A stretch of 64,000 nucleotides of DNA, taken from positions 1 to 64,000 of IMG/VR virus record IMGVR_UViG_3300047553_000365; one strand, written 5' to 3'. The position numbers and the translations under genes were made by a program. Source of the DNA: a virus. Of this stretch, positions 1-64,000 are shown piece by piece. A model generated the notes under the pieces. The model saw only the letters and a program-made list of their open reading frames with translations. It had not been told where the DNA came from and did no database searches. The stretch's first letter is position 1. Each line of letters opens with the position of its first letter.

Positions 1-1
1 A

Positions 2-259
2 TATAAAACTAAGTTGAAAACCATGAGGAGTAATTTCCTATCTGGAAAGTGTTGTATTGATTGTGGGGAATCAGATCCTATAGTTTTAGAATTTGACCAT
101 ATTATAGAATCTGAAAAGTGTTTCAATATCGCTGATGCTATAGCACATAATTATTCTGAAAAAAGTTTAATTGAAGAAATGGATAAGTGTGAAATCAGGT
201 GTGCTAATTGTCATAGAAGAAGACATTATTTTAATAATGCGGGTAAGTGGTCTGGTTGA
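2..259 (+). CDS. HNH endonuclease, 5' end outside window
   Basis: The C-terminal part of a small HNH nuclease is visible. A CxxC pair (CCIDC), the DHI histidine motif (FDHI) and a second CxxC followed by H (CANCHRRRH) form a zinc-bound beta-beta-alpha-metal HNH site. The frame is open to the window edge, so the gene probably begins upstream; TTG at 14 or ATG at 23 are the only starts inside. The last 22 bases lie inside the next tRNA gene. Free-standing HNH nucleases beside tRNA genes are usually homing endonucleases; that role is inferred. Confidence 0.75.
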   Translation, partial: YKTKLKTMRSNFLSGKCCIDCGESDPIVLEFDHIIESEKCFNIADAIAHNYSEKSLIEEMDKCEIRCANCHRRRHYFNNAGKWSG

Positions 260-310
260 CCATTCCTGTCTCATAAGCAGGAGAGGGTGATTCAATTTCA
301 CCACCCGCAA
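238..310 (+). tRNA. tRNA with CAT anticodon (Met or lysidine-type Ile)
   Basis: Acceptor TGCGGGT pairs with ACCCGCA. The anticodon arm is CCTGT-CTCATAA-GCAGG and the T arm GGTGA-TTCAATT-TCACC. Anticodon is CAT. CCA is not encoded. The 5' end overlaps the preceding HNH ORF. Met and Ile2 cannot be separated by eye. Confidence 0.9.
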
Positions 311-372
311 CTATGGTTTGGAAGCCACCTACCAATAAAGGATAGGCTTGACAGTAGGAGAGACTACAAAAC

Positions 373-444
373 TGGAGTATAGCCAAGTGGTAAGGCAGGA
401 CTCTCATAAGGTCCGTATCGTCAGTTCAAATCTGACTACTCCAA
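373..444 (+). tRNA. tRNA with CAT anticodon (Met or Ile2)
   Basis: Acceptor TGGAGTA/TACTCCA. Anticodon arm GGACT-CTCATAA-GGTCC; T arm with loop TTCAAAT. It is a second CAT tRNA 60 bases after the first, so the pair may cover Met plus lysidine-modified Ile. CCA is not encoded. Confidence 0.9.
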
Positions 445-477
445 CTTGAAATTCGAAAATCTCAAACTAATTAAGAT

Positions 478-813
478 ATGAATATAGGAAGAAACAAGGG
501 ACATGTTGACCCACTAGACCAAACAGTATTGCCAGAAGAACATATAGTATACGCATACTCTTTACCAGAAGAGATATGGGATGCTAATACGGATTTACAT
601 GGAACCCCAATAACTAATGGAACAGATACATGGGGGAACCCTCTTAAAACAAGCATTTGGACCTTTTTATTAAAATGTCCTCATTGCGGAACTCTTAAAA
701 TTGGAAGATCTACTGGATTTTGGTTTAGTAAAACTAGATGTAACGAATGTAGTAAAATTTATGGAGTACAACCTGATGTTAAACATTTAGAATTAGAACA
801 AGATGAGAAATAG
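478..813 (+). CDS. Hypothetical protein with zinc-ribbon-like cysteines
   Basis: 111 residues, not recognised. Residues about 62-90 hold CPHC and CNEC pairs separated by about 20 residues, a plausible zinc ribbon. It overlaps the next gene by 11 bases and ends in TAG. The only other in-frame signal after that is a second TAG two codons on. No function is proposed. Confidence 0.75.
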   Translation: MNIGRNKGHVDPLDQTVLPEEHIVYAYSLPEEIWDANTDLHGTPITNGTDTWGNPLKTSIWTFLLKCPHCGTLKIGRSTGFWFSKTRCNECSKIYGVQPDVKHLELEQDEK

Positions 814-1141
814 AAGATATAGAGAAAAGAACCCAAATCTTTTCGTTGCATCAGGTCATAAGAATCATAGAATTCACGACTTTCTAAAAGGTTGGGGAAC
901 TGTTGATAAAGATGGTTCTATTCTTTGGGATAGTTGGCGACCACCAACCAAAAAAGAAATTGCAAGAGCTAAGAGAAATTCTGACAAGGCCATGAAGAAA
1001 CTAAAAGAAGGAAAATTAACATTTCTTCTTCCACAAATTGTAAATAGATGTTTTCCAACCCTTAGTGTGCAAGATATAATAGGAGTTCAACCAATGAGTA
1101 ATAATCAAAATGAGTCTGAAGAAATTAAGAACGAAGTTTAA
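803..1141 (+). CDS. Hypothetical basic protein
   Basis: 112 residues, not recognised. It is rich in Lys and Arg in the first half (RNRRYREKN, KKEIARAKRNSDKAMKK), so nucleic acid or nucleoprotein contact is possible. It is translationally coupled to the zinc-ribbon ORF upstream by an 11-base overlap. Confidence 0.7.
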   Translation: MRNRRYREKNPNLFVASGHKNHRIHDFLKGWGTVDKDGSILWDSWRPPTKKEIARAKRNSDKAMKKLKEGKLTFLLPQIVNRCFPTLSVQDIIGVQPMSNNQNESEEIKNEV

Positions 1142-1223
1142 GATTAAATCTCCCTTTATTGGAAAGTGGTTGAAATGGTATAAGGAGAAGAAAACTACTA
1201 AAGAAAGAAAGGTGGATGATTGA
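1110..1223 (+). CDS. Possible small basic protein (37 aa)
   Basis: This ORF of 37 codons starts at an ATG inside the end of the previous gene and stops 7 bases before tRNA-Tyr. The product is very basic (KKLRTKFKIK, KWYKEKKTTKERK). Supported only by the overlapping arrangement common in this region and by filling an otherwise empty gap. Confidence 0.4.
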   Translation: MSLKKLRTKFKIKSPFIGKWLKWYKEKKTTKERKVDD

Positions 1224-1230
1224 ATATAAA

Positions 1231-1316
<86 letters not shown>

Positions 1317-1328
1317 TAAATAAAATAT

Positions 1329-1865
1329 ATGAAAACTTTTATAGAATATTGGTTAATGAGTGAAAATGCAGCACCTAGGTCTTATGCGTGTTTAATGCTA
1401 GACTGTGAAGAATTACTACCAAAAATTAAAGAAATTCAAAGTAATATTAAGGAATCTGATATATATAATGAAGAAGGTCATGGATTAGAAAAAGAACCAC
1501 ACATTACGGTTCTTTATGGGATTCATGAACAATCCCCACAATTAGTGAAGGATCAAATGGATCTATACCCTGTAACATATACTCTTACTGGATTATCATT
1601 ATTTGAAAATGAAGAATATGATGTGTTAAAATGTTCTGTAGATTCTGAATCTCTACATGCTCTTAATAAACAAGCTAGAGAATTAGAACACACTAATAAT
1701 TACCCAGATTATATACCACATCTCACAATAGCATATTTAAATCCCGGAGAAGGAAAGAAATATTTAAAAATGAAATCACCTATATTTGACAAAGAATTAA
1801 AGTCCGATAGATTCATTTTCTCTGATAAAGACGGAAATCAAACAAAATGGAAAGTTGAAGGATGA
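1329..1865 (+). CDS. 2H phosphoesterase (2'-5' RNA ligase-like)
   Basis: 178 residues. Two H-x-T-x motifs, HITVLYG near residue 58 and HLTIAYL near residue 132, are the paired catalytic motifs of the 2H phosphoesterase fold (LigT, cyclic phosphodiesterases). Family members act on 2'-5' linkages or 2',3'-cyclic phosphates, for example at RNA ends. The gene follows tRNA-Tyr and precedes an S4-domain protein, so a tRNA-end role is plausible but inferred. The N terminus MKTFIEYW resembles the shared leader peptide seen on many proteins here and may mark it for packaging in the capsid. Confidence 0.8.
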   Translation: MKTFIEYWLMSENAAPRSYACLMLDCEELLPKIKEIQSNIKESDIYNEEGHGLEKEPHITVLYGIHEQSPQLVKDQMDLYPVTYTLTGLSLFENEEYDVLKCSVDSESLHALNKQARELEHTNNYPDYIPHLTIAYLNPGEGKKYLKMKSPIFDKELKSDRFIFSDKDGNQTKWKVEG

Positions 1866-2041
1866 AAGTATATTATAAAGCAGTAGATCTTATTCAATGG
1901 GTTTGGAAACATACCTTTGGAATTGAGAAGTCGAAAACACAAATCAAAAGAGAACTTGAACAGGGTTCCGTCAAACTAAACAATCGAAAAATCAATGTCG
2001 ATGACGTTTTTATGTTTGACAAAAACGAAAAGTGTGATTAA
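1862..2041 (+). CDS. Small S4-type RNA-binding domain protein
   Basis: 59 residues, start overlapping the stop of the 2H phosphoesterase gene (ATGA). The segment KSKTQIKRELEQGSVKLNN resembles the S4 RNA-binding motif of tyrosyl-tRNA synthetase tails and pseudouridine synthases. A free-standing S4 domain next to a 2H phosphoesterase and tRNA-Tyr suggests a structured-RNA ligand. Function is inferred from fold only. Confidence 0.6.
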   Translation: MKVYYKAVDLIQWVWKHTFGIEKSKTQIKRELEQGSVKLNNRKINVDDVFMFDKNEKCD

Positions 2042-2049
2042 ATCATTAC

Positions 2050-2316
2050 ATGATTACATTTGAACGTCAGATTGTGAATTTCGAACCTAAATGGTTAGTA
2101 AAACTTAACGATAAAGAATTCGGAAGATTAACAGCAGATCATATCAATGACTGCATTAATGATCGATATTTGGAAAGTGTTGAAGGTGTAAGGCTGAAAG
2201 ATGAATACCTTTTGGTCTTGAAAGAATTGATGGGTGATCCAAATTTTGATGAAGAATTAACACAAAAGTTTGACGAATTGATAAATACTATTAAAGAATC
2301 TATGCAAAAACAATAG
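2050..2316 (+). CDS. Hypothetical protein, possible amber-readthrough partner
   Basis: 88 residues, acidic and probably helical; not recognised. It ends in TAG at 2314-2316. The codons after this TAG stay open in the same frame into the next ORF, so readthrough by the CTA-anticodon tRNA at 2757 would give one 219-residue protein. Whether that happens is unknown. Confidence 0.7.
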   Translation: MITFERQIVNFEPKWLVKLNDKEFGRLTADHINDCINDRYLESVEGVRLKDEYLLVLKELMGDPNFDEELTQKFDELINTIKESMQKQ

Positions 2317-2364
2317 GTAGCGACTGCCGAAACAGGCGCAAGAGACGGTGCATTCCTTAGTGGA

Positions 2365-2709
2365 TTGCGTGTAAGAGTAAAGGAACTAGCACAGGAAGCT
2401 AGATATATTCGACTAGAAGAAAGTCGAGTAAAGAAGGGGGGTAAGATGAATGTAAACCCAAGGTCAAAGGATTTCTTTGAACTTAACGCTCATCGAAGGT
2501 TCCATGTAAGACCAGCAGCAAGGGCTGCACAATTGGCTTACGGGTTTCTAAAAGGAATCCCCTATAAGAAAATAGAGTCTAAGACCTATACTACTGCGTT
2601 TGATATGCAGTATATTAAAAAAGAGGTTAAGAGACTGGCCACCAAATTCGGTAGATTACCATATGGTAAGAACTACGATGAAGAAGTAGAAAGGTGGTTT
2701 CAAGAATAA
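2365..2709 (+). CDS. Hypothetical phage protein (LAxEAR / LAYGFLKG type)
   Basis: Contains LRVRVKELAQEARYIRLEE followed by HRRFHVRPAARAAQLAYGFL, a pattern I associate with small phage proteins of unknown function. The first ATG is at 2446 behind a strong AAGGGGGG, but the conserved-looking N-terminal part lies upstream of it, so TTG at 2365 or entry by TAG readthrough from 2050-2316 fits better. 114 residues from TTG, 87 from ATG. Confidence 0.65.
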   Translation: MRVRVKELAQEARYIRLEESRVKKGGKMNVNPRSKDFFELNAHRRFHVRPAARAAQLAYGFLKGIPYKKIESKTYTTAFDMQYIKKEVKRLATKFGRLPYGKNYDEEVERWFQE

Positions 2710-2712
2710 CAG

Positions 2713-2740
2713 TTGACAATGTTCAATAAAATGGTATGCT
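2713..2740 (+). promoter_or_regulatory. Sigma70-type promoter
   Basis: TTGACA at 2713, 16-base spacer, TATGCT at 2735. It lies 17 bases upstream of the CTA-anticodon tRNA and could drive it with the HNH gene behind it. Confidence 0.55.
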
Positions 2741-2756
2741 GAAAAGTATACCAAAT

Positions 2757-2828
2757 GCAATGTTCGTCTAACGGCTAAGACAGGAAACTCTAAATCTCTC
2801 AATGCGGGTTCGATTCCCACACATTGCA
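2757..2828 (+). tRNA. tRNA with CTA anticodon (candidate amber reader)
   Basis: Acceptor GCAATGT/ACATTGC is a perfect 7 bp; the D stem is GTCT/AGAC and the T loop TTCGATT. With U33 conserved, the loop CTCTAAA gives anticodon CTA, which reads UAG. The anticodon stem GGAAA/TCTCT has a G-U pair and an A-C mismatch, and the T stem has one C-A mismatch, so the gene may be weak or decayed. CCA is not fully encoded (ACC). Confidence 0.65.
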
Positions 2829-2830
2829 CC

Positions 2831-3463
2831 GTGAACGATAAAGATTTTATAAAAGCAGTCGAAGAATCTAATAATATATCTAATGTTATTAGAAAGATGA
2901 ATAGGTCTGCTGTCGGTAGTAATTTTAAATGGTGTAAGAAGCATATCAAAAGACTCAATCTTGATACTTCACACTGGAAGAAAGAACGTAACCCAATACC
3001 CGAATGTAGAATTCATACAAACGAAGACCTATTTCAAGAAAACTCTTCTATAGCTAGAGGAACAGTAAAGAAAAGAATCATAATTGACAATCTTATAAAA
3101 TATGAATGTAGTAATTGTGGAATCTCAAAATGGAATGGTCAAGATCTAAGTTTAATTCTAGATCATATTAATGGAATATCCAACGATCATAGATTAGAAA
3201 ATCTTAGATTTTTATGTCCTAATTGTAACTCACAAACTTCTACGTTTTCTGGTAGAAATAAAAAGAATACCCTAGATGATTATTCATGTAATTCCAAACA
3301 CAAATCTAAATCATTGCCACAAAAATTTAAAATAGAAGATGATTACCTTCTATCATTGGTCGATTTTAATAAAATATCTTTTACAAAAATTGCCAAAGAA
3401 TATAATGTATCTGATACTACAGTAAGAAAAAGATATAATAAAATTAAAGCCGAAGTCGAATAA
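2831..3463 (+). CDS. HNH endonuclease with helix-turn-helix ends
   Basis: 210 residues from a GTG start 2 bases after the tRNA. A CSNC pair, LDHINGISNDHR and CPNCN form the HNH/zinc site around residues 95-135. The N-terminal part (VIRKMNRSAVGSNFKWCKKHIK) and the C-terminal part (FTKIAKEYNVSDTTVRKRYN) look like helix-turn-helix DNA-binding units. It is probably a free-standing homing endonuclease spreading at a tRNA locus. Confidence 0.85.
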   Translation: MNDKDFIKAVEESNNISNVIRKMNRSAVGSNFKWCKKHIKRLNLDTSHWKKERNPIPECRIHTNEDLFQENSSIARGTVKKRIIIDNLIKYECSNCGISKWNGQDLSLILDHINGISNDHRLENLRFLCPNCNSQTSTFSGRNKKNTLDDYSCNSKHKSKSLPQKFKIEDDYLLSLVDFNKISFTKIAKEYNVSDTTVRKRYNKIKAEVE

Positions 3464-3522
3464 ATTAAATTCACCCACCTTTTCGTGTGGAGAAATGGTA
3501 GCTTACAACTATCCTTCGGCGC

Positions 3523-3783
3523 ATGGAAAACATATATACGGATATTAGAGTTGTTGGTGGACAAGAAGAAGTAATAGAACTTTTTAAAGTTTTGTATACC
3601 ATACAACGTTTAGGAAGAGTTGGTGCTAGTAGAGATTTACTAGTATCTGTTGATGGTGATGGAAGTGCCAGATTAGAATTCTTCCTACAAGAAAATGGTA
3701 GTCTTATACCTTTCGATGAGATGTATAAAAATATAAAGATAAATCTTGATGAGGATATAATTAAATTTGAAATAGGGGAATAA
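3523..3783 (+). CDS. Hypothetical protein
   Basis: 86 residues, mixed alpha/beta character (DIRVVGGQEEVIELFKVLYTI, SARLEFFLQENGSLIPFDEM), acidic, no recognised domain. It is followed after 2 bases by the next gene. The 59 bases before it contain no clear tRNA or promoter. Confidence 0.75.
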   Translation: MENIYTDIRVVGGQEEVIELFKVLYTIQRLGRVGASRDLLVSVDGDGSARLEFFLQENGSLIPFDEMYKNIKINLDEDIIKFEIGE

Positions 3784-3785
3784 TT

Positions 3786-4334
3786 ATGATAACTAAAGAA
3801 GAAGTATACAAGTTGAAGAGTAAAGATATTCTTAAAAGAGATTATGATAAAATCATAGATAAAATTTCTAGGAGAACTCAAGAAGTTTGGGAATATATAT
3901 GTTTTTTGCAGAATAGAACTATGGATTGGTGGGCATTTTCAAATGATGTGGAATATGCTGACGGAGACGGATCGAGTGGTGGAAATTTTGATGTAAAGAA
4001 CGATTTTAAGTATATTTCAATTGGTGGAGAGAATAGTCCGGGTTACTATTCAAAGGCTGGATGGTCATTGGAATCTCGTAAGTATACATATGAGTATGGG
4101 TTTCCCACAGAACTTCTTTGGGATAAAAACTGGAAGAAGACTATTCAAAAATTTGTTGACGAAGAAAGAAATATCATCGAAAATTATAATAAGAAAGAGA
4201 AAGATAAGAAACTGACTAAAAAAGAAAAAAGACAAAAACTGGCAGAGAATATTCGTAGTAAATTGACAAGAGATGAAATTAAATTTATTATGACCAAGTT
4301 CACAAAGGCAGAAGAAAAAATACTGCTTAGTTGA
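3786..4334 (+). CDS. Hypothetical protein with basic coiled C terminus
   Basis: 182 residues, not recognised. The middle (residues 45-110) is rich in Gly, Ser and aromatics (YADGDGSSGGNFDV, SPGYYSKAGWS). The last third is a charged helix (KKEKDKKLTKKEKRQK). Tandem arrangement with the previous ORF suggests cotranscription. Confidence 0.75.
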   Translation: MITKEEVYKLKSKDILKRDYDKIIDKISRRTQEVWEYICFLQNRTMDWWAFSNDVEYADGDGSSGGNFDVKNDFKYISIGGENSPGYYSKAGWSLESRKYTYEYGFPTELLWDKNWKKTIQKFVDEERNIIENYNKKEKDKKLTKKEKRQKLAENIRSKLTRDEIKFIMTKFTKAEEKILLS

Positions 4335-4339
4335 AAACG

Positions 4340-4440
4340 CGGAGTTAGTAGCAAGTAAAATGTCCTCTATTTAGGGGGAAGTTGGAAAAACATAGTGAAA
4401 ATTCTAGATGAGTAACTATGGGTGCAAGTCCTCCACTCCG
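4340..4440 (+). ncRNA. Cloverleaf-like structured element upstream of CDS
   Basis: CGGAGT (4340) pairs with ACTCCG (4435) around three hairpins: CCTCTA/TAGGGG near 4364-4377, CATAGT/ACTATG at 4391-4420, and a short GGG/CCT hairpin whose loop GTGCAAG sits where a T arm would. A CDS starts 3 bases later, as after real tRNAs here. No canonical D or anticodon arm is visible, so it may be a decayed tRNA or a tRNA-like RNA. Confidence 0.35.
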
Positions 4441-4443
4441 ATC

Positions 4444-4677
4444 ATGAAAGAATACAAACCAATTAAACTCATTCCTAAAAGTTCTACATATATGGAATGG
4501 GTGGAAACAACCTCCAATGCTCTTGGAGTCCCCTTCGATCCAAATGATCCGAAGCATTATGAAAATTCAAAAAGATCTCCTATATTGGAGCTTTTAGGAT
4601 TAAATGAAGAAAAATCTGGTAATGGTAAAATTCCATCTGAGATGAAAGAAAGTAGGTCGTCAAACCGAAACAAGTAA
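4444..4677 (+). CDS. Hypothetical protein
   Basis: 77 residues from ATG 4444 (an ATG at 4408 lies inside the structured element and is less likely). Polar, low-complexity C terminus (EMKESRSSNRNK); no recognised motif. Confidence 0.6.
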   Translation: MKEYKPIKLIPKSSTYMEWVETTSNALGVPFDPNDPKHYENSKRSPILELLGLNEEKSGNGKIPSEMKESRSSNRNK

Positions 4678-4727
4678 TCAATCAAGAGATAAAATACCCA
4701 TAATTCCTTGACGGGGGTTATGTAAAA

Positions 4728-4800
4728 TCCCAAGTAGCTCAGTGGCAGAAGCGTCTGACTGTTAATCAGAATGTCGTAGGTTCGACCCCTACCTTGGGAG
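4728..4800 (+). tRNA. tRNA-Asn(GTT)
   Basis: Acceptor TCCCAAG/CTTGGGA, discriminator G, anticodon arm CTGACTGTTAATCAG, T arm GTAGG-TTCGACC-CCTAC. CCA is not encoded. Confidence 0.95.
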
Positions 4801-4874
4801 CAGGTTGTCGGTAATGAGCAACGATGTATGAAATAAATCGTTATAATGTTGGTCACATTTAAAAATGACCACTA

Positions 4875-4948
4875 CGGAATATTGCGTAATCTGGTATCGC
4901 GCTTGCTTTGGGAGCAAGAGACTTTGGGTTCGAATCCCAATATTCCGA
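4875..4948 (+). tRNA. tRNA-Pro(TGG)
   Basis: Acceptor CGGAATA/TATTCCG, anticodon arm CTTGC-TTTGGGA-GCAAG, T loop TTCGAAT, discriminator A. A homing endonuclease gene starts 7 bases later. Confidence 0.95.
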
Positions 4949-4954
4949 CATAGA

Positions 4955-5941
4955 ATGAAACCGAAGCGAACAAAGTATAGTGATTCTCTAATCGAGAAAA
5001 TTGTAGACTATATCTACAACAAAGGACATTCCTTTGGAGAAGCAGTTGAGGAATTTGATTTACCTGAAAGTACCATCACATACCTTACTTGGAAATATAG
5101 AAAAACCACAGACGATAAAATATATATTCATGGTCCACATACCAAATATACCGATAACTTAATTGATGATGTCGGAGATTATATTTATATTGGTGTAAAA
5201 ACTAAAAGAGAGGCTATGAATAAATTCGGAAAAACCAATAAAGTAATTATTACAATAATTAAAAAATACCGAGATAAATATAGTAACGATCCTGTAAAGA
5301 TTCCTCACATAGAATCATACCATAGCAAAATTCTAAAACGTGTAAATAGTGAAAAAAATAGAGAAGTTTCTAAATCCAACATAGCCTTAGTTGAAACATA
5401 TAATCAGGGGGTTAGGTGTGACGAAGAAGGAAACCTATTATCTCCCGACAATACGCCGAGGAGATTGAGAGAGGATAAAGATGGGTATTTAATATTTTCA
5501 AATAATGTAAGTTTTGGTTCATATCCCGTAAAATTACACCGACTACAAGCATATCAAAAATATGGCGATAAATTGTTTGAGGATGGTATAATGACCAGAC
5601 ACTTAGATGGAAATCCAAAAAATAATAATATTAATAATATTGATATCGGTGATAATTACCAAAACCAACAAGACATTCCAGAAGACATTAGAAAGAAAAG
5701 ATCAGTGAGAGGGTTAATAGAGGCTAAAAAAGCAAACACGAAATATACGGACGAATTTAAAAGGGAGGTGGCTGAATACATGTATATAGAATGTCACACA
5801 TCTAGAGAAGCAGAAAAAAAATTCAACTTGCCATTTTTTACCCTACAAAGACTTGCAAGAGACGCTGATCTTAAATTTAATATCGGAAGAAATGAAAATT
5901 ATAATAAGATAATTAAAAACATTCACAAAAGAAAGAAATAA
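4955..5941 (+). CDS. HNH-type homing endonuclease with HTH modules
   Basis: 328 residues from ATG 4955. Two N-terminal and one C-terminal helix-turn-helix-like units (S-x5-V-DYIY ... AVEEFDLPESTI) flank a nuclease core with LHRLQAYQKYGD and MTRHLDGNPKNNN, the pattern of phage HNH homing enzymes. The core and the preceding QGVRCDEEGN segment match the endonuclease at 7404, so the two are paralogues. It lies directly behind tRNA-Pro. Confidence 0.8.
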   Translation: MKPKRTKYSDSLIEKIVDYIYNKGHSFGEAVEEFDLPESTITYLTWKYRKTTDDKIYIHGPHTKYTDNLIDDVGDYIYIGVKTKREAMNKFGKTNKVIITIIKKYRDKYSNDPVKIPHIESYHSKILKRVNSEKNREVSKSNIALVETYNQGVRCDEEGNLLSPDNTPRRLREDKDGYLIFSNNVSFGSYPVKLHRLQAYQKYGDKLFEDGIMTRHLDGNPKNNNINNIDIGDNYQNQQDIPEDIRKKRSVRGLIEAKKANTKYTDEFKREVAEYMYIECHTSREAEKKFNLPFFTLQRLARDADLKFNIGRNENYNKIIKNIHKRKK

Positions 5942-5944
5942 ATT

Positions 5945-6118
5945 ATGTTTAACTTAGATATATTTAAAAAAGAGAAGGAAGAAGAGATATCATTACAAGA
6001 ATGTTTAAAAAGATTTGAGGGGGTGATAGATTCCGATGATGAACTTAATCATGGATATCGAAAAATAATTTTGCATCTTCTAGATAGAATTGAGAAATTA
6101 GAAAAGGTTCAAAAATGA
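5945..6118 (+). CDS. Small acidic hypothetical protein
   Basis: 57 residues, highly charged (KKEKEEEISLQECLKRFE), probably helical. Its stop overlaps the next start (ATGA), so translation is coupled. Function unknown. Confidence 0.6.
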   Translation: MFNLDIFKKEKEEEISLQECLKRFEGVIDSDDELNHGYRKIILHLLDRIEKLEKVQK

Positions 6119-6402
6119 AATACACCTATAATATAGAGTGTCCTCTTGGTGACAAGTGGGTAGCATTTATAAAAATGCAAACAAGAACCTATTGTGATGG
6201 TTATTTGGATGCATTGGAAGGACAATTCCCAAGAAATAACTTGCGTATGGTTCGATCTGATGGTAAGATAGTTCGTGAAGTAAAAGCATTTGATGACGTA
6301 AGTGTTGGAATGATTGCAGGATGGCCTACAGCAGAACAATACGAACATGCAGCAGAAAGAGCCTTGGAAAAGGCAAAGAGAATTAGAGAGAAAAGATTAT
6401 GA
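6115..6402 (+). CDS. Hypothetical protein
   Basis: 95 residues, beta-rich first half (YTYNIECPLGDKWVAFIKMQ) and a helical C terminus (EHAAERALEKAKRIREKR). Overlaps both neighbours by 4 bases. Not recognised. Confidence 0.75.
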   Translation: MKYTYNIECPLGDKWVAFIKMQTRTYCDGYLDALEGQFPRNNLRMVRSDGKIVREVKAFDDVSVGMIAGWPTAEQYEHAAERALEKAKRIREKRL

Positions 6403-6674
6403 GAGAAATGACAACAACTTTATGTGCAGTTCCGTATAGAGTTACGGAACATGATAATCAAATAATGTTTAAAGACGATTCTGGTTTTTGTGGATATGAA
6501 TCAGTCTTTAGTATGGAGTGGAGAGGAACAGGATGGTATTTAATAGACACTGAAAACACCTTCGCTAAAATTTATGTTCCTCATATTGTTGCTGCATATG
6601 AGTGGCTAGAGAAGAATTATATTAAACATTATTATGATGGTGTTGCAACTGTTGAATGTATTTATAAAGAGTAA
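6399..6674 (+). CDS. Hypothetical protein
   Basis: 91 residues; ATG 6399 overlaps the upstream stop, with ATG 6408 as an alternative. Aromatic-rich (YESVFSMEWRGTGWYLID), no known motif. Confidence 0.75.
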   Translation: MREMTTTLCAVPYRVTEHDNQIMFKDDSGFCGYESVFSMEWRGTGWYLIDTENTFAKIYVPHIVAAYEWLEKNYIKHYYDGVATVECIYKE

Positions 6675-6687
6675 CTAGAAAAAGATT

Positions 6688-6954
6688 ATGGGTAAAAGAA
6701 ATAGAATAAAGGGTAAATCTTCTTTCAAAACAATTCCAGATCCAGAAGATTCTTGGGCCAAAGTGGAGTTGTATAGGTGGCAACATGGTGAGTTACCTAT
6801 TAATCAAAAACATTCGTTGGATGAAAGTAAAGCATTGATGGCTATGGCAGATGCTATTGAAAAAGGATGTAAGGAAAACGATTCATCAATTATGCCATCA
6901 CCATATAATGTTTGTGCTGTTCTTAGATATATGGCAAAGAAAATCAATAATTAA
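6688..6954 (+). CDS. Hypothetical protein
   Basis: 88 residues with a basic N terminus (MGKRNRIKGKSSFK) and a helical remainder. Not recognised. Last gene before the tRNA-Lys locus. Confidence 0.7.
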   Translation: MGKRNRIKGKSSFKTIPDPEDSWAKVELYRWQHGELPINQKHSLDESKALMAMADAIEKGCKENDSSIMPSPYNVCAVLRYMAKKINN

Positions 6955-7043
6955 AACCGGGGTAAAATCCGTCCTATCGCTTCGAACCTACAGATAACAA
7001 CCATTGACGAATAGTTGAAACCTGAAATTAGCAAGAAGCCCAA

Positions 7044-7119
7044 GGGTGCGTAGCTCAATTGGTAGAGCAACTGGCTTTTAACCAGTAGGTCATGGGATCG
7101 TAGCCCATCGCACCCACCA
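7044..7119 (+). tRNA. tRNA-Lys(TTT)
   Basis: Acceptor GGGTGCG/CGCACCC, anticodon arm ACTGG-CTTTTAA-CCAGT. The T loop is unusual (ATCGTAG). CCA is encoded. Confidence 0.93.
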
Positions 7120-7124
7120 GAATA

Positions 7125-7152
7125 TTGACAAAGACAAAGAAAAGAGTAAATA
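7125..7152 (+). promoter_or_regulatory. Sigma70-type promoter
   Basis: TTGACA at 7125, 16-base spacer, TAAATA at 7147. Sits just upstream of the structured segment and tRNA-Gly. Confidence 0.5.
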
Positions 7153-7157
7153 AGTTT

Positions 7158-7328
7158 GAGAGGACGAGTGCCTCTCACGGGCTGCTACAATACCCGTAAT
7201 TTATATGGCCATATGAAGATTGTAGAAAATTATCAATCAAATAGGTATGGTGGAACTTCGAACTACATTATACCGAATGTGAAATGGTGAGGGCTATGTG
7301 TTAACGAATGACCTCTCTTGGTTGATAA
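7158..7328 (+). ncRNA. Structured noncoding segment with predicted pseudoknot
   Basis: No ORF. GAGAGG (7158) pairs with CCTCTC (7171). ACGGG (7177) pairs with CCCGT (7193), and its loop bases CTACAAT (7185) are complementary to ATTGTAG (7219), forming an H-type pseudoknot. GGTAT (7244) and ATACC (7270) form a hairpin, and TTATCAATCAA (7230) pairs with TTGGTTGATAA (7318) just before tRNA-Gly. The role is unknown; a ribozyme or a tRNA-processing signal is possible. Confidence 0.45.
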
Positions 7329-7330
7329 AT

Positions 7331-7402
7331 GTGGATGTAGGTAAATGGTTATACTGCCTTCCTTCCAAGTAGGCGTTGTCGGTTCGATTCCGACCATCCA
7401 CA
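7331..7402 (+). tRNA. tRNA-Gly(TCC)
   Basis: Acceptor GTGGATG/CATCCAC. Anticodon stem CCTTC/GTAGG has one T-T mismatch; loop CTTCCAA. T arm GTCGG-TTCGATT-CCGAC. The next CDS starts 2 bases after the discriminator. Confidence 0.9.
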
Positions 7403-7403
7403 C

Positions 7404-7946
7404 ATGAAAAAGTTAAGTAAATGTGCAGAATGTTTATTACTAGCATATAACCTAGGTTATAGGTGTGATGATGAGGGGAATGTAATATCTCCAAAAGATA
7501 ATAATTTGAAACTATATACTAATAGTACTGGATATTTCTGTTTTTCGATAAGACTTAATACAGACATACACCATAGAGCAGTTTCTAGAGCAATTCCAGT
7601 TCATAGATTACAAGCATATCAAATATATGGTGATAAGATTTTTGAAAGGGGTATCCATGTTAGACATATTAATAGTAATTGTTTGGATAACAGTCGAAAA
7701 AATATTGGTATTGGTAGCGCATCAGATAACATGATGGATAAACCTTTAGAAATTCGTGTTCGGTGTGCAGTAAATGCATCATCAACCAATAGAAAGTTTA
7801 CTGATGATGAAATGGGTGAAATAAAAACTTTTTATAATGAATGCAAATCCTACCACAAAACTATGGAAAAATTTAAAATTCCTAGCAAGGGTAGTTTACA
7901 TTATATGTTGAATAGAAAATATGTAACAAATAAGGTAAAGTTGTAA
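7404..7946 (+). CDS. HNH-type homing endonuclease
   Basis: 180 residues. Shares with the 4955 enzyme the run NLGYRCDDEGN, then VHRLQAYQIYGDKIFERG and VRHINSNCLDNS, the HNH-like core, plus a C-terminal helix-turn-helix (CKSYHKTMEKFKIPS). It lacks the N-terminal HTH repeats. Placed directly against tRNA-Gly. Confidence 0.8.
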   Translation: MKKLSKCAECLLLAYNLGYRCDDEGNVISPKDNNLKLYTNSTGYFCFSIRLNTDIHHRAVSRAIPVHRLQAYQIYGDKIFERGIHVRHINSNCLDNSRKNIGIGSASDNMMDKPLEIRVRCAVNASSTNRKFTDDEMGEIKTFYNECKSYHKTMEKFKIPSKGSLHYMLNRKYVTNKVKL

Positions 7947-7957
7947 ACTCTCCCTGT

Positions 7958-8028
7958 GTCCTACTAGCTTAATGGTAAAGCTCCTGTTTTGTAATCAGGG
8001 GATCACAGTTCGATTCTGTGGTGGGACT
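7958..8028 (+). tRNA. tRNA-Thr(TGT)
   Basis: Acceptor GTCCTAC/GTGGGAC, anticodon loop TTTGTAA, T arm CACAG-TTCGATT-CTGTG. The next CDS starts 2 bases later. Confidence 0.92.
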
Positions 8029-8029
8029 C

Positions 8030-8239
8030 ATGATTGATCCATATAAAGACAAGGTTGGGTTTGGTAAGTATGCGGATAAAACATACTATGATGTGGCAGA
8101 AATCGACCCATCTTATATATTATGGGTTAAAGATAATGTTAAAGGGGTTAATCTTCCTGTGGATTTTACGGATGCTGTTGAATGGGATCTTATGGAGGAA
8201 GAGGAAGAATACCTATCCCAATGGGACCATATAACGTGA
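8030..8239 (+). CDS. Exodeoxyribonuclease X C-terminal-like small protein
   Basis: 69 residues from ATG 8030. The stretch GFGKYADKTYYDVAEIDPSY followed by ILWV matches the GKYxGxxxxxVxxxDPxYLxWL pattern of the small domain found at the C terminus of exonuclease X-like proteins and as a stand-alone phage protein. It lacks a nuclease domain, so it may bind nucleic acid or a partner. Confidence 0.6.
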   Translation: MIDPYKDKVGFGKYADKTYYDVAEIDPSYILWVKDNVKGVNLPVDFTDAVEWDLMEEEEEYLSQWDHIT

Positions 8240-8257
8240 TCGCGTATAGGAAATCCT

Positions 8258-8286
8258 TTGACATTTGAGGCATTTTGTGATTAAAT
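8258..8286 (+). promoter_or_regulatory. Sigma70-type promoter
   Basis: TTGACA at 8258, 17-base spacer, TTAAAT at 8281, 45 bases before the exported-protein gene. Confidence 0.55.
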
Positions 8287-8330
8287 AATAGTGTGGTGAG
8301 GAACCACGAAACAAAAAACCAAACAAAAAT

Positions 8331-9161
8331 ATGAAAACTATAAAGTATGCAGTGTCGGTGATGGTTGCCATTTTAGCAACAAGTGTGATTGCTGCGGGAC
8401 AATCAAAGAAATTAATCCCTAGCGTTCCAGCAGGGGATATGGTAACAACTCCAACAGTTGTAAGAACTGGAACATACCCTACTCTATCGTGGCGTATTTC
8501 CTATCCCTCAAATGTGGGTAGTTTTGCCACTATTAATAAGGGGGTCGTTACTCTCACCAAACAATCTTATGTTTCCGTAAGAGCAATCGGTGTGGGTGTT
8601 ACTGGTGGAAATGCCAATGCAGCTACTAGCAATGTGGATATTAGAATGAATACTGGTAGCGGGTTTCAACAATTGTTCTATGGAACAAATGCTGATGTTG
8701 ACCCTGCCCACGTTCTTTACACAAAGAGCTTGAATGTTGGCGCATCTGTCAACTTTGGTGGAAGATTTGAAGTAGATAATACCCTATCTCCCTTTTACAC
8801 AGGTAATAGTTCTAATTTAAGAGTTGTTGTTCTAGTGGATGGTGACAAGATTCCAACTACTTATGATCTTAAGACAAGTGGTAAACTTGCAAGTTACTTG
8901 GCTCCATATGTTGATGGAACTAGTAAGATCAGTGTCGGTCCAACAAGTGCTATCGTTCTTATGGAAGTTGGTGCTTCAAAAACTACTGATGGTGAATTTG
9001 ATTATCAAGATATTGCTCTACTTGTAACCATATCTGATAAGAACAACAATGGTCACGGTAACAACCTTGACGGTGTGGATTCCTCAAACCCCGGAAAGGG
9101 ATCTGGTGGCCCAAGTGGTGCTGAAGACCCCTCTGGTGGTGTTGATGATGAATCAAAATAA
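8331..9161 (+). CDS. Exported beta-rich protein
   Basis: 276 residues. The first 22 form a Sec signal peptide (MKTIKYAV, hydrophobic core, cleavage near IAAGQ). The rest is rich in Gly, Ser, Thr and Val, suggesting beta structure, and ends in a Gly/Ser/Asp tail (SGGPSGAEDPSGGVDD). It has its own promoter and terminator, so it is a stand-alone unit. Export by host machinery during infection is implied. Function unknown. Confidence 0.8.
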   Translation: MKTIKYAVSVMVAILATSVIAAGQSKKLIPSVPAGDMVTTPTVVRTGTYPTLSWRISYPSNVGSFATINKGVVTLTKQSYVSVRAIGVGVTGGNANAATSNVDIRMNTGSGFQQLFYGTNADVDPAHVLYTKSLNVGASVNFGGRFEVDNTLSPFYTGNSSNLRVVVLVDGDKIPTTYDLKTSGKLASYLAPYVDGTSKISVGPTSAIVLMEVGASKTTDGEFDYQDIALLVTISDKNNNGHGNNLDGVDSSNPGKGSGGPSGAEDPSGGVDDESK

Positions 9162-9186
9162 CCGATAATTAACAGGTCCAAATAAT

Positions 9187-9216
9187 AAGGGTGGGTTAAA
9201 TACCCGCCCTTTTTAT
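9187..9216 (+). terminator. Rho-independent terminator
   Basis: AAGGGTGGGT and ACCCGCCCTT form the stem around a short loop, followed by a T run, 26 bases after the exported-protein gene. Confidence 0.85.
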
Positions 9217-9228
9217 TGCCCAAATGGG

Positions 9229-9256
9229 TTGACAAACCCCCTCCCTATGCTAAAGT
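9229..9256 (+). promoter_or_regulatory. Sigma70 promoter with extended -10
   Basis: TTGACA at 9229, 16-base spacer ending in TGC, TAAAGT at 9251. ATG follows at 9264, so the leader would be very short. Confidence 0.7.
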
Positions 9257-9263
9257 AATACAT

Positions 9264-9872
9264 ATGAATAAAGCCATCGAAAATTGCTCGCCTAAATTTA
9301 AGAAGTTCTTCGCATGGTCATGTGATTTTCTTAAGGAACATAATAAGAAGTTAGTAATTAAAAATACTAAAAAAATTAAGTACTTAGAAGATGGTACTTA
9401 TTGTTCTGGGTGGTGTACAGGAGAGGAAATTGTTGTTGCTGCAAAGCACCATATGTTTCAAGAAGTCTACTGCCATGAGTTTTGTCACATGTTACAAGCA
9501 ATTGAAAAAGACCCTCTCTGGGAACAGGATAATGGTAAGTTTTGGACCAATATGGTTGAAGGAACTCTTTGTATAAAAGATTGGGATCAAGCCTTTGGAT
9601 TGATTCAATTGGAAAGAGACTGTGAACGAAGAACCATTCAGCTTTCTAAAAAGTGGGATCTATTCGATACTAAAAAGTATGCCCAAAAAGCCAATCTGTA
9701 TCTTCAATACTACCAATACGTTTTTCTTAAGAAAACGTGGAGGTCTTCTACTTCAATTTATAAACCAAATCTGGTTAAGGTCATGCCTGATAAACTTCTT
9801 CCATTATCTAAATTACAAATAATTGATATGGAACTAATGAAACTATACGAAAAAGAAATAGGAAAAAAATAA
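9264..9872 (+). CDS. Putative zinc metallopeptidase-like protein (HEFCH)
   Basis: 202 residues from ATG 9264, which lies just behind the -10 box. HEFCHMLQ near residue 73 matches the HExxH zincin signature, with nearby acidic residues as possible third ligands. Not assignable to a named peptidase family by eye. Confidence 0.65.
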   Translation: MNKAIENCSPKFKKFFAWSCDFLKEHNKKLVIKNTKKIKYLEDGTYCSGWCTGEEIVVAAKHHMFQEVYCHEFCHMLQAIEKDPLWEQDNGKFWTNMVEGTLCIKDWDQAFGLIQLERDCERRTIQLSKKWDLFDTKKYAQKANLYLQYYQYVFLKKTWRSSTSIYKPNLVKVMPDKLLPLSKLQIIDMELMKLYEKEIGKK

Positions 9873-9876
9873 ACAT

Positions 9877-10149
9877 ATGCCATACATTAAACAAGAAGAC
9901 AGAGTTAGAATGGAACATAAGGAAGTTCCAGAAAATGCAGGAGAATTAAATTACGCTATTCACCTTCTATTAGAGGAATACCTATACGCTAGAGGAGAAT
10001 GCTACCAAACCTATAATGATATGTTGGGAGCATTGAATGGAGTGGCACAAGAACTTTATAGACGCAGAGTTGCACCATATGAAGACAAGAAGATTGCTGA
10101 GAATGGTGATATTCTATTCTACAATCCCACACTATATCAAAATCAATGA
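9877..10149 (+). CDS. Hypothetical protein
   Basis: 90 residues, mostly helical, with a pattern (YAIHLLLEEYLYARGECYQT) typical of small phage helical proteins. Not recognised. Coupled to the next gene by overlap. Confidence 0.75.
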   Translation: MPYIKQEDRVRMEHKEVPENAGELNYAIHLLLEEYLYARGECYQTYNDMLGALNGVAQELYRRRVAPYEDKKIAENGDILFYNPTLYQNQ

Positions 10150-10313
10150 AAGAGTTGAGATGGGTAATAATCAGAATTGATGGGCAAGAACACACACTTA
10201 AAAGAATACATTTTAAGTATAAAGTATTTGCCAAACTCTATCTAGGAATCGCAAAGATTTTTGGATTAAAGGGAGAATATACTATAAAATATCTAAAAGT
10301 ACATATTGAATGA
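10146..10313 (+). CDS. Small basic hypothetical protein
   Basis: 55 residues, Lys-rich (KRIHFKYKVFAKLYLG). ATG overlaps the upstream stop and its own stop overlaps the next start, so it sits in a translationally coupled chain. Confidence 0.65.
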   Translation: MKELRWVIIRIDGQEHTLKRIHFKYKVFAKLYLGIAKIFGLKGEYTIKYLKVHIE

Positions 10314-10501
10314 ATACTAGGAGAAACTTTACTTTTGAATTTGTACCATTTTGTCATTGGTTTTGGAGAACCTATGATAGATACGAAGACTTTCCCGACA
10401 TCGTAAATGTTTTTGGGGGTGGACCATTTTTCCAGTATTGGTATTATGAAAAATACTGCCCAATCAAACACAAAGATATAAAAATTCAAGGATATAATTA
10501 A
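10310..10501 (+). CDS. Small aromatic-rich hypothetical protein
   Basis: 63 residues, strikingly rich in Phe, Tyr and Trp (FEFVPFCHWFWRTYDRYEDF, FFQYWYYEKYCP). Not recognised. Overlaps the previous gene by 4 bases. Confidence 0.65.
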   Translation: MNTRRNFTFEFVPFCHWFWRTYDRYEDFPDIVNVFGGGPFFQYWYYEKYCPIKHKDIKIQGYN

Positions 10502-10502
10502 A

Positions 10503-10910
10503 ATGAAACTTACACAAGAACAAATTTTTGAAAAATACCCCAAGATCTTTAAGGAAAAGGATCTCCCCCCACAACAAACCTGTATGTGTTGGGGGCTTGA
10601 GGTTCCTTATGCTTGGATGCCCGTGATTGAAAGACTTTGCAATGCAATGCAGAACTATGCTTGGGTTAGTAGTAATACCCCAAAAATGCAGGTGGTTGCC
10701 GAACAGGTTAAAGAAAAATATGGAACAATGCGCTTCTATTTCCGTATTGAAATAGAAAAGCCGTTTGATGAACTAAACGAAAAACAAAAACAAGAAGTTC
10801 ATAATCGTAGAAGAGAAGTAGAAGGTATGATTTTTATGGCAGATTCTGTGATTAACGGATTACCAGAATTTTACGAACAATTGAAGTCAGTGATGGAAGA
10901 AGAAAAATGA
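10503..10910 (+). CDS. Conserved phage protein of unknown function
   Basis: 135 residues. CMCWGLEVPYAWMPVIERLC followed later by VKEKYGTMRFYF is a pattern I associate with a widespread phage protein of unknown role. The C terminus is helical. Coupled to the next gene (ATGA). Confidence 0.7.
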   Translation: MKLTQEQIFEKYPKIFKEKDLPPQQTCMCWGLEVPYAWMPVIERLCNAMQNYAWVSSNTPKMQVVAEQVKEKYGTMRFYFRIEIEKPFDELNEKQKQEVHNRRREVEGMIFMADSVINGLPEFYEQLKSVMEEEK

Positions 10911-11569
10911 AATGGAAATGTAAAAGATGCGGGGCGGAGTTTGATCCAAATAAAGGAAGACTTGACGAACTTTACCATCCATGTTATTGTAAAGAATCTC
11001 CGAGTCCTTGGGAGCCAATAGAGAATAAGAATATGAATATACTAGACAAAACAAAAACCTACCTAATCGGCCCAATGGAATATGCTGATGGTAGAAAATG
11101 GAGAGAAGACATGACAAGCTTTCTTCACCAAATGGGAGTGACTGTATTTGATCCATATAAGAAACCATTCACCAATGCTCCACAAGAGGATGAACAAACT
11201 CATTCCAAAATGGCTAAGTTGATGAATGGGGGAGACTTCGATGAAGTTCATGAACACTTTAAAAGAGTAAGAGCATTTGACTTATCGATGGTTGATAGAT
11301 CAGACTTTATTATTTGTTACATCAATCCAAAGGTTCCCACATTTGGAACTATTGAAGAGTTGGTAACTAGTGTAAGAATGAAGCGACCAACCTTTGTGGT
11401 TGTTGAAGGTGGTAAAGCCAAGACTCCACTATGGATCATGGGAATGATGCCACACAAATACATCTACAATTCTTTTGAAGAGTTAAAGTTGATGTTGACA
11501 AATATCGATCAGGGTGTAAAATCCATCGATAGTGACAGGTGGAGATTATTCAAACCAGAATTAAGATGA
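10907..11569 (+). CDS. Zinc-ribbon plus nucleoside 2-deoxyribosyltransferase-like protein
   Basis: 220 residues. Residues 1-30 hold a short ribbon (CKRCGAEF ... CYCKE). From about residue 45, KTYLIGPMEYADGRKWRE, DRSDFIICYINP and FGTIEELVTS match the Rossmann-like fold of deoxyribosyltransferase-related proteins. An internal ATG at 11034 could start the enzyme domain alone. Probable role in nucleotide metabolism or sensing. A related domain occurs at the right end of the window. Confidence 0.7.
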   Translation: MKWKCKRCGAEFDPNKGRLDELYHPCYCKESPSPWEPIENKNMNILDKTKTYLIGPMEYADGRKWREDMTSFLHQMGVTVFDPYKKPFTNAPQEDEQTHSKMAKLMNGGDFDEVHEHFKRVRAFDLSMVDRSDFIICYINPKVPTFGTIEELVTSVRMKRPTFVVVEGGKAKTPLWIMGMMPHKYIYNSFEELKLMLTNIDQGVKSIDSDRWRLFKPELR

Positions 11570-11787
11570 TATACGTGACACCAGAAGAAGCAGCCCTAAG
11601 AAAAGCTGCGGAAGAATTGGTAGATTTAGCTTTTTTAGATACTCTTGTAGGGTCTAGAAATAAGAAAGTGGGAGACTTGGTTGAAAGATTTAAGAAATCC
11701 CACCCTGATCTTGATATGAGTAAATTAACCCCTGAGCATTTTGCACACTGGTTGCATAAATTTGAAGGAATGGATGGAAAATTATGA
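11566..11787 (+). CDS. Hypothetical helical protein
   Basis: 73 residues from ATG 11566, which overlaps the upstream stop. Alanine-rich helix at the start (PEEAALRKAAEELVDLAF). Not recognised. Confidence 0.7.
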   Translation: MIYVTPEEAALRKAAEELVDLAFLDTLVGSRNKKVGDLVERFKKSHPDLDMSKLTPEHFAHWLHKFEGMDGKL

Positions 11788-11942
11788 GCTTTGAAACCAT
11801 AATGATTAGCGTTGTGTTTGTTATCTACTTCTCTACAGGAGTGGGATACGCAATTAAAGGCAATTGGCCTTGGGCCATTGTTTGGGTTTCGTATGCTATG
11901 GCAAACGTTGGAATGATTTGGGCATCACTAGTAAAGAAATAA
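11784..11942 (+). CDS. Small membrane protein
   Basis: 52 residues with two hydrophobic segments (IMISVVFVIYFSTGVGYAI and WAIVWVSYAMANVGMIW). Coupled by overlap to its upstream neighbour. Confidence 0.6.
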   Translation: MSFETIMISVVFVIYFSTGVGYAIKGNWPWAIVWVSYAMANVGMIWASLVKK

Positions 11943-11943
11943 T

Positions 11944-12138
11944 ATGAAAAGAAAAACAGAAGAAATGATAGCAGCCATTGTTGGAGTATCAGGAGCAATA
12001 ATCTTCCTGTTGGGAGTCCTTGCTCTAATCGTTATGGCTTTTATAAAAGCCCCGATTGTGTGTTTTTGTTTTATTGGAGGACTTATTCTTCTCCATTGGA
12101 TGGTTTTTGGAATAGCGTATTGTAGTAGGGACAAATGA
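11944..12138 (+). CDS. Small membrane protein
   Basis: 64 residues, two predicted transmembrane helices (residues 10-33 and 37-58) behind a short basic N terminus. It follows another small membrane protein; the two may act together. Confidence 0.7.
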   Translation: MKRKTEEMIAAIVGVSGAIIFLLGVLALIVMAFIKAPIVCFCFIGGLILLHWMVFGIAYCSRDK

Positions 12139-12139
12139 T

Positions 12140-12415
12140 ATGAACAAAGAACAAATTAAAGAAAATTTCCAAAAATGGAAAAAACTTAAAGCCGAATTAA
12201 ACGCTTTGGGGTTGAGTTGTTTTCCTGAATTTGCTGAAAAAGGATTTGATATTGTATCTATTGTAGAAGTTCTACAACCAATTACGGTTACTGAAATAGC
12301 TGAACTTTTAGGAGATTGGGGATCTCATGATGAGGTGGTAAAAAAAGCTTGGTATCATATTGGAACAAAAGAATTGGATATGGATCAACATTGGAGATTA
12401 ATCATTAGAAAATAA
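12140..12415 (+). CDS. Hypothetical protein
   Basis: 91 residues, helical, acidic. The middle resembles a winged-helix-type order (QPITVTEIAELLGDWGSHDE) but this is not diagnostic. Confidence 0.7.
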   Translation: MNKEQIKENFQKWKKLKAELNALGLSCFPEFAEKGFDIVSIVEVLQPITVTEIAELLGDWGSHDEVVKKAWYHIGTKELDMDQHWRLIIRK

Positions 12416-12416
12416 T

Positions 12417-12647
12417 ATGAAATACGGTAGACTTATTGAAAACTCTTATCCTTATAAGAAAGGAACAGAATTCATCATAACTGGAGGTGATGATGGGTGG
12501 GGAAGTGGATATCCCTTTTACAGCGGAACTATTAGGGGTATAAGGTTTTCCTTTGAAAGAGGTAGAGTGGAAATAATTTCAGAAGAGGAATTCATAAACA
12601 GAGTAATTAAATGTGAACCAATAATTTTACCAGAGGAGAATTATTAA
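12417..12647 (+). CDS. Hypothetical protein
   Basis: 76 residues, beta-rich with many Gly residues (IITGGDDGWGSGYPFYSG). Not recognised. Confidence 0.7.
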   Translation: MKYGRLIENSYPYKKGTEFIITGGDDGWGSGYPFYSGTIRGIRFSFERGRVEIISEEEFINRVIKCEPIILPEENY

Positions 12648-12648
12648 T

Positions 12649-13065
12649 ATGAAAATCAAAGTTAAAACGACACCAGAACAAAGAAAGCTTATCAAAGAGC
12701 AGCTTGAGAGATACAAGGACAGCCTTTGTTCCTTGAAGGAAGAATATCTTCGTGAAGTTGAAGAAACCAAGGCAAGAATTTCAGAGTATAAAAAGTTTTG
12801 GGAAACCAATGAAATGTCAATTTATGAGTCTGACTATAATAGACCTTATGATAAGAAAAGACTTTGTAAGGCAAGGGCCGTATATAAAGAAATGGGGCTG
12901 AATATCAATACCATGGAACCTTGGAGTTTGTGGTGTTGCTCTGAATGTGGTCAAGAGATTAAGAAAAAATATATAGCTACTGGTCACGATCATACGGATT
13001 ATTCCTATGATGTTTGTGACTGTGATGGAGTTCAGAAAAACAAAAGATGGGAAGAATTGAATTAA
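12649..13065 (+). CDS. Coiled-coil protein with C-terminal zinc-ribbon cysteines
   Basis: 138 residues. Residues 5-50 form a charged helix; the C terminus has CCSECGQEI and CDCDG, a possible zinc site. Function unknown. Confidence 0.7.
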   Translation: MKIKVKTTPEQRKLIKEQLERYKDSLCSLKEEYLREVEETKARISEYKKFWETNEMSIYESDYNRPYDKKRLCKARAVYKEMGLNINTMEPWSLWCCSECGQEIKKKYIATGHDHTDYSYDVCDCDGVQKNKRWEELN

Positions 13066-13190
13066 TGAATAAATATGTTGAATTATTACTGAGTATGTGT
13101 ACTAGTTATCTAATGAATAAGATCACTAAGGAAACATTTTTATCTAATCTAGAAATTATGCTTACACAGATGAAAGAATTGAAGGATTGA
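13065..13190 (+). CDS. Possible small helical protein (41 aa)
   Basis: Start overlaps the previous stop (TAATG) and the stop lies 3 bases before the next gene. Helical, no motif. Supported mainly by position in the chain. Confidence 0.45.
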   Translation: MNKYVELLLSMCTSYLMNKITKETFLSNLEIMLTQMKELKD

Positions 13191-13193
13191 TAT

Positions 13194-13406
13194 ATGGAAA
13201 GACCGAGGAAAAGTAAAAGAATTTTGGCCCCACAAAAAGAGAATCCTCTAAAAGTTGTGACGGTTGAAATGAAAGCACCAGATGGCATGGGGGTTATTTT
13301 TATATATAATTGTTCAGATGAAGTCCTTAAAGAAAGAATCAAAGAAGAAGAGAGTAGAGGATACACTCTTGTATCACAAATGGCGTATAACTCAGAGGTA
13401 GAGTAG
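13194..13406 (+). CDS. Hypothetical protein overlapping tRNA-Ile
   Basis: 70 residues. Short beta-strand-like middle (KVVTVEMKAPDGMGVIFIYN) and an acidic helix. The last 8 codons read into the tRNA-Ile gene, so its C terminus doubles as the acceptor and D arm of the tRNA. Confidence 0.65.
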   Translation: MERPRKSKRILAPQKENPLKVVTVEMKAPDGMGVIFIYNCSDEVLKERIKEEESRGYTLVSQMAYNSEVE

Positions 13407-13452
13407 AATCTTGATAAGGTTCAAGCCGTTGGTTCGATCCCAACTACGCCAA
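13381..13452 (+). tRNA. tRNA-Ile(GAT)
   Basis: Acceptor TGGCGTA/TACGCCA, anticodon arm GAATC-TTGATAA-GGTTC, T arm GTTGG-TTCGATC-CCAAC. Overlaps the upstream CDS by 26 bases. Confidence 0.93.
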
Positions 13453-13465
13453 CTTAAATAACATT

Positions 13466-13744
13466 ATGGAATATATACTAATAGCATTCGCGTTCTTCGT
13501 TCTTGGAATCATATCATTTCCCTTTCTAGCCTTTTTAAGAGCTAGAAGTGATAGAGAGTGGGATGATTCTAATATTACTAATATGATTAGATTACTGTCC
13601 CATGTCATTGCTCATCCTAGCGATTTTGCTAAGATGCAGTATCCAGATGGTAAAAAACCTTTCTGGTATCTTGACAAGGACGAATTTGCTGATATAGTAA
13701 ACAGTAGACCAAACAAAAAACAACATGAAAACAGGAAGAATTAA
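13466..13744 (+). CDS. Membrane-anchored hypothetical protein
   Basis: 92 residues with one N-terminal transmembrane helix (residues 3-26) and a soluble tail. Overlaps the next gene by 20 bases. Confidence 0.7.
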   Translation: MEYILIAFAFFVLGIISFPFLAFLRARSDREWDDSNITNMIRLLSHVIAHPSDFAKMQYPDGKKPFWYLDKDEFADIVNSRPNKKQHENRKN

Positions 13745-13901
13745 ACAAAGAGTGGTTGCCCAACGCGACAACAGATACTTTCAAGATAATGTCAATAATC
13801 TTTTAAATGAGGGATATCTTGTTATCGATCTAAAAATTAGTGATGAATTTATGGTGGCAGTTTTAGAAAAATTAGAAGAAAATAAAATAGAACAACAATA
13901 A
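13725..13901 (+). CDS. Small hypothetical protein
   Basis: 58 residues, basic N terminus and acidic C terminus (LEKLEENKIEQQ). Overlaps the upstream gene in another frame. Confidence 0.55.
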   Translation: MKTGRIKQRVVAQRDNRYFQDNVNNLLNEGYLVIDLKISDEFMVAVLEKLEENKIEQQ

Positions 13902-13903
13902 TT

Positions 13904-14110
13904 ATGAGTAACGATAGATCAAATGGCGCAGGTGCAGGTGGGGGAATTGGCTTCGTAGGACTGTTAACAGTCGCTTTCGTAGTACTGAAGCTTTGTCATG
14001 TTATAGACTGGTCTTGGTGGTGGGTTCTTGCCCCCATTTGGATTTCTGCTATTTTCGTGATTGCAATTCTAGCAGTATTCTTAGGAATATTCATCCTGAT
14101 GGGCAAGTAA
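13904..14110 (+). CDS. Small membrane protein
   Basis: 68 residues with a Gly-rich start (NGAGAGGGIGFVG) and two to three hydrophobic helices. Stop abuts tRNA-Arg. A similar W-rich helix pair (WSWWWVLAPIWISAIF) recurs in the minus-strand protein at 43603. Confidence 0.7.
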   Translation: MSNDRSNGAGAGGGIGFVGLLTVAFVVLKLCHVIDWSWWWVLAPIWISAIFVIAILAVFLGIFILMGK

Positions 14111-14183
14111 GGGAGTATAGTTTAACGGATAGAACGCATCGGTACGGACGATGAGGCTGTGGGTTCAATTCCTCATACTCTCA
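14111..14183 (+). tRNA. tRNA-Arg(ACG)
   Basis: Acceptor GGGAGTA/TACTCTC, anticodon arm CATCG-GTACGGA-CGATG, T loop TTCAATT. Needs A34 to I34 editing to read CGC and CGA. Confidence 0.9.
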
Positions 14184-14196
14184 CACAAACAAAATT

Positions 14197-14637
14197 ATGG
14201 ACACCGAAGAAAAAATACAATTTCTAGAAGAACTATCGGGTTACGAAGGAACGGAATGTGGTGAAATGTGGTCTTGGTTATATAACTTATATCGTTATAA
14301 AGATTCATATTTATTCGATGAAGACTTTAAATCTAGTATGGATAAGGAAATCGAAAAACAATTTGATTCTGCTATGGAAATGATAGAAGAAGGAAGTCTT
14401 GAGGATGTGAATGAACTGCTTGAAAAATATTCCATATCAGTTAATGTTCCAACTACTCCTGTAGAGGATAAAATATTGACAATGTATTTTAGTGGAGATA
14501 ATGTGTGGGTAGCATGTAATCCCCATTTTGGTATAAGTGTTCTTGCTAAGACTGAGAAAGAAGCCATTGAAGAAGTTAAGAGAGCAATCAAAACACACAA
14601 AGTCAATAATTTTGAAAAATATGATTACGGAGAATAA
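14197..14637 (+). CDS. Hypothetical acidic protein
   Basis: 146 residues: acidic helical N-terminal two thirds, then a short beta-strand and helix unit (NVWVACNPHFGISVLAKTEK, EAIEEVKRAIKTH) that resembles HicB-like folds only loosely. Not assigned. Confidence 0.75.
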   Translation: MDTEEKIQFLEELSGYEGTECGEMWSWLYNLYRYKDSYLFDEDFKSSMDKEIEKQFDSAMEMIEEGSLEDVNELLEKYSISVNVPTTPVEDKILTMYFSGDNVWVACNPHFGISVLAKTEKEAIEEVKRAIKTHKVNNFEKYDYGE

Positions 14638-14944
14638 TAATCTCAAACAGGGTTTAATGGATTATATGGAGAGAGCTAAAAATAGCGGAAAACCTGCTAT
14701 GATAGTTTCTTTCATAAAAGAATTACCATTATCCGAATTTTGGGAGAAGAGATTCGCGCAAAATGAAACAATGATGTTGTGGAAGTATCATGGATTATAT
14801 GAGGACACTGATTGTTATGTTGCTTTAGATATGGATGAAAAATATAACTATATTCCATTTATTATGGTAAGTGTAAAAGTCCATGATTACATAATTAAAG
14901 AGATTTATAAAATAGATGATTTGAATAAAGTGGATAAAATTTAA
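14621..14944 (+). CDS. Hypothetical protein
   Basis: 107 residues from ATG 14621, overlapping the upstream gene by 17 bases. Mixed alpha/beta, not recognised. Ends 4 bases before tRNA-Trp. Confidence 0.7.
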   Translation: MITENNNLKQGLMDYMERAKNSGKPAMIVSFIKELPLSEFWEKRFAQNETMMLWKYHGLYEDTDCYVALDMDEKYNYIPFIMVSVKVHDYIIKEIYKIDDLNKVDKI

Positions 14945-14948
14945 ATAT

Positions 14949-15025
14949 ACACGGGCATGTCCAAGGCAAGGCGATGAGGACTCCAAATCTTCGTGAGTAG
15001 GGTTCGATACCCTAACCGTGTGCCA
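14949..15025 (+). tRNA. tRNA-Trp(CCA)
   Basis: Acceptor ACACGGG/ACCGTGT with one G-A mismatch at the base, anticodon arm GAGGA-CTCCAAA-TCTTC, T loop TTCGATA, discriminator G, CCA encoded. Confidence 0.9.
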
Positions 15026-15028
15026 GAT

Positions 15029-15099
15029 GTTCCGGTGGGGGAGTGGTTACTCGACAGTCTGCAAAACTGTTTATGTGTGTTCGATTCACACCCGGAACT
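15029..15099 (+). tRNA. tRNA-Cys(GCA)
   Basis: Acceptor GTTCCGG/CCGGAAC, anticodon arm ACAGT-CTGCAAA-ACTGT, T arm GTGTG-TTCGATT-CACAC. Confidence 0.92.
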
Positions 15100-15268
15100 C
15101 ATAATAAAATTTTTCAATTAAAGTTAGGTTTATCGTCAAAAAGTTATCCAATATGCAACAGATAATGAAGTAGATTTATGGAGCCGCAATAATATAGAGT
15201 ATACAGCATAGTGAAATATATTTATTAGATAAACATACACCCCCTCGGTCAAAGGGATTAATTGAAAT
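15100..15268 (+). pseudogene. Intergenic gap with a possible nuclease fragment
   Basis: No intact gene. One frame between two stops reads KVIQYATDNEVDLWSRNNI, which resembles a NUMOD-type modular DNA-binding segment of homing endonucleases. It has no start codon, so it may be a decayed endonuclease between tRNA-Cys and tRNA-Val. Weak evidence. Confidence 0.25.
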
Positions 15269-15341
15269 GGGAAGTTAGCTCAGTTGGTAGAGCGGCTGAT
15301 TTACATTCAGCATGTCGGCGGTTCGAACCCGTCACTTCCTA
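15269..15341 (+). tRNA. tRNA-Val(TAC)
   Basis: Acceptor GGGAAGT/ACTTCCT (first pair G-U), anticodon arm GCTGA-TTTACAT-TCAGC, T arm GGCGG-TTCGAAC-CCGTC. Confidence 0.92.
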
Positions 15342-15344
15342 CAT

Positions 15345-15554
15345 ATGCAAAAATACAAACTTGTTAAATTTGATTATGACAACATGCCAGAACCTTATCA
15401 TAAAGAATATCCCTTTACAAAACATGGTGTATATGTTATGTTGGGAGAAATTGAAGGTATGGATGGGCATTGTATTGTGGTAAGTAGAGACGGTCACACT
15501 TATTGGGGATATCATACAGAAAATTTTATTGAATTAACAGAAGAAGAATTATAA
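15345..15554 (+). CDS. Hypothetical protein between tRNA genes
   Basis: 69 residues from ATG 15345, 3 bases after tRNA-Val, with its stop directly against tRNA-Asp. Probably a small beta domain (HGVYVMLGEIEGMDGHCIVV). Unknown function. Confidence 0.7.
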   Translation: MQKYKLVKFDYDNMPEPYHKEYPFTKHGVYVMLGEIEGMDGHCIVVSRDGHTYWGYHTENFIELTEEEL

Positions 15555-15627
15555 CGGAGCATTGGTATATCGGTTATTACCCTCGCCTGTCGAGCGAGTG
15601 AGTCGGGTTCAACTCCCGAATGTTCCG
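15555..15627 (+). tRNA. tRNA-Asp(GTC)
   Basis: Acceptor GGAGCAT/ATGTTCC, discriminator G, anticodon arm CTCGC-CTGTCGA-GCGAG, T loop TTCAACT. Confidence 0.93.
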
Positions 15628-15786
15628 CCCTCCTGCCTCTATTCAGCACAAGGAATAGAGTATTCTTTGGATAAGAGTGAGTTCGCAACTCAATGATGCC
15701 AAGGACAATCCGACACAAATTAAAGTAAGAGTGGGGTAGCGACCATTAAGAAATAGTCACTGTGTATTATCGGTAGTGGGAAATTA
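15628..15786 (+). other. Structured intergenic spacer
   Basis: No ORF. CTCTATTC (15637) and GAATAGAG (15653) form a perfect hairpin, and GAGT/ACTC closes a loop with TCGCA near 15690. No T run follows, so it is not a simple terminator; it may guide tRNA processing. Confidence 0.35.
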
Positions 15787-15859
15787 GGGGGATTAGCTCA
15801 ATTGGTAGAGCGTTGTCTTTGCAAGGCAAATGTCATCGGTTCGAATCCGATATCCTCCA
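15787..15859 (+). tRNA. tRNA-Ala(TGC)
   Basis: Acceptor GGGGGAT/ATCCTCC, anticodon arm TTGTC-TTTGCAA-GGCAA, T arm ATCGG-TTCGAAT-CCGAT. Confidence 0.93.
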
Positions 15860-15866
15860 CATTAAC

Positions 15867-15942
15867 GGGCATGTATCCCAACGGTAGAGGAGATGCGCTT
15901 AGAACGCATATAGTGTCAGTTCGAATCTGACCATGCCCACCA
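15867..15942 (+). tRNA. tRNA with TAG anticodon (Leu codon CUA), short variable loop
   Basis: Acceptor GGGCATG/CATGCCC, anticodon arm ATGCG-CTTAGAA-CGCAT, T arm GTCAG-TTCGAAT-CTGAC, CCA encoded. The variable loop is only 5 bases (ATAGT), although bacterial tRNA-Leu normally has a long arm, so charging identity is uncertain. Confidence 0.85.
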
Positions 15943-16030
15943 TTGGCCTTAGTCGTATTAGGCCAACCCTTAGTGTTCGCAGGGATGGGATGAGGTTTAC
16001 GCCTATCATAAAACACCAAAAAACTGCAAT
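15943..16030 (+). other. Structured intergenic spacer
   Basis: No ORF. TTGGCCT/AGGCCAA forms a hairpin near 15944-15965, followed by CCCT/AGGG around a GTTCGC loop. Role unknown. Confidence 0.3.
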
Positions 16031-16103
16031 CCCTTGGTAGCTCAGTTGGTAGAGCATCTGATTGAAGATCAGAGTGTCGTCAGTTCAAATCTGGCCCAAG
16101 GGA
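16031..16103 (+). tRNA. tRNA-Phe(GAA)
   Basis: Acceptor CCCTTGG/CCAAGGG, anticodon arm TCTGA-TTGAAGA-TCAGA, T loop TTCAAAT, discriminator A. Confidence 0.93.
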
Positions 16104-16107
16104 CATT

Positions 16108-16284
16108 ATGAAAACGAAAACATTATATAAACGACAGATAACCTACAATGATAAGGTGATTTGGGAAAGCGAATGGGGATGTGGAAAAGAAAAAACCCCT
16201 TGGGAACTATTGGAGGAAAAATATGGTAAAAACTTAATGAATAGGGTTACTATAAGTTTTCTTATAAAGAAAGATAATAATTGA
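16108..16284 (+). CDS. Small hypothetical protein between tRNA genes
   Basis: 58 residues, ATG 4 bases after tRNA-Phe and stop 5 bases before tRNA-His. Basic N terminus (MKTKTLYKRQITY); not recognised. Confidence 0.6.
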   Translation: MKTKTLYKRQITYNDKVIWESEWGCGKEKTPWELLEEKYGKNLMNRVTISFLIKKDNN

Positions 16285-16289
16285 AGAGT

Positions 16290-16363
16290 GGGGTGGTAGC
16301 TTAATGGTAAAGCCGCAGATTGTGATTCTGCCTATCAGGGTTCGATTCCCTGCCATCCCTCCA
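16290..16363 (+). tRNA. tRNA-His(GTG) lacking encoded G-1 and C73
   Basis: Acceptor GGGGTGG/CCATCCC, anticodon arm GCAGA-TTGTGAT-TCTGC, T arm CAGGG-TTCGATT-CCCTG. Position -1 is T and position 73 is T, with CCA following. Bacterial HisRS normally needs G-1 opposite C73. The phage also encodes a Thg1-like 3'-5' polymerase (60718-61458). Confidence 0.9.
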
Positions 16364-16365
16364 AC

Positions 16366-16436
16366 AGACCCGTAGTGTAACGGCAACACCCCTGATTTTG
16401 ATTCAGGTATTCAAGGTTCGAATCCTTGCGGGTCTA
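16366..16436 (+). tRNA. tRNA-Gln(TTG)
   Basis: Acceptor AGACCCG/CGGGTCT, anticodon arm CCTGA-TTTTGAT-TCAGG, T arm CAAGG-TTCGAAT-CCTTG. Confidence 0.93.
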
Positions 16437-16437
16437 C

Positions 16438-16465
16438 TTGACATTGTGTTGGAATATGGTAATAT
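16438..16465 (+). promoter_or_regulatory. Sigma70-type promoter
   Basis: TTGACA at 16438, 16-base spacer, TAATAT at 16460, 7 bases before tRNA-Ser(TGA). Gives the serine tRNAs their own start. Confidence 0.65.
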
Positions 16466-16472
16466 AAATTAT

Positions 16473-16564
16473 GGATGTGTGGTCGAGTCTGGTTTATGGC
16501 ATCCGACTTGAAATCGGAAGATGGGTTAGCAGCCTGTCCGTGGGTTCAAATCCTACCGCATCCT
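16473..16564 (+). tRNA. tRNA-Ser(TGA)
   Basis: Acceptor GGATGTG/CGCATCC, anticodon arm CCGAC-TTGAAAT-CGG, long variable arm, T arm GTGGG-TTCAAAT-CCTAC. Discriminator is T rather than the usual G. Confidence 0.9.
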
Positions 16565-16588
16565 CATAACTAGTCTATTATTTGTCAT

Positions 16589-16679
16589 GGATAGGTGGTA
16601 GAGTCTGGTTTATTACACTTCTTTGCTAAAGAAGCGGTCGCTAACAGCGGCCCGATGGGTTCGAATCCCTCCCTATCCT
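16589..16679 (+). tRNA. tRNA-Ser(GCT)
   Basis: Acceptor GGATAGG/CCTATCC, anticodon hairpin CTTCTTTGCTAAAGAAG, long variable arm, T loop TTCGAAT. Discriminator again T. The D-arm half resembles tRNA-Ser(TGA), suggesting duplication. Confidence 0.9.
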
Positions 16680-16696
16680 CTTAATTAAATACATAT

Positions 16697-17155
16697 ATGA
16701 ATGACGAACTAATATTACATGACTCAGAGACATTAAAACACGTAAATGCTGTAAGAGAAAATATCTGGGAACTTATTAAACATTTAGATGAAAGAGCGCA
16801 GGTTCACGATGCATCTAAATTTGAAGAACCAGAAAGATCAGTTTTTGCTTCTAATACTCCTAAATTGGCTAGAACCGAATATGGGACCGAAGCATATAAA
16901 AAACTTCTAGAAGAAGTCAAACCAGCTATAGATCATCACTATTCAAAGAATACTCACCATCCCGAACATTGGCCAAATGGTATTGAAGATATGGATTTGT
17001 TGGATCTAGTCGAAATGCTCTGTGATTGGGCGGCAGCTACCAAAAGAAATAAGAATGGTAATATACATAAATCCATTGAACATAATCAAGAGAGATTTGG
17101 TATAAGTCCTCAACTATCTAAGATATTTACAAATACGGTTAATAGATATTTCTAA
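16697..17155 (+). CDS. DUF5662-family phage protein
   Basis: 152 residues. HDASKFEEPE near the start, HHYSKNTHHPEHWPNG and DMDLLDLVEMLCDWAAAT in the middle match the histidine- and acid-rich pattern of DUF5662, a family common in phages. The conserved His/Asp residues suggest a metal site, possibly HD-like hydrolase chemistry. Function not established. Confidence 0.7.
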   Translation: MNDELILHDSETLKHVNAVRENIWELIKHLDERAQVHDASKFEEPERSVFASNTPKLARTEYGTEAYKKLLEEVKPAIDHHYSKNTHHPEHWPNGIEDMDLLDLVEMLCDWAAATKRNKNGNIHKSIEHNQERFGISPQLSKIFTNTVNRYF

Positions 17156-17165
17156 TGTATAGGTA

Positions 17166-17312
17166 ATGCATAAAACTAAATTAAAATGTATAGTAAATCC
17201 TATACTAAGAAAACTACAATGGTTTACAGATAGCCCATATGTTATAGTCTCCAAGTTCAATAACGACAATTTTATTGGTTATGCAATCAGAAGAGTTAAA
17301 ATATTATACTGA
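17166..17312 (+). CDS. Possible small protein (48 aa)
   Basis: ATG 17166 with stop inside the next gene. Beta-rich and basic (KTKLKCIVNPILRKLQWF). Not recognised. Confidence 0.5.
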   Translation: MHKTKLKCIVNPILRKLQWFTDSPYVIVSKFNNDNFIGYAIRRVKILY

Positions 17313-17526
17313 TGGTAAAAGACATTTGGTATGTGTTCCATACTCTAAAGACAATCTTCATAAAATGGCTGAAGATTTAAACATTAAAAAATGTTGGTTT
17401 CATAAAAACCATTATGATATTCCTAAAAGAAGAATACAGGAAATTGAAGAAAAGTGTGTAATGGTTTCCTCAAGAGAAATAGTGAAAATTATTAATTCGA
17501 ATCAAGACCCTTCTGAAACATCTTAG
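17281..17526 (+). CDS. DUF4031-like protein
   Basis: 81 residues from ATG 17281. VCVPYSKDNLHKMAEDLNIK, WFHKNHYDIPKRR fit the DUF4031 pattern (HL-x-AD/LhxxA, WF, HYDi). Function unknown. It converges tail to tail with the endolysin gene and overlaps its end by 35 bases. Confidence 0.65.
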   Translation: MQSEELKYYTDGKRHLVCVPYSKDNLHKMAEDLNIKKCWFHKNHYDIPKRRIQEIEEKCVMVSSREIVKIINSNQDPSETS

Positions 17527-18199
17527 CTTCCGCATCTCTACGAAGATGCAAGCCTTTTAATTTGGTATACGACCAAAGACGTTTCATGTTTCTTAAATCG
17601 GTAGGAACAGATTCTTCTTTATTCACAGAGATATGATATCTAATATCACGCATCTCTTTTCTAGAATCTGTATTTGCAGTTGATGGTCCTCTATTAAAAA
17701 CCAGAGAAGTTAATGCACCATTACAATGTGGGTTAAGTCTATCCTTAGATAGTTTAAATGCATCTGCTGTTTGTTTGGTGAACCTTGGAAGGGAGTCTCT
17801 AATAAAAACCTTTTCAGCATCTTCATAGGATACTCTAACCACATTCTTAACCTTTGGTAGACCTTCGTAATATGCTCGTTTACCTTTTAAACCAGCAACA
17901 CTTTTCATGGCTTCAATTTCTTTATCAGAAAGAACACCCTTAAAAGCTTTTTCGATTTGTTCAGGTGTATTATATCCTAGATCAAATCCAAATCCTACAG
18001 TAACACCACTGCTAGTAGTTTGCCATGAGGGAACAGTTGGTCTTTGAAGTTTGGCTTCGTAATAGCTTCTTCCTCCAACTTCAAATTGAACAATCATATC
18101 CAACGACTCTTTGGAAACTGGTAAAGAAAGATTCTCCTCTACAACACCAGTCTTAGAGCTAAGAACTAAAGCAAGAACACCAATGAATAATAATTTCAT
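17492..18199 (-). CDS. Endolysin (lysozyme/pesticin-like), exported
   Basis: 235 residues. An N-terminal hydrophobic signal (KLLFIGVLALVL) precedes a lysozyme-like domain: FEVGGRSYYEA carries the likely catalytic Glu, followed by SSGVTVGFGFDLGY, the glycine-rich beta hairpin typical of GH24/pesticin-type muramidases, and ALTSLVFNRG in the C-terminal lobe. It would cut peptidoglycan glycan strands after export. Next to a membrane protein and a spanin-like lipoprotein, so this is a lysis cassette. Confidence 0.8.
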   Translation of the reverse strand: MKLLFIGVLALVLSSKTGVVEENLSLPVSKESLDMIVQFEVGGRSYYEAKLQRPTVPSWQTTSSGVTVGFGFDLGYNTPEQIEKAFKGVLSDKEIEAMKSVAGLKGKRAYYEGLPKVKNVVRVSYEDAEKVFIRDSLPRFTKQTADAFKLSKDRLNPHCNGALTSLVFNRGPSTANTDSRKEMRDIRYHISVNKEESVPTDLRNMKRLWSYTKLKGLHLRRDAEAKMFQKGLDSN

Positions 18200-18549
18200 T
18201 AGAAGCTAAACATTATGGTGACAAATAGAACTAGGAAAGATCCCAACATCCATCTTGTCTTTTCCACGCTATCCATTTTCTTCCAACCGCTATCAAACAC
18301 ATCTCCAAAGTCTTTACCCAAAGTGTTTGTAAACACAAACTTCTTAACGGTCCAAACTAAGGCAGAGGATACAGCGATCTTTTTCAGAACATCGTAGATA
18401 TCTACCAGATTATAGATTTCAGTAAAGTTAAACTTAGTGTCAACCCAACCTGCTACTGCTAGAACGGCAAATAATCCTGCGGCAACAGCAGCAGCGATTC
18501 CCCAATCCTTTACTATACTTGTCTTATTACTTACATTTTTTGTACTCAT
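18199..18549 (-). CDS. Putative holin
   Basis: 116 residues with three hydrophobic segments (about 16-36, 58-74 and 95-115). Located between endolysin and spanin-like genes, overlapping the endolysin start by one base. Position and topology suggest holin; no family signature. Confidence 0.6.
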   Translation of the reverse strand: MSTKNVSNKTSIVKDWGIAAAVAAGLFAVLAVAGWVDTKFNFTEIYNLVDIYDVLKKIAVSSALVWTVKKFVFTNTLGKDFGDVFDSGWKKMDSVEKTRWMLGSFLVLFVTIMFSF

Positions 18550-18560
18550 AATTTTATTTA

Positions 18561-19253
18561 TTAAATTCTAAATCTTGTTAATGGAAAGTATATCATAAGA
18601 ACATTCTTAACAACTATCCATAATACGAAAGCTCCCACGATTCCAAAGATCCAATTTCTATATACGGATGCCTTAGCAGACTTAACCTTTTCTTTTTCTA
18701 ATTCAGCCTTTAGCTTTTCCTTTTCAGTGTCCTTAGACTTAAGTAGATTGTGTAGAAACTCGGCTTGTGTTCTAAGTTCGTTGGCTTCTCTTTCCTTCTC
18801 AATCATCTTTACATAGGATTTAGAAACATCTCCCTTAGTTCTTTCCAGAACGCTTCTTTGTTCAGCTAGTTGCTTTTGTAACCCATCATTCTTAACCTGA
18901 ATGTTCTTATTGTTTTCACCAACAAGCAACAGTCCATTCTTAACATGAACAACTTCGGCTTCTTGAACCTTTTGGCTTGCAACCACTTTTTGTCTTAACT
19001 TTTCAAGATTATTAACATTATCTTCTATGGTTAGATTTTGCCTACTAAGAATCGAACCTGTCTCTCCAACATTGTCTTTCATTCTATCTGCTAGTAAAAT
19101 AGCACCATCAACGTTCTTTGAAACGTTTTGTATATCCCCTACAGCACTCTCAACCTTATGTGGAAGGGGTGGAGGATTTGGAGGAACCGTTGGCTTACAT
19201 CCTACGAAAAGAACTGCCAACATGACCAATGGCCATGTAATATAAGTCTTCAT
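18561..19253 (-). CDS. Putative unimolecular spanin (lipoprotein with C-terminal TM)
   Basis: 230 residues from ATG 19253. Signal peptide ending in a lipobox (LFVGC, Cys near 20), a Pro-rich stretch, a long coiled coil (about 45-185) and a C-terminal transmembrane helix (YRNWIFGIVGAFVLWIVVKN). A lipid anchor at one end and inner-membrane helix at the other is the layout of u-spanins such as T1 gp11, which fuse outer and inner membranes at lysis. This implies a Gram-negative host. Confidence 0.75.
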   Translation of the reverse strand: MKTYITWPLVMLAVLFVGCKPTVPPNPPPLPHKVESAVGDIQNVSKNVDGAILLADRMKDNVGETGSILSRQNLTIEDNVNNLEKLRQKVVASQKVQEAEVVHVKNGLLLVGENNKNIQVKNDGLQKQLAEQRSVLERTKGDVSKSYVKMIEKEREANELRTQAEFLHNLLKSKDTEKEKLKAELEKEKVKSAKASVYRNWIFGIVGAFVLWIVVKNVLMIYFPLTRFRI

Positions 19254-19264
19254 ACTTATATTTA

Positions 19265-19597
19265 TCACTTATGATCCTTTTTAAGCTCAATCAGGGTATC
19301 CTTTATAACGATAACCGCTTCCTCTAAACGGATTATTCGGGTTTCCATATTGTTTCGATCCTGATCCATTATTCTCTTGGCTTCTACCCAATCAGATCTT
19401 GTAAACTCGACACCCCTACTGGTAGCGTTACTTAATTCAATATTGTGGACCTTATATTCCAATTCTGAAATCTTGTTCCACGCTAGGTTAAGAAACCATG
19501 AAGACACAGCCAATACCACAGACATAGCTATAGGTAATAACCGATTAGTCCACATCTGCGTATTATTAAACTGTTCTTTTGCGGCTCTTTCACTCAT
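19265..19597 (-). CDS. Membrane protein with coiled coil (lysis-cassette accessory)
   Basis: 110 residues, one transmembrane helix (about 20-41) and a charged helical tail. First gene of the lysis cluster in transcription order. Might be a pinholin, antiholin or i-spanin-like partner; not resolved. Confidence 0.6.
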   Translation of the reverse strand: MSERAAKEQFNNTQMWTNRLLPIAMSVVLAVSSWFLNLAWNKISELEYKVHNIELSNATSRGVEFTRSDWVEAKRIMDQDRNNMETRIIRLEEAVIVIKDTLIELKKDHK

Positions 19598-19678
19598 AAT
19601 GTTATATTAATATTTAGATAAATTGATGGGAAAAATCTTCGAAAATAGGATTTTTTTGCCCACAATCTACACTTTTTG

Positions 19679-19706
19679 TTGAAAATGATGGCGTTGCAGA
19701 TAAATA
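19679..19706 (+). promoter_or_regulatory. Sigma70-type promoter
   Basis: TTGAAA at 19679, 16-base spacer, TAAATA at 19701; ATG follows at 19715. Confidence 0.5.
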
Positions 19707-19714
19707 TTAATACT

Positions 19715-19918
19715 ATGATTAAGCGAGAATCAGAAAATAGCGTTAGATTGTGTTGTGGAAAGAAGGGTTGTCCCGTGGTGACAGACCTTGGGGATGGGTG
19801 GATTCAAATCACCGATGATGACGGCAACGTTGTAAAAATGAAGAAACAGGAAGCAGAAATGATTTCTGATGGGGTTAAGATTCTGGACAATAAGGAAGAA
19901 AGGTTAATTCTTGGCTGA
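19715..19918 (+). CDS. Small hypothetical protein
   Basis: 67 residues from ATG 19715. A CCGKKGCPV cysteine cluster then a beta-type segment (DLGDGWIQITDDDGNVVKMK). Overlaps the next gene. Confidence 0.7.
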   Translation: MIKRESENSVRLCCGKKGCPVVTDLGDGWIQITDDDGNVVKMKKQEAEMISDGVKILDNKEERLILG

Positions 19919-20213
19919 TCTCTGGAAAGAAAGTCTAGCCCTAATTGGGTGCTGTTTCATAATTAAATACGGAACAATTTTAGACTTCATAAGGAAACCA
20001 CTAAAGAAACTAAAATTTTTTAACGAATTATTATCATGTTCACTCTGTATAGGCTTTCACGTTGGATTTTGGAAAGTGATTCTGTTTGGGAATCACTCAA
20101 TGCCGGATGCATTATTCTTAGCATTCTATTCTTCCTCAATATGTTGGCTGGCTGACCATCTAGTAGATGTCATGCAAACCTTCATTTATGGTCGTGATAA
20201 GAACGATCAATAA
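19911..20213 (+). CDS. DUF1360-like membrane protein
   Basis: 100 residues from TTG 19911. NELLSCSLCIGFHVGFW matches the LLxCxxCxGFW motif of DUF1360, flanked by hydrophobic helices. Function unknown. Its end overlaps the end of the convergent CCA-adding enzyme gene. Confidence 0.65.
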   Translation: MADLWKESLALIGCCFIIKYGTILDFIRKPLKKLKFFNELLSCSLCIGFHVGFWKVILFGNHSMPDALFLAFYSSSICWLADHLVDVMQTFIYGRDKNDQ

Positions 20214-21687
20214 TCTGTTTAGCTTTTCTAAACACATCATTCTCAGTCACAGTTTTACCACTGAGTAACATATCAGCAACCCAATCTTGGAGTTTTGGTA
20301 AGTAGATACCAAGTTGCTTTCTATCCTGATTAAACTTCGGAAACATTTCCATCAGTTTATTACCGTTGATAATAGCGGACACCTGTTTCTTTAATTCGTC
20401 TGCACCACCGGGAACAGTATTAAGTTTTGCTTCTGCTCTCTCAATCCTTTCCTTAAATTCTTGTGGATTAAACATTGATGGTCCTCTGGATGCTTCATCA
20501 CAAAAGGCTACGGACTTCACAACATTCCAAGAAGGATCGTGAATCAGTTTTCTTAATGTCTTAAGATTTAACTTATCCAGATCATGAACTAACATATGCT
20601 TTGCCACAGCAGAAAGAATATCCTTCTTCTCTTGTGGTCCAAGATTATTAAACTTCAATCTGTTAAAGATGTTTTGAACGATGGGAACTCCCGCAGCTTC
20701 ATGTCCATGATAGTTGCTAAATCCTCTCTTATTAGTTCCTCTAGTAGTTGCCTTACCGAAATCGTGAAAGAGGACTGCTAGATTTATAATAGGGTCTTTA
20801 AATGGAGATGCCTTAAGACATTCATGAATATGACCCAACACTTGTGATTCCCCTTCAGGATGATGTTGTGGATCATGATCGAATCCTCTCATACTGGTAA
20901 ACTCTGGTAGAATATCGTCAAGAATACCAGCTTCATCCAATTTGGATAGAAAGTTTGATAGAGTTTTTCCCGACTTAGCTGCCTTATAGAACTCCTGTGC
21001 AATACTCTCCATAGAGATTAACTTAGGATCTAGTAACAATCCCTTCAGTTCCTTTGCAGCATTTAGAGTATTCTGCTCAATATCGAATCCCATCTTTGCA
21101 GCAAATCTAAAGACTCTCAGAAGCCTTGTGGCATCTTCCTTGAATCTCTCTTTGGGATTGCCAACTGCTCTGACAACTTTGTTCTTAAGATCCTCTAGAC
21201 CACCCTGATAGTCCACAATTCTACCATTAGAATCCAGACCAAAACTATTAATAGTTATGTCTCGTCTTTTAGTATCAGTTTCAAAGTCATTTACTTCCGT
21301 GGATACATTTGCCTGTCTACCCATTTCGGTTTGAGAATCCTCTCTAAACTTAGCTAGGTCAAAGGCATACTCTCCAAAGATGATCTTGAAAACTGGTTGA
21401 GAATCGTTCTTGGAGATGTTTCTTAGTTCAAAGTGCTTTGATAAGTCCTCAAAGGGAATATTGGTCGCCATGTCCACATCATCAATGGGATCACCCATCA
21501 AAAGATCCCTAGGAACACCCCCCACAATATAGATCTCCCCCCTAGGAAAAAGACCGTTAATCTTCTTCATAAGGGCTAATCCGACCCGTAATTCCTCAGA
21601 ATTTTGTAGGGCTTTCTCCCATTTGTCCGAAAAGTCGTCAATATTATAATTGACGCTTTCGGTAAAGAATTTCAGAAACGACTTCAT
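20182..21687 (-). CDS. cca: CCA-adding enzyme / tRNA nucleotidyltransferase
   Basis: 501 residues. The class II nucleotidyltransferase head is clear: IYIVGGVPRDLLMG (GG motif), DDVDMATN (catalytic Asp pair), KRRDITINSF and later RLLRVFRFA. A C-terminal HD domain follows (AVLFHDFGKATTRG). It adds or repairs 3' CCA on tRNAs; most tRNA genes here lack encoded CCA, so it would complete them. The N terminus MKSFLKFFTES resembles the capsid-targeting-like leader on neighbouring proteins, so the enzyme may be packaged and injected; that is inference. Confidence 0.88.
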   Translation of the reverse strand: MKSFLKFFTESVNYNIDDFSDKWEKALQNSEELRVGLALMKKINGLFPRGEIYIVGGVPRDLLMGDPIDDVDMATNIPFEDLSKHFELRNISKNDSQPVFKIIFGEYAFDLAKFREDSQTEMGRQANVSTEVNDFETDTKRRDITINSFGLDSNGRIVDYQGGLEDLKNKVVRAVGNPKERFKEDATRLLRVFRFAAKMGFDIEQNTLNAAKELKGLLLDPKLISMESIAQEFYKAAKSGKTLSNFLSKLDEAGILDDILPEFTSMRGFDHDPQHHPEGESQVLGHIHECLKASPFKDPIINLAVLFHDFGKATTRGTNKRGFSNYHGHEAAGVPIVQNIFNRLKFNNLGPQEKKDILSAVAKHMLVHDLDKLNLKTLRKLIHDPSWNVVKSVAFCDEASRGPSMFNPQEFKERIERAEAKLNTVPGGADELKKQVSAIINGNKLMEMFPKFNQDRKQLGIYLPKLQDWVADMLLSGKTVTENDVFRKAKQIIDRSYHDHK

Positions 21688-21722
21688 ACATATATACTTA
21701 CCACAATTGCTAAATAATTACA

Positions 21723-22358
21723 GTGGAAAATTTCAAAACATACTACGAAAGTTTCTCTCTAAACCCCCTAAACTGGTTCAAATCGAAGGTTAAGGCACAG
21801 GAGAAGGACATTCAAAAAAGGTATATTGCCCATGCCAGAGAGAACTTTAAGAAGATGAAAGACCTTCTTAAAAGTAAGGGATATTATATTCACAAACACG
21901 AATTTTCATATACAGTAAGACAGGGTAAGATGGTGGGGTTGTCTGGTAAAAAATATGGGGGGTATACTGGAAAAGTGGGTAGTGGTCCCTTAGATAAAAA
22001 GTATATTCAAACTCTATTCACATTAGCACATGAAGTTGGACATGTTTTACAATGGAACGATGCCACAGAAAGAAAATTAATGGCGGATACTTTTAAGCAA
22101 GAATTAGAAAAAACAAATGATTTGGAACATTATCACTTTCTTGTAAGTATGCACCAATTATGGTATGAGATAAATGCATGGGAAGAAGGATTACAATTTA
22201 TTCCTGATGAACTTAAATTCTATTACCTAAGTTACGCTGTTCCTGCTTTGACATCATATATGAAGTATGATTTACAAGAATATTCCAGATATGAACTAAT
22301 TCAAGAACCCCTAGCAAAGCTTATGGCTGAAAGACGTAGGCTAACTCCGACTAAATAA
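21723..22358 (+). CDS. Putative zinc metallopeptidase (HEVGH)
   Basis: 211 residues from GTG 21723. TLAHEVGHVLQW near residue 102 is a classic HExxH zincin site. The N terminus MENFKTYYESFS is a variant of the shared leader peptide, suggesting packaging in the virion. Substrate unknown. Confidence 0.7.
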   Translation: MENFKTYYESFSLNPLNWFKSKVKAQEKDIQKRYIAHARENFKKMKDLLKSKGYYIHKHEFSYTVRQGKMVGLSGKKYGGYTGKVGSGPLDKKYIQTLFTLAHEVGHVLQWNDATERKLMADTFKQELEKTNDLEHYHFLVSMHQLWYEINAWEEGLQFIPDELKFYYLSYAVPALTSYMKYDLQEYSRYELIQEPLAKLMAERRRLTPTK

Positions 22359-22362
22359 TAAC

Positions 22363-22812
22363 ATGCTGGCATTTAATAAACTTTTTCTTATGCTTAGGGA
22401 ACAACATTCGGAAGATTGGTGGGCCAGTATAGATCTTGTTCCCAGAAACATAATGGGGATGAAAACAAGCTTGAATGATGTTCCTCCATTTAAACCGTAT
22501 GGCTTTTGGGTGGATAAGTCTGGAAACTTTGCTGCTTGTAGATATCAGCAACATTATAGCGTGGGAAAGGATATAATTAGATCGGCTAATAGATATCTGG
22601 AAGAACAAGGGAAACCATTGATTGAAGTTCCCCAAGACAATATTTATGGGACTCTATTTCGTGCTGGATGGATAAGAGTAACTTTGGAGGGGGATCAATT
22701 ATATTATGAGTCCGGTAAAAATTTCGGTCACATGCCCACACAATCACAGATAAAATTTATGAAGTATGTGAAGGACTTATACAAAACAGAAGACGAAAAA
22801 TATAGAATATGA
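22363..22812 (+). CDS. PYGFWxDKSGNF-domain protein, single copy
   Basis: 149 residues with PYGFWVDKSGNF, a central helix (IRSANRYLEEQGKP), GWIRVTLEGD and PTQSQIKFMKYVKDLY. The same domain is found twice in the next gene, which overlaps it by 4 bases. It looks like a domain seen in virion-associated phage proteins; function unknown. Confidence 0.7.
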   Translation: MLAFNKLFLMLREQHSEDWWASIDLVPRNIMGMKTSLNDVPPFKPYGFWVDKSGNFAACRYQQHYSVGKDIIRSANRYLEEQGKPLIEVPQDNIYGTLFRAGWIRVTLEGDQLYYESGKNFGHMPTQSQIKFMKYVKDLYKTEDEKYRI

Positions 22813-23618
22813 AATCTTTTAAACAATATTTTGAAGAAGAAAATGGTGGAGAATCTATTGATTTGACAAGAGTTCCTATTAATGCTATTGGTCTTAGACA
22901 TGGTATAAGAAGTCTTCCTGAACAAAAACCTTACGGCTTTTGGATTGATAAGTCAGGTAATTTTATACCTACACAGAACCATAACAAGACAGCAGAGATT
23001 ATAGTTAATGCTGCAATATCATGGATGAAAAAACAGGGTATTCCAACCCCCCATAATTTGAGGGATGCCTTTATGATACTCATGTATGATAATGGCTGGA
23101 TGAGAGTTGTTACTACAACAGGTAGAATTTATAGTGAAGTGGGAATTGGTAGAAAATCTACCCCTAGTCAACTTAAGGCTGTGGAGGATATGAAACTCAT
23201 GTATCTAAAGCAAAGAGATTCTGTTTTGGTGGGAGAAGCAGTAGCTCCAGAACTTTTAAGTCAAATGCAGATGATTCCTGATTCTACCGTTGGGTTCTCT
23301 AATACATTAGCAAATCTGCCCGCATCTCCACCATACGGTTTCTGGGTTTCAAAACACGGTAACTTTATACCAGTGAAAACTATGATGGGACACTCTGATG
23401 TGGGGGGACAGATTGTAAGAAAAATGGAAGAAATATTAGGAACAAAACTTATACCTGAAGATGATTATTCTGATGAATACTTTATAATCATGGATATAAT
23501 GGATGCATTACATTATTGTAGAGTGGTGAGAGATAGGGGGACATATAAATTTGATGTCAAGATTCCTTTAACCAGAGGTCAAAAAAGATTCAAGGATGCT
23601 CTGGAAACGGCATACTGA
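22809..23618 (+). CDS. PYGFWxDKSGNF-domain protein, two copies
   Basis: 269 residues: leader-like start MKSFKQYFEEEN, then domain 1 (KPYGFWIDKSGNF ... GWMRVVTTTG ... TPSQLKAVEDMK) and domain 2 (PPYGFWVSKHGNF ... CRVVRDRGTYKF ... RGQKRFKDAL). Paralogue of the upstream gene by tandem duplication. The leader suggests it enters the capsid. Confidence 0.7.
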   Translation: MKSFKQYFEEENGGESIDLTRVPINAIGLRHGIRSLPEQKPYGFWIDKSGNFIPTQNHNKTAEIIVNAAISWMKKQGIPTPHNLRDAFMILMYDNGWMRVVTTTGRIYSEVGIGRKSTPSQLKAVEDMKLMYLKQRDSVLVGEAVAPELLSQMQMIPDSTVGFSNTLANLPASPPYGFWVSKHGNFIPVKTMMGHSDVGGQIVRKMEEILGTKLIPEDDYSDEYFIIMDIMDALHYCRVVRDRGTYKFDVKIPLTRGQKRFKDALETAY

Positions 23619-23621
23619 TTC

Positions 23622-23649
23622 TTGACAATGGGATGGGGAATGCTAATAT
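23622..23649 (+). promoter_or_regulatory. Sigma70 promoter with extended -10
   Basis: TTGACA at 23622, 16-base spacer ending TGC, TAATAT at 23644; ATG at 23655 gives a very short leader. Confidence 0.65.
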
Positions 23650-23654
23650 AGGGT

Positions 23655-23924
23655 ATGAGTAATACCAATTATTATGTAACTTCGGGATCTAGTGTTTATG
23701 GTGGAACATTATACAATACAAACACGAATGGCATCTTTACGAATATTAACAATGTATATAATTACAACGAAATCAAATTTCATGACGAGAGTGGGTTGGG
23801 TGTGGGTAGGCTTTATTGGGATGAAGAGGGCTTTCACTTTGAGGGGAATTTAGACGAATCTGCCGCAATATTTTTTAATATGGTGGGGCATAATCTAGTT
23901 GAAGCAGCTAGATCTGCTAAATAA
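23655..23924 (+). CDS. Hypothetical protein
   Basis: 89 residues with a Ser/Thr/Asn/Gly/Tyr-rich first half (SGSSVYGGTLYNTNTNGIF) and a small C-terminal domain. Possibly a virion or head-decoration type protein by composition only. Confidence 0.7.
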   Translation: MSNTNYYVTSGSSVYGGTLYNTNTNGIFTNINNVYNYNEIKFHDESGLGVGRLYWDEEGFHFEGNLDESAAIFFNMVGHNLVEAARSAK

Positions 23925-23928
23925 TACT

Positions 23929-24399
23929 ATGAAGTCTAAAGATCAAGAAAACCTTTCTAAAATATACCTAGAATATATTGTTAAGGGAAATGAATATCCT
24001 CCTGAACCACCCAAGGGAACTCTTAACTTTGATCGTAATTCCAAACCAAGCGATGAGCTTGATGTGGGGGAAGAGGGGGAATGGAAGGACATTTTAGAGA
24101 ACATTGTCAATCTGGGGGTGAATGCATCGACCTATCTTTCAGTTCGTGGTGGCAATCACCAATGGTTAAAAGGGTTGCAGGATACTATGGACTATATTGA
24201 TTACGCTCTAAGTAAACTAGACGATCATGGTAAACAGTCAATTAAAAATTACATTAAGTATGCTGTTCAAGATAAGAACCATGCAGAAGATCCTGAAGAA
24301 TCGACAGCCTTAAACTTTTTAGTATCAGACTTCTTTAAAAATGAAGTGGTTAAATACTACAAACCAAAACGTAAAGTATCTCTATTAAACTTCCTTTAA
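23929..24399 (+). CDS. Hypothetical protein
   Basis: 156 residues from ATG 23929. N-terminal YLEYIVKGNEYPPEPPKG then a helical domain. Similar starts occur in T4-like neck or tape-measure-adjacent proteins, but no assignment is made. Converges with the metallopeptidase gene at 24396. Confidence 0.65.
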   Translation: MKSKDQENLSKIYLEYIVKGNEYPPEPPKGTLNFDRNSKPSDELDVGEEGEWKDILENIVNLGVNASTYLSVRGGNHQWLKGLQDTMDYIDYALSKLDDHGKQSIKNYIKYAVQDKNHAEDPEESTALNFLVSDFFKNEVVKYYKPKRKVSLLNFL

Positions 24400-25157
24400 A
24401 CCTTAGTTGAAAGGTGTTTTTTCAATCTTCTATTAGGTTCTTCTCTAGAACCTGTAACTCTCATAAGAGTTAAAATGGCATCCTTGTGTTCTTTAGGAAG
24501 CTTGTTAAAGTGTTCAATGCCAGTGGCCCAAAGTTCATAGTTATTTGATAACCCATAAGAATTTGCCCAATCCACCAATTTTCTCATCTCTTCACGAACA
24601 GCATCATTTCTCTTTCCTGAAAGCATCTTAGGGTTCTTAGGATATACCTTTCTTTTTGTCGCAGCATTGGCTTCATCATAATTAGTTTTTAATATATGGT
24701 CATAATGTTGTTTTACTGCTTTCTTAAAGTTTGAACTATTATTAAACATCCATAGATGCGCCCACTCATGAATAATTATTTGTGTGGCATAATACGGACT
24801 ATCTACTAAAGAATTGTAATCAACCTCCATATACTTTCCTTTTTCATATGCTGCTCCCCCCACAGCTACACTACTTTTTCCAGTGTTTTGATTTTTCACT
24901 TTTGAAAGATCTGCCACAACAACATTAGAGTGCATGGAAGGAAATCCCAATTTATGTATGTAATTACGAGCCAATTCAAACACATGTTTAATTCTCTTGC
25001 TTTTAACATTGAGTCTTACCTCTTCATCAATGTAGGTAGGATCATTTAGAAGATCCTTTTTAATAAAAACGGAAAACATTGGAATATCATATTGATGCTC
25101 CAAGACTGCGGATTTTCGAAAAGCTTCGGGTAGATAGTAGAAATCCTTAAAACTCAC
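24396..25157 (-). CDS. Putative zinc metallopeptidase (HEWAH)
   Basis: 253 residues. IIHEWAHLWMFN near residue 130 is an HExxH zincin site. The start MSFKDFYYLPEAFRK is a loose variant of the leader peptide on nearby proteins. Substrate unknown. Confidence 0.7.
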   Translation of the reverse strand: MSFKDFYYLPEAFRKSAVLEHQYDIPMFSVFIKKDLLNDPTYIDEEVRLNVKSKRIKHVFELARNYIHKLGFPSMHSNVVVADLSKVKNQNTGKSSVAVGGAAYEKGKYMEVDYNSLVDSPYYATQIIIHEWAHLWMFNNSSNFKKAVKQHYDHILKTNYDEANAATKRKVYPKNPKMLSGKRNDAVREEMRKLVDWANSYGLSNNYELWATGIEHFNKLPKEHKDAILTLMRVTGSREEPNRRLKKHLSTKV

Positions 25158-25170
25158 ATTAGTATTTACC

Positions 25171-25198
25171 TTGACGCTTAAGGATTTCGTGATATGGT
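25171..25198 (+). promoter_or_regulatory. Sigma70-type promoter
   Basis: TTGACG at 25171, 16-base spacer, TATGGT at 25193; next ATG at 25216. Confidence 0.5.
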
Positions 25199-25215
25199 GG
25201 GTAAAAGGTTGAATT

Positions 25216-25656
25216 ATGAAACAAGCACTATGTACAAAATGTTTCGGGACGGGGCTTACGATGGGGTGGGTTCCTAGTTATAACAATCCTGATAATTATA
25301 ATTTCGATCCCCCCGCAGAAATATGTTCTTGTGGAGCCTATGAAAAGATGAAAAATAGAGCGCGTATTCAAGACCTAAAAAAAGAATTGGGAGTAGATCA
25401 GTCTAATTGTAAAACCTGCCGACACCTTAAAGGGGAATCTGATGACGAATATGGGTCTAACTTTTATTACTATTGTAGTAAGAGAGAGTCTTTTAGTTGG
25501 TTAAAATCCTTTCCCTTTAAGAAGGATATGGATTGTTGGGAGCCTACCTTTTGGGCAACCAAGCTTGGGGAGGATGTGGATTGGATAGATGGTGCGGGTG
25601 CTAATGAAGCTCACGCTCAGTTTAATGCCATTTTGAATAGGTTTGAGAGAAACTAA
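25216..25656 (+). CDS. Cysteine-rich (zinc-binding) hypothetical protein
   Basis: 146 residues with CTKCFGTG, ICSCGAY and CKTCRHLKG ... YYCSKRES. The first part resembles DnaJ-type or zinc-ribbon fingers. Probably binds two zinc ions. Unknown role. Confidence 0.65.
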   Translation: MKQALCTKCFGTGLTMGWVPSYNNPDNYNFDPPAEICSCGAYEKMKNRARIQDLKKELGVDQSNCKTCRHLKGESDDEYGSNFYYYCSKRESFSWLKSFPFKKDMDCWEPTFWATKLGEDVDWIDGAGANEAHAQFNAILNRFERN

Positions 25657-25684
25657 GAGAGATAATACTAAAATAATAATGTAG

Positions 25685-25984
25685 ATGACAAGAGTGGTAA
25701 ACATTCAAAAAGAGCCTTATGATGTAATTATAGACCGTAGCACCATATGGGGAAACCCCTACAGCCACAAGGAAGGAACACTAGCCAAGTATAAAGTGAA
25801 GACCAGAGGAGAAGCTGTGGCGGCATATAGAGCCTATATTATGGATAACCCGGACTTAATGGAAAGGCTTTCTGAATTAGAGGGAAAAGTGTTGGGATGT
25901 CATTGTAAACCACTACCTTGTCATGGGGACATTTTGGTAGACCTGATTAATAATCGACCCAAGATAAACCTAGAGAATATGTAA
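25685..25984 (+). CDS. DUF4326-family protein
   Basis: 99 residues. IDRSTIWGNPYSHKEG near the start and VLGCHCKPLPCHGDILVDL near the end match DUF4326, common in phages. The Cys/His cluster may bind metal. Function unknown. Confidence 0.8.
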   Translation: MTRVVNIQKEPYDVIIDRSTIWGNPYSHKEGTLAKYKVKTRGEAVAAYRAYIMDNPDLMERLSELEGKVLGCHCKPLPCHGDILVDLINNRPKINLENM

Positions 25985-26004
25985 TTTTTACACTAAATAA
26001 ATAA

Positions 26005-27153
26005 GTGTATCCCACCTTTAAGACATATTTTGAGTCCCGACAGATTCCACCCAATATCGAACAAAAGATATTGTCCATGAATGGATATGTGTTTAGGTAT
26101 GCCGAATTTCTAGACTCTAGAGGTGAAGAGCTTCCTCCCTATCTGTTAAAAAAGTTGGCAGAAACTCCCGAAATGGCATATAGGTGGGCATCCTACCTAA
26201 AGGAAAATAATAAGGATGTTCCAGAGTCAATATTGACAGGAATTTTAAATCAAACCCATTTTGCCTACTGCCCTAACTATCCTGCTCGTTATGCTCGTCT
26301 ATTGGGGGTTAGAGGAGAAGAGATTCCACCAAAATTCATGAAAAAACTATTGGAAGCCGATCCATATGTTATAGCATCATTTGCAATGGTAGTTATAGAG
26401 AATGGACGAACTCCTCCCGATGTTGTTATGAATAGAATAAAAGAACTTCCAGAGGCAGCATATTTCTTTATAAAAGAATTAATATATAATAAAAAAGATA
26501 TTCCTGAAGTATATATACAAACTGTTGCTAAATCTCCCTTTCATTCAAGACATCTAAAACAATTATTTGATAATGAAAACATGGAAGTTCCTTCCATTAT
26601 TCGTAGTGCAGCATCCTTGTGGAATGAATCTAGAGTTAATGTTCCCGACTCCATAATGGATAGAATTTCTAAATCGTATCATTACTCCTATTTGTTAGCT
26701 GTCGAGTTTACTAAGAATAATAGAAAAGTGCCTAAAGAATTTATCACCAGAATTACACATTCGTCACAACATGCAGATCATTATGCAAGAGCGTTGATTG
26801 AAATGAATAAGCCAGTTCCTAGAGTAATCATAAATGCTATAGCCAGAGAACCTTACAGAGCCACATTATTTACCATCTTTTTAACTAGCCATAATAAAGG
26901 TGTTCCCGCAATTATTCGTGAAGTATTAACTAAAAAAGCCCCCTCGTTTTCTTACGAATATTTAGATACTGTATTATCCGCATATAGAGATGTTGGGTTT
27001 CATCAAAGCATTTATAATGGAGCAATTAATAACCTCGCTAAGAGTAATGAAAATGCATTCATTACAGTGAAACTCTTAAGTAGACACGGAATAGACATTC
27101 CTCCAAAACTACAAAAAGCAAAAGACAATTGGATTGCCGATCTAAACTCATGA
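26005..27153 (+). CDS. Helical-repeat protein with leader peptide, paralogue 1
   Basis: 382 residues from GTG 26005. Leader FKTYFESRQIPP, then about nine repeats of roughly 36 residues with the form (E/D)VPxxIxxxI ... AxxYAxxLxxRGEE(I/V)P. This predicts an alpha-solenoid. First and longest of five tandem paralogues; function unknown. The leader suggests a capsid-packaged protein. Confidence 0.75.
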   Translation: MYPTFKTYFESRQIPPNIEQKILSMNGYVFRYAEFLDSRGEELPPYLLKKLAETPEMAYRWASYLKENNKDVPESILTGILNQTHFAYCPNYPARYARLLGVRGEEIPPKFMKKLLEADPYVIASFAMVVIENGRTPPDVVMNRIKELPEAAYFFIKELIYNKKDIPEVYIQTVAKSPFHSRHLKQLFDNENMEVPSIIRSAASLWNESRVNVPDSIMDRISKSYHYSYLLAVEFTKNNRKVPKEFITRITHSSQHADHYARALIEMNKPVPRVIINAIAREPYRATLFTIFLTSHNKGVPAIIREVLTKKAPSFSYEYLDTVLSAYRDVGFHQSIYNGAINNLAKSNENAFITVKLLSRHGIDIPPKLQKAKDNWIADLNS

Positions 27154-27794
27154 AAGACTTTAAAACATACTTCGAATCTCAACAGATTCCGCCAAAGGTT
27201 TACAATACTATTCTAAACAATCATTTGGCGTTGATTAAGTATATCTATTTTTTAGTTAAAAGAGGAGATGAGATTCCAAAAGAGGTATATGATAAAATTT
27301 TGAAACATCCGGGGATTGCCTTAGATTATGCCATAGCAATGATTAAAAACGAAAGGGTACACCAAATACCAAAAGATGTTAAACAGGTAATGTTGGATCA
27401 AAAGGACTTTTATAAGTACGCCAATACACCTATTTATTTTGCCCAAACATGTGTTCATCATGGAGTGGAAATTCCTAAAGAATTTTTAGAAAAGATAGCA
27501 TTGGCTGAAGGAGGAATAGACGATTTGAGAAGATTTATATTATATCTTATTGAAAATAATAAAGAGGTTCCTCTCATTCTTTTGAATGCAGTTAAAGAGA
27601 TGGCGGGTGCTTTGTATGATATTGCAAAAAGATATGTTAATCGTGGAAAGAGGGTTCCAGAAGAACTTATATCAATCATATCCCAAAATTCATTTGCATC
27701 TTATCAAGTGATGCTTTGGTTGAATAGTATAAGTAGACCAGTTCCAGAAGTTATCAGAAGATCGGGAGAGGAGTGGGAAAAGGATCTGATATGA
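27150..27794 (+). CDS. Helical-repeat protein with leader peptide, paralogue 2
   Basis: 214 residues from ATG 27150 overlapping the previous stop. Starts MKDFKTYFESQQIPPKV and continues with about five of the 36-residue repeats (KRGDEIPKEVYDKIL, HHGVEIPKEFLEKI). Confidence 0.75.
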   Translation: MKDFKTYFESQQIPPKVYNTILNNHLALIKYIYFLVKRGDEIPKEVYDKILKHPGIALDYAIAMIKNERVHQIPKDVKQVMLDQKDFYKYANTPIYFAQTCVHHGVEIPKEFLEKIALAEGGIDDLRRFILYLIENNKEVPLILLNAVKEMAGALYDIAKRYVNRGKRVPEELISIISQNSFASYQVMLWLNSISRPVPEVIRRSGEEWEKDLI

Positions 27795-28312
27795 AACCGT
27801 TTATAGAATATTTTTACGAAGCACAAATTCCTAAAATATTAATAGGGGGTATTGAAAAAAGTCCATACTATGCAAAAGAGTATGCTAAGTTTCTAGTAAA
27901 CAAGGGGGAAGAAGTTCCCGAATCTATTATAAATGCGGTTGCAATTGATATAGATTGGACCTTGGAGTTTACAGAACATCTAATTAAAAATAAAAAACCC
28001 GTTCCCCCGATTTTACATAATAGAATTGTTGGTTATAAGTATAGAGAATATTTGGGGGATTATTATGGTTTATTGTATGTATATCATGGAGAACTATCGG
28101 AAGAACAATGGAATGTAATATGTTCTAATCCCCCAACAGCTTATAGATTTGTTAGAGAATTACATAGTGCAAACTATCCTCCTCCAGTACCAGAAAAAGT
28201 GTTGGATGTTATAGCAGCAGACCGACTTTACGCTAGCAGATATTATGATCTATTACTTAGATACGGTTTAGTGGTTCCCGAAAAAATACGAGCAGCAGTA
28301 AGAAATAGATAA
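27791..28312 (+). CDS. Helical-repeat protein with leader peptide, paralogue 3
   Basis: 173 residues from ATG 27791. Leader is MKPFIEYFYEAQIPK; repeats include NKGEEVPESIINAV. Slightly more diverged than its neighbours. Confidence 0.75.
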   Translation: MKPFIEYFYEAQIPKILIGGIEKSPYYAKEYAKFLVNKGEEVPESIINAVAIDIDWTLEFTEHLIKNKKPVPPILHNRIVGYKYREYLGDYYGLLYVYHGELSEEQWNVICSNPPTAYRFVRELHSANYPPPVPEKVLDVIAADRLYASRYYDLLLRYGLVVPEKIRAAVRNR

Positions 28313-28313
28313 A

Positions 28314-28847
28314 ATGAAAGACTTTAAGACATACTTCGAAGCCCGAAAAATTCCCTACTCTATTATATCTAAAATAGAGAGCAATTCCTATTGGGCCACA
28401 CAGTATGCTTGTCTTTTGATTAGAAAGGGAGAGGATGTTCCTTTATCGACTTTGGAAGCCATCATGCGTGATTCCTATTGGTCATTACAATATGTGAAGT
28501 ATCTAATAAGAAAAGATCAACCCATTCCTGATATGATAGCAGAATTGATTATGAGAATAAGATCCCGACTATCAGAACTATTAATATGGTCCCTTGTAAA
28601 CTATATAGAGATTCCTGAAAAATTCTGGAAGGCTCTAATAAGGAATCATAATGATATATATTTATTTCTTATAGAACTTGAGGATGAACGTAGTGCGGAA
28701 AACGACAGTTTTCAAACCATTCCTGATTTTGTAATCGATGCCATTGCTAAAGATCCCTACACTGTTGCTGTTTATACATCCATTTTAAAAAGGAGAGAAT
28801 TGGAAGTTCCTCCTATTATAGCTCAAGCTCCAACCCGAATCAGATGA
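28314..28847 (+). CDS. Helical-repeat protein with leader peptide, paralogue 4
   Basis: 177 residues. Leader MKDFKTYFEARKIPYSI, repeats RKGEDVPLSTLEAIM and RRELEVPPIIAQ. Overlaps paralogue 5 by 4 bases. Confidence 0.75.
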   Translation: MKDFKTYFEARKIPYSIISKIESNSYWATQYACLLIRKGEDVPLSTLEAIMRDSYWSLQYVKYLIRKDQPIPDMIAELIMRIRSRLSELLIWSLVNYIEIPEKFWKALIRNHNDIYLFLIELEDERSAENDSFQTIPDFVIDAIAKDPYTVAVYTSILKRRELEVPPIIAQAPTRIR

Positions 28848-29365
28848 AAGACTTTAAAACATATTTCGAATCCCGCCAAATACCTGATCCTATTATGAAT
28901 AGGATTAAGCGTAATTATTATTCTTGTATTAACTTTGCAGAATTCTTAATAGAAAAGGGAGAAGAGGTTCCTGAAGATATCTTATTAATTATTTTGAAGG
29001 ATATATATTGGGTACAAGTATTAATTAAACGCTTAGTAGCGTCTCGTTTACCCATTCCAGAAAAATTAATATTTAATGCATCATTATTTCCCTCCACGGT
29101 CCGAGAACTCATCGTTTTCATGGTTCGATACGAAAGAGAGATTCCCGAAAATTTCTGGAAAGCTATGAGTAGTGATCCTCAAATAACCTATGGCCTTATT
29201 AGAGACTTACTGGAAGTTGGAGAAGATATTCCTTCACAGGCCATAGAGATCACTTCCAAGGACGAGAGATGGGCATTTAACGTCAGACACATATTGTTAA
29301 GACACAAACGACATGTTCCCGAAGTATTAAATGCTCCTGCTGATAAATGGGAAGCCAAATACTAA
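28844..29365 (+). CDS. Helical-repeat protein with leader peptide, paralogue 5
   Basis: 173 residues. Leader MKDFKTYFESRQIPDPI, repeats EKGEEVPEDILLII and RYEREIPENFWKAM. Closest to paralogue 4, consistent with recent local duplication. Confidence 0.75.
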   Translation: MKDFKTYFESRQIPDPIMNRIKRNYYSCINFAEFLIEKGEEVPEDILLIILKDIYWVQVLIKRLVASRLPIPEKLIFNASLFPSTVRELIVFMVRYEREIPENFWKAMSSDPQITYGLIRDLLEVGEDIPSQAIEITSKDERWAFNVRHILLRHKRHVPEVLNAPADKWEAKY

Positions 29366-29381
29366 ACGGGGCGAAGCCCGC

Positions 29382-29409
29382 TTGACAAACTCCAAAACCA
29401 TGCTATCAT
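29382..29409 (+). promoter_or_regulatory. Sigma70 promoter with extended -10
   Basis: TTGACA at 29382, 16-base spacer ending TGC, TATCAT at 29404; ATG at 29416 is about where transcription should begin plus 1-5 bases. Confidence 0.7.
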
Positions 29410-29415
29410 AACCCC

Positions 29416-29721
29416 ATGAGAGAAATACCCATATTAGGAACAGGATTCTATCGAGAAACCAAAGAGGGAGAATTCACCGAATTTGAATTCTTGGATTTGA
29501 TGTATTGTGTTCAAAATGGTAAATGTTCATGCGCTCGCGCCAAAGATATTATCATGAGAGAAATTCAGGCTCGTCTTGAAAATCCTCCAAAACATGATTG
29601 GTGGGGAGCGGGAGAAGTGGATTGTCCCAAAGAAATTAAATGTGGAAATGGAGAGCTTCACACTATGAGATGTAAAATATGTGGAAAAGATAATCCTCGC
29701 TCTTCTATTTGTTTGGGTTGA
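29416..29721 (+). CDS. Hypothetical protein with C-terminal zinc cysteines
   Basis: 101 residues. Ends with CKICGKDNPRSSICLG, a possible zinc knuckle; CSCARAKD in the middle. Own promoter. Function unknown. Confidence 0.7.
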   Translation: MREIPILGTGFYRETKEGEFTEFEFLDLMYCVQNGKCSCARAKDIIMREIQARLENPPKHDWWGAGEVDCPKEIKCGNGELHTMRCKICGKDNPRSSICLG

Positions 29722-29745
29722 CAAACTCCAAAACCATGCTACAGT
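29718..29745 (+). promoter_or_regulatory. Sigma70 promoter with extended -10
   Basis: TTGACA at 29718 and TACAGT at 29740. The 16-base spacer is identical to that of the promoter at 29382, so one is probably a copy of the other. Confidence 0.65.
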
Positions 29746-29751
29746 TTTAGC

Positions 29752-30207
29752 ATGAACCAAGAACTAAACATTAAGGGGCTGCGAGATGCCGAGTATTTAA
29801 GAAAACAAATCGTGATTAATTCCGGGGATGGCTATTCCAATGCCTGTGTACAGGTAGCCATTAATGTAATGAAATATCTGGATGAGCATCCGACAGAGTA
29901 TGAAATCGGGTATTACCCCAATATGAACACCACTCATGGTATTATATGCCATTGTGACGATCAGGGAGGAATTACAGGATTCATGGCTAGTGCCGCAAGA
30001 AACATCGTAGCCGTTGCCTATAAGGATGGGTGGAAGTTCTATTTGGCCGATACTCTGTCAAAATACGACATTGAACATTCCGATAGAATTAATGACAGAA
30101 TTGATAATATTCTGAAGTCCGATGCCTATAATAATTTAGAGGAGAAAGAAGTAAGAGAATATGTAAACGATCTTATTAAGAGATATAAGGAAAACAATCC
30201 AGAATAA
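29752..30207 (+). CDS. Hypothetical protein
   Basis: 151 residues, mixed alpha/beta. STOP overlaps the next ATG. Segment THGIICHCDDQGGITGFMAS with Cys/His/Asp suggests an enzyme-like fold, not identified. Confidence 0.7.
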   Translation: MNQELNIKGLRDAEYLRKQIVINSGDGYSNACVQVAINVMKYLDEHPTEYEIGYYPNMNTTHGIICHCDDQGGITGFMASAARNIVAVAYKDGWKFYLADTLSKYDIEHSDRINDRIDNILKSDAYNNLEEKEVREYVNDLIKRYKENNPE

Positions 30208-30329
30208 TGAAGATGTGGAACACTATTATTTGTTGGTTAATGCATTCCAAGAGAACTCTGGTTGCTGCATATAGTAATAGAACTCATCGATGGAAATGTC
30301 AACAATGTAGTAGAGAATGGGATGATTGA
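30207..30329 (+). CDS. Possible small zinc-binding protein (40 aa)
   Basis: ATG overlaps the upstream stop. Ends in WKCQQCSREWDD, a half zinc-ribbon. Short, so moderate support. Confidence 0.45.
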   Translation: MKMWNTIICWLMHSKRTLVAAYSNRTHRWKCQQCSREWDD

Positions 30330-30360
30330 TTATGAAACAATTCTTTAAATATGGTGTGAA

Positions 30361-30525
30361 ATGGTAAGGGGAATTGCGGGAACAATAGCAGCCTTTGCAG
30401 TAGTAATCGCTCCCCTTGCAGGAATAGCATATCTCATGAAAAATTATTCGCCTTGGTGGGGACTACTACTTCCTCTATATGCATCCATAATACTTACTTT
30501 AATGACAATGGCAGATATAGACTAA
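30361..30525 (+). CDS. Small membrane protein
   Basis: 54 residues with two hydrophobic helices (IAGTIAAFAVVIAPLAGIAY and WWGLLLPLYASIILTLM). Stop lies 4 bases before the next gene. Confidence 0.55.
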   Translation: MVRGIAGTIAAFAVVIAPLAGIAYLMKNYSPWWGLLLPLYASIILTLMTMADID

Positions 30526-30529
30526 ACAT

Positions 30530-30847
30530 ATGAAAATACCTCAAGCAGAATTTAAATTTGGCCAAAGAGTTCTAGTAACTTGGCACGAATCAGAATGTCA
30601 ACCTACTGTGGGAACCATAACGGGAATCAATTACGACCACCGTAGAGATAAAGAACCCATATATACCATTACGGAAGACAATGGTGAACAGACTGATTAT
30701 ATTGATGAGAATATGATAAGTCCCATTCTATTGAGAGAAGAATTGGATTCCCTCAGAGGAGTGGGACAATGGGTGGATGAGAACGATCATTCTCAAGGAT
30801 ATATCTATTGTCCTTATATACCCGATTTTTCAAATAAAAATATATAA
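30530..30847 (+). CDS. Hypothetical protein
   Basis: 105 residues. The first 60 look like a small SH3-like barrel (GQRVLVTWHES ... VGTITGINYDH ... YTITEDNGEQ). Unknown function. Confidence 0.7.
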   Translation: MKIPQAEFKFGQRVLVTWHESECQPTVGTITGINYDHRRDKEPIYTITEDNGEQTDYIDENMISPILLREELDSLRGVGQWVDENDHSQGYIYCPYIPDFSNKNI

Positions 30848-30868
30848 TTAACGAACCAAATAATTAAT

Positions 30869-31129
30869 ATGAAAACATTCCACATATACAAAAGACCTAA
30901 TTACAAGGAAGGATACCATTGGATCGTAAAGGTAAAGTATCCCTTTTCAAAGAACCCAGAGATATGTTCAAACAAACACTTCTCTCTATATAATGGTATT
31001 TCTGAGGAGTGGTATTGTAAAGAGTTTAGTTCCTTGGAGAATGCTAAAGAAGCTGTTTATGAATATAGAAGGTTCTTAGGGTTTGAAGAAATTGAGGAGA
31101 AGGTTATTGAGGATAAGGATGAGTTTTAA
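30869..31129 (+). CDS. Hypothetical protein
   Basis: 86 residues, aromatic N-terminal half and acidic C terminus. Last plus-strand gene before the switch to minus-strand coding. Confidence 0.65.
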   Translation: MKTFHIYKRPNYKEGYHWIVKVKYPFSKNPEICSNKHFSLYNGISEEWYCKEFSSLENAKEAVYEYRRFLGFEEIEEKVIEDKDEF

Positions 31130-31130
31130 G

Positions 31131-31212
31131 TCGCCATAGGGAAAATTTCGAAAAAATTGGTAAAAAATTTTTTTAACTTGAAAATCGCAGTAGGAAAAAC
31201 TTCGAAAAATTT
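31131..31212 (+). repeat. Direct repeat pair at the strand switch
   Basis: About 28 bases at 31131-31158 recur at 31185-31212 with a few changes; the shared core is GGNAAAANTTCGAAAAA. They sit in the noncoding gap where coding strand changes, and the TTCGAA palindromes could be protein-binding sites. Confidence 0.5.
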
Positions 31213-31345
31213 CCGTTAAATTTTACACTGGCCCCACCCCAAAAAGCAAAAATCCACCCCCCTAGTCCAATTTTGAACAGGAGGGTGGGTAATCGGGGGG
31301 TTTTAATGTGTCCTTACTCCTCCACCTTGGAATGATTAAGGATTA

Positions 31346-31370
31346 GGGGGGAGGGTTTGACCCTCCCCCC
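31346..31370 (-). terminator. Strong GC hairpin after minus-strand gene
   Basis: GGGGGGAGGGT and ACCCTCCCCCC pair perfectly (11 bp, 3-base loop), 8 bases beyond the stop of the gene at 31378. There is no U tract, so it may be a stabilising or Rho-assisted 3' end rather than an intrinsic terminator. Confidence 0.5.
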
Positions 31371-31377
31371 ATTAGTA

Positions 31378-31713
31378 TCAGCCTTGGCCGATGATTTCCG
31401 CGATTTGCGCCTCATCCATGCCAGCAGCGCGGAGCTTGTCGGCAAGTGCATTGACTTTGGTTTGCAGGGCTTCCACTTCCGCAAGGGAGGCAGATCGACG
31501 GGTGCGAGTTTCACGAAGGCTCAATTCGCGCTCGCATTCCTTGGCAAGCTTCTTAGGCTCCGCTTCGGCCAGAGCCACAAGAGCATTGACGAATTCACGC
31601 TCGCTCATTTCCAAGCTTTCCTTCGTTGCGGAAGGGGCTGAGAAATTGGCTTTCGTGGTTTGAATGAATGCCTTAGCGGTTTCACTGACTGCGATATGGT
31701 ATTGCTTTTGCAT
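31378..31713 (-). CDS. GC-rich helical protein
   Basis: 111 residues from ATG 31713. Ala/Glu-rich coiled helix (SLAEVEALQTKVNALADKLR). GC content is clearly above that of neighbouring genes and codon choice differs (GCG, GCC, CTC frequent), suggesting transfer. Function unknown. Confidence 0.65.
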   Translation of the reverse strand: MQKQYHIAVSETAKAFIQTTKANFSAPSATKESLEMSEREFVNALVALAEAEPKKLAKECERELSLRETRTRRSASLAEVEALQTKVNALADKLRAAGMDEAQIAEIIGQG

Positions 31714-31880
31714 TGTCGTATTTTTTCTAGGGGTTGGAGTTAGGTAGCTATGCCTTATTGCTTCGCTGACCGTGCCACTAGTAAACCATAGGCCATTCCC
31801 CCTTGCAATACTTTTTTGCATTTATTTTTGACCTATTTTTTCCTGTTCACTTGAACACTGATTCGCAGAGTGGTGGGGGT

Positions 31881-31983
31881 GGTTTTAATTTAATTTCTCC
31901 CTAACAATTAATAAAATTTTGAGACTGGTTTTAATTTAATACTTCCCAAGGTAGTCAAACAAATGTTGGGAATGGTTTTAATT
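31881..31983 (-). promoter_or_regulatory. Three AATTAAAACC motifs without -10 boxes
   Basis: The upstream element of the minus-strand promoters (AATTAAAACC, here always preceded by ATTA) occurs at 31881-31890, 31927-31936 and 31974-31983, but the usual TATANT 4 bases later is missing. They may bind the same activator or be decayed promoters upstream of the GC-rich gene. Confidence 0.5.
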
Positions 31984-32357
31984 TAATCTGCTATATCGAT
32001 GGCAAAGGTAGGAATATCCTTAATCATCTTAGTAACTTCTGATCTAAGTTCATCGATAGTAAGTGTTACTACATCCATATAACAACCCTCCATAAAGTTT
32101 ACAATATCTTCCATGGAGGTCCAAGTAGTAAGAGGAAAGGTAGTAACATGATGATCTAGGACAAGAACATCAAACTTAGCTAGAGTATAGACATTCTTCT
32201 TTTGGTCAAAGACAATGATATGCTTATAGCTACTGTCATTTGTATTTCCCCAATAGCCTAGAATGGGTAGAACGAAATACCTATCATTATAATCCATGGC
32301 AAAGAATCCATCATTCATGGAAAATACAAAGGAAGTCAACAAAGGATGAGTGTTCAT
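31983..32357 (-). CDS. Hypothetical protein
   Basis: 124 residues from ATG 32357. Beta-rich N-terminal half with aromatic residues (FVFSMNDGFFAMDYNDRYFV) and helical acidic C terminus. Not recognised. Confidence 0.65.
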   Translation of the reverse strand: MNTHPLLTSFVFSMNDGFFAMDYNDRYFVLPILGYWGNTNDSSYKHIIVFDQKKNVYTLAKFDVLVLDHHVTTFPLTTWTSMEDIVNFMEGCYMDVVTLTIDELRSEVTKMIKDIPTFAIDIAD

Positions 32358-32391
32358 GTTTCTATTATTTAATGTTTTTCTTGGGGAGTTT

Positions 32392-32427
32392 GCAACGCCT
32401 GTGCATACGATCATACACAGGCGTTGC
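32392..32427. repeat. 12-bp perfect inverted repeat
   Basis: GCAACGCCTGTG and CACAGGCGTTGC flank a 12-base centre, itself partly palindromic. GC-rich in an AT-rich surround. No T tract on either side. Could be an mRNA 3' stabiliser or a protein-binding palindrome. Confidence 0.6.
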
Positions 32428-32550
32428 TATTGTCCACTCCATACGATTTCCCCTACCGCATGAAAGTTGTCAGATTAACAAAGTTATTATTTCATGGTAT
32501 TAATATTATTATCAAAAGAATATTATTATGATCGTGATAGGTAATAGTGT

Positions 32551-34098
32551 CTAGTCGTTAGTAGAATTATTACGAGTAGGAACATTAGTAATATATACCA
32601 ACTCATTCATTGCACGGGTAATGGCTACATATTCCAGATTCTTTTCCTGTTCTTGTTGCCAATCCATGACAGCAAACTTGTTAGGCATAAAGTCACGATT
32701 GCCTAGATTAAAGCAACGCTTCCATTCCAAGCCCTTAGCCTTATGAATGGAGGACAAAGTTACAACCTTGGGAAGTCCCTTATCCCCATAGTCTGAAAAC
32801 ATGGAATCAATAAGTTTGGCAAGTTCCCAAGTAGTTGTCATTCCAATCTCTTGCGCTCTTTCAATAAGGACAATCATACATTGCATCTTATCTTCCAGCA
32901 TTTGCATCTTTACACGGGAAGCCTTAGAGAATTCCTTGTCGAAATATTCCACCAACTTTTTGGTAAATTCATTGATTTCAGTAATGGACTTCCACTTATT
33001 ACACAGAGAAACCAAGCTCTTACCAATATCTCTTCCCTCAATACGGCATCCGATTCCTTGACGAATTAGGCGAAAGGCCAAAGATACAAGAGGAGCATTG
33101 TTTCTACAGATAATACCATCGTGGTCATTAAACTTATAATCTCTAAGAGCAGCCACAAATTCGTCATACTTAATGCTAGTAACAATTCCATCGATAGCAT
33201 TATCCTTGGCTTGAATATCAGGGACAAGATACTGGGCCTCCTTAATAATGTTATTACCACAGCGGTAACAAATAGGCAGAGCAAATTCCTGACAGTTGAA
33301 AGCTTCTTTAATGATATTCATGGAATCATTCTCTGCGCCAGTAAATCCATAGATGGCTTGCTTATCATCTCCAATAGCCAGAAACCTTGAAGTAGGTTTA
33401 AGCATTCTCTGTGCAATAAGTTTTCTTACTGCATTGGTATCCTGTGCTTCATCCACGATAACCCAATCATACTTAGTAATGGGAATATTAAGTAGAATGG
33501 GAAGATAGACCATATCATCAAAGTCAATCTCTTTTGTGTCCCGATTGGAAGTATTAAGGACTTGTTTGCAAACATCCAAAATAGCCCCCATTTCAATATC
33601 AGCATCAAAAGAGATATCATGATGAGCATACAAGTCCATCCATGCTTGGTCGTCATTAATAGCAGGAAGTCCCTCAATTCCAAAACCTGCCTGTTTAGCA
33701 AGACTTACCATCTTAAGGACAAATTGCAGACACTTTCTTTCCTCCTTACCCACAAGCTGACTATCTGCAATGTAATAAACCTTGGAGTTATTAACCTTCA
33801 TTCTACCAAAGGTATTTTTAAGGTTAAAGAATCCTTCTGCATGAAAGGTAGCAGCCTTGCAATTACTGATTCCCATGGCTTTAACCTTTTCTTCCAGTTC
33901 CACCGCATTCTTCTTATTGAATGTCATGGAGATAATGGAACCAGACATTTTAGCCATTCCATGTAGGGCAGTAAAAGTCTTTCCAGATCCAGCCCTTGCA
34001 ATTGCAATAGCATTTCCTTCCCCCCTTTCTATCCAATTAAAGATATTTTGCTGATGCTGACTATATACGGTAGGGGTGGGGGCGACAGTGGTTTGCAT
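32551..34098 (-). CDS. UvrD/Rep-type SF1 DNA helicase
   Basis: 515 residues. Walker A in AIARAGSGKTFTALHG (near 35), motif II VIVDEAQDTNAVR, motif III/IV AIGDDKQAIYGF, and a C-terminal helicase domain with LSSIHKAKGLEWKR and YVAITRA. These define a 3'-5' superfamily 1A helicase. It would act in phage replication or recombination. Shorter than UvrD (about 720), so accessory subdomains are reduced. Stop is TAG. Confidence 0.9.
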   Translation of the reverse strand: MQTTVAPTPTVYSQHQQNIFNWIERGEGNAIAIARAGSGKTFTALHGMAKMSGSIISMTFNKKNAVELEEKVKAMGISNCKAATFHAEGFFNLKNTFGRMKVNNSKVYYIADSQLVGKEERKCLQFVLKMVSLAKQAGFGIEGLPAINDDQAWMDLYAHHDISFDADIEMGAILDVCKQVLNTSNRDTKEIDFDDMVYLPILLNIPITKYDWVIVDEAQDTNAVRKLIAQRMLKPTSRFLAIGDDKQAIYGFTGAENDSMNIIKEAFNCQEFALPICYRCGNNIIKEAQYLVPDIQAKDNAIDGIVTSIKYDEFVAALRDYKFNDHDGIICRNNAPLVSLAFRLIRQGIGCRIEGRDIGKSLVSLCNKWKSITEINEFTKKLVEYFDKEFSKASRVKMQMLEDKMQCMIVLIERAQEIGMTTTWELAKLIDSMFSDYGDKGLPKVVTLSSIHKAKGLEWKRCFNLGNRDFMPNKFAVMDWQQEQEKNLEYVAITRAMNELVYITNVPTRNNSTND

Positions 34099-34194
34099 GA
34101 TTTTCGGTTATTTTCGGGGCTGAATTGCCCTTGAGCCGCCATTGAACCAAATTCCCCCGCCCCCGTCAAGTCGATTTCCGAAAAAATAATTTCA

Positions 34195-34419
34195 TTACTT
34201 CTTCTTAATTCCATCTAGTTCCTGAACCACATACTCAAACATTTTAACTTGTTGGCTTTCATGTTCCAGATCCATATTGATATATTCAAGTAGTAATTCC
34301 TTATTCTCTCCTAGAGCCTTTTCAGTCTTACGAGAAATATGGGTAGTTACTATCATACCAGTAAGAACATTGGTAATAACGATTACAATCAGTAGTATAA
34401 TGTAGGAAGAGCTTTTCAT
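34195..34419 (-). CDS. Membrane-anchored coiled-coil protein
   Basis: 74 residues from ATG 34419. N-terminal hydrophobic helix (YIILLIVIVITNVLTGMIV) then an acidic coiled coil. ATG lies exactly 6 bases after a promoter -10 box, so the mRNA should be leaderless. Confidence 0.65.
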   Translation of the reverse strand: MKSSSYIILLIVIVITNVLTGMIVTTHISRKTEKALGENKELLLEYINMDLEHESQQVKMFEYVVQELDGIKKK

Positions 34420-34445
34420 ATGGATATTATGGGTCGGTTTTAATT
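34420..34445 (-). promoter_or_regulatory. Compact AATTAAAACC promoter
   Basis: AATTAAAACC, GACC, CATAAT, then 6 bases to ATG 34419. Confidence 0.75.
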
Positions 34446-34490
34446 TAACTTGTAGGAATATGACCAATTAAAACCATGTTTGTTATATTC

Positions 34491-34557
34491 GGTTTTAATT
34501 AGGAAGGTAGTAATAGGTTTTAATTTAATACTATATATGGTAGGGTTGGTTTTAATT
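34491..34557 (-). promoter_or_regulatory. Cluster of three AATTAAAACC motifs
   Basis: Motifs at 34548-34557, 34516-34525 and 34491-34500. The last has TATAAC 3 bases downstream; the others have no clear -10 box. With the promoter at 34436 this makes four copies in 122 bases. Confidence 0.6.
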
Positions 34558-34558
34558 A

Positions 34559-35020
34559 CTACTGCTTATAGTAGTAATTGGGTTCTGTTTCATCAATACC
34601 ATCATCAAAATATTCTTGGGCAAGTTCTTGAAGATCATTATCTAACTCTTCATAAGAGTAATCCTGATGAGGTTCAATATTAGTAGGCTTAACATCATCA
34701 TTCTCTGCTTCTCTTCTAGCAAGCCATTGATACATTTCCAATCTAGTAGGAAATTCGTATACTTCAAATCCTCTATTAAGAGCTAGTTGAAGAGTGTCCT
34801 TAAGATCATTACTGGCAACAATAGTAGTAATGGCATTTTCTTCCAAGTCTAGAACAGCATAGCTATATGTTTCGTTAGACTTTAGCACAATACCATCATA
34901 CAGAGTTATAACTAATCCGTAGAAGTTATTATAAGAAATATGAAGTATATGACAAGCATTTTCATCAATATCCTCTAAGGCTTTCACATTAACTTTCGAT
35001 TTTTCTAGAATTCTGATCAT
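34559..35020 (-). CDS. Hypothetical protein
   Basis: 153 residues, alpha/beta N-terminal domain and strongly acidic C terminus (EELDNDLQELAQEYFDDGID). Not recognised. Confidence 0.7.
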   Translation of the reverse strand: MIRILEKSKVNVKALEDIDENACHILHISYNNFYGLVITLYDGIVLKSNETYSYAVLDLEENAITTIVASNDLKDTLQLALNRGFEVYEFPTRLEMYQWLARREAENDDVKPTNIEPHQDYSYEELDNDLQELAQEYFDDGIDETEPNYYYKQ

Positions 35021-35228
35021 TTTACTATATTGTTAAAGTTATTATATTTTCAAAGTTATTATATATTCATGATGTAATGGCGATAGTTCCTAACCATATT
35101 ATTATAATGGCTATAACTATTTCTATTGTGAATATGTTTGAATTGATTTTCAATATAGTATAAAATTATTTACTATATTTTAAACCTTTTTCTTTATTCC
35201 CCATTATTTACCTATCTTCTGTATTTTA

Positions 35229-35268
35229 GTGTATTATGGTGTATTACGGTGTATTATTGTGTATTTCC
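35229..35268. repeat. Tandem 10-base repeats
   Basis: Four tandem units of GTGTATTAYG type. The surrounding 250 bases are AT-rich and noncoding, so this may be an iteron-like or promoter region. Confidence 0.55.
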
Positions 35269-35275
35269 TTGATAC

Positions 35276-35632
35276 TTAAGGACTTTGCTTCAGTCTTTCA
35301 TTCATATTATCCAGTATTTGCTGGTGGGCAATCTTCCGTTCTTCCTCTCTCTTTATCCTCTGTTCCATCCTATGTTTCCACATTTTATTCACCACTTCTT
35401 TCCAATTTCCCACGAAATCATCCACATTTAGAAGCAATGTATTATGGGCATTATCCACAGTATTATCCCAATACTCAATATATAGAGTATCCCCATTAAC
35501 ATAGAAACTTACATGATAAGAATACTTATCCCCCTCAAGAGACAGGTAATAGCTTACAATCTCGTCTGCTCTAAGATACATTTTATTATGTAATGTATCG
35601 TATCGTTCTACTTGTTTTCTACTAAGTTTCAT
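35276..35632 (-). CDS. Hypothetical protein
   Basis: 118 residues; central beta segment (SYHVSFYVNGDTLYIEYWDN) and basic C-terminal helix. Overlaps the next upstream gene by 4 bases. Confidence 0.7.
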   Translation of the reverse strand: MKLSRKQVERYDTLHNKMYLRADEIVSYYLSLEGDKYSYHVSFYVNGDTLYIEYWDNTVDNAHNTLLLNVDDFVGNWKEVVNKMWKHRMEQRIKREEERKIAHQQILDNMNERLKQSP

Positions 35633-35970
35633 AATTTTGATTTTTGTCCTACCACTTCATAGGTGATTTCTCTTAGAGTTATGGTAAAACTAAATTGCCA
35701 AGAGGAAAGAGTAAAGCAGCATAGTTCTTCACTATATCTTACAGTTTCTCTAATGGTTGTATCTTTACCCTCTCTATAGATAGCTACAATGTCTCCCTCA
35801 TAGATATCTTGATTATTCCTATCCTTTAGTCCAATGTATTGTTCTGGTCTTTCGTGGTCAAAGTCATTGATAATATCCCAAAACTTAAAGTTATCAAATC
35901 CCTGATCGTAATCATAATAATGATACTTCTTCTCATCATTATTCCATACTCTAAATTTAATATTCTTCAT
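35629..35970 (-). CDS. YopX-like protein
   Basis: 113 residues from ATG 35970. KFRVWNNDEKK at the start and IGLKDRNNQDIYEGDIV match the YopX family (usually KFRxW ... GLxDxNGxxIYEGDI), common in phages, role unknown. Confidence 0.8.
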   Translation of the reverse strand: MKNIKFRVWNNDEKKYHYYDYDQGFDNFKFWDIINDFDHERPEQYIGLKDRNNQDIYEGDIVAIYREGKDTTIRETVRYSEELCCFTLSSWQFSFTITLREITYEVVGQKSKL

Positions 35971-35972
35971 GG

Positions 35973-36221
35973 TTAGTTCTCCCAAGATAAAGGACATTCC
36001 AAATGGTTATCATAGAGGTCCACATAGTTATTCCTATATTTCTCTGCCAGTTCTCTTGCATTGTTCTTTTCTGCTATCAGTCTTTCAATTCTCATAGTAG
36101 CAAGTCCAAGAGTTCCAAATATATGTTCATTTACCAAATCTTTAATATATTCATCTGTGAGTTCTTCTTCATACAGATGTTTAATTAGTCTTTTGGCTAT
36201 GTCTAATTGATAGGGTTTCAT
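35973..36221 (-). CDS. Hypothetical protein
   Basis: 82 residues, helical (ERLIAEKNNARELAEKYRNN). Overlaps the gene at 36218 by 4 bases. Confidence 0.65.
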   Translation of the reverse strand: MKPYQLDIAKRLIKHLYEEELTDEYIKDLVNEHIFGTLGLATMRIERLIAEKNNARELAEKYRNNYVDLYDNHLECPLSWEN

Positions 36222-36514
36222 AACTTAAGTTTTCTTACTTCGATATCAGGCCATCCGTTCTTTTGTTTTCCCTTGTTAATATGTTCGGAACCTTCGACAA
36301 TGGCTATTCTTTTATATTCCTCCCATTTCATTTCTCCAAAGCTAAATTCAGACAAGGGAGCATCAAGCCATCCTTCATCATATCCATCCCATTTAATATA
36401 TCTTATAAGGTAATATTCTTCCTTCTTATTTTGAACCAGAAGAATAACATCAACTTCCTGATTCTTTTTAAAGGTCAGTTTAGCCTTTGCTTGGGTTGGA
36501 GTTAGCCATTTCAT
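36218..36514 (-). CDS. Hypothetical protein
   Basis: 98 residues from ATG 36514, which overlaps the upstream stop (an ATG at 36523 is the alternative). Mixed beta, not recognised. Confidence 0.65.
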   Translation of the reverse strand: MKWLTPTQAKAKLTFKKNQEVDVILLVQNKKEEYYLIRYIKWDGYDEGWLDAPLSEFSFGEMKWEEYKRIAIVEGSEHINKGKQKNGWPDIEVRKLKL

Positions 36515-36945
36515 GATTCCCATTTAATGATTGTTTTAAGATAGGCTTCTGCCCTTTGTGTAGCGGTTGCGTGAATATTAAGAAACTGGTCGTATAAGTC
36601 CACCGTTGGAGTTGTGTCTAATACCATAGCCAATATAAAAGCATAGGATTTAAGTTGTTTTTCCGATAGGGTTTTCTCTACCTCATGCATCGCATTAAGA
36701 TCATTAAGGTAGTCAGGAACATTGCATCTGTTCATTGCATCCGTGGCATCCAAAAACTTCCTTGTTATTACATCAACCACTCCACCATAACCCCTGATAG
36801 GTTCATCCCAAAATTGTATTTTTGAACCTGATGGGGTAAAAACTTGCCATAATGGGTTTTTAGACATTAGTTTATCATCGGTAGCAAAAATAATTTGCCA
36901 CCCGCACGACTCTGCAATTGCTATTCTTTGTCTTTCGGGTGTCAT
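36511..36945 (-). CDS. Hypothetical protein
   Basis: 144 residues. First part ERQRIAIAESCGWQIIFATD, second part helical. The initial AxAExCGW pattern is often seen in phage small proteins. Unknown. Confidence 0.7.
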   Translation of the reverse strand: MTPERQRIAIAESCGWQIIFATDDKLMSKNPLWQVFTPSGSKIQFWDEPIRGYGGVVDVITRKFLDATDAMNRCNVPDYLNDLNAMHEVEKTLSEKQLKSYAFILAMVLDTTPTVDLYDQFLNIHATATQRAEAYLKTIIKWES

Positions 36946-36947
36946 GA

Positions 36948-37250
36948 TTACAATGATCCTACATCGGGTTTAAGATTGTGCTTCTCTAGAATGTTCCACC
37001 AGTCTGCGGAAAAGAAACTTCTACCATGTCCACATTCAACAATAAGTTGAAGCAGGTGTTCATAGTTCTTCACCTTATCAACTCTATCATATCTACGATG
37101 GGCATAGATACCATCCTCTCTACATTCCAAGATACATTGAGACTTGGCTTGAGTATTAAGATCTGCCCAAAGATTACCATTCTGGTAATAAATGGTTACA
37201 TACAGACCTTCTCTCAAAGGTTCTTCCAATAGTTCAAATAGTTCTTTCAT
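36948..37250 (-). CDS. Hypothetical protein
   Basis: 100 residues, alpha/beta (YVTIYYQNGNLWADLNTQ). Overlaps the small membrane gene upstream by 4 bases. Confidence 0.7.
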   Translation of the reverse strand: MKELFELLEEPLREGLYVTIYYQNGNLWADLNTQAKSQCILECREDGIYAHRRYDRVDKVKNYEHLLQLIVECGHGRSFFSADWWNILEKHNLKPDVGSL

Positions 37251-37417
37251 GACTTTAGGGATTCAAACCAACCTACTCCCGTCATACGATTTGCGGTGGA
37301 AAGCATCAGGAATCCAATGATTCCCCAAATAAGGCCAAGTTGTGCAGATACTAGGACTACCATAGCGATAGCAGTAATATCAGCAATCATACACATAATT
37401 CTTAGGGTTAGTTTCAT
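37247..37417 (-). CDS. Small membrane protein
   Basis: 56 residues with two hydrophobic segments (IADITAIAMVVLVSAQLGLI, WGIIGFLMLST). Overlaps its downstream neighbour by the ATGA arrangement. Confidence 0.55.
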   Translation of the reverse strand: MKLTLRIMCMIADITAIAMVVLVSAQLGLIWGIIGFLMLSTANRMTGVGWFESLKS

Positions 37418-37419
37418 AA

Positions 37420-37965
37420 TTACTTCAGTTTGTTACCAGCATCAAGGATTTCTTTTACCTTATCCATTGTAAAGGTTTGGCAACCCACGACCACCTTATC
37501 CTTATAAACCTTAGCAGAATACTGGTCATTAAGAACGATATCAACGAAGTCCTGCACAACCTCAACAGCTTTGTAGGGATTGGAATATTTACCATTCTTT
37601 GAAATGATATAGACACAATATCCCCTTGTCTTTGCTTCCCCTTGAACACTTAGACTAATGCCTTCGGTGGGTTCCTTATAAATATGAAGTCCCACTTCTC
37701 CCACATCATACTTAACAAATCCATCATTATGGATAATAGTTTTACCCACAAGTTTTCTAGCTTCTTCTAGTTCTTTTCTAATATTGTCAAGAACATTGGA
37801 TTCTTCCTTTACTTCTTCAAACCTATTCTTTGAAAGAGCTGTAAGAGTTCCTTCCATATTAATGTAAAAGTAATCGTTATCTTCCCACTCCGATTCATAC
37901 ACATTACCTTCCTTAAGGGATAGGGATACTGCTGCGGAGTTTATGCATTTAATTTTCTTTTTCAT
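37420..37965 (-). CDS. KKKIKCI-family early protein, paralogue A
   Basis: 181 residues. N-terminal beta unit (MKKKIKCINS ... LKEGNVYESEWEDNDYFYI), a linker (EARKLVGKTI), and a C-terminal unit (GYCVYIISKNG ... YKDKVVVGCQTFTMDKVKEI). Adjacent paralogue B shares the whole layout; function unknown. Confidence 0.75.
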   Translation of the reverse strand: MKKKIKCINSAAVSLSLKEGNVYESEWEDNDYFYINMEGTLTALSKNRFEEVKEESNVLDNIRKELEEARKLVGKTIIHNDGFVKYDVGEVGLHIYKEPTEGISLSVQGEAKTRGYCVYIISKNGKYSNPYKAVEVVQDFVDIVLNDQYSAKVYKDKVVVGCQTFTMDKVKEILDAGNKLK

Positions 37966-37967
37966 AA

Positions 37968-38516
37968 TTACTTCAGTTTCTTATTGGCATCCAGAATGTC
38001 TTTCACCTTATCAATGGTAAAGGTTTGGCAACCCACGATCACCTTATCCTTATAAACTCTGGCAGAATACTGTTCATTAAGACCAACATTAATAAACTCT
38101 TCCACAACCTTAACATCCTTATAGGGATATAGCAATCCATTCTTTGAAATGATATAGACACAGTATCCCTTTCTTTGTGCTTCCTCTCTAACACTCTGAC
38201 TAGCCTCATTAGTATCTGATGCCTTATCAATGTAAAAGTTTACTTTGGTCACTTCAAGCTTCAAAGAGCCATTATTATAGATAACAAATTTACCCACAAG
38301 TTCCTTGGCTTCTTCCATTTCCTTTCTAATTTCGTCAAGAACATTGTGGGGGGTCTTGGCTTCTTCCATTTCCACAAACCTATACTTACCATAACCTATA
38401 ACGGCTCCATTATTACGAATGTAGAAGTAATGGGTATCTTCTCTTTCAGATTCATACACTTCCCCTTTCTTAAGGGATGATCCATTGTCACATACGCATT
38501 TAATTTTCTTTTTCAT
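37968..38516 (-). CDS. KKKIKCI-family early protein, paralogue B
   Basis: 182 residues, same architecture as paralogue A (MKKKIKCVCDNG ... YKDKVIVGCQTFTIDKVKDI). A recent tandem duplicate: the DNA around GTTTGGCAACCCACGA is also conserved. Confidence 0.75.
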   Translation of the reverse strand: MKKKIKCVCDNGSSLKKGEVYESEREDTHYFYIRNNGAVIGYGKYRFVEMEEAKTPHNVLDEIRKEMEEAKELVGKFVIYNNGSLKLEVTKVNFYIDKASDTNEASQSVREEAQRKGYCVYIISKNGLLYPYKDVKVVEEFINVGLNEQYSARVYKDKVIVGCQTFTIDKVKDILDANKKLK

Positions 38517-38519
38517 GGT

Positions 38520-38678
38520 TTATTTTACTTCTTCAAACAAAGACTTTAGGTATGGCACAAGGTTCCCCCTATCATTTACAACAAAGATATATAACGGAGT
38601 TTGTTTCTTGCACTCATATACCTTATTCAAGGTAAGAGAACCCCTATTGGAAGTTATGCATTTATATTTCTTTTCCAT
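38520..38678 (-). CDS. KKKIKCI-family N-terminal domain only
   Basis: 52 residues (MEKKYKCITSNRGSLTLNKV ... YIFVVNDRGNLVPYLKS), equivalent to the first domain of paralogues A and B. First gene after a leaderless promoter. Either a stand-alone domain or a truncated copy. Confidence 0.6.
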   Translation of the reverse strand: MEKKYKCITSNRGSLTLNKVYECKKQTPLYIFVVNDRGNLVPYLKSLFEEVK

Positions 38679-38702
38679 GACTTATCATACTTCGGTTTTA
38701 AT
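38679..38702 (-). promoter_or_regulatory. Compact ATTAAAACC promoter
   Basis: ATTAAAACC, GAAG, TATGAT, then 5 bases to ATG 38678. Confidence 0.7.
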
Positions 38703-38709
38703 GATTAGA

Positions 38710-38943
38710 CTATGGTTTCTTAATTGCGTGTCCAATTGTCTCTCCAACCCAAAATAGAATCATTCCCACAACCACAGGAATCATCAACACAAGAGTAAGG
38801 GGCCAAAGAATAACAAAAAACCAATTCAAAGAAAAACAATCCCTCTCTTTCCATGACATATTAGACATGGCGATTCCCATAACCACACATCCCAAACATA
38901 CCCCAACGAAATACCCGATAATCATCCAATATTCTAAGTTCAT
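38710..38943 (-). CDS. Small membrane protein, paralogue
   Basis: 77 residues, two long hydrophobic helices (residues 5-27 and 40-66). Paralogous to the gene at 38974; the leaders share GGAAATAATATGAA at the start. Confidence 0.7.
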   Translation of the reverse strand: MNLEYWMIIGYFVGVCLGCVVMGIAMSNMSWKERDCFSLNWFFVILWPLTLVLMIPVVVGMILFWVGETIGHAIKKP

Positions 38944-38973
38944 ATTATTTCCAGTTATTAATTATAAGAGCAA

Positions 38974-39213
38974 TCATGGCTTTCTAAATGCTTTACGAAT
39001 TCTTTGACCCAACCATATAAGAAAGAGAATTGACACTATGAAAATGGATACAACAATAGTAAAAGGCCATACTGTGACCAGAAACAAAGAAAAAACAATT
39101 TTTCCTGAATAAGTCTCATTATCTAATAGGTCAGGAATAATAATACCCGTAAAAATACATCCTAGGGCAAATCCTCCCAAATACACGATTAAAAATAAAT
39201 ATTCAAAGTTCAT
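38974..39213 (-). CDS. Small membrane protein, paralogue
   Basis: 79 residues, two hydrophobic helices, same layout as the gene at 38710 including the MNxEY start. Tandem duplication. Confidence 0.7.
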   Translation of the reverse strand: MNFEYLFLIVYLGGFALGCIFTGIIIPDLLDNETYSGKIVFSLFLVTVWPFTIVVSIFIVSILFLIWLGQRIRKAFRKP

Positions 39214-39214
39214 A

Positions 39215-39418
39215 TTATTTCCAGTTATTAACTATAAGAGCAATCATGGCAATAATTCCCCCAATTCCCAAGATAGCATGAGAAAAGATAGATATAGTAA
39301 GCAAGATAGATTCTACCTCTATATTTTTACCATTATCCATATATGCCTTTGTTTTAAATCCTAGCCAGTAGGCTATAAAGAATGTTAGACAGATTACAAA
39401 TATTTGTGCAGTATTCAT
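39215..39418 (-). CDS. Small membrane protein
   Basis: 67 residues, two hydrophobic helices. Leaderless start 6 bases after the -10 box. Confidence 0.7.
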   Translation of the reverse strand: MNTAQIFVICLTFFIAYWLGFKTKAYMDNGKNIEVESILLTISIFSHAILGIGGIIAMIALIVNNWK

Positions 39419-39443
39419 ATCTTAATTATACCCCGGTTTTAAT
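39419..39443 (-). promoter_or_regulatory. Compact ATTAAAACC promoter
   Basis: ATTAAAACC, GGGG, TATAAT, 6 bases, ATG 39418. Confidence 0.85.
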
Positions 39444-39445
39444 GT

Positions 39446-40102
39446 TTATTTTTCTTTCTCTTTTCTTTTAAACTTAGCAATTCCTAAAAAGTCCTGCGGA
39501 TCAGTAAAGATATCCTTACCTCTCTTAAGCTTCTTAAGTTGTTGTTTTGTAGGTAGAACATAGATACTAAAGCATTTCTCATTACCCGTTTCATTATTAT
39601 ACCAAGGAATCTTCTCAATATCCGTAATGCTTACAGTTTGCTTATGGTTCTTTAGATAGGCATGAAGATCCTTAAGGTTATATTTTTTGGAAGTTAAACC
39701 TGCATCAATATAATCCCCATATTCAGGAATGGGAATCTGTTCCCCTTCAAGAGTCCACAGAGTATGATCGTAGGAGCAACAAAGAATGATCTTCTTAATA
39801 TCAATATCCTCTGGATTAAGGTTCACAAAATTCTTTCCGCAATTATCCCACCAGACTTCTACTTGTAAACAATGAAAAGGATTCTTTGTCTTAAGATACT
39901 CCATATCAGCATCATACAGAGGAAACATGGGAATGTTTTTACCATCGTATTCACACTTTCTTTTCGGACCAATATAAGTAAGATTCTTTTCCGTTTGCTT
40001 ACCATTCACAAAAGTAATGTCCATGCGAATACTTGGAGAAATCTTATACTTAAAGACTTCCGTAACAGTTTTGGTCTTAGTGACAGGAATTTTGGTTTTC
40101 AT
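39446..40102 (-). CDS. Hypothetical protein
   Basis: 218 residues, beta-rich with many Lys; not recognised. Coupled by overlap to the zinc-ribbon gene upstream. Confidence 0.7.
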   Translation of the reverse strand: MKTKIPVTKTKTVTEVFKYKISPSIRMDITFVNGKQTEKNLTYIGPKRKCEYDGKNIPMFPLYDADMEYLKTKNPFHCLQVEVWWDNCGKNFVNLNPEDIDIKKIILCCSYDHTLWTLEGEQIPIPEYGDYIDAGLTSKKYNLKDLHAYLKNHKQTVSITDIEKIPWYNNETGNEKCFSIYVLPTKQQLKKLKRGKDIFTDPQDFLGIAKFKRKEKEK

Positions 40103-40278
40103 TTCTTCTTAGTTTTCTTTCCTTGACATGGATCACAACGCAATCTTTCAGGCCCAACTTGTGCAACTCTTAGTCCACAAGTCTTACATACATAGGGAAT
40201 AAATGTCATCATTCCTATTGTGGGAATTTTACCCTCCACGCGAGGAACCTGCTTAAAGTTATGCCCTAGATATCTCAT
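40099..40278 (-). CDS. Small zinc-ribbon protein
   Basis: 59 residues. YVCKTCGLRVAQ and LRCDPCQGKK give two CxxC pairs about 15 residues apart, a rubredoxin-like zinc ribbon, with a Lys-rich tail. Confidence 0.6.
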   Translation of the reverse strand: MRYLGHNFKQVPRVEGKIPTIGMMTFIPYVCKTCGLRVAQVGPERLRCDPCQGKKTKKK

Positions 40279-40592
40279 GAGTTAAATTCTTTCTCTGTTG
40301 CTTCAATGGCATTTGCCAGTTCATTAAGAATATTACAGACTGTCTTAGTGGTTTCAGACATATACTTAAGGTCATATTTCTCTGCCCTTTTTCTTAGATT
40401 CTGTGCCAACAACATATTATAACCCTTTTTTTCAACCTTTGTAAACCTATAAGATTCAAAACAATGTTCTCTACGATCCTCTGCCTTAATTGAATAGAGT
40501 AATTGGCAAGAATCATGAGCATAAACATCATAGTCATTACCCTCAATGAGTAAATGCTCCAACCCCTTGTTATTGATACATTTAACTTTCAT
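40275..40592 (-). CDS. KCIN-domain early protein
   Basis: 105 residues. N-terminal MKVKCINNKGLEHLLIEGND matches the first domain of the 37420 family; the C-terminal half is a helix. Confidence 0.65.
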   Translation of the reverse strand: MKVKCINNKGLEHLLIEGNDYDVYAHDSCQLLYSIKAEDRREHCFESYRFTKVEKKGYNMLLAQNLRKRAEKYDLKYMSETTKTVCNILNELANAIEATEKEFNS

Positions 40593-40595
40593 GAT

Positions 40596-41084
40596 TTAAA
40601 GTTGTGTTAATAGAATTGTTTCCAATGCTTTAAAGATGGCAGGTAACTTAACATTGTTAATGTTGTCAACCATTTCCTTATCCATAATATCATTCTTGGC
40701 GGAAGTTTCCGTATAATGATATCCACCACGACCAATAACTTCCGCTGCCTTTTTTAGAGCATAGGCGGAAAGAATAAGGTCACAGAATTCCCAAAGCCTT
40801 TCTTTAATAGCAGGATTAAGTTCATAATCCTCCAAAAGAGCATCATACATACACATATTACGATTCTCTCTTACAAGATGATACTTGTCCCCTTCTTTAA
40901 AAACCCTATCCTTCTCAGCATAGTTTTTAAGATGATAATGACAGTTTCTATTACCCATCCAACCCAAGGCCCAATACCAATCGCATTGCCATTCAGGAAG
41001 AGTTAAATAGATACTCTCTTTAGTTTGTTTATTAACTCCAAAGAACACCCTTTCCTGTTTCCGTTGATAGTTAAGGTTTTGCAT
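40596..41084 (-). CDS. Hypothetical phage protein
   Basis: 162 residues with WQCDWYWALGWMGNRNCHYH, a tryptophan-rich pattern familiar from phage proteins of unknown role, and a C-terminal helical half. Leaderless start. Confidence 0.7.
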   Translation of the reverse strand: MQNLNYQRKQERVFFGVNKQTKESIYLTLPEWQCDWYWALGWMGNRNCHYHLKNYAEKDRVFKEGDKYHLVRENRNMCMYDALLEDYELNPAIKERLWEFCDLILSAYALKKAAEVIGRGGYHYTETSAKNDIMDKEMVDNINNVKLPAIFKALETILLTQL

Positions 41085-41110
41085 GTCTTAATTATACCCC
41101 GGTTTTAATT
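41085..41110 (-). promoter_or_regulatory. Compact AATTAAAACC promoter
   Basis: AATTAAAACC, GGGG, TATAAT, 6 bases, ATG 41084. Confidence 0.85.
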
Positions 41111-41114
41111 ACTA

Positions 41115-41531
41115 TTAGTCTGCTAGGGAATTAATAAAGTCTTGGGCTTCTTTTCTAGATCCCCAATATTTCTTATCCCAAAGAATGCTCCATGTTCCTG
41201 TATCCTTTCCTAGATATAAGTAGGTATGATTAGGTTCTGAAGTCCAAATATAATAGTTACCATTCATGTTATCAATATGGGGAATTCTACCAAGAACAGT
41301 CTTGGGCTTATCATTCTGTTCTTCCACGGTAACTTTTGTCCTAGGTTCATATGCCACCACCCTTTGGGCAGTAATCATACCACATTCATCACATTCTAGA
41401 AATTCTGATCCCCTATTAAAATTGGATAGAATATTTCTCTCAAATGTTCCATAGTTGGGTTCAGTAGAATAATGAGAATATTGCCTACCACAACATTCAC
41501 ACTTAATAATGTATTTAAATTCTTTACTCAT
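41115..41531 (-). CDS. Hypothetical protein with zinc-ribbon cysteines
   Basis: 138 residues. IKCECCGRQYSHYS and LECDECGMI make two Cys pairs; the C-terminal half has a small beta domain (YYIWTSEPNHTYLYLG). Confidence 0.7.
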   Translation of the reverse strand: MSKEFKYIIKCECCGRQYSHYSTEPNYGTFERNILSNFNRGSEFLECDECGMITAQRVVAYEPRTKVTVEEQNDKPKTVLGRIPHIDNMNGNYYIWTSEPNHTYLYLGKDTGTWSILWDKKYWGSRKEAQDFINSLAD

Positions 41532-41842
41532 GTCCTTGATTTTAAAAGAGTTCCGAGATATTTTATATATTCGGAGAAGTCATCAAATTGATAGATAGTA
41601 TATCCATCATCCAGAAGTCTAGTGATAAGAACTTCAAACTCCTCCTCATTGTAATCTATATCCACATCATTAAGGATTAGATCCAGAACAGACCAATGAG
41701 CAACACCTTTATTTGTAGTATTACCATGAATAAGGTGAGGGTTACTTTGTTCATCAATTGCAATAGTATATTCATTCTGGTCAGAATCTGTGATACTAAT
41801 CTGTTTAACGATATGAGTCTTGTTGTTTATGATTTGTTTCAT
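41528..41842 (-). CDS. Hypothetical protein
   Basis: 104 residues, beta then helical; acidic. Overlaps both neighbours by 4 bases. Confidence 0.7.
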   Translation of the reverse strand: MKQIINNKTHIVKQISITDSDQNEYTIAIDEQSNPHLIHGNTTNKGVAHWSVLDLILNDVDIDYNEEEFEVLITRLLDDGYTIYQFDDFSEYIKYLGTLLKSRT

Positions 41843-42387
41843 AGTTGTTCTTTGTATGCTTTAAGAATCTCTTCAACTTGTTTAATATCAAAGGTTTGGC
41901 AACCCACGATTACTTTATCCCCCTCCACAATTGCATCATACTTATCATTAAGCTTTACAATCTTATGAGGGACTTCATAAACATCCTCAAAAGGAAGGGA
42001 TCGCGCACCATCCTTTTCAGTAATATATACACAATAGCCATGTTTCTCAGTATGTTCTAGAACAGAGACAGACTTATATCCATCCACTTTACCATCCAAG
42101 TCGATCTTTACTTCTTTCACAACAAAAGAGGTTCTGCTATTGCCTCTTACTCTCTTGCCCACAAGCTTACAGGCTTCTTCATATTTCTTCTGAATCTCTA
42201 CCAATTTAGGATGCATATTAGTATCATTGTCCATTGGTTGAAAGCGATTGCGATTATAATAATTCCTCTTTCCCCTATCATTTAGGATAGTATAATACTT
42301 ATCACATTCATCCAAGACTTCATAAATCTTACCAAGGGTAAGTTCATCCGATGCACCATATCTATCAAAGCATTTTACAGTTTTCAT
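41839..42387 (-). CDS. KCI-family early protein, paralogue C
   Basis: 182 residues from ATG 42387. MKTVKCFDRYG ... LTLGKIYEV ... YYTILNDRGKR, then EACKLVGKRV and HGYCVYITEKDG ... VIVGCQTFDIKQVEEI. Same three-part layout as 37420 and 37968. Confidence 0.75.
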   Translation of the reverse strand: MKTVKCFDRYGASDELTLGKIYEVLDECDKYYTILNDRGKRNYYNRNRFQPMDNDTNMHPKLVEIQKKYEEACKLVGKRVRGNSRTSFVVKEVKIDLDGKVDGYKSVSVLEHTEKHGYCVYITEKDGARSLPFEDVYEVPHKIVKLNDKYDAIVEGDKVIVGCQTFDIKQVEEILKAYKEQL

Positions 42388-42388
42388 A

Positions 42389-43351
42389 TTAAAGGTCAAG
42401 TAGATTTTGAATGTCTTGTTTGGTAAACACTCCCTGCCCAATGGTAACAGATTTAAGGGGTTTACAGTCGTCAAAATAATCGGTAATCATGATATGATAA
42501 ATAGCCTTCAGTTGGCTCTTACTAATCTTGGCACAACCAAACTTAAAATAGTTTCCCTTATCCTCTGCGGTATATCCATTGATAATCACCACAGGTTTAG
42601 GACGAGTATCATAGGATTCTTCATTAAGATTATCAGGATCAAGAGGATATCCCCCTGTAACACCATCAGGCCAGTTTGCATCCAATGTTACATAATAGCC
42701 ATACTTTTTAAAATATTGTTTTTTATGAGGGTTATTATTCGTTCCTGCACAATCGAAATGAATCTTAAATCCCGTCACAGAAGAAGTAGAAATATTCTTT
42801 TCTCCAAATCGAGACTTAATAAATTTACCAACAAGAGAGGATGCATATTCCACAGTCTCTTGCAGCTTAGGGTATTTTTCTTGTTTAGTATTCATAGGTT
42901 CGTCTTTCACAATTTCAAGGTAATAAAGATCATTATATCCGTGTGCTGAACTAGTAGATAAATGAGGGTTATCCCAAGTTTTATCCACAGTAGAAGAATA
43001 GCAGATAAAGATAACATCCTTAGCACTCCATCCCCATCCTCTAGGAATATACTTATATCCTTGTGGTAGAACAGGAGGATCACATTTAATTTTAGGATCA
43101 AGGTCTTTGGCTTTCATAGTATTAGGTTCGTCTTTTACAATTTCAAGGTAATAAACATCTTCCTGTCCATTAGCTCTCATAGAAAAATTATCATAGGACG
43201 GATTACACATCCAACGGTCAGTAGAGATAAAATAACAAAGATAATTAACATTTTCTGCCGTCCACCCCCATCCTCTAGGAATATACTTATATCCCTTCTT
43301 AAGAACAGGAGGGTTAAATTGAATTTTAGGATCAAGGTCTTTGGCTTTCAT
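42389..43351 (-). CDS. Duplicated N-domain early protein with KCI-family C-terminal part
   Basis: 320 residues. The unit KAKDLDPKIQFNPPVLKKGY ... YIPRGWGW ... YYLEIVKDEP occurs twice in tandem, followed by the family C-terminal part (SLVGKFIKSRFGEK ... YGYYVTLDANWPDG ... FKFGCAKISKSQLK). Looks like a duplication fused to the shared C-terminal domain. Confidence 0.7.
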   Translation of the reverse strand: MKAKDLDPKIQFNPPVLKKGYKYIPRGWGWTAENVNYLCYFISTDRWMCNPSYDNFSMRANGQEDVYYLEIVKDEPNTMKAKDLDPKIKCDPPVLPQGYKYIPRGWGWSAKDVIFICYSSTVDKTWDNPHLSTSSAHGYNDLYYLEIVKDEPMNTKQEKYPKLQETVEYASSLVGKFIKSRFGEKNISTSSVTGFKIHFDCAGTNNNPHKKQYFKKYGYYVTLDANWPDGVTGGYPLDPDNLNEESYDTRPKPVVIINGYTAEDKGNYFKFGCAKISKSQLKAIYHIMITDYFDDCKPLKSVTIGQGVFTKQDIQNLLDL

Positions 43352-43578
43352 ACTTCATCAATGCTTTGAATTTCAAACTCATCCATATATTCTTCCGAAT
43401 CCACAAAGGATTCTGAATGATTAACATTCAGAATGGTAATCTTATCACTATGAAAGACATTACCCTTAATGTTTTTAATATGTTCTTCCAAGGCAGTTTC
43501 ATCTCCATCAAATTCTACCTCAACAATATTATTCTGCCAAACTTTAATCAACTGGTCAATGTTTATTTCGTATTTCAT
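43348..43578 (-). CDS. Small acidic hypothetical protein
   Basis: 76 residues, acidic (DGDETALEEHIKN). Leaderless start; first gene of a chain including the duplicated protein. Confidence 0.65.
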   Translation of the reverse strand: MKYEINIDQLIKVWQNNIVEVEFDGDETALEEHIKNIKGNVFHSDKITILNVNHSESFVDSEEYMDEFEIQSIDEV

Positions 43579-43604
43579 GGGTATAGTATAGGTCGGTTTT
43601 AGTT
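43579..43604 (-). promoter_or_regulatory. Compact AACTAAAACC promoter
   Basis: AACTAAAACC, GACC, TATACT, 6 bases, ATG 43578. Confidence 0.8.
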
Positions 43605-43785
43605 ACTTGGTAAGAACAATGAGAACAATCATGGCAGTAATAAATAGGAAAAAGCCAATGACGGGAATTAGTAAAGGAATCCATAGAGGAGAATAAATCC
43701 ACTTCCAATTCCATTCTACCACTCCAAGAATCTTAAGAGCAATAAAGGCAATTACAATAATCAGTAGTATAATTCCAATAGCCAT
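43603..43785 (-). CDS. Small membrane protein
   Basis: 60 residues, two hydrophobic helices around WNWKWIYSPLWIPLL, which resembles the plus-strand protein at 13904. Confidence 0.65.
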   Translation of the reverse strand: MAIGIILLIIVIAFIALKILGVVEWNWKWIYSPLWIPLLIPVIGFFLFITAMIVLIVLTK

Positions 43786-43786
43786 A

Positions 43787-43981
43787 TTAAAGAAATCTAA
43801 GAGTTATAGCAATACCTGCACAAAAGATGCCACAGACAAACATAAGGGCAATAAGAATTGGCCTAAACATTTTCTCATCAAGAGTTACATCCTCATAATC
43901 CACAAATCCAAGTAAGTAGAAGATAGGAGCAATGATGCCAATCAATCCCGCAATCTCAATAGAATGTTGTAGAATATTCAT
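43787..43981 (-). CDS. Small membrane protein
   Basis: 64 residues from ATG 43981, two hydrophobic helices. Overlaps the upstream gene by the ATGA arrangement. Confidence 0.65.
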   Translation of the reverse strand: MNILQHSIEIAGLIGIIAPIFYLLGFVDYEDVTLDEKMFRPILIALMFVCGIFCAGIAITLRFL

Positions 43982-44190
43982 GGGGTTACTCTCTTCCAAA
44001 ATGCATGAAGCTTCTTATCATCATAGAAACAATCTGCATCAGTTCCAGTAATGGCATTATACATTTCAGGCGACACATGAAACAACGCATTCATTGTGAG
44101 TTGTCCTTGCCTAAGATACTTAACATCTTCATTATATTCAAGAATCTTAATATGAAGTGCCAGCAATTGAGATTGTGTAAGCTTTTCCAT
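43978..44190 (-). CDS. Hypothetical protein
   Basis: 70 residues, helical (QSQLLALHIKILEYNEDVKY). Not recognised. The 144 bases upstream hold no ORF or clear motif. Confidence 0.65.
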   Translation of the reverse strand: MEKLTQSQLLALHIKILEYNEDVKYLRQGQLTMNALFHVSPEMYNAITGTDADCFYDDKKLHAFWKRVTP

Positions 44191-44334
44191 TTTTGTGATA
44201 GTTTAGAAAATTGGGGTAGTATCGGTGTCACTACCATATTCCGAGAGGGACTGCCTCTATTATGTCAAAGCCCGTATTTTGTTTATTTGTCTCAGTCAGC
44301 TTAACGCAATGTTAGTGACTTATTTATGTATTTA

Positions 44335-44583
44335 TTATTGGGCTTTAAGATTTGCAAGGCGCATTTTAGCACGCACAATTTCAAGTTTAAGTTCCTTAAC
44401 CTTAAGGTTCTTCATAACTTCAATATAATCAGATTGCGGAGGAATCGCAGTAACAGAATCGGCAAACAGAATGTTTACCACACAGCAATTAAGGTTTGCT
44501 TGATTAACTGCCCTACGGCTAAGTTGCACAAGAGTTTCCTTCTTAAGAGGTTGAATGTCAATACTTTTGATTGGAGTCTTCAT
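44335..44583 (-). CDS. Hypothetical helical protein
   Basis: 82 residues from ATG 44583, placed 6 bases after the -10 box. C terminus is a basic coiled helix (LKVKELKLEIVRAKMRLANL). Confidence 0.65.
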   Translation of the reverse strand: MKTPIKSIDIQPLKKETLVQLSRRAVNQANLNCCVVNILFADSVTAIPPQSDYIEVMKNLKVKELKLEIVRAKMRLANLKAQ

Positions 44584-44609
44584 GCCCACAGTATATCCCG
44601 GTTTTAATT
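44584..44609 (-). promoter_or_regulatory. Compact AATTAAAACC promoter
   Basis: AATTAAAACC, GGGA, TATACT, 6 bases, ATG 44583. Confidence 0.85.
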
Positions 44610-45006
44610 AATAGTTACCGAAGTAATAGATTCCGTCATTTTCTTCATATTGTTGGTATTTTGGATAAGGAATAGGTTCTGGTTCAGGTTCCTCTGAATA
44701 GATTAGATATCCTTCCTTATCATAGAGATACTTATATTCCTTTTTACCATCAAGAATATATTGATACCTAAGAATGCCAGTATCAAAGTATCTATACTTC
44801 TCTATGAAAGTCTTTCCACTAGTATGCTTAACAAGATTATTATTCTTATCATACTTCCAAGTCTGCTCCATACCAGTAGATGAAAGAGTCCTAGAAACAT
44901 TATTCTTATCATCGTATTCAATCCAACGCTCGTAGTTCGGACCTTTACGATGAATCATTCTACCCTTTTCATCTCTGGTAGTAACTGGAAGTTTGAAGCT
45001 AATCAT
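44608..45006 (-). CDS. YD-repeat-like small protein
   Basis: 132 residues with several short Y-x-x-x-G/N repeats (EYDDKNNVSRTL, KYDKNNNLVKHT, RYFDTGILRYQY, YLYDKEGYLIYS) like RHS/YD or toxin-immunity MORN-type repeats. Overlaps the SprT-like gene by 8 bases. Confidence 0.6.
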   Translation of the reverse strand: MISFKLPVTTRDEKGRMIHRKGPNYERWIEYDDKNNVSRTLSSTGMEQTWKYDKNNNLVKHTSGKTFIEKYRYFDTGILRYQYILDGKKEYKYLYDKEGYLIYSEEPEPEPIPYPKYQQYEENDGIYYFGNY

Positions 45007-45364
45007 AATTCAATAACCTTCTTGGAGGAAATCTCCCGTTAGTAATACCTACAACCTTACACCATTTCTTAAAGCTTTTACCATGAAACTCAAGTTTTCC
45101 CTTCTCATCATAGAAAGTTCCTCTTTCATCATAGTCTAACTTATGAGCAAGTTCATGTTTCAATACCCATTCAAACAGAGGAAAGTATTCCAAACATTGA
45201 TTGCTAATTCTTATCTCATTCGCATCATCAGCCCAAACATACTGCCCAAGGTTGCACTTACTATTATCAAGAACATCATGGAAGGTGACTTTTGTATCAG
45301 CCACCTTCCATTGCTTAAGAGTTAAGCGAGCATAAAGCTCTGCTTCTTCTCTGGTAATTCCCAT
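44999..45364 (-). CDS. SprT-like metalloprotein, short form
   Basis: 121 residues from ATG 45364. VLKHELAHKLDYDE gives HExxH and LEFHGKSFKKWCK supplies the third ligand region of SprT/Spartan proteins. Lacks a C-terminal zinc ribbon. Spartan relatives cut DNA-crosslinked proteins; phage role unknown. Confidence 0.7.
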   Translation of the reverse strand: MGITREEAELYARLTLKQWKVADTKVTFHDVLDNSKCNLGQYVWADDANEIRISNQCLEYFPLFEWVLKHELAHKLDYDERGTFYDEKGKLEFHGKSFKKWCKVVGITNGRFPPRRLLNYD

Positions 45365-45365
45365 A

Positions 45366-45545
45366 TTAATAAGGATTGCTATTACTCTTGCAGAAGTTAC
45401 CAGCAACAATCTTACCATACTTCTTTTGAACAAACTTTCTGCCATTCAAAAGACTATGGGTAGTCATAAGCATACCACCCTTTGGTTTCTTGAACACTTC
45501 CGAACGCCATGACGACTTCAACGGTTTATGCGAATTGTTAATCAT
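45366..45545 (-). CDS. Small basic hypothetical protein
   Basis: 59 residues, very basic (KPLKSSWRSEVFKKPKGG, NGRKFVQKKYGKIV). Stop is followed by ATG of the SprT-like gene (TAATATG). Confidence 0.6.
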   Translation of the reverse strand: MINNSHKPLKSSWRSEVFKKPKGGMLMTTHSLLNGRKFVQKKYGKIVAGNFCKSNSNPY

Positions 45546-45729
45546 TGTTTTGGTTTTCTATTAGTTTACCTTCAGGGACTTCCCTATCAGTAAGAATTTT
45601 AGCAGCAGCCTCCACTACATCACGAATAGACTTGTTTTCAGTTCCGAAAACAGTATATTCATAAGTTTGAAAGCCATCACTAATTCTTATTACCCATTTG
45701 ATTGAGTAATCCTGATTAGGATTTTCCAT
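45538..45729 (-). CDS. Small hypothetical protein
   Basis: 63 residues, beta then acidic helix. Leaderless start. Confidence 0.65.
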   Translation of the reverse strand: MENPNQDYSIKWVIRISDGFQTYEYTVFGTENKSIRDVVEAAAKILTDREVPEGKLIENQNND

Positions 45730-45754
45730 AGGTGTATTATAGGGCGGTTTTAAT
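45730..45754 (-). promoter_or_regulatory. Compact ATTAAAACC promoter
   Basis: ATTAAAACC, GCCC, TATAAT, 6 bases, ATG 45729. Confidence 0.85.
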
Positions 45755-45956
45755 CCCCCATATCTTGAAGGGGACGCTTAGAATAGTTCTTGCGTTGATT
45801 ATGCTTACTATTCTTATTATCCCATCCAGTATCGCAGCATTCACCCTTGAATACTTTGTTACCATTTGTCTGCATATCCTTAAGTGAAGGATATCCATGT
45901 TTCCGTGCTTGTTTTGTATTGCTATTTGCCATATGTTTGTTTTGTTTGTTTACCAA
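45750..45956 (-). CDS. Small basic hypothetical protein
   Basis: 68 residues (60 if ATG 45932 is used), rich in Lys and Asn (NKNSKHNQRKNYSKRPL). Not recognised. Confidence 0.55.
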   Translation of the reverse strand: MVNKQNKHMANSNTKQARKHGYPSLKDMQTNGNKVFKGECCDTGWDNKNSKHNQRKNYSKRPLQDMGD

Positions 45957-46471
45957 TCGAGAAGTAGAATTTTTCCCCCATATACACAGAGGTTATCATA
46001 GTGACTATCCACATATCTTTCATCAATAGCTCTAGGACATTTATAGATACTTTCATTATCTTCCCCAATAACCTTAACCTTTGGTTGAATGGTTAGAAAG
46101 TATTGATATTGCTTCCAACAATCAGTATCATAATGATAGACCATTGTGGGAATTCTATGAGACTTACTAGGAATAGATGAAACATTATAAGCCAACTTAA
46201 TAACTTGTCTATGTCCAATAAATGTCACCCCTGTAGAATGACAAGGATAAAATCCAAGTCTCTTAAACTTATTCTCATACTTCAAAAGCTTGTTATAAAG
46301 ATCACTCTCATAGATTTGAGGAGTATGTTTTTTAGGATTAGGAATAGGAGGATTAAGAATCTGCTTAATAAGCGGAGCCAACATTTTATCCATGAGTTCC
46401 ATTGCATCGACAATTTGTTTGTCCAGCTTCTTAATTTCTCCAAATCCTGCAACTTGTTTGAAATGTTTCAT
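45950..46471 (-). CDS. Hypothetical protein
   Basis: 173 residues from ATG 46471, overlapping the upstream stop. Helical start, beta-rich second half (CHSTGVTFIGHRQVIKLAYN). Unknown. Confidence 0.65.
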   Translation of the reverse strand: MKHFKQVAGFGEIKKLDKQIVDAMELMDKMLAPLIKQILNPPIPNPKKHTPQIYESDLYNKLLKYENKFKRLGFYPCHSTGVTFIGHRQVIKLAYNVSSIPSKSHRIPTMVYHYDTDCWKQYQYFLTIQPKVKVIGEDNESIYKCPRAIDERYVDSHYDNLCVYGGKILLLDW

Positions 46472-46905
46472 TTGATTGTAATCATTTGTGGCCAATCAGG
46501 TTTAATAGTTCCATTCTTACTATTAGCCAAGGTTATATGAAGTCCACGATATCTATCACCATCTTTAATTCCTAGAGCGGCTTTAATTCCTTCAATTTCT
46601 CTAGAATAGACTTTAAGATAATACATGATGAACCCTTTTTTGTATCCACCTTCGATGATATATGGGTCATACTCAAAGTCCACAGATTGTTTATGATATC
46701 CCTTTGCAGCTTGCCAGTCGATTTCATGTTTATTAACTACATTGTTATAGATTGTAATATGCGCTCCATGCATAGGAGTATTCATTTTAATCCAATACCT
46801 TTTGGAAATAAACCAGTAGTAATAGTTTACAAAATCCCTAGAGATATCCACCACAATCCTATTATGGTCTTTCTCTACTGAAATTTTACCACTAGCTTTC
46901 AACAT
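46468..46905 (-). CDS. Second 2H phosphoesterase-like protein
   Basis: 145 residues. HGAHITIYNN near residue 47 and RGLHITLANS near residue 120 are the paired H-x-T motifs of 2H phosphoesterases. It differs from the 1329 enzyme in spacing and length, so it is not a simple duplicate. Likely acts on a cyclic or 2'-5' phosphodiester. Confidence 0.7.
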   Translation of the reverse strand: MLKASGKISVEKDHNRIVVDISRDFVNYYYWFISKRYWIKMNTPMHGAHITIYNNVVNKHEIDWQAAKGYHKQSVDFEYDPYIIEGGYKKGFIMYYLKVYSREIEGIKAALGIKDGDRYRGLHITLANSKNGTIKPDWPQMITIK

Positions 46906-46930
46906 TCCTTATTGTAGTCCGGTTTTAATT
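46906..46930 (-). promoter_or_regulatory. Compact AATTAAAACC promoter
   Basis: AATTAAAACC, GGAC, TACAAT, 5 bases, ATG 46905. Confidence 0.8.
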
Positions 46931-47261
46931 AATCATAATCCCAAGGATCAATTTCTTTCACCCTACCTTTTTGGGGAATCTTATCAAACTGTTCAGTATT
47001 AATAAGATCACGGGTAGCGGCTCTATCTTTCTTTTTAGTATATCTTTTAACAATTTTAGAAAGTGCCGTGGATTGTTTGTTATTAGAAGTCCAAGTTTCT
47101 GCCAAATTGATAAGTTCTCTTGAAGTATAAGAATACTCTCCACCTTCAAAAAGGTTGTGTTGAATTTTGTAAAGATTTTTATTAACTTTACGAATGTTCA
47201 CACACCAAGAACAATTCTCCTTAACAAGTTTTATTGCCTCTTTAATATTCATTTGCGGCAT
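46929..47261 (-). CDS. Hypothetical basic protein
   Basis: 110 residues, basic (KIVKRYTKKKDRAATRD), helical. Overlaps the start side of the SprT-like gene end. Confidence 0.65.
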   Translation of the reverse strand: MPQMNIKEAIKLVKENCSWCVNIRKVNKNLYKIQHNLFEGGEYSYTSRELINLAETWTSNNKQSTALSKIVKRYTKKKDRAATRDLINTEQFDKIPQKGRVKEIDPWDYD

Positions 47262-47773
47262 TTGAATTTAAGTTCTCCTCCACACAAGTTACAAGAATAA
47301 ATTGTCCCCCTTCTAATCCTATTATGCCTAATAGAGCTAAGATGATGTTCCTTACACTTACACTCATAGACATAATTCCTACCACCCTTAACCTTAGTAA
47401 CACTAATGTCATAGTTATGACAACGGCTAGGTTCAAGACCATAAACCTTAATCATAATATCTTGCCAAGACTTACCATGAATGTCCCGGCGACCACCCTT
47501 GTATTGATAACCATTAACTTCCTTATCAATCCAATGAGCAACTTCATGAGGAACAGTCCTATTAAGGAAATCCTCTTTATGATGCTCTGCGAAATCCAAT
47601 TGGAACATAAGTTCTTTCTTGGTAAAGTTACAATAACCACCCCAAGTTCCTTTACGCTTAAAGATGATATTGTTTGGGCGAGAAAACTTTCTACCATAGA
47701 AGTCTTCTGCTTGTTTGAAACATTGTAATACTTTGATTACAATTTGATCTTTCATGGGAAGTGTATCGATCAT
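47249..47773 (-). CDS. SprT-like protein with zinc ribbon
   Basis: 174 residues. TVPHEVAHWIDKEV is the HExxH site, DIHGKSWQDIMIKVYG the conserved follow-up segment, and CKCKEHHLSS ... YSCNLCGGELKF a C-terminal zinc ribbon, the full SprT layout. Probable DNA-associated protease. Leaderless start. Confidence 0.85.
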   Translation of the reverse strand: MIDTLPMKDQIVIKVLQCFKQAEDFYGRKFSRPNNIIFKRKGTWGGYCNFTKKELMFQLDFAEHHKEDFLNRTVPHEVAHWIDKEVNGYQYKGGRRDIHGKSWQDIMIKVYGLEPSRCHNYDISVTKVKGGRNYVYECKCKEHHLSSIRHNRIRRGTIYSCNLCGGELKFKCRK

Positions 47774-47798
47774 GCCTAAAGTATACCCCGGTTTTAAT
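47774..47798 (-). promoter_or_regulatory. Compact ATTAAAACC promoter
   Basis: ATTAAAACC, GGGG, TATACT, 6 bases, ATG 47773. Confidence 0.85.
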
Positions 47799-48063
47799 CA
47801 ATTAATTGTGGATGGTAAATCAACGAAGCCTCTCCAACTGCAATATACCAATAACAATTCTTTTCTTTAGGATGTTTTACAAATACATTAGATTCATAAA
47901 CTTGTTCAAACATGAATCGTTCACAGAATGGTTTAGGATTTTCTGGATCAAGTTTGGGAGCATTAATCAAATCATCCACAGAAATCAAATCATCCTTGAT
48001 TTGTTCTGTAGTATTCTTATTAATATTCTCTACCCAATCCTTCCATTCAATTACTTTAAACAT
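47794..48063 (-). CDS. Hypothetical protein
   Basis: 89 residues; C-terminal beta segment (KNCYWYIAVGEASLIYHPQ). Not recognised. Confidence 0.65.
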   Translation of the reverse strand: MFKVIEWKDWVENINKNTTEQIKDDLISVDDLINAPKLDPENPKPFCERFMFEQVYESNVFVKHPKEKNCYWYIAVGEASLIYHPQLID

Positions 48064-48067
48064 AGTG

Positions 48068-48514
48068 TTAGTTAGTTAGATATTTTTCAATCCATTCATC
48101 TGTCATAATTTTTCCCTTACTAAGTTCATTTATTTTAATACAAGAATGAGTCTTACCATCCAATCTGGACCCCTCTTTACAATTATACCTCACAATTTGA
48201 AATCCGAATTTTTTCAAAAATTTAAAGACTTCTTTTTTTCTGCTAAACCATTTAAATAATTGCACGGGACCACGAAATCCAAACTTAAGATCTTCTATAT
48301 CAAAATGTCCAATATGAGGAATATCCCTTTTAGGTCCGGGGTGAGTTCTTGTATTATATACATCCACATTAAAAGTTTTTAATGCGAGAGAAACAAGGGT
48401 GCTACCGTATTTCTCATCCAAGATCTTATATTCTTCACTATTCTCACTAAATTCGTGAGTATAGGGGCCAAGTTTACTTTTCTTATGTTCTACTCTGTAA
48501 AAGTATTTACTCAT
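48068..48514 (-). CDS. Hypothetical protein
   Basis: 148 residues with YFYRVEHKKSKLGPY, GHFDIEDLKFGF and LFKWFSRKKEVFKFLKKFGF; resembles small phage proteins with a beta-helix pattern. Unknown. Confidence 0.65.
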   Translation of the reverse strand: MSKYFYRVEHKKSKLGPYTHEFSENSEEYKILDEKYGSTLVSLALKTFNVDVYNTRTHPGPKRDIPHIGHFDIEDLKFGFRGPVQLFKWFSRKKEVFKFLKKFGFQIVRYNCKEGSRLDGKTHSCIKINELSKGKIMTDEWIEKYLTN

Positions 48515-48515
48515 T

Positions 48516-48929
48516 TTAGTTAGATGCTAGACGAAATGATTTAAGATAGCGAGCAAATTGAAGATCCTTATAAATTTTTGGTTGCAACCATTCCAGATCA
48601 GGATCATTCTCATACTTAGAAATATCCATACCATAAACATCTTCTGGCACAATAAAAGCTATTGCACTTACAGAGTTATTAAGATCAGGTTCTTGGAATG
48701 ATGCGAAGTCCATCTTAAACTTAATAAGTTCTCTTTCTCGTTCAAGCATATCATTGGAACCACCACCATCCAAGACAATAAAGGTCTTATGGTTTTTAGC
48801 AAACTCTTTATAGAGTTTCTTATTACCATAATCAAGTTGATATTCCACAGCAGCATGTCCTACCTGAATACCTTTTTGTATACCACTAAGGTTATACATC
48901 ACAAAGAAATACATTCTAAGTCCTTTCAT
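48516..48929 (-). CDS. Possible Pth2-like (peptidyl-tRNA hydrolase 2) fold protein
   Basis: 137 residues. FFVMYNLSGIQKGIQVGHAA and FQEPDLNNSVSAIAF recall the basic-helix and EPDL...TAIA segments of Pth2-type proteins, where the first helix positions peptidyl-tRNA. Spacing is only approximate, so the call is tentative, but it fits the tRNA-rich theme. Confidence 0.4.
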   Translation of the reverse strand: MKGLRMYFFVMYNLSGIQKGIQVGHAAVEYQLDYGNKKLYKEFAKNHKTFIVLDGGGSNDMLERERELIKFKMDFASFQEPDLNNSVSAIAFIVPEDVYGMDISKYENDPDLEWLQPKIYKDLQFARYLKSFRLASN

Positions 48930-48931
48930 AA

Positions 48932-49489
48932 TTAAGAGAGTCTTTTAACAAACAACACAATATTATCCTGACTAGGAATTTCCACATCAATATAAGTTTC
49001 AAGCAAATCACCCAATGAAATAGAATAAATTCTCATTTGATCCTTAACATGAGTAATATTTCCATTAACATAACTATGCACAAGTTCTTCCAAGGTAGGA
49101 GGATTGTTATACAGCAAACGCTTATAATCTTCTGCATTAACTTTAGGACAATCCTTTCCTTCCCATTCCTCGGAAAACTTATCAATAGCTTCTTCCAAAA
49201 GAGAAAAGCAAGTATAATCTGCAACCGTCTCAAAAGGTTCATTACCAAGAACGATGAGAAGCCACAAAGTTTCCTTGGGATAATCAGGATGCTTAATAAA
49301 AAGCTCTGCTGAATCCACACCACTAATCAAATTAGTAGCTAGATTAATCTTCTCATCATTATTATTACCAACGATGAATTCATCTTCATCCCCTCCATCA
49401 TTAACTTTGTAAAGTTCAAAGTTATATTCCTTAACAAGAATATTCAGGAGAGACTTAACAACTGGAGTCCAATTATTGTAAGTTTTCAT
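48932..49489 (-). CDS. Hypothetical protein
   Basis: 185 residues from ATG 49489, leaderless. Acidic alpha/beta (DEDEF, NNDEK), not recognised. Confidence 0.7.
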   Translation of the reverse strand: MKTYNNWTPVVKSLLNILVKEYNFELYKVNDGGDEDEFIVGNNNDEKINLATNLISGVDSAELFIKHPDYPKETLWLLIVLGNEPFETVADYTCFSLLEEAIDKFSEEWEGKDCPKVNAEDYKRLLYNNPPTLEELVHSYVNGNITHVKDQMRIYSISLGDLLETYIDVEIPSQDNIVLFVKRLS

Positions 49490-49515
49490 GCCCAAAGTAT
49501 AGGTCGGTTTTAATT
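49490..49515 (-). promoter_or_regulatory. Compact AATTAAAACC promoter
   Basis: AATTAAAACC, GACC, TATACT, 6 bases, ATG 49489. Confidence 0.85.
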
Positions 49516-49520
49516 ACTGT

Positions 49521-49937
49521 TTACTTGGATATTTTTAGAATCAGTTGATATTCCGTATACTCTTCATTGGGACCAAACTTATCATCCTCGATTGTTTCAA
49601 TTCTGTGAAGTTCAAGCTTACCCTTAGTCCAATCATTGACTGTAGTGTAGTCGGTATAATGTTTAGTCACATCCTTATTAATATAAAGAGTTAGTCCTTC
49701 ATGCGTAACTTCTGCAAACTTTGGAATAATAACTTCATCCCTAACAACATTCGTAACAGTATTAGGGGCGAATAAACAAAAGATAGTTGCCACAATAGCG
49801 TTTAGCATGAGTCCTAGGATAATACCGCACACAAAATTTGCAACAGTATCACCAACATCCTCATACATACATGAAAGTATACATAAGTAAAAGACAATCG
49901 CAGCCACTATAAGGTATGTAATTTCGTAACCAGTCAT
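49521..49937 (-). CDS. Membrane protein
   Basis: 138 residues with two N-terminal hydrophobic helices (residues 3-23 and 31-57) and a soluble, mostly beta C-terminal domain. Unknown. Confidence 0.7.
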   Translation of the reverse strand: MTGYEITYLIVAAIVFYLCILSCMYEDVGDTVANFVCGIILGLMLNAIVATIFCLFAPNTVTNVVRDEVIIPKFAEVTHEGLTLYINKDVTKHYTDYTTVNDWTKGKLELHRIETIEDDKFGPNEEYTEYQLILKISK

Positions 49938-49954
49938 ATTATATTATTCTAATG

Positions 49955-50027
49955 TAGGGGCAGTAGGATTTGAACCTACGACCCAAGGATTATGAGTCCT
50001 CTGCTCTAACCACTGAGCTATACCCCT
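49955..50027 (-). tRNA. tRNA with CAT anticodon (Met or Ile2)
   Basis: Acceptor AGGGGTA/TGCCCCT, anticodon arm AGGAC-TCATAAT-CCTT with CAT, T arm GTAGG-TTCAAAT-CCTAC. Third CAT tRNA in the window. Confidence 0.92.
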
Positions 50028-50033
50028 ATGTTA

Positions 50034-50270
50034 TTAATTAGTGCAAACACGCTCACGCATAATTTGAAATACTGTTTGCTTAAGAAGATCACTACCAATA
50101 CTCAATCCTAAAAAATTAACACTCTCTAGTTCATGCACACGGTCAAGAAAGGTATCCAATTGATGCCTTTCATCTTCCTTAAGACCTTTAGTATCAAATA
50201 CTCCAATAGGTGTAGTTGCTCTAATAAAATACCTGTTTTCCCATCCGTCTACTCTCCATTTCATAGTCAT
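50034..50270 (-). CDS. Hypothetical protein
   Basis: 78 residues, beta then helical. Not recognised. Stop lies 6 bases before tRNA-Met. Confidence 0.65.
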   Translation of the reverse strand: MTMKWRVDGWENRYFIRATTPIGVFDTKGLKEDERHQLDTFLDRVHELESVNFLGLSIGSDLLKQTVFQIMRERVCTN

Positions 50271-50271
50271 A

Positions 50272-50499
50272 TTATTTGTTTGGTTTATGTTTCTTTAACA
50301 GCTTTAAACAAAGTTTTCCTAATTCATCATCTCCAAAGTGTTGTTTAATTATATGCGACACTAAAGCTTTTTCACTTTTCAATCCATTACAAACCCAAAG
50401 TTCTCCCTTCTTAGAATATCCCCAAGTTCCTCCCCAAACATTAGGATCACACTTATGGAATTCGTATCCTGCAAGTTTTACTATTTCTTCGTATGTCAT
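50272..50499 (-). CDS. Hypothetical protein
   Basis: 75 residues; AGYEFHKCDPNVWGGTWGYS then helix (ALVSHIIKQHFG). Unknown. Confidence 0.65.
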   Translation of the reverse strand: MTYEEIVKLAGYEFHKCDPNVWGGTWGYSKKGELWVCNGLKSEKALVSHIIKQHFGDDELGKLCLKLLKKHKPNK

Positions 50500-50502
50500 A
50501 GA

Positions 50503-50835
50503 TTACATTTTCTGTAAAACTTCCCGAACCCTTTCCGCAGCTTCCAACTTAAAATTAACCCCATCTTCAAAATCAATAAACCAATCCAACAAAAACAATT
50601 CAACTGCTTGAAACATGGCCAAAGAATCAAGATCAGTAGAGAAACAACAAAAGCCACCATTACCATATTGCGCTCCAATTTCTGCCAATTTATGTTCGCA
50701 GTCTCCTCTACGAATAATGTAAACATTAGAAGGATCAACATCCCACAAAATCCCCAACAATTTCTTTAGGGCATCTTCTGGTTGATAATTTTTATATTGT
50801 TCAACAAAATTATTCATATTAGTTGTAGTTTTCAT
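50503..50835 (-). CDS. Hypothetical protein
   Basis: 110 residues, alpha/beta. Leaderless start. Resembles a SMI1/KNR4-like small domain only loosely. Confidence 0.65.
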   Translation of the reverse strand: MKTTTNMNNFVEQYKNYQPEDALKKLLGILWDVDPSNVYIIRRGDCEHKLAEIGAQYGNGGFCCFSTDLDSLAMFQAVELFLLDWFIDFEDGVNFKLEAAERVREVLQKM

Positions 50836-50861
50836 AGTCTTATTGTATCCCGGTTTTAATT
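50836..50861 (-). promoter_or_regulatory. Compact AATTAAAACC promoter
   Basis: AATTAAAACC, GGGA, TACAAT, 6 bases, ATG 50835. Confidence 0.85.
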
Positions 50862-50868
50862 ACTTAAG

Positions 50869-50943
50869 TGGTGTTACATATTGGAATCGAACCAATCACC
50901 CGTCAGTTATAAACCAACCGCTCTACCAATGAGCTAATGTAAC
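50869..50943 (-). tRNA. tRNA-Ile(TAT)
   Basis: Acceptor GTTACAT/ATGTAAC, D arm GCTC...GAGC, anticodon arm GTTGG-TTTATAA-CTGAC giving TAT, T arm ATTGG-TTCGATT-CCAAT, CCA encoded. A UAU anticodon reads AUA without needing lysidine, useful in an AT-rich phage. Confidence 0.9.
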
Positions 50944-50957
50944 ATTTATTATTACAG

Positions 50958-51086
50958 TGGCATGGGTGGGAATCGAACCCACACGCCCTAAACGGGCAAC
51001 GGATTTTGACGATTAATATAATATTGTTTCAACTATATTAATCGGTTTAAAAAGTCCGTAGCGTCTACCAATTCCGCCACCATGCC
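50958..51086 (-). tRNA. tRNA-Leu with a 44-base anticodon-loop insertion
   Basis: Acceptor GGCATGG/CCATGCC, Leu-type D arm (GGCGGAATTGGTAGACGC), class II variable arm GCCCGTTTAGGGC and T arm GTGGG-TTCGATT-CCCAC are all intact. The anticodon stem ACGGA/TCCGT is split by an insertion (about 51009-51052) containing an 11-bp hairpin CGATTAATATA/TATATTAATCG. Removal after U33 gives CAA, removal after U34 gives TAA; both are Leu. No group I core is visible. Confidence 0.8.
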
Positions 51087-51097
51087 ATTAACTCTAT

Positions 51098-51253
51098 TTA
51101 GTCTGCCTCATCTACAATGAAGACAGAAGCATAAGATTGAGTCTTAGGGTCTTCATAGCTTACACCATAGGCAGGATTGCAATCCTTAAGGGCAGCACAG
51201 TTACTAAGAGTAATTGCACCAATCATAATTCCAATATATTTCAACGTTTTCAT
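51098..51253 (-). CDS. Small lipoprotein
   Basis: 51 residues with a signal peptide ending in a lipobox (ITLSNC). Likely exported and lipid-anchored in the host envelope; could be a superinfection-exclusion lipoprotein by analogy, which is speculation. Confidence 0.6.
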   Translation of the reverse strand: MKTLKYIGIMIGAITLSNCAALKDCNPAYGVSYEDPKTQSYASVFIVDEAD

Positions 51254-51265
51254 ATTTATTTTATT

Positions 51266-51445
51266 TTAGCAGTTATACCATTTATTACAACATTTACATT
51301 TAAAAGTTCCTCCAAATACAGGGTGTGCAGACTCCATAATATGTTTACCAGTTTTAGTAACTTCACACACTGTATTGATTTGTCGGCTAGAAGTAGGATT
51401 GAACATACTTAGAATAATTTCACCAATGAGTTTCAATATTTTCAT
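51266..51445 (-). CDS. Small cysteine-rich hypothetical protein
   Basis: 59 residues; N terminus MKILKLIGEIILSMF resembles that of the lipoprotein gene, then CKCCNKWYNC at the end (zinc or disulfide). Unknown. Confidence 0.5.
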   Translation of the reverse strand: MKILKLIGEIILSMFNPTSSRQINTVCEVTKTGKHIMESAHPVFGGTFKCKCCNKWYNC

Positions 51446-51449
51446 AGGT

Positions 51450-51695
51450 TTATTTCTTGTAGCCTTTCAGTAGTTCTCCAATATGTTCAAGAACCAATTT
51501 AGCTTCTTCGATAGTAAGACAAACCATTCCACCATTATAGTTCATCTTTTGAGACTTGTCAATCTCAAAATTTGCAATAGTAATTCCATCACCCCCAACA
51601 TCTTTACGAAAATTCTCAATAGAAATACCATAAGTCTGTCCCATGAAGATTTTAATTTCCTTATATACTTCTGGTTCCATAATTTTATTCTTCAA
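51450..51695 (-). CDS. Hypothetical protein
   Basis: 81 residues, beta-alpha (ITIANFEIDKSQKM ... LTIEEAKLVLEHIGELL). Overlaps upstream gene by 11 bases. Confidence 0.65.
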   Translation of the reverse strand: MKNKIMEPEVYKEIKIFMGQTYGISIENFRKDVGGDGITIANFEIDKSQKMNYNGGMVCLTIEEAKLVLEHIGELLKGYKK

Positions 51696-51879
51696 ATTGT
51701 CTTACATATTCGTCTGCCATCATAGATATAATGGTTACTTGCCATGTTAGGGGAAACCACTTATCCCTAATCAACTCCCAAAAATCCTTTGGCCACCTAC
51801 CATATTCACACAGATATTTCCATGCTTTAATATGTTCAGGATTCTTAATATCAAAATAGTCTACGATTGATTCTTGCAT
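51685..51879 (-). CDS. Small hypothetical protein
   Basis: 64 residues, helical, Trp-rich (HIKAWKYLCEYGRWPKDFWE). Unknown. Confidence 0.65.
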   Translation of the reverse strand: MQESIVDYFDIKNPEHIKAWKYLCEYGRWPKDFWELIRDKWFPLTWQVTIISMMADEYVRQFEE

Positions 51880-51880
51880 A

Positions 51881-52069
51881 TTACAGTTTGTTTAATTCTT
51901 TTCTTATTTTAGTGTTACAAGGAAAACAATGTTCACATGGAAAAAAACCCTTTGGAATAGTTTCCGTTACTGTTCCTTCCACCTTTAAACATTTACTATG
52001 TTCAGCATGATATACCCTAACACCCCAACGAGGAGTTGCAATTGCTTTTGGGTTATATTTTAATTTCAT
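51881..52069 (-). CDS. Small cysteine-containing protein
   Basis: 62 residues with FPCEHCFPCNT near the end and a His/Cys segment VYHAEHSKCLKVEG, possibly zinc-binding. Confidence 0.6.
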   Translation of the reverse strand: MKLKYNPKAIATPRWGVRVYHAEHSKCLKVEGTVTETIPKGFFPCEHCFPCNTKIRKELNKL

Positions 52070-52260
52070 AGTTTGTTAATTTCTTCAAACGCTTTCTCCC
52101 AATTGTTTGTATCCATTAGAACGGAGATAGCGAGTTGGTCATACTTACCCAAGGTCTTGAATTTGTCAACAAATTCCTTTGCCTTTTGTTCTGCAAGTTC
52201 CGCAGATTCATTTACAGTAAGTGTAAATAGATTAAGATTGTTAATAAGTTTCGGTGACAT
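52066..52260 (-). CDS. Small hypothetical protein
   Basis: 64 residues, helical (ESAELAEQKAKEFVDKFKTL). Leaderless start. Confidence 0.65.
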   Translation of the reverse strand: MSPKLINNLNLFTLTVNESAELAEQKAKEFVDKFKTLGKYDQLAISVLMDTNNWEKAFEEINKL

Positions 52261-52286
52261 GGTTATAGTATACCGTGGTTTTAATT
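52261..52286 (-). promoter_or_regulatory. Compact AATTAAAACC promoter
   Basis: AATTAAAACC, ACGG, TATACT, 6 bases, ATG 52260. Confidence 0.8.
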
Positions 52287-52641
52287 ACTTGGTAAATGCT
52301 CTGATAGAATACAGAGAGATACTAAATAGGATTGCAGTTCTAATAACATAGAGTTCAACATATTGTAGAGAACATCCGATACAATCCAAAATACCATTAA
52401 CATAAGGTTCCTTCATAAACCATGCGATTAAAAGAATGGAAGGTAGACCAATAATTGCAGGAGTAGATTCTGGCTTCTCATCAAACTTAAGTAGTTTAGA
52501 GAATGTCCAAACACCAAATAGAAAGACACTCAAGCCTGTAAGATAACCCCATAATGCATAGTCAAACAAAAATCCACCACCTAACATAATTGGTAGACCT
52601 GTCCACCAAGGAAGGTTAAAAAGATAACTAAGTATTTTCAT
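52285..52641 (-). CDS. Membrane protein
   Basis: 118 residues with three hydrophobic helices (about 15-48, 62-74, 95-112). Unknown. Confidence 0.7.
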   Translation of the reverse strand: MKILSYLFNLPWWTGLPIMLGGGFLFDYALWGYLTGLSVFLFGVWTFSKLLKFDEKPESTPAIIGLPSILLIAWFMKEPYVNGILDCIGCSLQYVELYVIRTAILFSISLYSIRAFTK

Positions 52642-52643
52642 AA

Positions 52644-52859
52644 TTAATAAGTGTCTTTCTGAGTCCTTCTATTACAGATATCATCTTCCCATTCATTATG
52701 TTTAGGAACATGATTCTCAACTGCTTCTTCCCTTGTGTTGGCAAATTGCCATACCCAACAAGCAACATCTAGCTTCTCAAAAGCATCTTTCCAAGATTCA
52801 TTCTCTTCAAAAGCAACAATATTGCCATCATTTTCTTCGATTGTAATGTATCTGTTCAT
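52644..52859 (-). CDS. Hypothetical protein
   Basis: 71 residues, acidic (EENDGNIVAFEENESWKDAF). Unknown. Confidence 0.65.
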   Translation of the reverse strand: MNRYITIEENDGNIVAFEENESWKDAFEKLDVACWVWQFANTREEAVENHVPKHNEWEDDICNRRTQKDTY

Positions 52860-52861
52860 AA

Positions 52862-53170
52862 TTAATAAAGATTTTCAGAATATAATATTCCCGTTTGCCC
52901 ATCATAACAGAGTTTTCTAATTTGTCCATTTTTTTCTGCAACTGCCCAAGCCTCTTCTCTTGATAAGAATTCACCAAACTGATTAATAAATCCTTGTTTC
53001 TCTACTTGATATTTAAAATTATCCCCATAGATTCTTCTACCTGTTTCTCTCATATCTGGTGAAAAATGTCTAACTCCCGAAAGAATTAACCCATCTTTCA
53101 TCATCATAGCTGCACATACTATGATAGAGTCAGGCTTTACTAAACCTTTTTCTGTCCAATAGTCTTCCAT
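52862..53170 (-). CDS. Hypothetical phage protein
   Basis: 102 residues: IIVCAAMMMKDGLILSGVRH, NQGFINQFGEFLSREEAW (approximately), then QTGILYSENLY. This arrangement is common in phage proteins of unknown function. Confidence 0.7.
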   Translation of the reverse strand: MEDYWTEKGLVKPDSIIVCAAMMMKDGLILSGVRHFSPDMRETGRRIYGDNFKYQVEKQGFINQFGEFLSREEAWAVAEKNGQIRKLCYDGQTGILYSENLY

Positions 53171-53183
53171 AATTTTAAGGGGT

Positions 53184-53205
53184 AGCAGTAACCCACTCCT
53201 AGATT
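53184..53205 (-). terminator. Inverted-repeat terminator-like hairpin
   Basis: GGTAGCAGTAA (about 53182) and TTACTGCTACC (about 53204) form a perfect 11-bp stem 40 bases past the stop of the gene at 53244. A short AT-rich stretch follows, so it may end that transcript. Confidence 0.5.
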
Positions 53206-53243
53206 ACTGCTACCGTTTTACTCCCCACCACTTGTATTACAAG

Positions 53244-53738
53244 TTATTCAACATCTGTAGGAATTCCAAGAATGTTCTCTGCCTTAACATTGAAACATTC
53301 CTTAACTTCCTCAACTTCTCCCATAAGCTTCTTTGCATCACTACCAGTAAGATAGGAAGCAAACTGTTCCTTACTCACTTCTGATCCATCAACATAGTAA
53401 TGGGTCTTAGTCCTATTACCCACAGAAGGGTAAAGACGAATGTAATCCACTCCCTTATGTTCGATGATATAAGGGAATTGCTTCCATTGTCCCCAAGGAA
53501 GTGCGCCAACTTCTCCCCTAGTTCCTTCTTCAATTCCCTGCTTAACGCTGGAAAGGTTAGCATAATCAATACCAGCCCTTACAACACCTTCTGATACCTT
53601 TTCAAGAATAACATTCTTAAAAGAAGCAGCAGGTTTAGGTTGAGACTTCCAGCAAACCTTTACAAAGTTACCCTTTGCAGACAGAATCTTATTCTTAATT
53701 GCATCGGCACTCAATGACATATTAGTAGTATCGCTCAT
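53244..53738 (-). CDS. Hypothetical protein
   Basis: 164 residues; beta-rich core (NFVKVCWKSQPKPAASFKNV, VDYIRLYPS) with an acidic C terminus. Reads like a small abundant phage protein; no family assigned. Leaderless start. Confidence 0.7.
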   Translation of the reverse strand: MSDTTNMSLSADAIKNKILSAKGNFVKVCWKSQPKPAASFKNVILEKVSEGVVRAGIDYANLSSVKQGIEEGTRGEVGALPWGQWKQFPYIIEHKGVDYIRLYPSVGNRTKTHYYVDGSEVSKEQFASYLTGSDAKKLMGEVEEVKECFNVKAENILGIPTDVE

Positions 53739-53764
53739 ATCAGTATTATAGTTCGGTTTTAATT
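53739..53764 (-). promoter_or_regulatory. Compact AATTAAAACC promoter
   Basis: AATTAAAACC, GAAC, TATAAT, 6 bases, ATG 53738. Confidence 0.85.
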
Positions 53765-54017
53765 AGTAGTTTCTATTAGCATTCACAAGACCATCAAACC
53801 ATGATTGGTCTTCCATAGACTTAGTAGCATTAGGACAAGTCCTAGAGATAAAAACATTAATATACTTACTGGTAGTTTTACTATGTTTGTAACCAGTAAT
53901 AACAACTCCCCTGCCGGGAATAAATGCAGCAACAGGAGTAGAGTAAGAATAAAAGATAACGCTTCCATCATTAAGATGAATGTCCGTTTGATTAGGAGAA
54001 ACATTAATAACTTTCAT
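53763..54017 (-). CDS. Hypothetical phage protein
   Basis: 84 residues: VIFYSYSTPVAAFIPGRGVV and later TTSKYINVF match a small beta-sheet phage protein type. Unknown. Leaderless start. Confidence 0.7.
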   Translation of the reverse strand: MKVINVSPNQTDIHLNDGSVIFYSYSTPVAAFIPGRGVVITGYKHSKTTSKYINVFISRTCPNATKSMEDQSWFDGLVNANRNY

Positions 54018-54043
54018 GGCCCTATTGTATCCCGGTTTTAATT
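54018..54043 (-). promoter_or_regulatory. Compact AATTAAAACC promoter
   Basis: AATTAAAACC, GGGA, TACAAT, 6 bases, ATG 54017. Confidence 0.85.
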
Positions 54044-54044
54044 A

Positions 54045-54284
54045 CTATTCTTTTTCTATTGGAGTATGCACATTAACACAGTAAATCAAATTGTCATTTC
54101 CTCTACCACTATTTCTATATTCAAATGATCTACAAAACTCGTATCCTTTTTCTTTCCACATTTTACCAAGGAATTCATTTCTTTCATTCACATCATCAAA
54201 CTCATAGTAATTAGTAGTCACAGAGGTTTTTCTACCTTTGATAAATATCCAACTACTACCTGTATGTTGAAAGGTTAAGGACAT
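54045..54284 (-). CDS. Hypothetical protein
   Basis: 79 residues from ATG 54284, beta-rich. Unknown. Starts 1 base after the upstream stop. Confidence 0.65.
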   Translation of the reverse strand: MSLTFQHTGSSWIFIKGRKTSVTTNYYEFDDVNERNEFLGKMWKEKGYEFCRSFEYRNSGRGNDNLIYCVNVHTPIEKE

Positions 54285-54285
54285 A

Positions 54286-54459
54286 TTAATATTCGTAGCC
54301 TTTATATTTTCTATAAGTATCAAAACATTCGGGATCTTGTTTGGCTTTTCGCCTTTCTTCTCTGATCTTACTTTTCTTTAAATATTTACGATACTTTGAT
54401 TGTTTATGTTCTCCCCCTTTTTTGGGAGAATCAAAATATCTTTCAATTTGTTCTGACAT
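54286..54459 (-). CDS. Small basic hypothetical protein
   Basis: 57 residues, very basic (KQSKYRKYLKKSKIREERRK). Possibly nucleic-acid binding. Located just after tRNA-Arg in transcription order. Confidence 0.6.
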   Translation of the reverse strand: MSEQIERYFDSPKKGGEHKQSKYRKYLKKSKIREERRKAKQDPECFDTYRKYKGYEY

Positions 54460-54473
54460 AATAGTGTAATTAA

Positions 54474-54551
54474 TGGCGATCACGGCAAGATTCGAACTTG
54501 CAACCTAATCCTTAGAAGGGATTTGCTCTGGTCCTATTGAGCTACGCGACC
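54474..54551 (-). tRNA. tRNA-Arg(TCT)
   Basis: Acceptor GGTCGCG/CGTGATC, anticodon arm AATCC-CTTCTAA-GGATT, T arm GCAAG-TTCGAAT-CTTGC, discriminator G, CCA encoded. Confidence 0.92.
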
Positions 54552-54560
54552 ATGTTAATA

Positions 54561-55094
54561 TTATTTATCCTCAATATTGAATTTGTCACGAAGATCATTC
54601 ATAAGTTCAACTGCTTCAAGGGTAGTATCCTCTCCACTTTTAATATACTCCAAGGCTCTAGCAACAACATTCCTTAGATTACTAACAGCCTTTTTAACAT
54701 GAGTATACTCCTCATTCGTGTCACAGATATAAAGAGAGATTTTTTCCAATTCCTTAAGACTTTCGATTTTTCCATACCAGATTTTTTCTATTGTTTCAAT
54801 AACCCTTTCTTTAACCCTTTCATTCCATCCTGCAACTCTATTAACCCTAGTGCTTTTAAGGACACCCTTATTAGTTCTAGTATTAACAGCACAGATACGA
54901 ATAGCATCTGCTCCACACTTACGAGAAACCCCATTAGTAATGGAGGAATAAACCAACACCATAATATCAGGATTCTTCTTACTAGTGTAGGAATAGACAA
55001 TCTCATTTCCTGACTTATCCTTTGTCCAACCTTTAGCGTGTTGCAAAAGGCCATCAAATTCTAATTCAGTAATGGTAACATAGGTCTTGCTCAT
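54561..55094 (-). CDS. Hypothetical protein
   Basis: 177 residues from ATG 55094. N-terminal beta domain with basic residues (TRTNKGVLKSTRVNRVAGW), then a helical C terminus. Unknown; leaderless start. Confidence 0.7.
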   Translation of the reverse strand: MSKTYVTITELEFDGLLQHAKGWTKDKSGNEIVYSYTSKKNPDIMVLVYSSITNGVSRKCGADAIRICAVNTRTNKGVLKSTRVNRVAGWNERVKERVIETIEKIWYGKIESLKELEKISLYICDTNEEYTHVKKAVSNLRNVVARALEYIKSGEDTTLEAVELMNDLRDKFNIEDK

Positions 55095-55120
55095 GCCCAA
55101 AGTATACCCCGGTTTTAATT
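55095..55120 (-). promoter_or_regulatory. Compact AATTAAAACC promoter
   Basis: AATTAAAACC, GGGG, TATACT, 6 bases, ATG 55094. Confidence 0.85.
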
Positions 55121-56027
55121 AATCTTTCTTTCTCTTAACAATTTTACCAGTTTCTTCTCCCCAAATAATAAGAGGACATTCACGCTTGTAAGTCATTTTA
55201 ACAGTCTCCCCAATGAACTTGAAGATTCCACCAATTCCCCCAAAGAACCCACAGATAACCCTATCTGCTTTGGTAATATGATCGGCAGTTACAAATTGAT
55301 CTAGAACATTCCACAGAATCTTAATACACACTACAAAGATAGCAATACAAAGAATAATAATTGCAGCTTGAAGGAATCCCAAGATATGCATTGCACAGAA
55401 AGCATACATCTTATAGACTACAAATAGAATAGCAGCCACAACCACAGGAATCAAACACTTAACAACGATGGCAGCATACTTGGAAATAGTATTGATAGCC
55501 TTACGCTTAAATGCTTCTCTTTTTTGGTGTTTCTCCATAGCCTTTTTTCTAACCTCATCAAGTTCCGCCATTCTTTTCTTGGCAATAGGATAATGGGTTT
55601 TCTTCCAATTAGTATTCGCCTTAAACCATGCAGCATATCTAGAAATTTCGTCTGAACCATAATTATAATAAAGATAATTAAATAGTCCATCGAAAAGTTG
55701 TGCATTGTTTTTATATTTTTTAAAACATTCAACAATTACATGAGCAGGTGGTTCAAGTGGGGTATTCAACTTGGCTTTAAGTTTCTCGTATTTACTAGTT
55801 TCCATCTTATCCGAGAAATCCGCCAATGGTTTGAGAGAAACTATATAAAGAAGTTTGGCCACAAAGACAAAGGGCAAACAAATAAGGGCAAGCCAAGTCA
55901 TCCAAAAGAACGGACAATAACCCATATAAAAATTCGGCGCATCAATACCAAAAGTGTAAAGTTGAATTTTACACATCCAATGATTGCAATCCAGTTTCTT
56001 TTCTTTCTTTCTAATATCTTCGTTCAT
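55119..56027 (-). CDS. Multi-pass membrane protein
   Basis: 302 residues with hydrophobic helices near 42-66, 188-212 and 216-240 around a charged helical domain. Unknown. Large for this region. Confidence 0.7.
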   Translation of the reverse strand: MNEDIRKKEKKLDCNHWMCKIQLYTFGIDAPNFYMGYCPFFWMTWLALICLPFVFVAKLLYIVSLKPLADFSDKMETSKYEKLKAKLNTPLEPPAHVIVECFKKYKNNAQLFDGLFNYLYYNYGSDEISRYAAWFKANTNWKKTHYPIAKKRMAELDEVRKKAMEKHQKREAFKRKAINTISKYAAIVVKCLIPVVVAAILFVVYKMYAFCAMHILGFLQAAIIILCIAIFVVCIKILWNVLDQFVTADHITKADRVICGFFGGIGGIFKFIGETVKMTYKRECPLIIWGEETGKIVKRKKD

Positions 56028-56028
56028 A

Positions 56029-56256
56029 TTATTCGTTTTCTTTTTGTTGTTTAAGTTGTTGTTCCATTAATTCGTTTTGTCGTCTAAGTTCTTCCACCAT
56101 CTGTTTTTGTTGTCTTACCGATTCAATTCTAGGACTGATATAAGTAAGATCTCCCCCACTATACATGGAATAAACCACAGTAAAAATTAGGGAAAAGAGA
56201 GTCAAACATATCAATGATGTAACAATTATTTCCAGTAGTGTATATCCTTTTTTCAT
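56029..56256 (-). CDS. Type IV pilin-like small protein
   Basis: 75 residues from ATG 56256 (ATG 56268 is an alternative). MKKGYTLLEIIVTSL followed by a hydrophobic stretch matches the prepilin cleavage motif (G, then aromatic, E at +5). The rest is a Gln/Glu coiled coil. Unusual in a phage; could be processed by host prepilin peptidase. Confidence 0.6.
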   Translation of the reverse strand: MKKGYTLLEIIVTSLICLTLFSLIFTVVYSMYSGGDLTYISPRIESVRQQKQMVEELRRQNELMEQQLKQQKENE

Positions 56257-56558
56257 TTTGTCAAACATTTTTGTTTTGCGTATTCAAGAGAAGCAGCCCT
56301 AGCCATTGACCATCCAAATTTGTTAGGAATAAATCTACCAATGACTGCATAGTTTTCGTCAAGAAAGTGAGGATCAAGAGTTTCAAACTCTGTATGAATT
56401 CCTGCCAGTAGCATTAGCTTATGGCCATTAAATGTAATACAGCCATGATACTTTGCTTCCACAATAGTATTACCATTACAATGAGATATTGTAACAATAT
56501 CAAAATTGTGTGGGTCTGGTTTACAGCCCATAGCAATCATCTTAATATCAGGAGCCAT
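56253..56558 (-). CDS. Hypothetical protein
   Basis: 101 residues from ATG 56558. Beta-rich with two Cys. Unknown. Overlaps both neighbours. Confidence 0.65.
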   Translation of the reverse strand: MAPDIKMIAMGCKPDPHNFDIVTISHCNGNTIVEAKYHGCITFNGHKLMLLAGIHTEFETLDPHFLDENYAVIGRFIPNKFGWSMARAASLEYAKQKCLTK

Positions 56559-56775
56559 ACTTAACAATCAATGGATGAAGTTCTTTGCGAACAATTGTGC
56601 TATTATAATATCCACGAATCTTTTCTCCCTGAATATTACGAAAATGATTTGACCTAGCATCAGTGGATGCAATGATATTATCGAATAGAATACCAGCGTA
56701 TTCCAATCTAACACTATAATCTTTTCTAGTAATAAAATACCAGAACTTAGTAAGCAAGCGAACGATTAGTTTCAT
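56548..56775 (-). CDS. Hypothetical protein
   Basis: 75 residues, basic N terminus (IVRLLTKFWYFITRKDYSVR). Overlaps the upstream gene by 29 bases in another frame. Confidence 0.55.
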   Translation of the reverse strand: MKLIVRLLTKFWYFITRKDYSVRLEYAGILFDNIIASTDARSNHFRNIQGEKIRGYYNSTIVRKELHPLIVKYGS

Positions 56776-57487
56776 ATTTTTTATTGGTTTTTGTTTCGAC
56801 TACAAATCCAGAAGTATCTTTCTTAGCTTTACCCAATGCTACCAAACCAGCAACAACATTCTTGGGATCTTTAAACCTAAGATCATGTTTAGTGGCATCA
56901 ATAACTTTCTTACCCATATAAGTTTTGGGAAGCTTATCCTTAAACACCACAGCAACATTAGCCCCACAGCCAAGGACAATTGCAACAGCATTGTCATTAT
57001 TCTCTGCCTTGGAGAATGTAAGGTGATAATTTTTAGGAAGTTCCCCCATGATGTAGCGCATCATTCTCTTATCATTCTTAGTGTAATCATAGAATTGAGT
57101 AGTGGGAAAATGCTGCATAAGAGATTTACCTTGATACTTAATTGATTCCCATGCAATATCAGAAGTAAGGTTCAACCTAAAGCAAATCTTTTCTCCCCTA
57201 CGCTTTGCAGTCCTAACCTTATTACGGACTTCCTTATAGAGTTGAGCCATAAATGATTCACGATTTTCAAAGAACCATTTAGTTTTCTTAATCCGTGCTT
57301 GTTGCACAATATCGTATTGACCATAACCAGCAGTATTAAGGCAAGATTCCTTGCAGCCCTTACTTGCATTAGGACAAACATCATGACCAGACAAATCCGT
57401 AGGTGCAAGATGAAGACCAAATGTTCTCCATCCATACTTTTCACCTTTAACGATTTTAGTATTACTTCTGCTAATTAGCTTCGTCAT
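56747..57487 (-). CDS. gp88-like phage protein with Cys cluster
   Basis: 246 residues. DVCPNASKGCKESCLNTAG near residue 37 is a four-Cys cluster reminiscent of a radical or iron-binding site, followed by an alpha/beta domain (FRLNLTSDIAWE, FYDYTKNDKR). It resembles a widespread phage family (gp88-like) of unknown function. Leaderless start. Confidence 0.6.
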   Translation of the reverse strand: MTKLISRSNTKIVKGEKYGWRTFGLHLAPTDLSGHDVCPNASKGCKESCLNTAGYGQYDIVQQARIKKTKWFFENRESFMAQLYKEVRNKVRTAKRRGEKICFRLNLTSDIAWESIKYQGKSLMQHFPTTQFYDYTKNDKRMMRYIMGELPKNYHLTFSKAENNDNAVAIVLGCGANVAVVFKDKLPKTYMGKKVIDATKHDLRFKDPKNVVAGLVALGKAKKDTSGFVVETKTNKKYETNRSLAY

Positions 57488-57513
57488 GGCCCCATTATAA
57501 GTCGGTTTTAATT
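57488..57513 (-). promoter_or_regulatory. Compact AATTAAAACC promoter
   Basis: AATTAAAACC, GACT, TATAAT, 6 bases, ATG 57487. Confidence 0.85.
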
Positions 57514-57521
57514 AACCAAAC

Positions 57522-57740
57522 TTAACAGCCAAAGTATACAATCCCATCTTCTTCACAAAATATAAATGGAAATTCTTCCTCTGGATCATGCTCTGTGCAT
57601 TTCCTAAAGAACTCATAGTTATCTAATGGTATTGTTCTAGCCTCATCCACCTTGATATAAATGGGTTTATCATTATAGTCACAGTCTGTTAAGAAGTCCG
57701 CAACCTGCCCATAATTATTCAATCCCTCAATCTTATTCAT
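57522..57740 (-). CDS. Hypothetical acidic protein
   Basis: 72 residues, acidic, ends FIFCEEDGIVYFGC. Unknown. Confidence 0.65.
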   Translation of the reverse strand: MNKIEGLNNYGQVADFLTDCDYNDKPIYIKVDEARTIPLDNYEFFRKCTEHDPEEEFPFIFCEEDGIVYFGC

Positions 57741-57741
57741 A

Positions 57742-58065
57742 TTAATTAGTTGTTGGTTTATTATCTAAATCCATAAAAAACTTTCTAATAGAAGTGACAT
57801 AGAACATCTTAGTTTGATTGGCGATATTCGATTTAAAAAGAAATGACGGCATATCAAAATCATTCTCATAAGCGAACACCGTAGTATTGTCATTGATTCT
57901 GCCAATGAAACTTGGATCGCTCTTAGTGATCGCCTTGTCCTTTAACACCTGACAGAGATTGGCGATAGCTTCATCGCTAGACTTCTGATTTGAAAGGAAT
58001 ATAAAGCCAAGATGTTCCAAGTAATTAGCCCTAACCTCATCTAATGTGATGTTCGCAATATTCAT
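57742..58065 (-). CDS. Hypothetical protein
   Basis: 107 residues from ATG 58065. Alpha/beta, not recognised. Last gene before the noncoding RNA array; no compact promoter seen upstream. Confidence 0.6.
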   Translation of the reverse strand: MNIANITLDEVRANYLEHLGFIFLSNQKSSDEAIANLCQVLKDKAITKSDPSFIGRINDNTTVFAYENDFDMPSFLFKSNIANQTKMFYVTSIRKFFMDLDNKPTTN

Positions 58066-58149
58066 GTGTATGTGATATACGGGACCGCTTATGTCATACC
58101 ACGCACACAAAGTTATTATAACTTAATGAATTTGATATTTTAATAAGTT

Positions 58150-58194
58150 TGTTATAAAAATGAAAGTGGTGTAGTCTTTCACAACTACACCACT
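58150..58194 (-). terminator. Rho-independent terminator of the RNA array
   Basis: AGTGGTGTAG and CTACACCACT form a perfect 10-bp stem. Reading in the minus direction it is followed by a T-rich stretch (TTTCATTTTTAT). It closes the array transcript. Confidence 0.75.
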
Positions 58195-58230
58195 CGTTTA
58201 GGTATATCAAACAAATCTCTTTTTTATTAT

Positions 58231-58305
58231 AGAATCCCGTTCTACCACTAAACTAACCGCTCCATAAGGAGGGTATTGGAATCGAACCAATGACTGGATT
58301 TTGGA
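58231..58305 (-). ncRNA. Permuted tRNA-like module 3 (Gly TCC-like)
   Basis: In transcript order: TCCAA, AATCC, AGTC, T arm ATTGG-TTCGATT-CCAAT, acceptor strand ACCCTCC, linker TTAT, acceptor strand GGAGCGGT (pairs with one bulged C), D arm GTTT...GAAC, GGATTCT. Joining the ends gives anticodon arm GGATT-CTTCCAA-AATCC, the Gly(UCC) loop also used by tRNA-Gly at 7331. Confidence 0.7.
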
Positions 58306-58357
58306 TTAATAATGTTACTTGCTGTAGAGATTTTATCAGAAATCCATCTTGTTTGCT

Positions 58358-58451
58358 TCCCTGCGTCTACCAGTTTCGCCATCCCCAACGTTTATTTATA
58401 TAAGTGTGGGGAGTAGGACTTGAACCTACAGGTGATCTATTGATCGCGGGA
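58358..58451 (-). ncRNA. Permuted tRNA-like module 2 (Leu-like D arm, long variable arm)
   Basis: TCCC, variable hairpin GATC/GATC, T arm GTAGG-TTCAAGT-CCTAC, acceptor strand TCCCCAC, 17-base linker, acceptor strand TTGGGGA (6 of 7 pairs), Leu-type D arm TGGCGAAACTGGTAGACGC, then GGGA, which pairs with TCCC. The anticodon loop cannot be rebuilt with confidence. Confidence 0.6.
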
Positions 58452-58510
58452 CTTTACATTGCTATTATTTGCTGTTGAATTTCTTATCAGAACTTGTTTT
58501 TTTCTTTTTT

Positions 58511-58580
58511 CATGCTGCCACTACACCATACGCTCCGCTAGGAACGTAGCAGGATTCGAACCTGCGCCTCTTGTTTACAT
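58511..58580 (-). ncRNA. Permuted tRNA-like module 1
   Basis: T arm GCAGG-TTCGAAT-CCTGC, acceptor strand TACGTTCC, linker TAGC, acceptor strand GGAGCGTA (8 pairs including one G-U), D-arm-like GGTGTAGTGGCAGC. No good anticodon stem was found, so this copy may be purely tRNA-mimicking. Confidence 0.65.
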
Positions 58581-58894
58581 ACAATTAGATAATATTTGCA
58601 GTTCAAGTTCTTATCAGATTACATTTTACTTGGTTTCATTTATCAATTGAATAGTATATATTTGCTGTATTGTAATCTTATCAAGTCTCGTTTTTTCCTA
58701 TTTTGCTAATTGGTTTTTTATATTTGCTGGTTGAGACTTTATCAGAATAGTTTTGTTTCCTTTCTTAAATGTAGAATATATTTGCTGGACTATTCTTATA
58801 GAATAAAGGATTCAATACTTGGGATTACCATCATTTCGCAGCAAGCTTAACTGTATCAGGGTTCCTTTTCAAGCCTTTATTCATGGCGTAATAC

Positions 58895-58923
58895 TATTTA
58901 TCACAATAGCATTACGGTGTCAA
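58895..58923 (-). promoter_or_regulatory. Sigma70-type promoter of the RNA array
   Basis: Minus-strand TTGACA (58918-58923), 17-base spacer, TAAATA (58895-58900). Transcription would begin near 58888, just before the first stem of the array. Confidence 0.65.
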
Positions 58924-58967
58924 GTAGTTAGTGTTATGAGCAGTAAACTACTGACAAGGTGCTTAGG

Positions 58968-60620
58968 TTAAACTTCGACCATGTTTAGAATCTCTTGGTC
59001 AAGAGCTTCTTCCATGAGTTCGTAAGTGGTCTTAATCTTGCCGCTAAGGAAAGAGATAACGGATGCAGAGTATCCACCGAAGTAATACACATTAAGCGCA
59101 TTCTTACCAGTTTCAAACTTCTCACCAGTTCCCTTACCATAGTAGTTACTTTGGAGATTCCAAAGAACGATTACAAATTCATCAACATATTCCTTAGAGA
59201 ATCCTGCATTTCTAAGAGTAGTGCGAGCAGCATCCACATTAGTCTTATTCAAACTAGCAGGATTAAACTCACTATCACTAATGCACAGAATTCCACGGGG
59301 GAAATCAGATTCGGGAGTTCCTTGTTTCTTCATCTTGCAGAACAAGTTAATAACACTTTGGAAGTTGGTTGAACCAACAAATCCTGACTTATCATTCTTC
59401 CACTTGGAAGTAGGAGAATGACCATTCCACTTGTGAAGCTTTGCATCAGAATTGAATTCAATCCAATGTCCTGCGAAAGTTCCAGTAAGGAATTCACTAA
59501 AGTAAAGAGCAAGAGCCTTACCAATATCATAGCAAGTAGACTTAGTTCCAGTAGCAATGCTACCCATAGAACCAGAAGTGTCACGCACCACGATTAGGTT
59601 GGTATAGTTTTCACCTGCCTTAGCCTTATCAACAAGAGTTTGAAACTGCTTATCAATAGTAAGTTCCTTGTTAGAATCCCCTTGCCAATGACCTTCAAAG
59701 AGTTCATGGACAAATCCAGTATACTTAACAGCAGTAGTCTCAGGCTTCTTAATCCATTCAGAATACTTCTCACTAAGACCTTGATTCTTAAGGAACTTGC
59801 TCTTAACAAGAATCGACAATGCACGACCATGAATCTTACTAAAGTCGATATCCTTAAACTTACCTTGTGAGATAAGCTTTTGCCAATCGTGTGCAGATCC
59901 ACTAGTCTTAAGCTTACGATACTTCTTGTAGTTAGCAGGAGAAGTCTTGCTTCCAAACAGTAGATAACAAATCCACTTAGCAATTTGATTATTAGACTGT
60001 GCATCCACAGTAGTAGCTTGAGACTTAGCCTTGATTTGTGGAAGATACTTCTTCACAAGATCGCAGGTCTTATCATTATTAAGTGCAGCCAGAATCAGTT
60101 CACCAAACTTATCCCAATCCAATTGACGGTTTTCCCATCCATTGTAACTAAGATCATATTGCAGCATGGTAAACACATCATGCCATGAACCCACAGAAAC
60201 AAACAGCAGAATGTTATTCCAGAAAGAATCAGGAGAAACAGTGTGCAGCCAAATCATACGCATGATAGCTTCATGCTTAAGTTCAGTTCCAAGTTGAGGA
60301 TTCTTAGTCTTACTACCATCAGGCAGACTAACAATACGAGGAATGGTTCTAAGGAACAAAGTAAACTTTACTGCCTTAAGAGGATCTTCACCCCAAAGAG
60401 TAGATGCATCAGCAGCAATCTCAGAAAACTTGCGGGGAGTCTTGTAATTACCAGCCTTAGTAAATTGATCGACTAGCGTAGAGCCTGAAGATTTAAACTT
60501 CAATGCTCCATTACCAGAACGAGTCTTATTCGATTCTGCATTGGCATTAGCAAGAAACTCATTAACTTTTTTACGAGTCACTTTACGCACGGTTTCGGCT
60601 TGTCTTTTATTCTCAAACAT
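58968..60620 (-). CDS. Ro60/TROVE-DUF2828-like protein with vWA domain
   Basis: 550 residues. A helical-repeat N-terminal two thirds (AVKFTLFLRTIPRI, LLFVSVGSWHDVFTML) is followed by a von Willebrand A domain with an intact MIDAS motif, VVRDTSGSMGS, and LCISDSEFNP later. This layout is shared by DUF2828 proteins and the TROVE ring protein Ro60, which binds Y RNAs and defective RNAs. The tRNA-like RNA array follows it and a Thg1-like gene precedes it. Which of the two families is closer needs a profile search. Confidence 0.75.
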   Translation of the reverse strand: MFENKRQAETVRKVTRKKVNEFLANANAESNKTRSGNGALKFKSSGSTLVDQFTKAGNYKTPRKFSEIAADASTLWGEDPLKAVKFTLFLRTIPRIVSLPDGSKTKNPQLGTELKHEAIMRMIWLHTVSPDSFWNNILLFVSVGSWHDVFTMLQYDLSYNGWENRQLDWDKFGELILAALNNDKTCDLVKKYLPQIKAKSQATTVDAQSNNQIAKWICYLLFGSKTSPANYKKYRKLKTSGSAHDWQKLISQGKFKDIDFSKIHGRALSILVKSKFLKNQGLSEKYSEWIKKPETTAVKYTGFVHELFEGHWQGDSNKELTIDKQFQTLVDKAKAGENYTNLIVVRDTSGSMGSIATGTKSTCYDIGKALALYFSEFLTGTFAGHWIEFNSDAKLHKWNGHSPTSKWKNDKSGFVGSTNFQSVINLFCKMKKQGTPESDFPRGILCISDSEFNPASLNKTNVDAARTTLRNAGFSKEYVDEFVIVLWNLQSNYYGKGTGEKFETGKNALNVYYFGGYSASVISFLSGKIKTTYELMEEALDQEILNMVEV

Positions 60621-60685
60621 ATTAGTATTTTAGTTTATTTTTTCGATTTGTCAATAGGCTTTTCGATTTTTTCTTTCGATGCCAC

Positions 60686-60705
60686 AGTATATTACGGTTT
60701 TAATT
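60686..60705 (-). promoter_or_regulatory. Compact AATTAAAACC promoter with long leader
   Basis: AATTAAAACC, GTAA, TATACT. Unlike most copies, no ATG follows at 6 bases; the Ro60-like ATG is 65 bases on, so this mRNA should have a 5' leader. Confidence 0.8.
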
Positions 60706-60717
60706 ACTATCTTATTT

Positions 60718-61458
60718 CTAATATAACCATAAATCTTCCTCACTTGTAATAGCACCAAACAAGAAATCATTAATAGAAAGGTAATCAGTTAGGTTATAAT
60801 TATCACCTTTAGTTGGCGACCACCATGACCCATTTCTTTGTTGGTCAGAGCATTCATCCTCCCAACTGTGTCCAATCTTTTTAAGCATTTCTTTTTGATC
60901 TGCTCTACCTTGTCCATGTAATTCTTTAGGAGAAAAATGAGACAGGCAAAACATAGAGATACTATTTCTTTCCCAATCCTTAACTCTCCATAGAAAGACA
61001 TTGGCAACATCTTCTTTCGGACATTGAAATGCTCTAGCATCAAACACAGCAGGATTATATGATCCGATATTAAATCTACCATTATCCCAATTCAAACATG
61101 TCCAAGTTTTATTGAAGTAGGCAGTCATTAGTGCAGCAGTAACAGATTCAATCTTATTCTGTCTACCACCGAACCATTGTTGAGTTTCAATACTACCACT
61201 ATCATCCAACACAAAAGTTACTTCATCACTTTGAACATACAATCCTTTACAGTTTTGCATTTCCTTAGCAACATACTTAGCAGAAATAAACATAGCATTG
61301 ATTAACTTCGTATCAAAAGGTTTATCGCAACCTTTAGTCCAAGTATGAAATGCCTTACCATCTACTCTAACAAGGATAGGAACCTTGGGAGTAAAGTAAT
61401 GTTCACTGATAGATTCGTAGTGTTTGATTCTATCACCTAATGTATCTTTGCTATTCAT
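60718..61458 (-). CDS. Thg1-like 3'-5' RNA polymerase (TLP)
   Basis: 246 residues. VPILVRVDGKAFHTWTKG and LYVQSDEVTFVLDD carry the two metal-binding carboxylate motifs (RxDGxxFHxFxK and YxQSDExxFV) of Thg1 family enzymes. Thg1 adds G-1 to tRNA-His; Thg1-like proteins repair 5'-truncated tRNAs by templated 3'-5' addition. The phage tRNA-His lacks encoded G-1, and a tRNA-like RNA lies just upstream of this gene. Ends in TAG followed two codons later by TAA. Confidence 0.88.
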   Translation of the reverse strand: MNSKDTLGDRIKHYESISEHYFTPKVPILVRVDGKAFHTWTKGCDKPFDTKLINAMFISAKYVAKEMQNCKGLYVQSDEVTFVLDDSGSIETQQWFGGRQNKIESVTAALMTAYFNKTWTCLNWDNGRFNIGSYNPAVFDARAFQCPKEDVANVFLWRVKDWERNSISMFCLSHFSPKELHGQGRADQKEMLKKIGHSWEDECSDQQRNGSWWSPTKGDNYNLTDYLSINDFLFGAITSEEDLWLY

Positions 61459-61495
61459 TTTTAATAATTTCTGCTACATTTATAATGGAAAAGGT

Positions 61496-61628
61496 GGGTG
61501 GGATATCCCAATAGCTTCATATACCTACTGAATCGAACAGTCCTTATATCATTATAGAAGAATGATATCGTGCAATTACTAGTATTTTTAAGCCCGTGAA
61601 CACTCAAGTATAGAGGCTATTGCCACCC
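61496..61628 (-). ncRNA. tRNA-like RNA with extended outer helix
   Basis: Reading minus: outer helix GGGTGG/CCACCC and CAATAGC/GCTATTG, then acceptor-like TATACTT/AGGTATA, an enlarged D region of about 37 bases, an 8-bp anticodon-like stem ATATCATT/AATGATAT with loop CTTCTAT (would be Arg TCT), AAGG, and a T arm ACTG-TTCGATT-CAGT. No ORF. The outer helix and oversize D region rule out an ordinary tRNA; a tRNA mimic or processing substrate is likely. Confidence 0.6.
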
Positions 61629-61639
61629 ATTAAAATTTA

Positions 61640-61981
61640 TTATTGAAGTTCATCAAGGTCTTGATATTCTTCCACGGTGTAGGTGAACTCAATATTGTCA
61701 GGATTAACATCCTTAAAGTAACGAATAGCCCTGTCTTGAATTCTAGTAAGAGCATCCAACACAATCACCCTGCGTTCAGGAACTTTAGGAAGTTGATAGC
61801 TGTCTGCCATAGCTCTAGCCATAGCAATCTTCAAACCATCTGCTTTATTAAAGCGATCATAGACGGTATTAAGAAGAGAGAAGCCATAACGAACTTCATC
61901 ACCATTACGAACTGCGATAACAACACCACGGGGTTGCCTAGTCTTTTCATCGCGAATGTATTCTTTAATTACGGTTTGCAT
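61640..61981 (-). CDS. Hypothetical protein
   Basis: 113 residues, basic N-terminal half with DEKTRQPRGVVIAVRNGDEV, helical C-terminal half (RAIRYFKDVNPDNIE). Unknown. First gene of the tRNA-like RNA, Thg1-like, Ro60-like stretch. Confidence 0.7.
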   Translation of the reverse strand: MQTVIKEYIRDEKTRQPRGVVIAVRNGDEVRYGFSLLNTVYDRFNKADGLKIAMARAMADSYQLPKVPERRVIVLDALTRIQDRAIRYFKDVNPDNIEFTYTVEEYQDLDELQ

Positions 61982-62009
61982 ATATGTATTTTGTTTTTGT
62001 TGTGACCAT

Positions 62010-62029
62010 AGTATAGGTCGGTTTTAATT
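62010..62029 (-). promoter_or_regulatory. Compact AATTAAAACC promoter with short leader
   Basis: AATTAAAACC, GACC, TATACT; ATG of the next gene is 28 bases on (61981), so this one is not leaderless. Confidence 0.8.
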
Positions 62030-63128
62030 ACAAATCTATTTTGTGAAATTGATAATATAATCCAATTTGTGCAGCAATCATAAGTATAAAGGCAGTAATA
62101 ACCCATCCAGTAGGAATTAGAAATGCTGTATCTCTATACATTGTCCAATCATGCGGTCTAAAATCTCTTCGCACAATTCTCTTGATATCAGGAATGATAT
62201 CATCATTCACGGGTTTATCAAGTAAAAGTGTTTGTAAATTTTGCTTTACGAGTTCAGACTTTGACCATCCGAAAACATAACACCATTCCGCAGGTTTAGT
62301 TGGTTCTCCACCATAGCAGATAACGATATCATTTTTCTTACCATTCTTCCAATATGCTTGTAGATTCTTAGCCTGTTCAATTCCATTAGGAAGTTTAACT
62401 AGAATAAGGTTAATATGTTTTTCCGCACCCAAGGCAGCATTCATCTTATCCCAATCCCAAATAGTCATTTCCGTATTACCTACTAGACGAGAAGAACAGA
62501 AGGTATTATTTTCAGGATATGAAAAGAGTCTTAACTTTCTTGCTTCCTGTTCAGAAATATCTTTATATGAATAAAGGTTTTCAGTTCCAATCAAAGGGTT
62601 TTGCCAACTGTTTGTTAATGTAACAGGATAGTCACAATACTCTGGATCGTCTTTAACATAGCTGAAGTAATCATTTCTATCACCAGAATCATAATCAGGT
62701 CTATGTCCCGGCTTGGAAACTATACCATGTTTCTTGGAGATTTGTTTAAAGAAGTTCTCTGATATACTAATATCTCCAATAGTAGTTTCAACCCACCACT
62801 TAGGATAATGCGTTTCATGTCTAGTCACCCACCTAGTATGAGTTTCAGTATTTCCCTCACTATCAGTTGTAGTGTATGTTTCAAGTTCCTCCCATTCTGC
62901 TTCCCATCTTGGAATATGAACAGCAGTTACAACCCTACCAGATAAAGTCTCTGTGTCAGATTTAACACTACATTCCGATACTCCAAGAACAAACATGATA
63001 AGGACTAGAGCAGTTCCAACACTAACACCAGCCTCTTTAATACTGATAGTTGAGAACTTCATCCATGAAATAACCCCCGCAATAACGGGGATTATCATTA
63101 GAACAAATAGCCAGTATCCGTAAGTCAT
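62028..63128 (-). CDS. Membrane protein with large soluble domain
   Basis: 366 residues. Hydrophobic helices at the N terminus (about 3-23 and 30-50) and one at the C terminus (about 340-360) flank a soluble domain of some 270 residues with WVTRHETHYPKWW and DYPVTLTNSWQNP. Paired with a LemA-like gene, in which context such proteins are often envelope components. Unknown function. Confidence 0.7.
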   Translation of the reverse strand: MTYGYWLFVLMIIPVIAGVISWMKFSTISIKEAGVSVGTALVLIMFVLGVSECSVKSDTETLSGRVVTAVHIPRWEAEWEELETYTTTDSEGNTETHTRWVTRHETHYPKWWVETTIGDISISENFFKQISKKHGIVSKPGHRPDYDSGDRNDYFSYVKDDPEYCDYPVTLTNSWQNPLIGTENLYSYKDISEQEARKLRLFSYPENNTFCSSRLVGNTEMTIWDWDKMNAALGAEKHINLILVKLPNGIEQAKNLQAYWKNGKKNDIVICYGGEPTKPAEWCYVFGWSKSELVKQNLQTLLLDKPVNDDIIPDIKRIVRRDFRPHDWTMYRDTAFLIPTGWVITAFILMIAAQIGLYYQFHKIDL

Positions 63129-63129
63129 A

Positions 63130-63687
63130 TTACTTTACCCATTCGGTGTTATCTTCTCCAGTCCTAAAGTTTTCCTTAGTTTCAGCAGAAGTTACAATAA
63201 CCACTTCAATCTCTTTCTTTCCAAGGAACTTCAAAATCATTCCAGTAGGAAACATATTAATCATATCATCTGCTTGTCGTTTAATTTCCAATAGACGAGT
63301 CTGGGAAAATTGCCAATCCTTACGACCTGCCACAACAATGTTTTGTAGGTTCTTAAGAGTTTCAATTCTCTGAATAGATGGCACAGCTTCCGTTACCATT
63401 CCAACAGTTACCAATGCACCATCCCCAGCAGTATTACCCCCACGCGCATTAGCATAACCAGTAATGATATTAGTTAGTGCTTCCACTTCCTTATCGGAAA
63501 CATTTGCAGCTTCCTTAATTTGTTTTCGGGTATTATCCAAAACATTTTGGTTATCTACCTGAGTTGCTTTTGCTAGATTTTCCAATCTGGTATAACTATT
63601 AAAGCTACCAATTACTGAAAATAGGAGAATGATTCCAAGTAGAAGCACACCCCCCACGACTGTTCCTGCGATTATTAGTTTATTCAT
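63130..63687 (-). CDS. LemA-like protein
   Basis: 185 residues. N-terminal transmembrane helix then SFNSYTRLENLAKATQVDNQ and later RIETLKNLQNIVVAGRKDWQ, the helical-bundle pattern of LemA proteins (YNxLVxLxxxVxxAWxxV). LemA function is unclear; here it pairs with the membrane protein downstream. Leaderless start. Confidence 0.7.
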   Translation of the reverse strand: MNKLIIAGTVVGGVLLLGIILLFSVIGSFNSYTRLENLAKATQVDNQNVLDNTRKQIKEAANVSDKEVEALTNIITGYANARGGNTAGDGALVTVGMVTEAVPSIQRIETLKNLQNIVVAGRKDWQFSQTRLLEIKRQADDMINMFPTGMILKFLGKKEIEVVIVTSAETKENFRTGEDNTEWVK

Positions 63688-63713
63688 ATGTGTATTGTAT
63701 TTCGGTTTTAATT
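63688..63713 (-). promoter_or_regulatory. Compact AATTAAAACC promoter
   Basis: AATTAAAACC, GAAA, TACAAT, 6 bases, ATG 63687. Confidence 0.85.
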
Positions 63714-64000
63714 AAATTTTTGCAAGTTTGTTTTTAATTTCTACTAACCAAGCATCGTAGTTATTAAACACTGGAATTCCGTAACGCTGACAAACAATGT
63801 CTACATTACCCTTTCTCCAGAATTCATCAGGACAACATACAACCACTGATCTAGTATTTGCATACAGTCCAAGTTCCAGTAATGAAATAGGAGACTTAGT
63901 ATTAGGATCAAAATACAAAGCAATAATGTCTGCCTTATTAAGATGATCTAATTCCCAAGTTACCTGTTCATAGAATTGTGGATTGTTGAGTTCTTGTTTC
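63712..64000 (-). CDS. Nucleoside 2-deoxyribosyltransferase-like protein, start outside window
   Basis: The frame is open to the window edge. Residues read QVTWELDHLNKADIIALYFD, SPISLLELGLYA, VVVCCPDEFWRKGN, RYGIPVF: the C-terminal half of a deoxyribosyltransferase-like Rossmann domain (ISLLELG is the motif with the usual catalytic Glu). Only the 3' part is present. Likely nucleotide salvage. Confidence 0.7.
   Translation of the reverse strand, partial: KQELNNPQFYEQVTWELDHLNKADIIALYFDPNTKSPISLLELGLYANTRSVVVCCPDEFWRKGNVDIVCQRYGIPVFNNYDAWLVEIKNKLAKI

What the first reader, a model, noticed from the sequence alone, without database searches (positions are those of the whole stretch)
58160..60620. 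Ro60-like gene followed by a seven-stem RNA array carrying permuted tRNA-like modules
Downstream of a TROVE/DUF2828-type gene lies a promoter-to-terminator noncoding unit of about 730 bases. It is a chain of stems whose sequences differ from unit to unit but stay complementary, which is covariation visible within one sequence. Constant parts are TGATAA between stems and ACAGCAAATAT after nearly every opening strand. Three loops contain tRNA-like modules in permuted order, with acceptor strands capped by 4-17 base linkers. Known bacterial Y RNAs (YrlA type) also pair a Ro-binding stem with a tRNA-like module whose acceptor end is capped. A multi-unit, interlocked array of this kind is new to me.
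Basis: partly seen in the sequence, partly recalled or inferred. Interest (0 to 1): 0.95.

Follow-up and report, generated by a model that had tools for sequence, protein, structure and literature searches.

The report
Phage Ro-linked Y RNA array
This virus of bacteria carries a chain of small structured RNAs, several of them imitating transfer RNA in a rearranged order, right after the gene for its partner protein Ro; the same chain is found in many unrelated phages, which makes it a strong, testable candidate for a widespread viral version of the Ro / Y RNA machinery.

Summary
On the minus strand, 58882 to 58164, seven helical units follow each other with exactly 4 nt between them, then a strong terminator. 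Six units share one signature: 7-9 bp helix, ACAGCAA after its 5' strand, CU closing it, GAUA linker. Three units hold permuted tRNA-like modules with the acceptor end capped by a loop. The upstream gene has a Ro60 fold (the only significant Foldseek hits are Ro60). The same arrays lie beside Ro genes in most of 42 related viral loci (177 units counted in 37 loci), and units occur in 14 of 16 Ro-bearing cultured phages. Stems co-vary strongly. Among 78 contigs picked by a DNA pattern alone, the 9 with model hits were exactly the 9 with a Ro gene (p about 5e-12). Rfam's YrlA model matches several tRNA-like units significantly but below its cut-off. Most likely this is a polycistronic set of phage Y RNAs: each helix plus ACAGCAA docks on phage Ro, and the loops display tRNA mimics that attract or decoy tRNA-acting enzymes. 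Y RNAs near Ro in phages, and their tRNA mimicry, are known; the tight many-unit array, its signature and its module variety look like a new variant. Ro binding is inferred, not shown.

The parts
58968..60620 (-). Ro60-like gene (550 aa), vWA domain DUF7788 at the C-terminus
   Evidence: Pfam DUF7788 E 1.7e-10; AlphaFold2 model pLDDT 87.5; top 4 Foldseek PDB hits all Ro60, E 1e-5 to 7e-5, no other hit below 1e-3; MIDAS-type residues D346, S348, S350, T417, D448 invariant in 23 sequences
58895..58923 (-). promoter-like TTGACA-N17-TAAATA between the Ro stop codon and the array
   Evidence: same spacing and hexamers in L001, L002 and L145; not listed by the generic consensus scan
58887..58916 (-). 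palindrome overlapping the -10 element (CGTAATGCTATT...AATAGTATTACG)
   Evidence: read from sequence; palindromes with different letters at the same place in L001 and L002
58801..58882 (-). unit U0: 9 bp stem GAATAAAGG/CCTTTATTC, no ACAGCAA motif, function unknown
   Evidence: (I5)
58744..58796 (-). unit U1: AGAATAGT/ACTATTCT, loop-only
   Evidence: R1 model 50.3 bits (a training sequence)
58683..58739 (-). unit U2: AAGTCTC/GAGACTT, loop-only
   Evidence: R1 55.4 bits (a training sequence)
58616..58678 (-). unit U3: AGATTACA/TGTAATCT, loop-only
   Evidence: R1 49 bits (a training sequence); Rfam Dicty_Class_I_RNA 32.7 bits, E 3e-4
58489..58611 (-). unit U4: AGAACTTG/CAAGTTCT, permuted tRNA-like module, 8 bp acceptor helix capped by TAGC
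58338..58484 (-). unit U5: AGAAATTCA/TGGATTTCT, permuted Leu-like module with long variable arm, acceptor helix capped and bulged
58213..58333 (-). unit U6: AAATCTCT/AGAGATTT, permuted tRNA-like module, acceptor helix bulged and capped by TTAT
   Evidence: Rfam YrlA 28.5 bits over 58205-58325
58164..58195 (-). intrinsic terminator, 13 bp stem plus T-rich tail
60718..61458 (-). Thg1-like tRNA-His guanylyltransferase gene upstream of Ro (neighbour, link to the array unproven)
   Evidence: Pfam Thg1 E 9e-28; also upstream of Ro in L001 and L145

Best explanation
The locus encodes a phage Ro protein and, directly after it, a polycistronic array of Y RNAs. Shown by computation: the Ro60 fold, the repeated co-varying helix with the ACAGCAA signature and 4-nt GAUA linkers, permuted tRNA-like modules with capped acceptor ends, and tight association with Ro genes across many phages. 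Inferred: each helix plus ACAGCAA is the docking site for phage Ro, so that one transcript (whole, or cut at the GAUA linkers) gives several Ro RNPs. Inferred: the A-rich loops of the short units act as plain Y RNAs that gate or bridge Ro, while the tRNA-like modules are recognised by tRNA-binding enzymes and thus bring such enzymes, or an exoribonuclease such as PNPase, to Ro for decay or quality control of structured RNA during infection.
For: Ro60 fold. Unit association with Ro: 186 C[AT]GCAA sites on the sense strand against 26 antisense in the 1.2 kb after Ro in 42 loci; 81% have a stem scoring >=16 against 10% when opening strands are swapped. Units chosen on constant letters only: 95% paired cells against 60% shuffled; covariation 0.889 against 0.240, 0/500 shuffles reach it. 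Model R1: 28 hits in cultured-phage loci, all on the Ro strand; 14 of 16 Ro-bearing cultured phages have units; 78 pattern-picked contigs, the same 9 carry R1 hits and Ro. Of 119 earlier contigs, the two with strong R1 hits, L035 and L105, both encode Ro; one weak hit in L110 (E 0.06) has no Ro in its record. YrlA similarity in L003, L004, L159, L170, L174, L176 and window U6. Published: Y RNA tethers D. radiodurans Rsr to PNPase (Chen 2013, as described in PMC7790460); Listeria phage cka15 has three very strongly transcribed regions within 2 kb upstream of its Rsr-like gene (PMC12282133), an interval that also holds three of our units (25289-25553).
Against: No binding or transcript data for this phage. 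YrlA scores stay below Rfam's gathering cut-off. The one bacterial TROVE locus examined does not carry ACAGCAA (Rhizobium L192 has GGCGAAUGC/UUGUCGCC and no R1 hit). In some phages the units lie far from Ro (Erwinia, Xanthomonas). The best-covered ncRNA region of cka15 (26236-26727) does not contain our units. The adaptor role is borrowed from one bacterial species.
Confidence: 0.85

Rival explanations
1. Same Y RNA array, but the tRNA-like modules work as decoys: they soak up or block host tRNA-targeting nucleases and other tRNA-acting defence enzymes, with Ro as a stabilising platform.
For: Module types vary within and between arrays, as expected in an arms race; modules lack an anticodon loop and a free acceptor end; the phage also carries 26 tRNA-type genes, Thg1 and an RNA ligase. 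A competitive-inhibitor role for the YrlA tRNA-like domain was proposed in PMC7790460.
Against: About half of the units (89/177) are short and have no tRNA-like part, which decoying does not explain; no target nuclease identified.
Confidence: 0.25
2. Permuted tRNA genes as in some algae and archaea: each unit is spliced at the helix and cut at the acceptor to give a working tRNA.
For: Order of halves is the same, ARAGORN calls rotated units tRNAs, a Thg1-like gene is nearby.
Against: Short units with the same helix hold no tRNA; no consistent anticodon or intron border; acceptor helices of U5 and U6 are bulged; ARAGORN's nominal anticodons for U4-U6 (gaa, gta, tcc) are already served by ordinary tRNA genes of the window; the same architecture in YrlA RNAs is known not to be a tRNA gene.
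Confidence: 0.04
3. A phage structured-RNA family unrelated to Ro function (for example a regulatory or packaging RNA) that only happens to travel with Ro.
For: Units lie away from Ro in Erwinia, Xanthomonas, Citrobacter and Aeromonas phages; binding is untested.
Against: Co-occurrence with Ro is near perfect in contigs chosen without reference to Ro, and YrlA similarity is independent evidence.
Confidence: 0.08
4. Chance hairpins in A+T-rich sequence, or remains of decayed tRNA genes.
For: Region is A+T-rich and the phage is rich in tRNA genes.
Against: Swap, shuffle and strand controls and conservation over distant phages.
Confidence: 0.01

Closest known systems
Bacterial Y RNAs of the YrlA type (Rfam RF02553; Chen et al. 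2014; Salmonella rsr-yrlBA-rtcBA)
   Same: Next to a Ro60 ortholog; ends paired in a helix; permuted tRNA-like domain with acceptor capped by a short loop; Rfam model aligns over its full length to L003:7016-7122, L159 and window U6.
   Different: Scores 28-46 bits, below the cut-off of 69; helix sequence free and followed by ACAGCAA instead of GGCGAAUGC...UUGUCGCC; six to ten units with 4-nt linkers; many units without a tRNA-like part.
Tandem Y RNAs in the RtcR-TROVE-RtcB locus of Rhizobium plasmid pRetIE4771c (L192)
   Same: Five Y RNA units in a row after a Ro gene, at least three with T-arm or tRNA-like modules.
   Different: Bacterial signature GGCGAAUGC/UUGUCGCC, TROVE-type Ro, no R1 hits.
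Y RNAs of mycobacteriophages and putative Y RNAs of Listeria phage cka15
   Same: Tourach and Bromden have 3 units after Ro, the middle one long and tRNA-like; cka15/P200 have 3 units before Ro. PMC12282133 suggests Y RNAs there.
   Different: Fewer units, looser spacing, no regular GAUA linker.
Dictyostelid Class I RNAs (Rfam RF01414; PMC7919456)
   Same: Short terminal stem of free sequence, conserved 11-nt motif ending in ACAGCAA next to the 5' strand, CUG at the 3' end, about 60 nt; Rfam model hits phage loop-only units up to 39.3 bits (E 5e-4), nearly all its hits in these loci lying on units.
   Different: Eukaryotic single genes with the DUSE promoter element; known binder is the RRM protein Cibp; phage scores stay below the gathering cut-off of 41.5; no Ro link mentioned in that paper.

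Membership tests
Ro60 family (protein) | Ro60 fold: HEAT-like ring plus vWA domain | tested here: met
   Foldseek: top four hits all Ro60 over the whole length, E 1e-5 to 7e-5, prob 1.00, TM 0.39-0.50
Ro60 family (protein) | Pfam TROVE domain PF05731 | tested here: not met
   No match in own genome or in hmmscan; phage relatives match DUF2828 and DUF7788
Ro60 family (protein) | MIDAS-type metal site in the vWA domain | tested here: met
   D346-x-S348-x-S350, T417, D448 invariant in 23 homologs
Bacterial/phage Y RNA | encoded next to a Ro60 ortholog | tested here: met
Bacterial/phage Y RNA | 5' and 3' ends of the RNA paired in a helix | tested here: met
   covariation
Bacterial/phage Y RNA | at least one Y RNA with a tRNA-like domain whose acceptor end is capped | tested here: met
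   U4-U6; YrlA alignment
Bacterial/phage Y RNA | Rfam YrlA gathering score (69 bits) | tested here: not met
   best 46.4 bits in L003, 28.5 in the window
Bacterial/phage Y RNA | binds the Ro protein; carries tRNA-type modifications | not testable with these tools
   needs pull-down and RNA chemistry
Permuted tRNA genes | intact anticodon after joining, defined splice borders (BHB-type) | tested here: not met
   no consistent anticodon or border by inspection
Permuted tRNA genes | mature spliced tRNA | not testable with these tools
   needs RNA sequencing
Dictyostelid Class I RNA (RF01414) | Rfam gathering score (41.5 bits) | tested here: not met
   best 39.3 bits in L124, 37.3 in L174, 32.7 in the window
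Dictyostelid Class I RNA (RF01414) | terminal stem plus 11-nt motif ending ACAGCAA | tested here: met
   motif description PMC7919456

The most novel reading that the evidence does not exclude
The helix plus ACAGCAA element is a general Ro-family docking code, used by phages to string many different RNA mimics on one transcript, and also used by the Class I RNAs of social amoebas, which would then be eukaryotic Y RNAs whose main partner (a Ro/DUF2828-type protein) has been missed.
Probability: 0.2. Interest if true: 0.88.

Novelty: new variant of a known kind. Interest (0 to 1): 0.72.

Why it matters
It gives a sequence signature and a working covariance model for phage Y RNAs, which are otherwise hard to find because their helices have no fixed sequence. 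Units turn up in well-studied laboratory phages (P100/A511-type Listeria phages, a Felixounavirus, mycobacteriophages), so Ro binding and function become directly testable. The large set of natural tRNA mimics, with full modules, T-arm-only modules and ordinary-order tRNAs inside units, is a ready resource for asking which tRNA-acting enzymes they engage during infection. The overlap with Dictyostelium Class I RNAs suggests a partner to test for an RNA class whose function is still being worked out.

Tried and rejected
The first viral-contig pattern (CTGATAAN{4,14}CAGCAAATA) was too loose: 119 contigs, only two with strong model hits; they served as controls. Sequence search of the Ro profile against PDB gave only chance hits; fold search was needed. 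Scans of genome contigs for the protein and for a YrlA-derived DNA pattern found nothing, so bacterial chromosomes were not surveyed; a Rhizobium plasmid locus stood in. The first ARAGORN parse was wrong and was repeated. The idea that U4-U6 derive from the phage's own tRNAs was not supported. The idea that the most transcribed cka15 region is our array was not supported: it lies about 0.7 kb further upstream. The key Y RNA papers (Chen 2014, Sim 2020) were not held, so what they say about phages is known only through citing papers and from memory of their abstracts.

Full report
Observation. The window belongs to a virus record of 138,655 bases. On the minus strand, downstream of the gene at 58968-60620, the sequence from 58882 to 58211 is a chain of seven helical units followed by a 13 bp terminator at 58195-58164. 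All six junctions between units are exactly 4 nt long: TATA after U0, GATA after U1-U5. U1-U6 share CAGCAA or CTGCAA right after the opening strand, U0 does not. U1-U3 have A-rich loops of about 40 nt; U4-U6 hold 3' half, short linker, 5' half of tRNA-like modules. The region folds 4.8 standard deviations better than shuffles.

More than chance. In 42 loci with a homologous Ro gene, the 1.2 kb after the gene hold 186 C[AT]GCAA sites on the sense strand and 26 on the other; 81% of the former have an adjacent helix scoring at least 16, against 10% when opening strands are exchanged between sites. Selecting units only on constant letters (GATA, C[AT]GCAA, GATA) gives 26 units with 95% of cells paired, 22 of them fully complementary, against 60% in 1000 shuffles, maximum 70%. 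The pair counter gives a covariation score of 0.889 against 0.240, 0 of 500 shuffles reaching it, and 29-44% paired when the partner is slid. This is covariation across units and phages; the second alignment was chosen by complementarity and is illustrative only.

The protein. Pfam finds only the vWA-type DUF7788 in the window protein; more distant phage homologs add DUF2828; TROVE is not detected. The AlphaFold2 model (pLDDT 87.5) has Ro60 structures as its four best PDB matches and nothing else below E 1e-3. Metal-site residues are invariant. So it is Ro60-like by fold and by its linked RNA, not a TROVE member by sequence.

Association. A covariance model R1 built from 51 loop-only units finds 28 matches in 21 cultured-phage or plasmid loci, all on the strand of Ro; a few of these are training sequences from L124, L125 and L131. 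In whole records, 14 of 16 Ro-bearing cultured phages have matches at E <= 0.01, among them Erwinia, Xanthomonas, Citrobacter and Aeromonas phages where the units lie away from Ro; in the Erwinia and Citrobacter phages, whose annotation was read, they lie among tRNA genes. As an independent test, 78 new contigs chosen by a DNA pattern alone were scored: nine have R1 hits, and the same nine, no others, encode Ro (p about 5e-12). Some of these contigs also contributed units to R1, but their choice here did not use Ro. In the earlier 119 control contigs the two with strong hits, L035 and L105, both encode Ro; one weak hit (L110, E 0.06) does not.

Array anatomy. 177 units in 37 loci: 89 short ones with no T-loop core, 88 long ones of which 67 have it; the gap between units is exactly 4 nt in 71 of 140 junctions. 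The helix usually starts AG and ends CU. After circular rotation ARAGORN of 88 long units tRNA, 0 of 264 shuffled and 0 unrotated. In 32 modules a T arm is followed directly by an acceptor helix of at least 6 of 7 pairs, most closed by a linker of 2-26 nt. Other recurrent modules carry only a T arm, or a T arm with a GAGGCACTTGGTGTGGAAT-like element, or larger folds. L172 and L170 each hold a tRNA in ordinary order inside a unit.

Relation to known RNAs. Rfam's YrlA model aligns end to end to L003:7016-7122 (46.4 bits, E 3e-9) and to window U6 (28.5 bits, E 6e-4), and hits units of L004, L159, L170, L174 and L176; none reaches the cut-off of 69. A bona fide YrlA locus on a Rhizobium plasmid shows five tandem Y RNAs after a TROVE gene, with a different signature and no R1 hit. 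So multi-unit Y RNA loci are not unique to phages, but the ACAGCAA/GAUA form is distinct. Rfam's Dictyostelium Class I RNA model hits loop-only phage units up to 39.3 bits (cut-off 41.5). Those RNAs have the same plan: free terminal stem, 11-nt motif (ending in ACAGCAA in the Rfam consensus), CUG at the end (PMC7919456; Rfam consensus). Shared ancestry or a shared binding protein is possible; convergence is possible too.

Mechanism. Best reading: Ro-docked Y RNAs. Shown: helix, signature, linkage with Ro, tRNA mimicry in form. Inferred: docking on Ro through helix plus ACAGCAA; processing at GAUA; recruitment of tRNA-binding enzymes or an exonuclease by the modules. The decoy reading is the main rival for what the modules do. 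That these are Ro-associated Y RNAs I hold at about 0.85; the recruiting role at about 0.45 and the decoy role at about 0.25.

External hints. In Listeria phage cka15 the Rsr-like protein is found in purified particles, and three unannotated regions within 2 kb upstream of its gene are among the most transcribed of the genome (PMC12282133). Three units lie in that interval at 25289-25553, but the one region whose coordinates are printed (26236-26727) is not them.

Limits. IMG/VR contigs overlap in origin; bacterial chromosomes could not be surveyed; the leading Y RNA papers were not readable here, so novelty is judged with caution.

Noticed in passing
window 50958-51086 (-): tRNA-Leu(UAA)-like gene with a hairpin insertion of about 43 nt in the anticodon loop, too short for a group I intron.
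   Followed up: partly
window 2757-2830 (+): tRNA with a CTA anticodon (called tRNA-Pyl), a possible amber suppressor, in a set of 26 tRNA-type genes.
   Followed up: no
window 60718-61458 (-): Thg1-like gene upstream of Ro, conserved there in L001 and L145.
   Followed up: partly
G000:C1:87142-87741 (-): RNA ligase domain PF09414 elsewhere in the same phage; no RtcB found.
   Followed up: partly
L001:7700-7870 and L145:6548-6707: Large conserved structured insert in array units (GGCGATGGTAGATAG...GGGACGAACGAT) without an Rfam match at the thresholds used.
   Followed up: no
L172:2961-3033 and L170:6220-6293: tRNAs in ordinary, unpermuted order sitting inside Y-type units; similar in Bacillus phage L127 near 953.
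   Followed up: no
L169:6791-7193: A tmRNA gene (52.8 bits) follows the array.
   Followed up: no
L148, L149, L150, L159, L162, L170, L177, L178, L187: Recurrent module: T arm followed by a GAGGCACTTGGTGTGGAATATCGG-like element.
   Followed up: no
OR088597.1 26236-26727: Most transcribed unannotated region of Listeria phage cka15 (PMC12282133); no unit there, a different RNA.
   Followed up: partly
window 58801-58882 (-): U0 has a 9 bp stem and the 4-nt junction but no ACAGCAA; no counterpart noticed in relatives by eye.
   Followed up: partly

What the first reader, a model, noticed from the sequence alone, without database searches (positions are those of the whole stretch)
60718..61628. Thg1-like polymerase behind a tRNA-like RNA
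A clear Thg1 family gene is directly preceded in transcription order by a 133-base RNA with acceptor, anticodon-like and T arms, an outsized D region and an extra outer helix. It may be the enzyme's substrate, a regulator, or another Y-like RNA for the Ro60-like protein two genes away.
Basis: partly seen in the sequence, partly recalled or inferred. Interest (0 to 1): 0.78.

Follow-up and report, generated by a model that had tools for sequence, protein, structure and literature searches.

The report
Self-pairing phage RNA with swappable core
Just upstream of a real Thg1-type RNA-repair gene, this phage carries a small structured RNA of an apparently undescribed family whose frame seems built to stick to a second copy of itself while its middle part (tRNA-like in this phage) is exchanged between related phages.

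Summary
In detail: 60718-61458(-) is a Thg1-family gene, and 34 nt upstream lies a structured RNA (61493-61632, -) with a tRNA-like core (0 of 20,000 shuffles show its acceptor plus T arm).

Comparison changes its meaning. What is conserved is the outer frame, not the core: a 7-bp helix, a 7-nt bulge on the 3' side, a second helix and a 3' ACC. I found 10 distinct members in 9 phage contig types. The last six bulge bases are self-complementary in 10 of 10 (7 different 6-mers, two only by G.U pairing). Neighbouring bases cannot pair within one chain, so this points to pairing between two copies, the argument used for GOLLD and OLE RNA. Cores are unrelated. In two phages with about 96% identical flanks only the core was replaced, with a compensatory helix change.

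The RNA lies between the same gene and thg1 in 5 of 6 distinct phages (window included). It also occurs on contigs without thg1 (in a 28-tRNA cluster, an RNA array, behind a Ro60-like gene) and in records without that Ro60-like gene. A dedicated Thg1 substrate, thg1 leader or Y RNA is therefore unlikely. I read it as a dimerising scaffold RNA presenting an exchangeable core; function is inferred.

The parts
61493..61632 (-). whole structured RNA (frame plus core), 140 nt
   Evidence: covariance-model boundaries, (the window sequence was in the training set); 7 nt after the stop of the 113-aa gene, 34 nt before the thg1 start
61623..61629 (-). P1 helix, 5' strand TGGGTGG
   Evidence: 100% of cells paired in 10 members, 5 of 7 pairs with two-sided changes
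61495..61501 (-). P1 helix, 3' strand CCACCCA
61502..61508 (-). 7-nt bulge GGATATC: purine plus self-complementary 6-mer GATATC
   Evidence: self-complementary at this offset in 10 of 10 members, at most 2 of 10 at any other offset tested within 40 nt of the 3' end; 0 of 500 shuffles on percentage paired and covariation
61616..61622 (-). P2 helix, 5' strand CAATAGC
   Evidence: first 4 pairs counted
61509..61515 (-). P2 helix, 3' strand GCTATTG
61493..61494 (-). CC after the last P1 base A: the ACC end common to all 10 members
61520..61612 (-). variable core, in this phage tRNA-like (acceptor 61606-61612 with 61520-61526)
   Evidence: descriptor search and 20,000 shuffles
61570..61603 (-). outsized D-like arm GTGT-26 nt-GCAC
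   Evidence: read from sequence; MFE fold
61546..61568 (-). anticodon-like arm, 8 bp, 7-nt loop CTTCTAT (would read UCU)
   Evidence: MFE and centroid fold
61527..61541 (-). T arm ACTG-TTCGATT-CAGT
60718..61458 (-). Thg1-like 3'-5' polymerase gene, 246 aa
61640..61981 (-). 113-aa gene of unknown function (p113) directly upstream of the RNA; marks the p113-RNA-thg1 order
   Evidence: no Pfam, PHROG or NCBIfam match

Best explanation
The RNA belongs to a family of small phage RNAs (78-140 nt) with a constant frame and a freely exchanged core. Shown by comparison: helix P1 (7 bp) carrying a 3' ACC, a 7-nt bulge whose last six bases are self-complementary in every member found, and helix P2; in 7 of 10 members P2 is followed by an internal loop UGA / AAU. 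Inferred: the transcript is cut out of longer transcripts, as tRNAs are; two copies pair through their bulges (a symmetric kissing contact); the dimer works in trans as a scaffold that presents two copies of the core. In this phage the core mimics a tRNA with a UCU-type anticodon arm, so its target is most likely something that handles tRNA. The core is replaced between close relatives, as expected of a part that must match or escape a changing partner. The link to Thg1 is membership in the same RNA-handling neighbourhood, not a dedicated enzyme-substrate pair.
For: Ten members: 99.3% of 140 pair cells standard, 35 two-sided cells, covariation 0.749 against 0.168 +/- 0.038, 0 of 500 shuffles as high, at most 46.7% paired when slid. 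Bulge alone: 100% paired, 3 of 3 pairs vary on both sides, 0 of 500 shuffles on percentage paired and covariation; 10 of 10 at this offset, background 4.8% including G.U in nine of the loci. GGTATC (L189) and GTATGC (L009) are self-complementary only through G.U, i.e. as RNA. L009 (E 4.8e-7) and L182b (E 0.14) were found by covariance models that treat the bulge as unpaired. A descriptor without fixed P1 or bulge sequence but with UGA/AAU and CC, over 2.25 Mb of held DNA (duplicates included), both strands, returned 29 hits, all members. L157 vs L166: upstream 311 of 324, downstream 353 of 367, core 31 of 100 columns identical (shuffled 27.4 +/- 4.6); P1 pair 5 U-A to C-G. L189's copy sits between tRNA-Val and tRNA-Arg among 28 tRNAs. 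Precedent for the palindrome argument: PMC12286853 (passages read).
Against: No expression or dimer data. The 6-bp contact is weak by duplex energies (-3.0 to -8.4 kcal/mol for five of the seven 6-mers). Members are few and related (three share GUUAAC, two GAUAUC), so shuffles overstate independence; two pattern scans pre-selected GAWWTC or G....C bulges, among which chance hits are often self-complementary too (10 of 29 and 1 of 4 non-members; the fourth of those four, L188, by a G.U). Without the UGA/AAU and CC terms, a palindrome-bulge descriptor also gave 9 chance hits in GC-rich loci. Most members fold little better than shuffles (z -0.5 to -3.1). L181 has only 3 P2 pairs; window and L166 lack the UGA/AAU loop. 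Nothing tests trans action or a partner.
Confidence: 0.6

Rival explanations
1. The RNA is a dedicated substrate or guide of the neighbouring Thg1-like polymerase, which adds or repairs nucleotides at its 5' end.
For: Same p113-RNA-thg1 order in 5 of 6 distinct phages, window included; the frame ends in ACC, followed by A in 5 of 10 members, with a U opposite the A, like an acceptor end.
Against: Members on contigs without a Thg1 match (L041 7 kb, L181 group 6-11 kb, L182 20 kb, L189 48 kb; all may be fragments); L047 and L160/L161 have thg1 without a match to the RNA models; the tRNA-like part is in the window only. The phage tRNA-His, read by eye, has U73 and no encoded G-1 and is a simpler Thg1 target.
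Confidence: 0.08
2. It is a cis-acting leader that regulates thg1 expression.
For: In the window it ends 34 nt before the thg1 start.
Against: In the other spacers that hold it, genes or RNAs lie between it and thg1 (L040 about 1.0 kb with an ORF that by eye has LAGLIDADG motifs, though NCBIfam gave no match; L009 about 0.87 kb; L157 about 0.36 kb with two ORFs, and L166 nearly identical there), and other members have no thg1 on their contigs.
Confidence: 0.07
3. It is a Y RNA of the Ro60-like protein, with another frame than the array behind that gene.
For: Ro60-like gene next to thg1, predicted fold matching Ro autoantigen 1yvr and human Ro60 9nen; L041's copy lies just after the last CAGCAAA unit of the array behind its Ro60-like gene.
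Against: No Ro60-like gene of this type in G024 (202 kb), G025, G026, G020 (48 kb), G019; no CAGCAA in any of 10 members; models R2 and R3 do not match array units. A different Ro protein in those phages is not excluded: L157 has a YrlA-like hit below cut-off at 6214-6344.
Confidence: 0.1
4. The self-complementary bulge is not an RNA-RNA contact but a twofold-symmetric binding or cutting site for a dimeric protein or DNA enzyme.
For: Palindromes are also typical of such sites; the 6-bp RNA contact alone is weak.
Against: Seven different 6-mers are used, so a sequence-specific reader does not fit easily; two are palindromic only with G.U, which DNA would not use.
Confidence: 0.15
5. Frame plus core is a mobile or cassette element whose ends, not its RNA, are what is kept.
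For: Constant ends, swapped inside, and scattered locations.
Against: P1 and P2 covary in pairing rather than keeping fixed terminal repeats; no second strong hit per record apart from L182; target duplications were not looked for.
Confidence: 0.08

Closest known systems
GOLLD, ROOL and OLE RNAs (PMC12286853; passages read)
   Same: Structured RNAs of phages or bacteria with unknown role; GOLLD and ROOL often near tRNA islands; self-association, with symmetric kissing contacts of OLE and GOLLD supported by palindrome-to-palindrome covariation; variable linkers, which in GOLLD sometimes hold tRNAs.
   Different: They are much larger (GOLLD often over 800 nt; the others' lengths are recalled) with many contacts, forming cages or a dimer of long pipes; this RNA is 78-140 nt, has one self-complementary bulge in a stem, and no match in Rfam.
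T4 rnaC and rnaD (species 1 and 2 RNAs; PMC3014915 and PMC12685909, passages read; L194)
   Same: Small RNAs of 139 and 119 nt encoded in a phage tRNA region, function unknown; rnaC has a T-arm-like segment (read).
   Different: No match to model R3 in the T4 record.
Bacterial Y RNAs (YrlA, RF02553)
   Same: tRNA mimicry joined to a long stem, near a Ro60-like gene in some members.
   Different: In YrlA and in the array here the tRNA-like part is permuted (T arm before D arm, seen in the cmscan alignment); here it is in normal order, the frame differs, and YrlA does not match it.
Thg1-like proteins (solved relative 4kgk)
   Same: The neighbouring protein is a clear member with the DG..F and SDE motifs (motif roles recalled).
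   Different: Nothing shows that this RNA is its substrate.

Membership tests
Thg1 / Thg1-like 3'-5' polymerases (the protein) | Match to PF04446 above its cut-off | tested here: met
   97.2 bits against 29.2
Thg1 / Thg1-like 3'-5' polymerases (the protein) | Metal-binding motifs DG..F and SDE (recalled) | tested here: met
   D33 G34 and S77 D78 E79 invariant in the 4 phage proteins aligned and aligned with 4kgk
Thg1 / Thg1-like 3'-5' polymerases (the protein) | 3'-5' nucleotide addition | not testable with these tools
   needs enzyme assay
tRNA | Recognised by ARAGORN or Rfam RF00005 | tested here: not met
   no call at 61493-61632
Bacterial Y RNA (YrlA) | Match to RF02553 | tested here: not met
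   in 57500-64000 it matches only 58205-58325, 28.5 bits, below cut-off
Bacterial Y RNA (YrlA) | Occurs with a Ro60 gene | tested here: inconclusive
   met for window, L040, L041; no match in G024, G025, G026, G020, G019, but records may be fragments and only this Ro60 type was searched
Bacterial Y RNA (YrlA) | Binding to Ro60 | not testable with these tools
   needs binding assay
GOLLD / ROOL / OLE | Match to the Rfam family | tested here: not met
   no match to any Rfam family at member positions: window E<=10, L040/L046 and L009/L048 E<=3, L041, L157, L166, L181, L182, L189 E<=5
GOLLD / ROOL / OLE | Symmetric self-complementary contact with palindrome covariation | tested here: met
   (covariation only; contact not shown)
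GOLLD / ROOL / OLE | Homo-oligomer formed by RNA alone | not testable with these tools
   needs gel, ultracentrifugation or cryo-EM
T4 rnaC/rnaD | Sequence and structure similarity | tested here: not met
   R3 against the T4 record: no match at E<=0.1
cis-regulatory leader of thg1 | Kept directly upstream of the same gene | tested here: not met
   directly upstream only in the window

The most novel reading that the evidence does not exclude
A self-dimerising RNA platform with a plug-in core that phages use against tRNA-targeting defences: two copies join through the palindromic bulge and display a fast-changing bait. Here the bait is a tRNA-Arg-like anticodon arm that could occupy a host anticodon nuclease, with the phage tRNA set and the Thg1-type repair enzyme as companions.
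Probability: 0.15. Interest if true: 0.9.

Novelty: new variant of a known kind. Interest (0 to 1): 0.72.

Why it matters
Covariation-backed self-pairing has been argued for large phage and bacterial RNAs such as GOLLD and OLE. A 78-140-nt family with the same signature, a constant frame and an exchangeable core would be a small, easily tested model for why phages keep self-associating RNAs of unknown function beside their tRNA and RNA-repair genes. The L157/L166 pair is a natural core swap in near-identical phages.

Tried and rejected
Core as the conserved feature: rejected. Of 10 members only the window has a TTCRANY loop on a stem (L157 has one such heptamer without a stem), and the core alignment of L157 and L166 is at shuffle level. 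RNA as a general Thg1 partner: upstream regions of 31 Thg1 loci (L009-L039) held no ARAGORN tRNA and one T-arm-like match, in L036, 738 nt away.

Model R1 (joined ends of three members) failed: it recovered none of its training sequences full length. R2 through the genome search missed L009, which cmsearch on the held locus found. Weak model hits (G016, G007, G017, G030, G006, G014, G033 and second hits in G001, G024, G025; L065; L023; G045, G039; L118, L122, L105, L119) were not counted as members. The held loci L208 (G016), L210 (G045) and L211 (G039) gave no descriptor hit; the others were not examined one by one.

Pattern scans; 30 IMG/VR loci, of which 2 were members (L041, L120 = L040) and 28 were dropped as chance, judged on P1/P2 pairing and no R3 match better than E 0.36. 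One of the 28, L115 (66% GC), has P1 7 bp and P2 4 bp with a bulge that is not self-complementary (GATTTC); if real it would speak against the bulge rule, but R3 does not report it at E<=1. Among the 29 matches in these 28 loci 10 bulges are self-complementary; 13 loci, of which 9 were members, 6 distinct (L120 = L040; L181 = L186 = L187; L182; L189; L190 = L166; L191 and L192 = L157 and L158), three of them new. Four (L183, L184, L185, L188) were dropped for P2 of 0-1 bp; one of their bulges (L188) is self-complementary through a G.U. The looser palindrome-bulge descriptor gave 9 further chance hits in L011, L013, L100, L101, L108 and L115.

The genome-contig scan gave one hit, in Kribbella, with no 5' partner for its P1 strand. 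BLAST against known phages gave no member: L182a RNA, weak hits only; L189 region, 31 records, whose listed rows matched the neighbouring tRNA-Arg part (20 of 31 rows seen); L181 region and the window core, no match. An exact T-arm pattern found nothing in IMG/VR.

Not in print, as far as searched: (listings and starts of abstracts, apart from the passages of the papers named); no paper describing this family appeared. The Y RNA papers PMC4201824 and PMC10870794 were not held, so YrlA statements rest on Rfam's model, on passages of PMC7790460 and on recall.

Full report
WHAT IS THERE. The window is part of a 138,655-base virus record. On the minus strand the order is p113 (61640-61981), RNA (61493-61632), thg1 (60718-61458), Ro60-like gene (58968-60620), then an array of Y-like RNAs (about 58200-58980). 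The Thg1 call is secure. The Ro60-like protein matches no Ro60 in the PDB by sequence profile, but its predicted fold (pLDDT 85.6) has Ro autoantigen 1yvr and human Ro60 9nen as its best solved matches (Foldseek E about 1e-4, TM 0.51 and 0.40 by query length).

THE CORE. Read 5' to 3' the RNA has P1, P2, a 7-bp acceptor, a 34-nt D-like arm, an 8-bp arm with a 7-nt loop CTTCTAT, a T arm with loop TTCGATT, the acceptor 3' strand, P2, a 7-nt bulge, P1 and CC. Acceptor plus adjacent T arm was seen in 0 of 20,000 dinucleotide shuffles, but the shape was chosen after seeing the sequence, the core alone folds no better than shuffles (z 0.18), and tRNA models do not call it. It is tRNA-like, not a tRNA.

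FINDING THE FRAME. Relatives were collected through thg1, the Ro60-like protein and p113. Reading the p113-thg1 spacer of L040 and the end of the array in L041 showed the same ends as the window RNA: AAUGG..GGC at the 5' end and a bulge plus CC..CCACC at the 3' end. L157/L158 (identical RNA) and L166 came from thg1 synteny; L181 = L186 = L187, L182a and L189 from a pattern scan; L009 and L182b from covariance models (E 4.8e-7 and 0.14). That makes 10 distinct members in 9 phage contig types (L182 has two).

EVIDENCE FOR THE STRUCTURE. Over the 10 members, P1 (7 pairs), P2 (4 pairs) and the bulge read as self-pairs (3 pairs) give 99.3% standard cells, 11 of 14 pairs with two-sided changes, 35 two-sided cells and covariation 0.749; shuffles average 71.1%, 5.9, 9.8 and 0.168, and 0 of 500 reach the observed values; sliding the partner drops pairing to 46.7% or less. 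That alignment is of joined ends chosen by hand, ungapped; the full-length alignment of 9 members agrees (99.2%, covariation 0.679, 0 of 500). In constrained folding, 7 of 8 members tested reach their free minimum energy with the frame in place, L189 being 0.3 kcal/mol away. Fold stability by itself is weak evidence: whole-RNA z runs from -0.5 to -3.1.

THE SELF-COMPLEMENTARY BULGE. The last six bulge bases are GAUAUC (window, L041), GAAUUC (L040), GUUAAC (L157, L166, L181), GGAUCC (L182a), UCCGGA (L182b), GGUAUC (L189) and GUAUGC (L009): 8 of 10 Watson-Crick palindromes and 10 of 10 with G.U. Background for 6-mers in nine of these loci is 1.1% and 4.8%; at the other offsets tested in the last 40 nt at most 2 of 10 members are self-complementary. 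The bulge pairs alone beat all 500 shuffles in percentage paired and covariation, though not in number of pairs with two-sided change (43 of 500 as high). Adjacent bases cannot pair within one chain, so the constraint points to two molecules; PMC12286853 uses this argument for OLE and GOLLD (passages). The G.U cases favour RNA over DNA. Caveats: the two pattern scans pre-selected bulges (GAWWTC, G....C), for which self-complementarity is common by chance (10 of 29 and 1 of 4 non-members); members share ancestry, and L157/L166/L181 share one 6-mer. L157 and L166 (synteny), L009 and L182b (models that treat the bulge as unpaired) were not selected for self-complementarity. One chance-like hit, L115, has 7 + 4 bp and a bulge that is not self-complementary.

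THE CORE IS EXCHANGED. L157 and L166 are 311 of 324 identical upstream and 353 of 367 downstream of the RNA; inside, 31 of 100 alignment columns match, at the level of shuffled sequence (27.4 +/- 4.6), and core length differs (91 and 56 nt). The breakpoints lie in P1 and the bulge; P1 pair 5 changed from U-A to C-G and pair 3 from G-C to G.U. The tRNA-like RNA just upstream in both (by eye, acceptor TTGAGTG/CACTCAA plus T arm) differs by single bases only, so the swap is specific to this RNA.

NEIGHBOURHOOD. RNA between p113 and thg1: window, L040, L009, L157/L158, L166, i.e. 5 of 6 distinct phages with that order; L047 keeps the order but shows no match. Elsewhere: behind the Ro60-like gene's array (L041), in an array of several RNAs parted by UUUCCA (L182, two copies), among 28 tRNAs and a tmRNA (L189), and after a small gene (L181 group). 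No Thg1 was found in the records of L041, L181/L186/L187, L182 and L189, and no Ro60-like gene of this type in G019-G028 or G004; many are fragments. L160/L161 have Thg1 but no match to the RNA. Hence neither Thg1 nor this Ro60 looks like a required partner.

HOW IT MOST LIKELY WORKS. Shown: the frame, its self-complementary bulge, the exchange of cores. Inferred: excision from longer transcripts (7 nt after the p113 stop in the window and 2 nt after it in L009; between tRNAs in L189; ACC end, ACCA in 5 of 10), dimerisation through the bulges, trans action with the core as the part that meets a partner. What the partner is remains open; a tRNA-like core in this phage makes tRNA-handling or tRNA-cutting proteins the first candidates. 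Phage-encoded tRNAs that counter tRNA-cutting defences are known (PMC10264068, PMC11555353; starts of abstracts seen).

KNOWN OR NEW. No Rfam 15 family matches at any member position. It works like the self-associating, tRNA-island-associated RNA GOLLD in one respect, the covarying symmetric contact, but is not a member of that family. T4 rnaC/rnaD are comparable in size and setting but do not match.

VERDICT.

Noticed in passing
window 58200-58980 (-); L040 7700-9080; L041 5200-5900; L044 6920-7280; L042 7700-8120: Behind the Ro60-like gene lies an array of short RNAs, many a stem opening with a CAGCAAA-type motif; several hold circularly permuted tRNA-like parts (T arm, acceptor, D arm) as in YrlA (by eye). 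Rfam gives YrlA 28.5 bits at 58205-58325 and Dictyostelium class I RNA 32.7 bits at 58615-58677, both below cut-off.
   Followed up: partly
window 16290-16363: The phage tRNA-His has U at position 73 and no encoded G-1 (read by eye), so it may be the natural target of the Thg1-like enzyme.
   Followed up: no
window 50957-51086 (-): tRNA-Leu (CAA) with a 44-base insert in the anticodon region, read as an intron by ARAGORN.
   Followed up: no
window 2757-2830; L134 3941-4013; L152 16159-16232: Window and two related phages (G001, G002) each carry a CTA-anticodon (amber-reading) tRNA within a large tRNA set; amber recoding was not tested.
   Followed up: no
L040 3260-3320 and L047 4870-4930: A second shared element, GTAAGARTCTTTTTCATGCGGAGT...CCCGTTCTTATA, lies before a LAGLIDADG-like ORF (L040) or directly before thg1 (L047); seen by eye.
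   Followed up: no
L182 about 4480-5900 (-): Dense array of several distinct structured-looking RNAs parted by UUUUCCA-type spacers, several ending in ACC or ACCA (by eye); two are members of the family described here.
   Followed up: partly
L157 about 4230-4390 and 6214-6344: Another tRNA-like RNA (acceptor TTGAGTG/CACTCAA, T arm GTGGA-TTCGAAT-TCCAC, by eye) upstream of the family member, and a YrlA-like hit (34.6 bits, below cut-off) downstream of thg1, in a 202-kb record without a match to this Ro60-like gene.
   Followed up: no
L189 5889-6293: A tmRNA gene (55.9 bits, above cut-off) inside the phage tRNA cluster.
   Followed up: no
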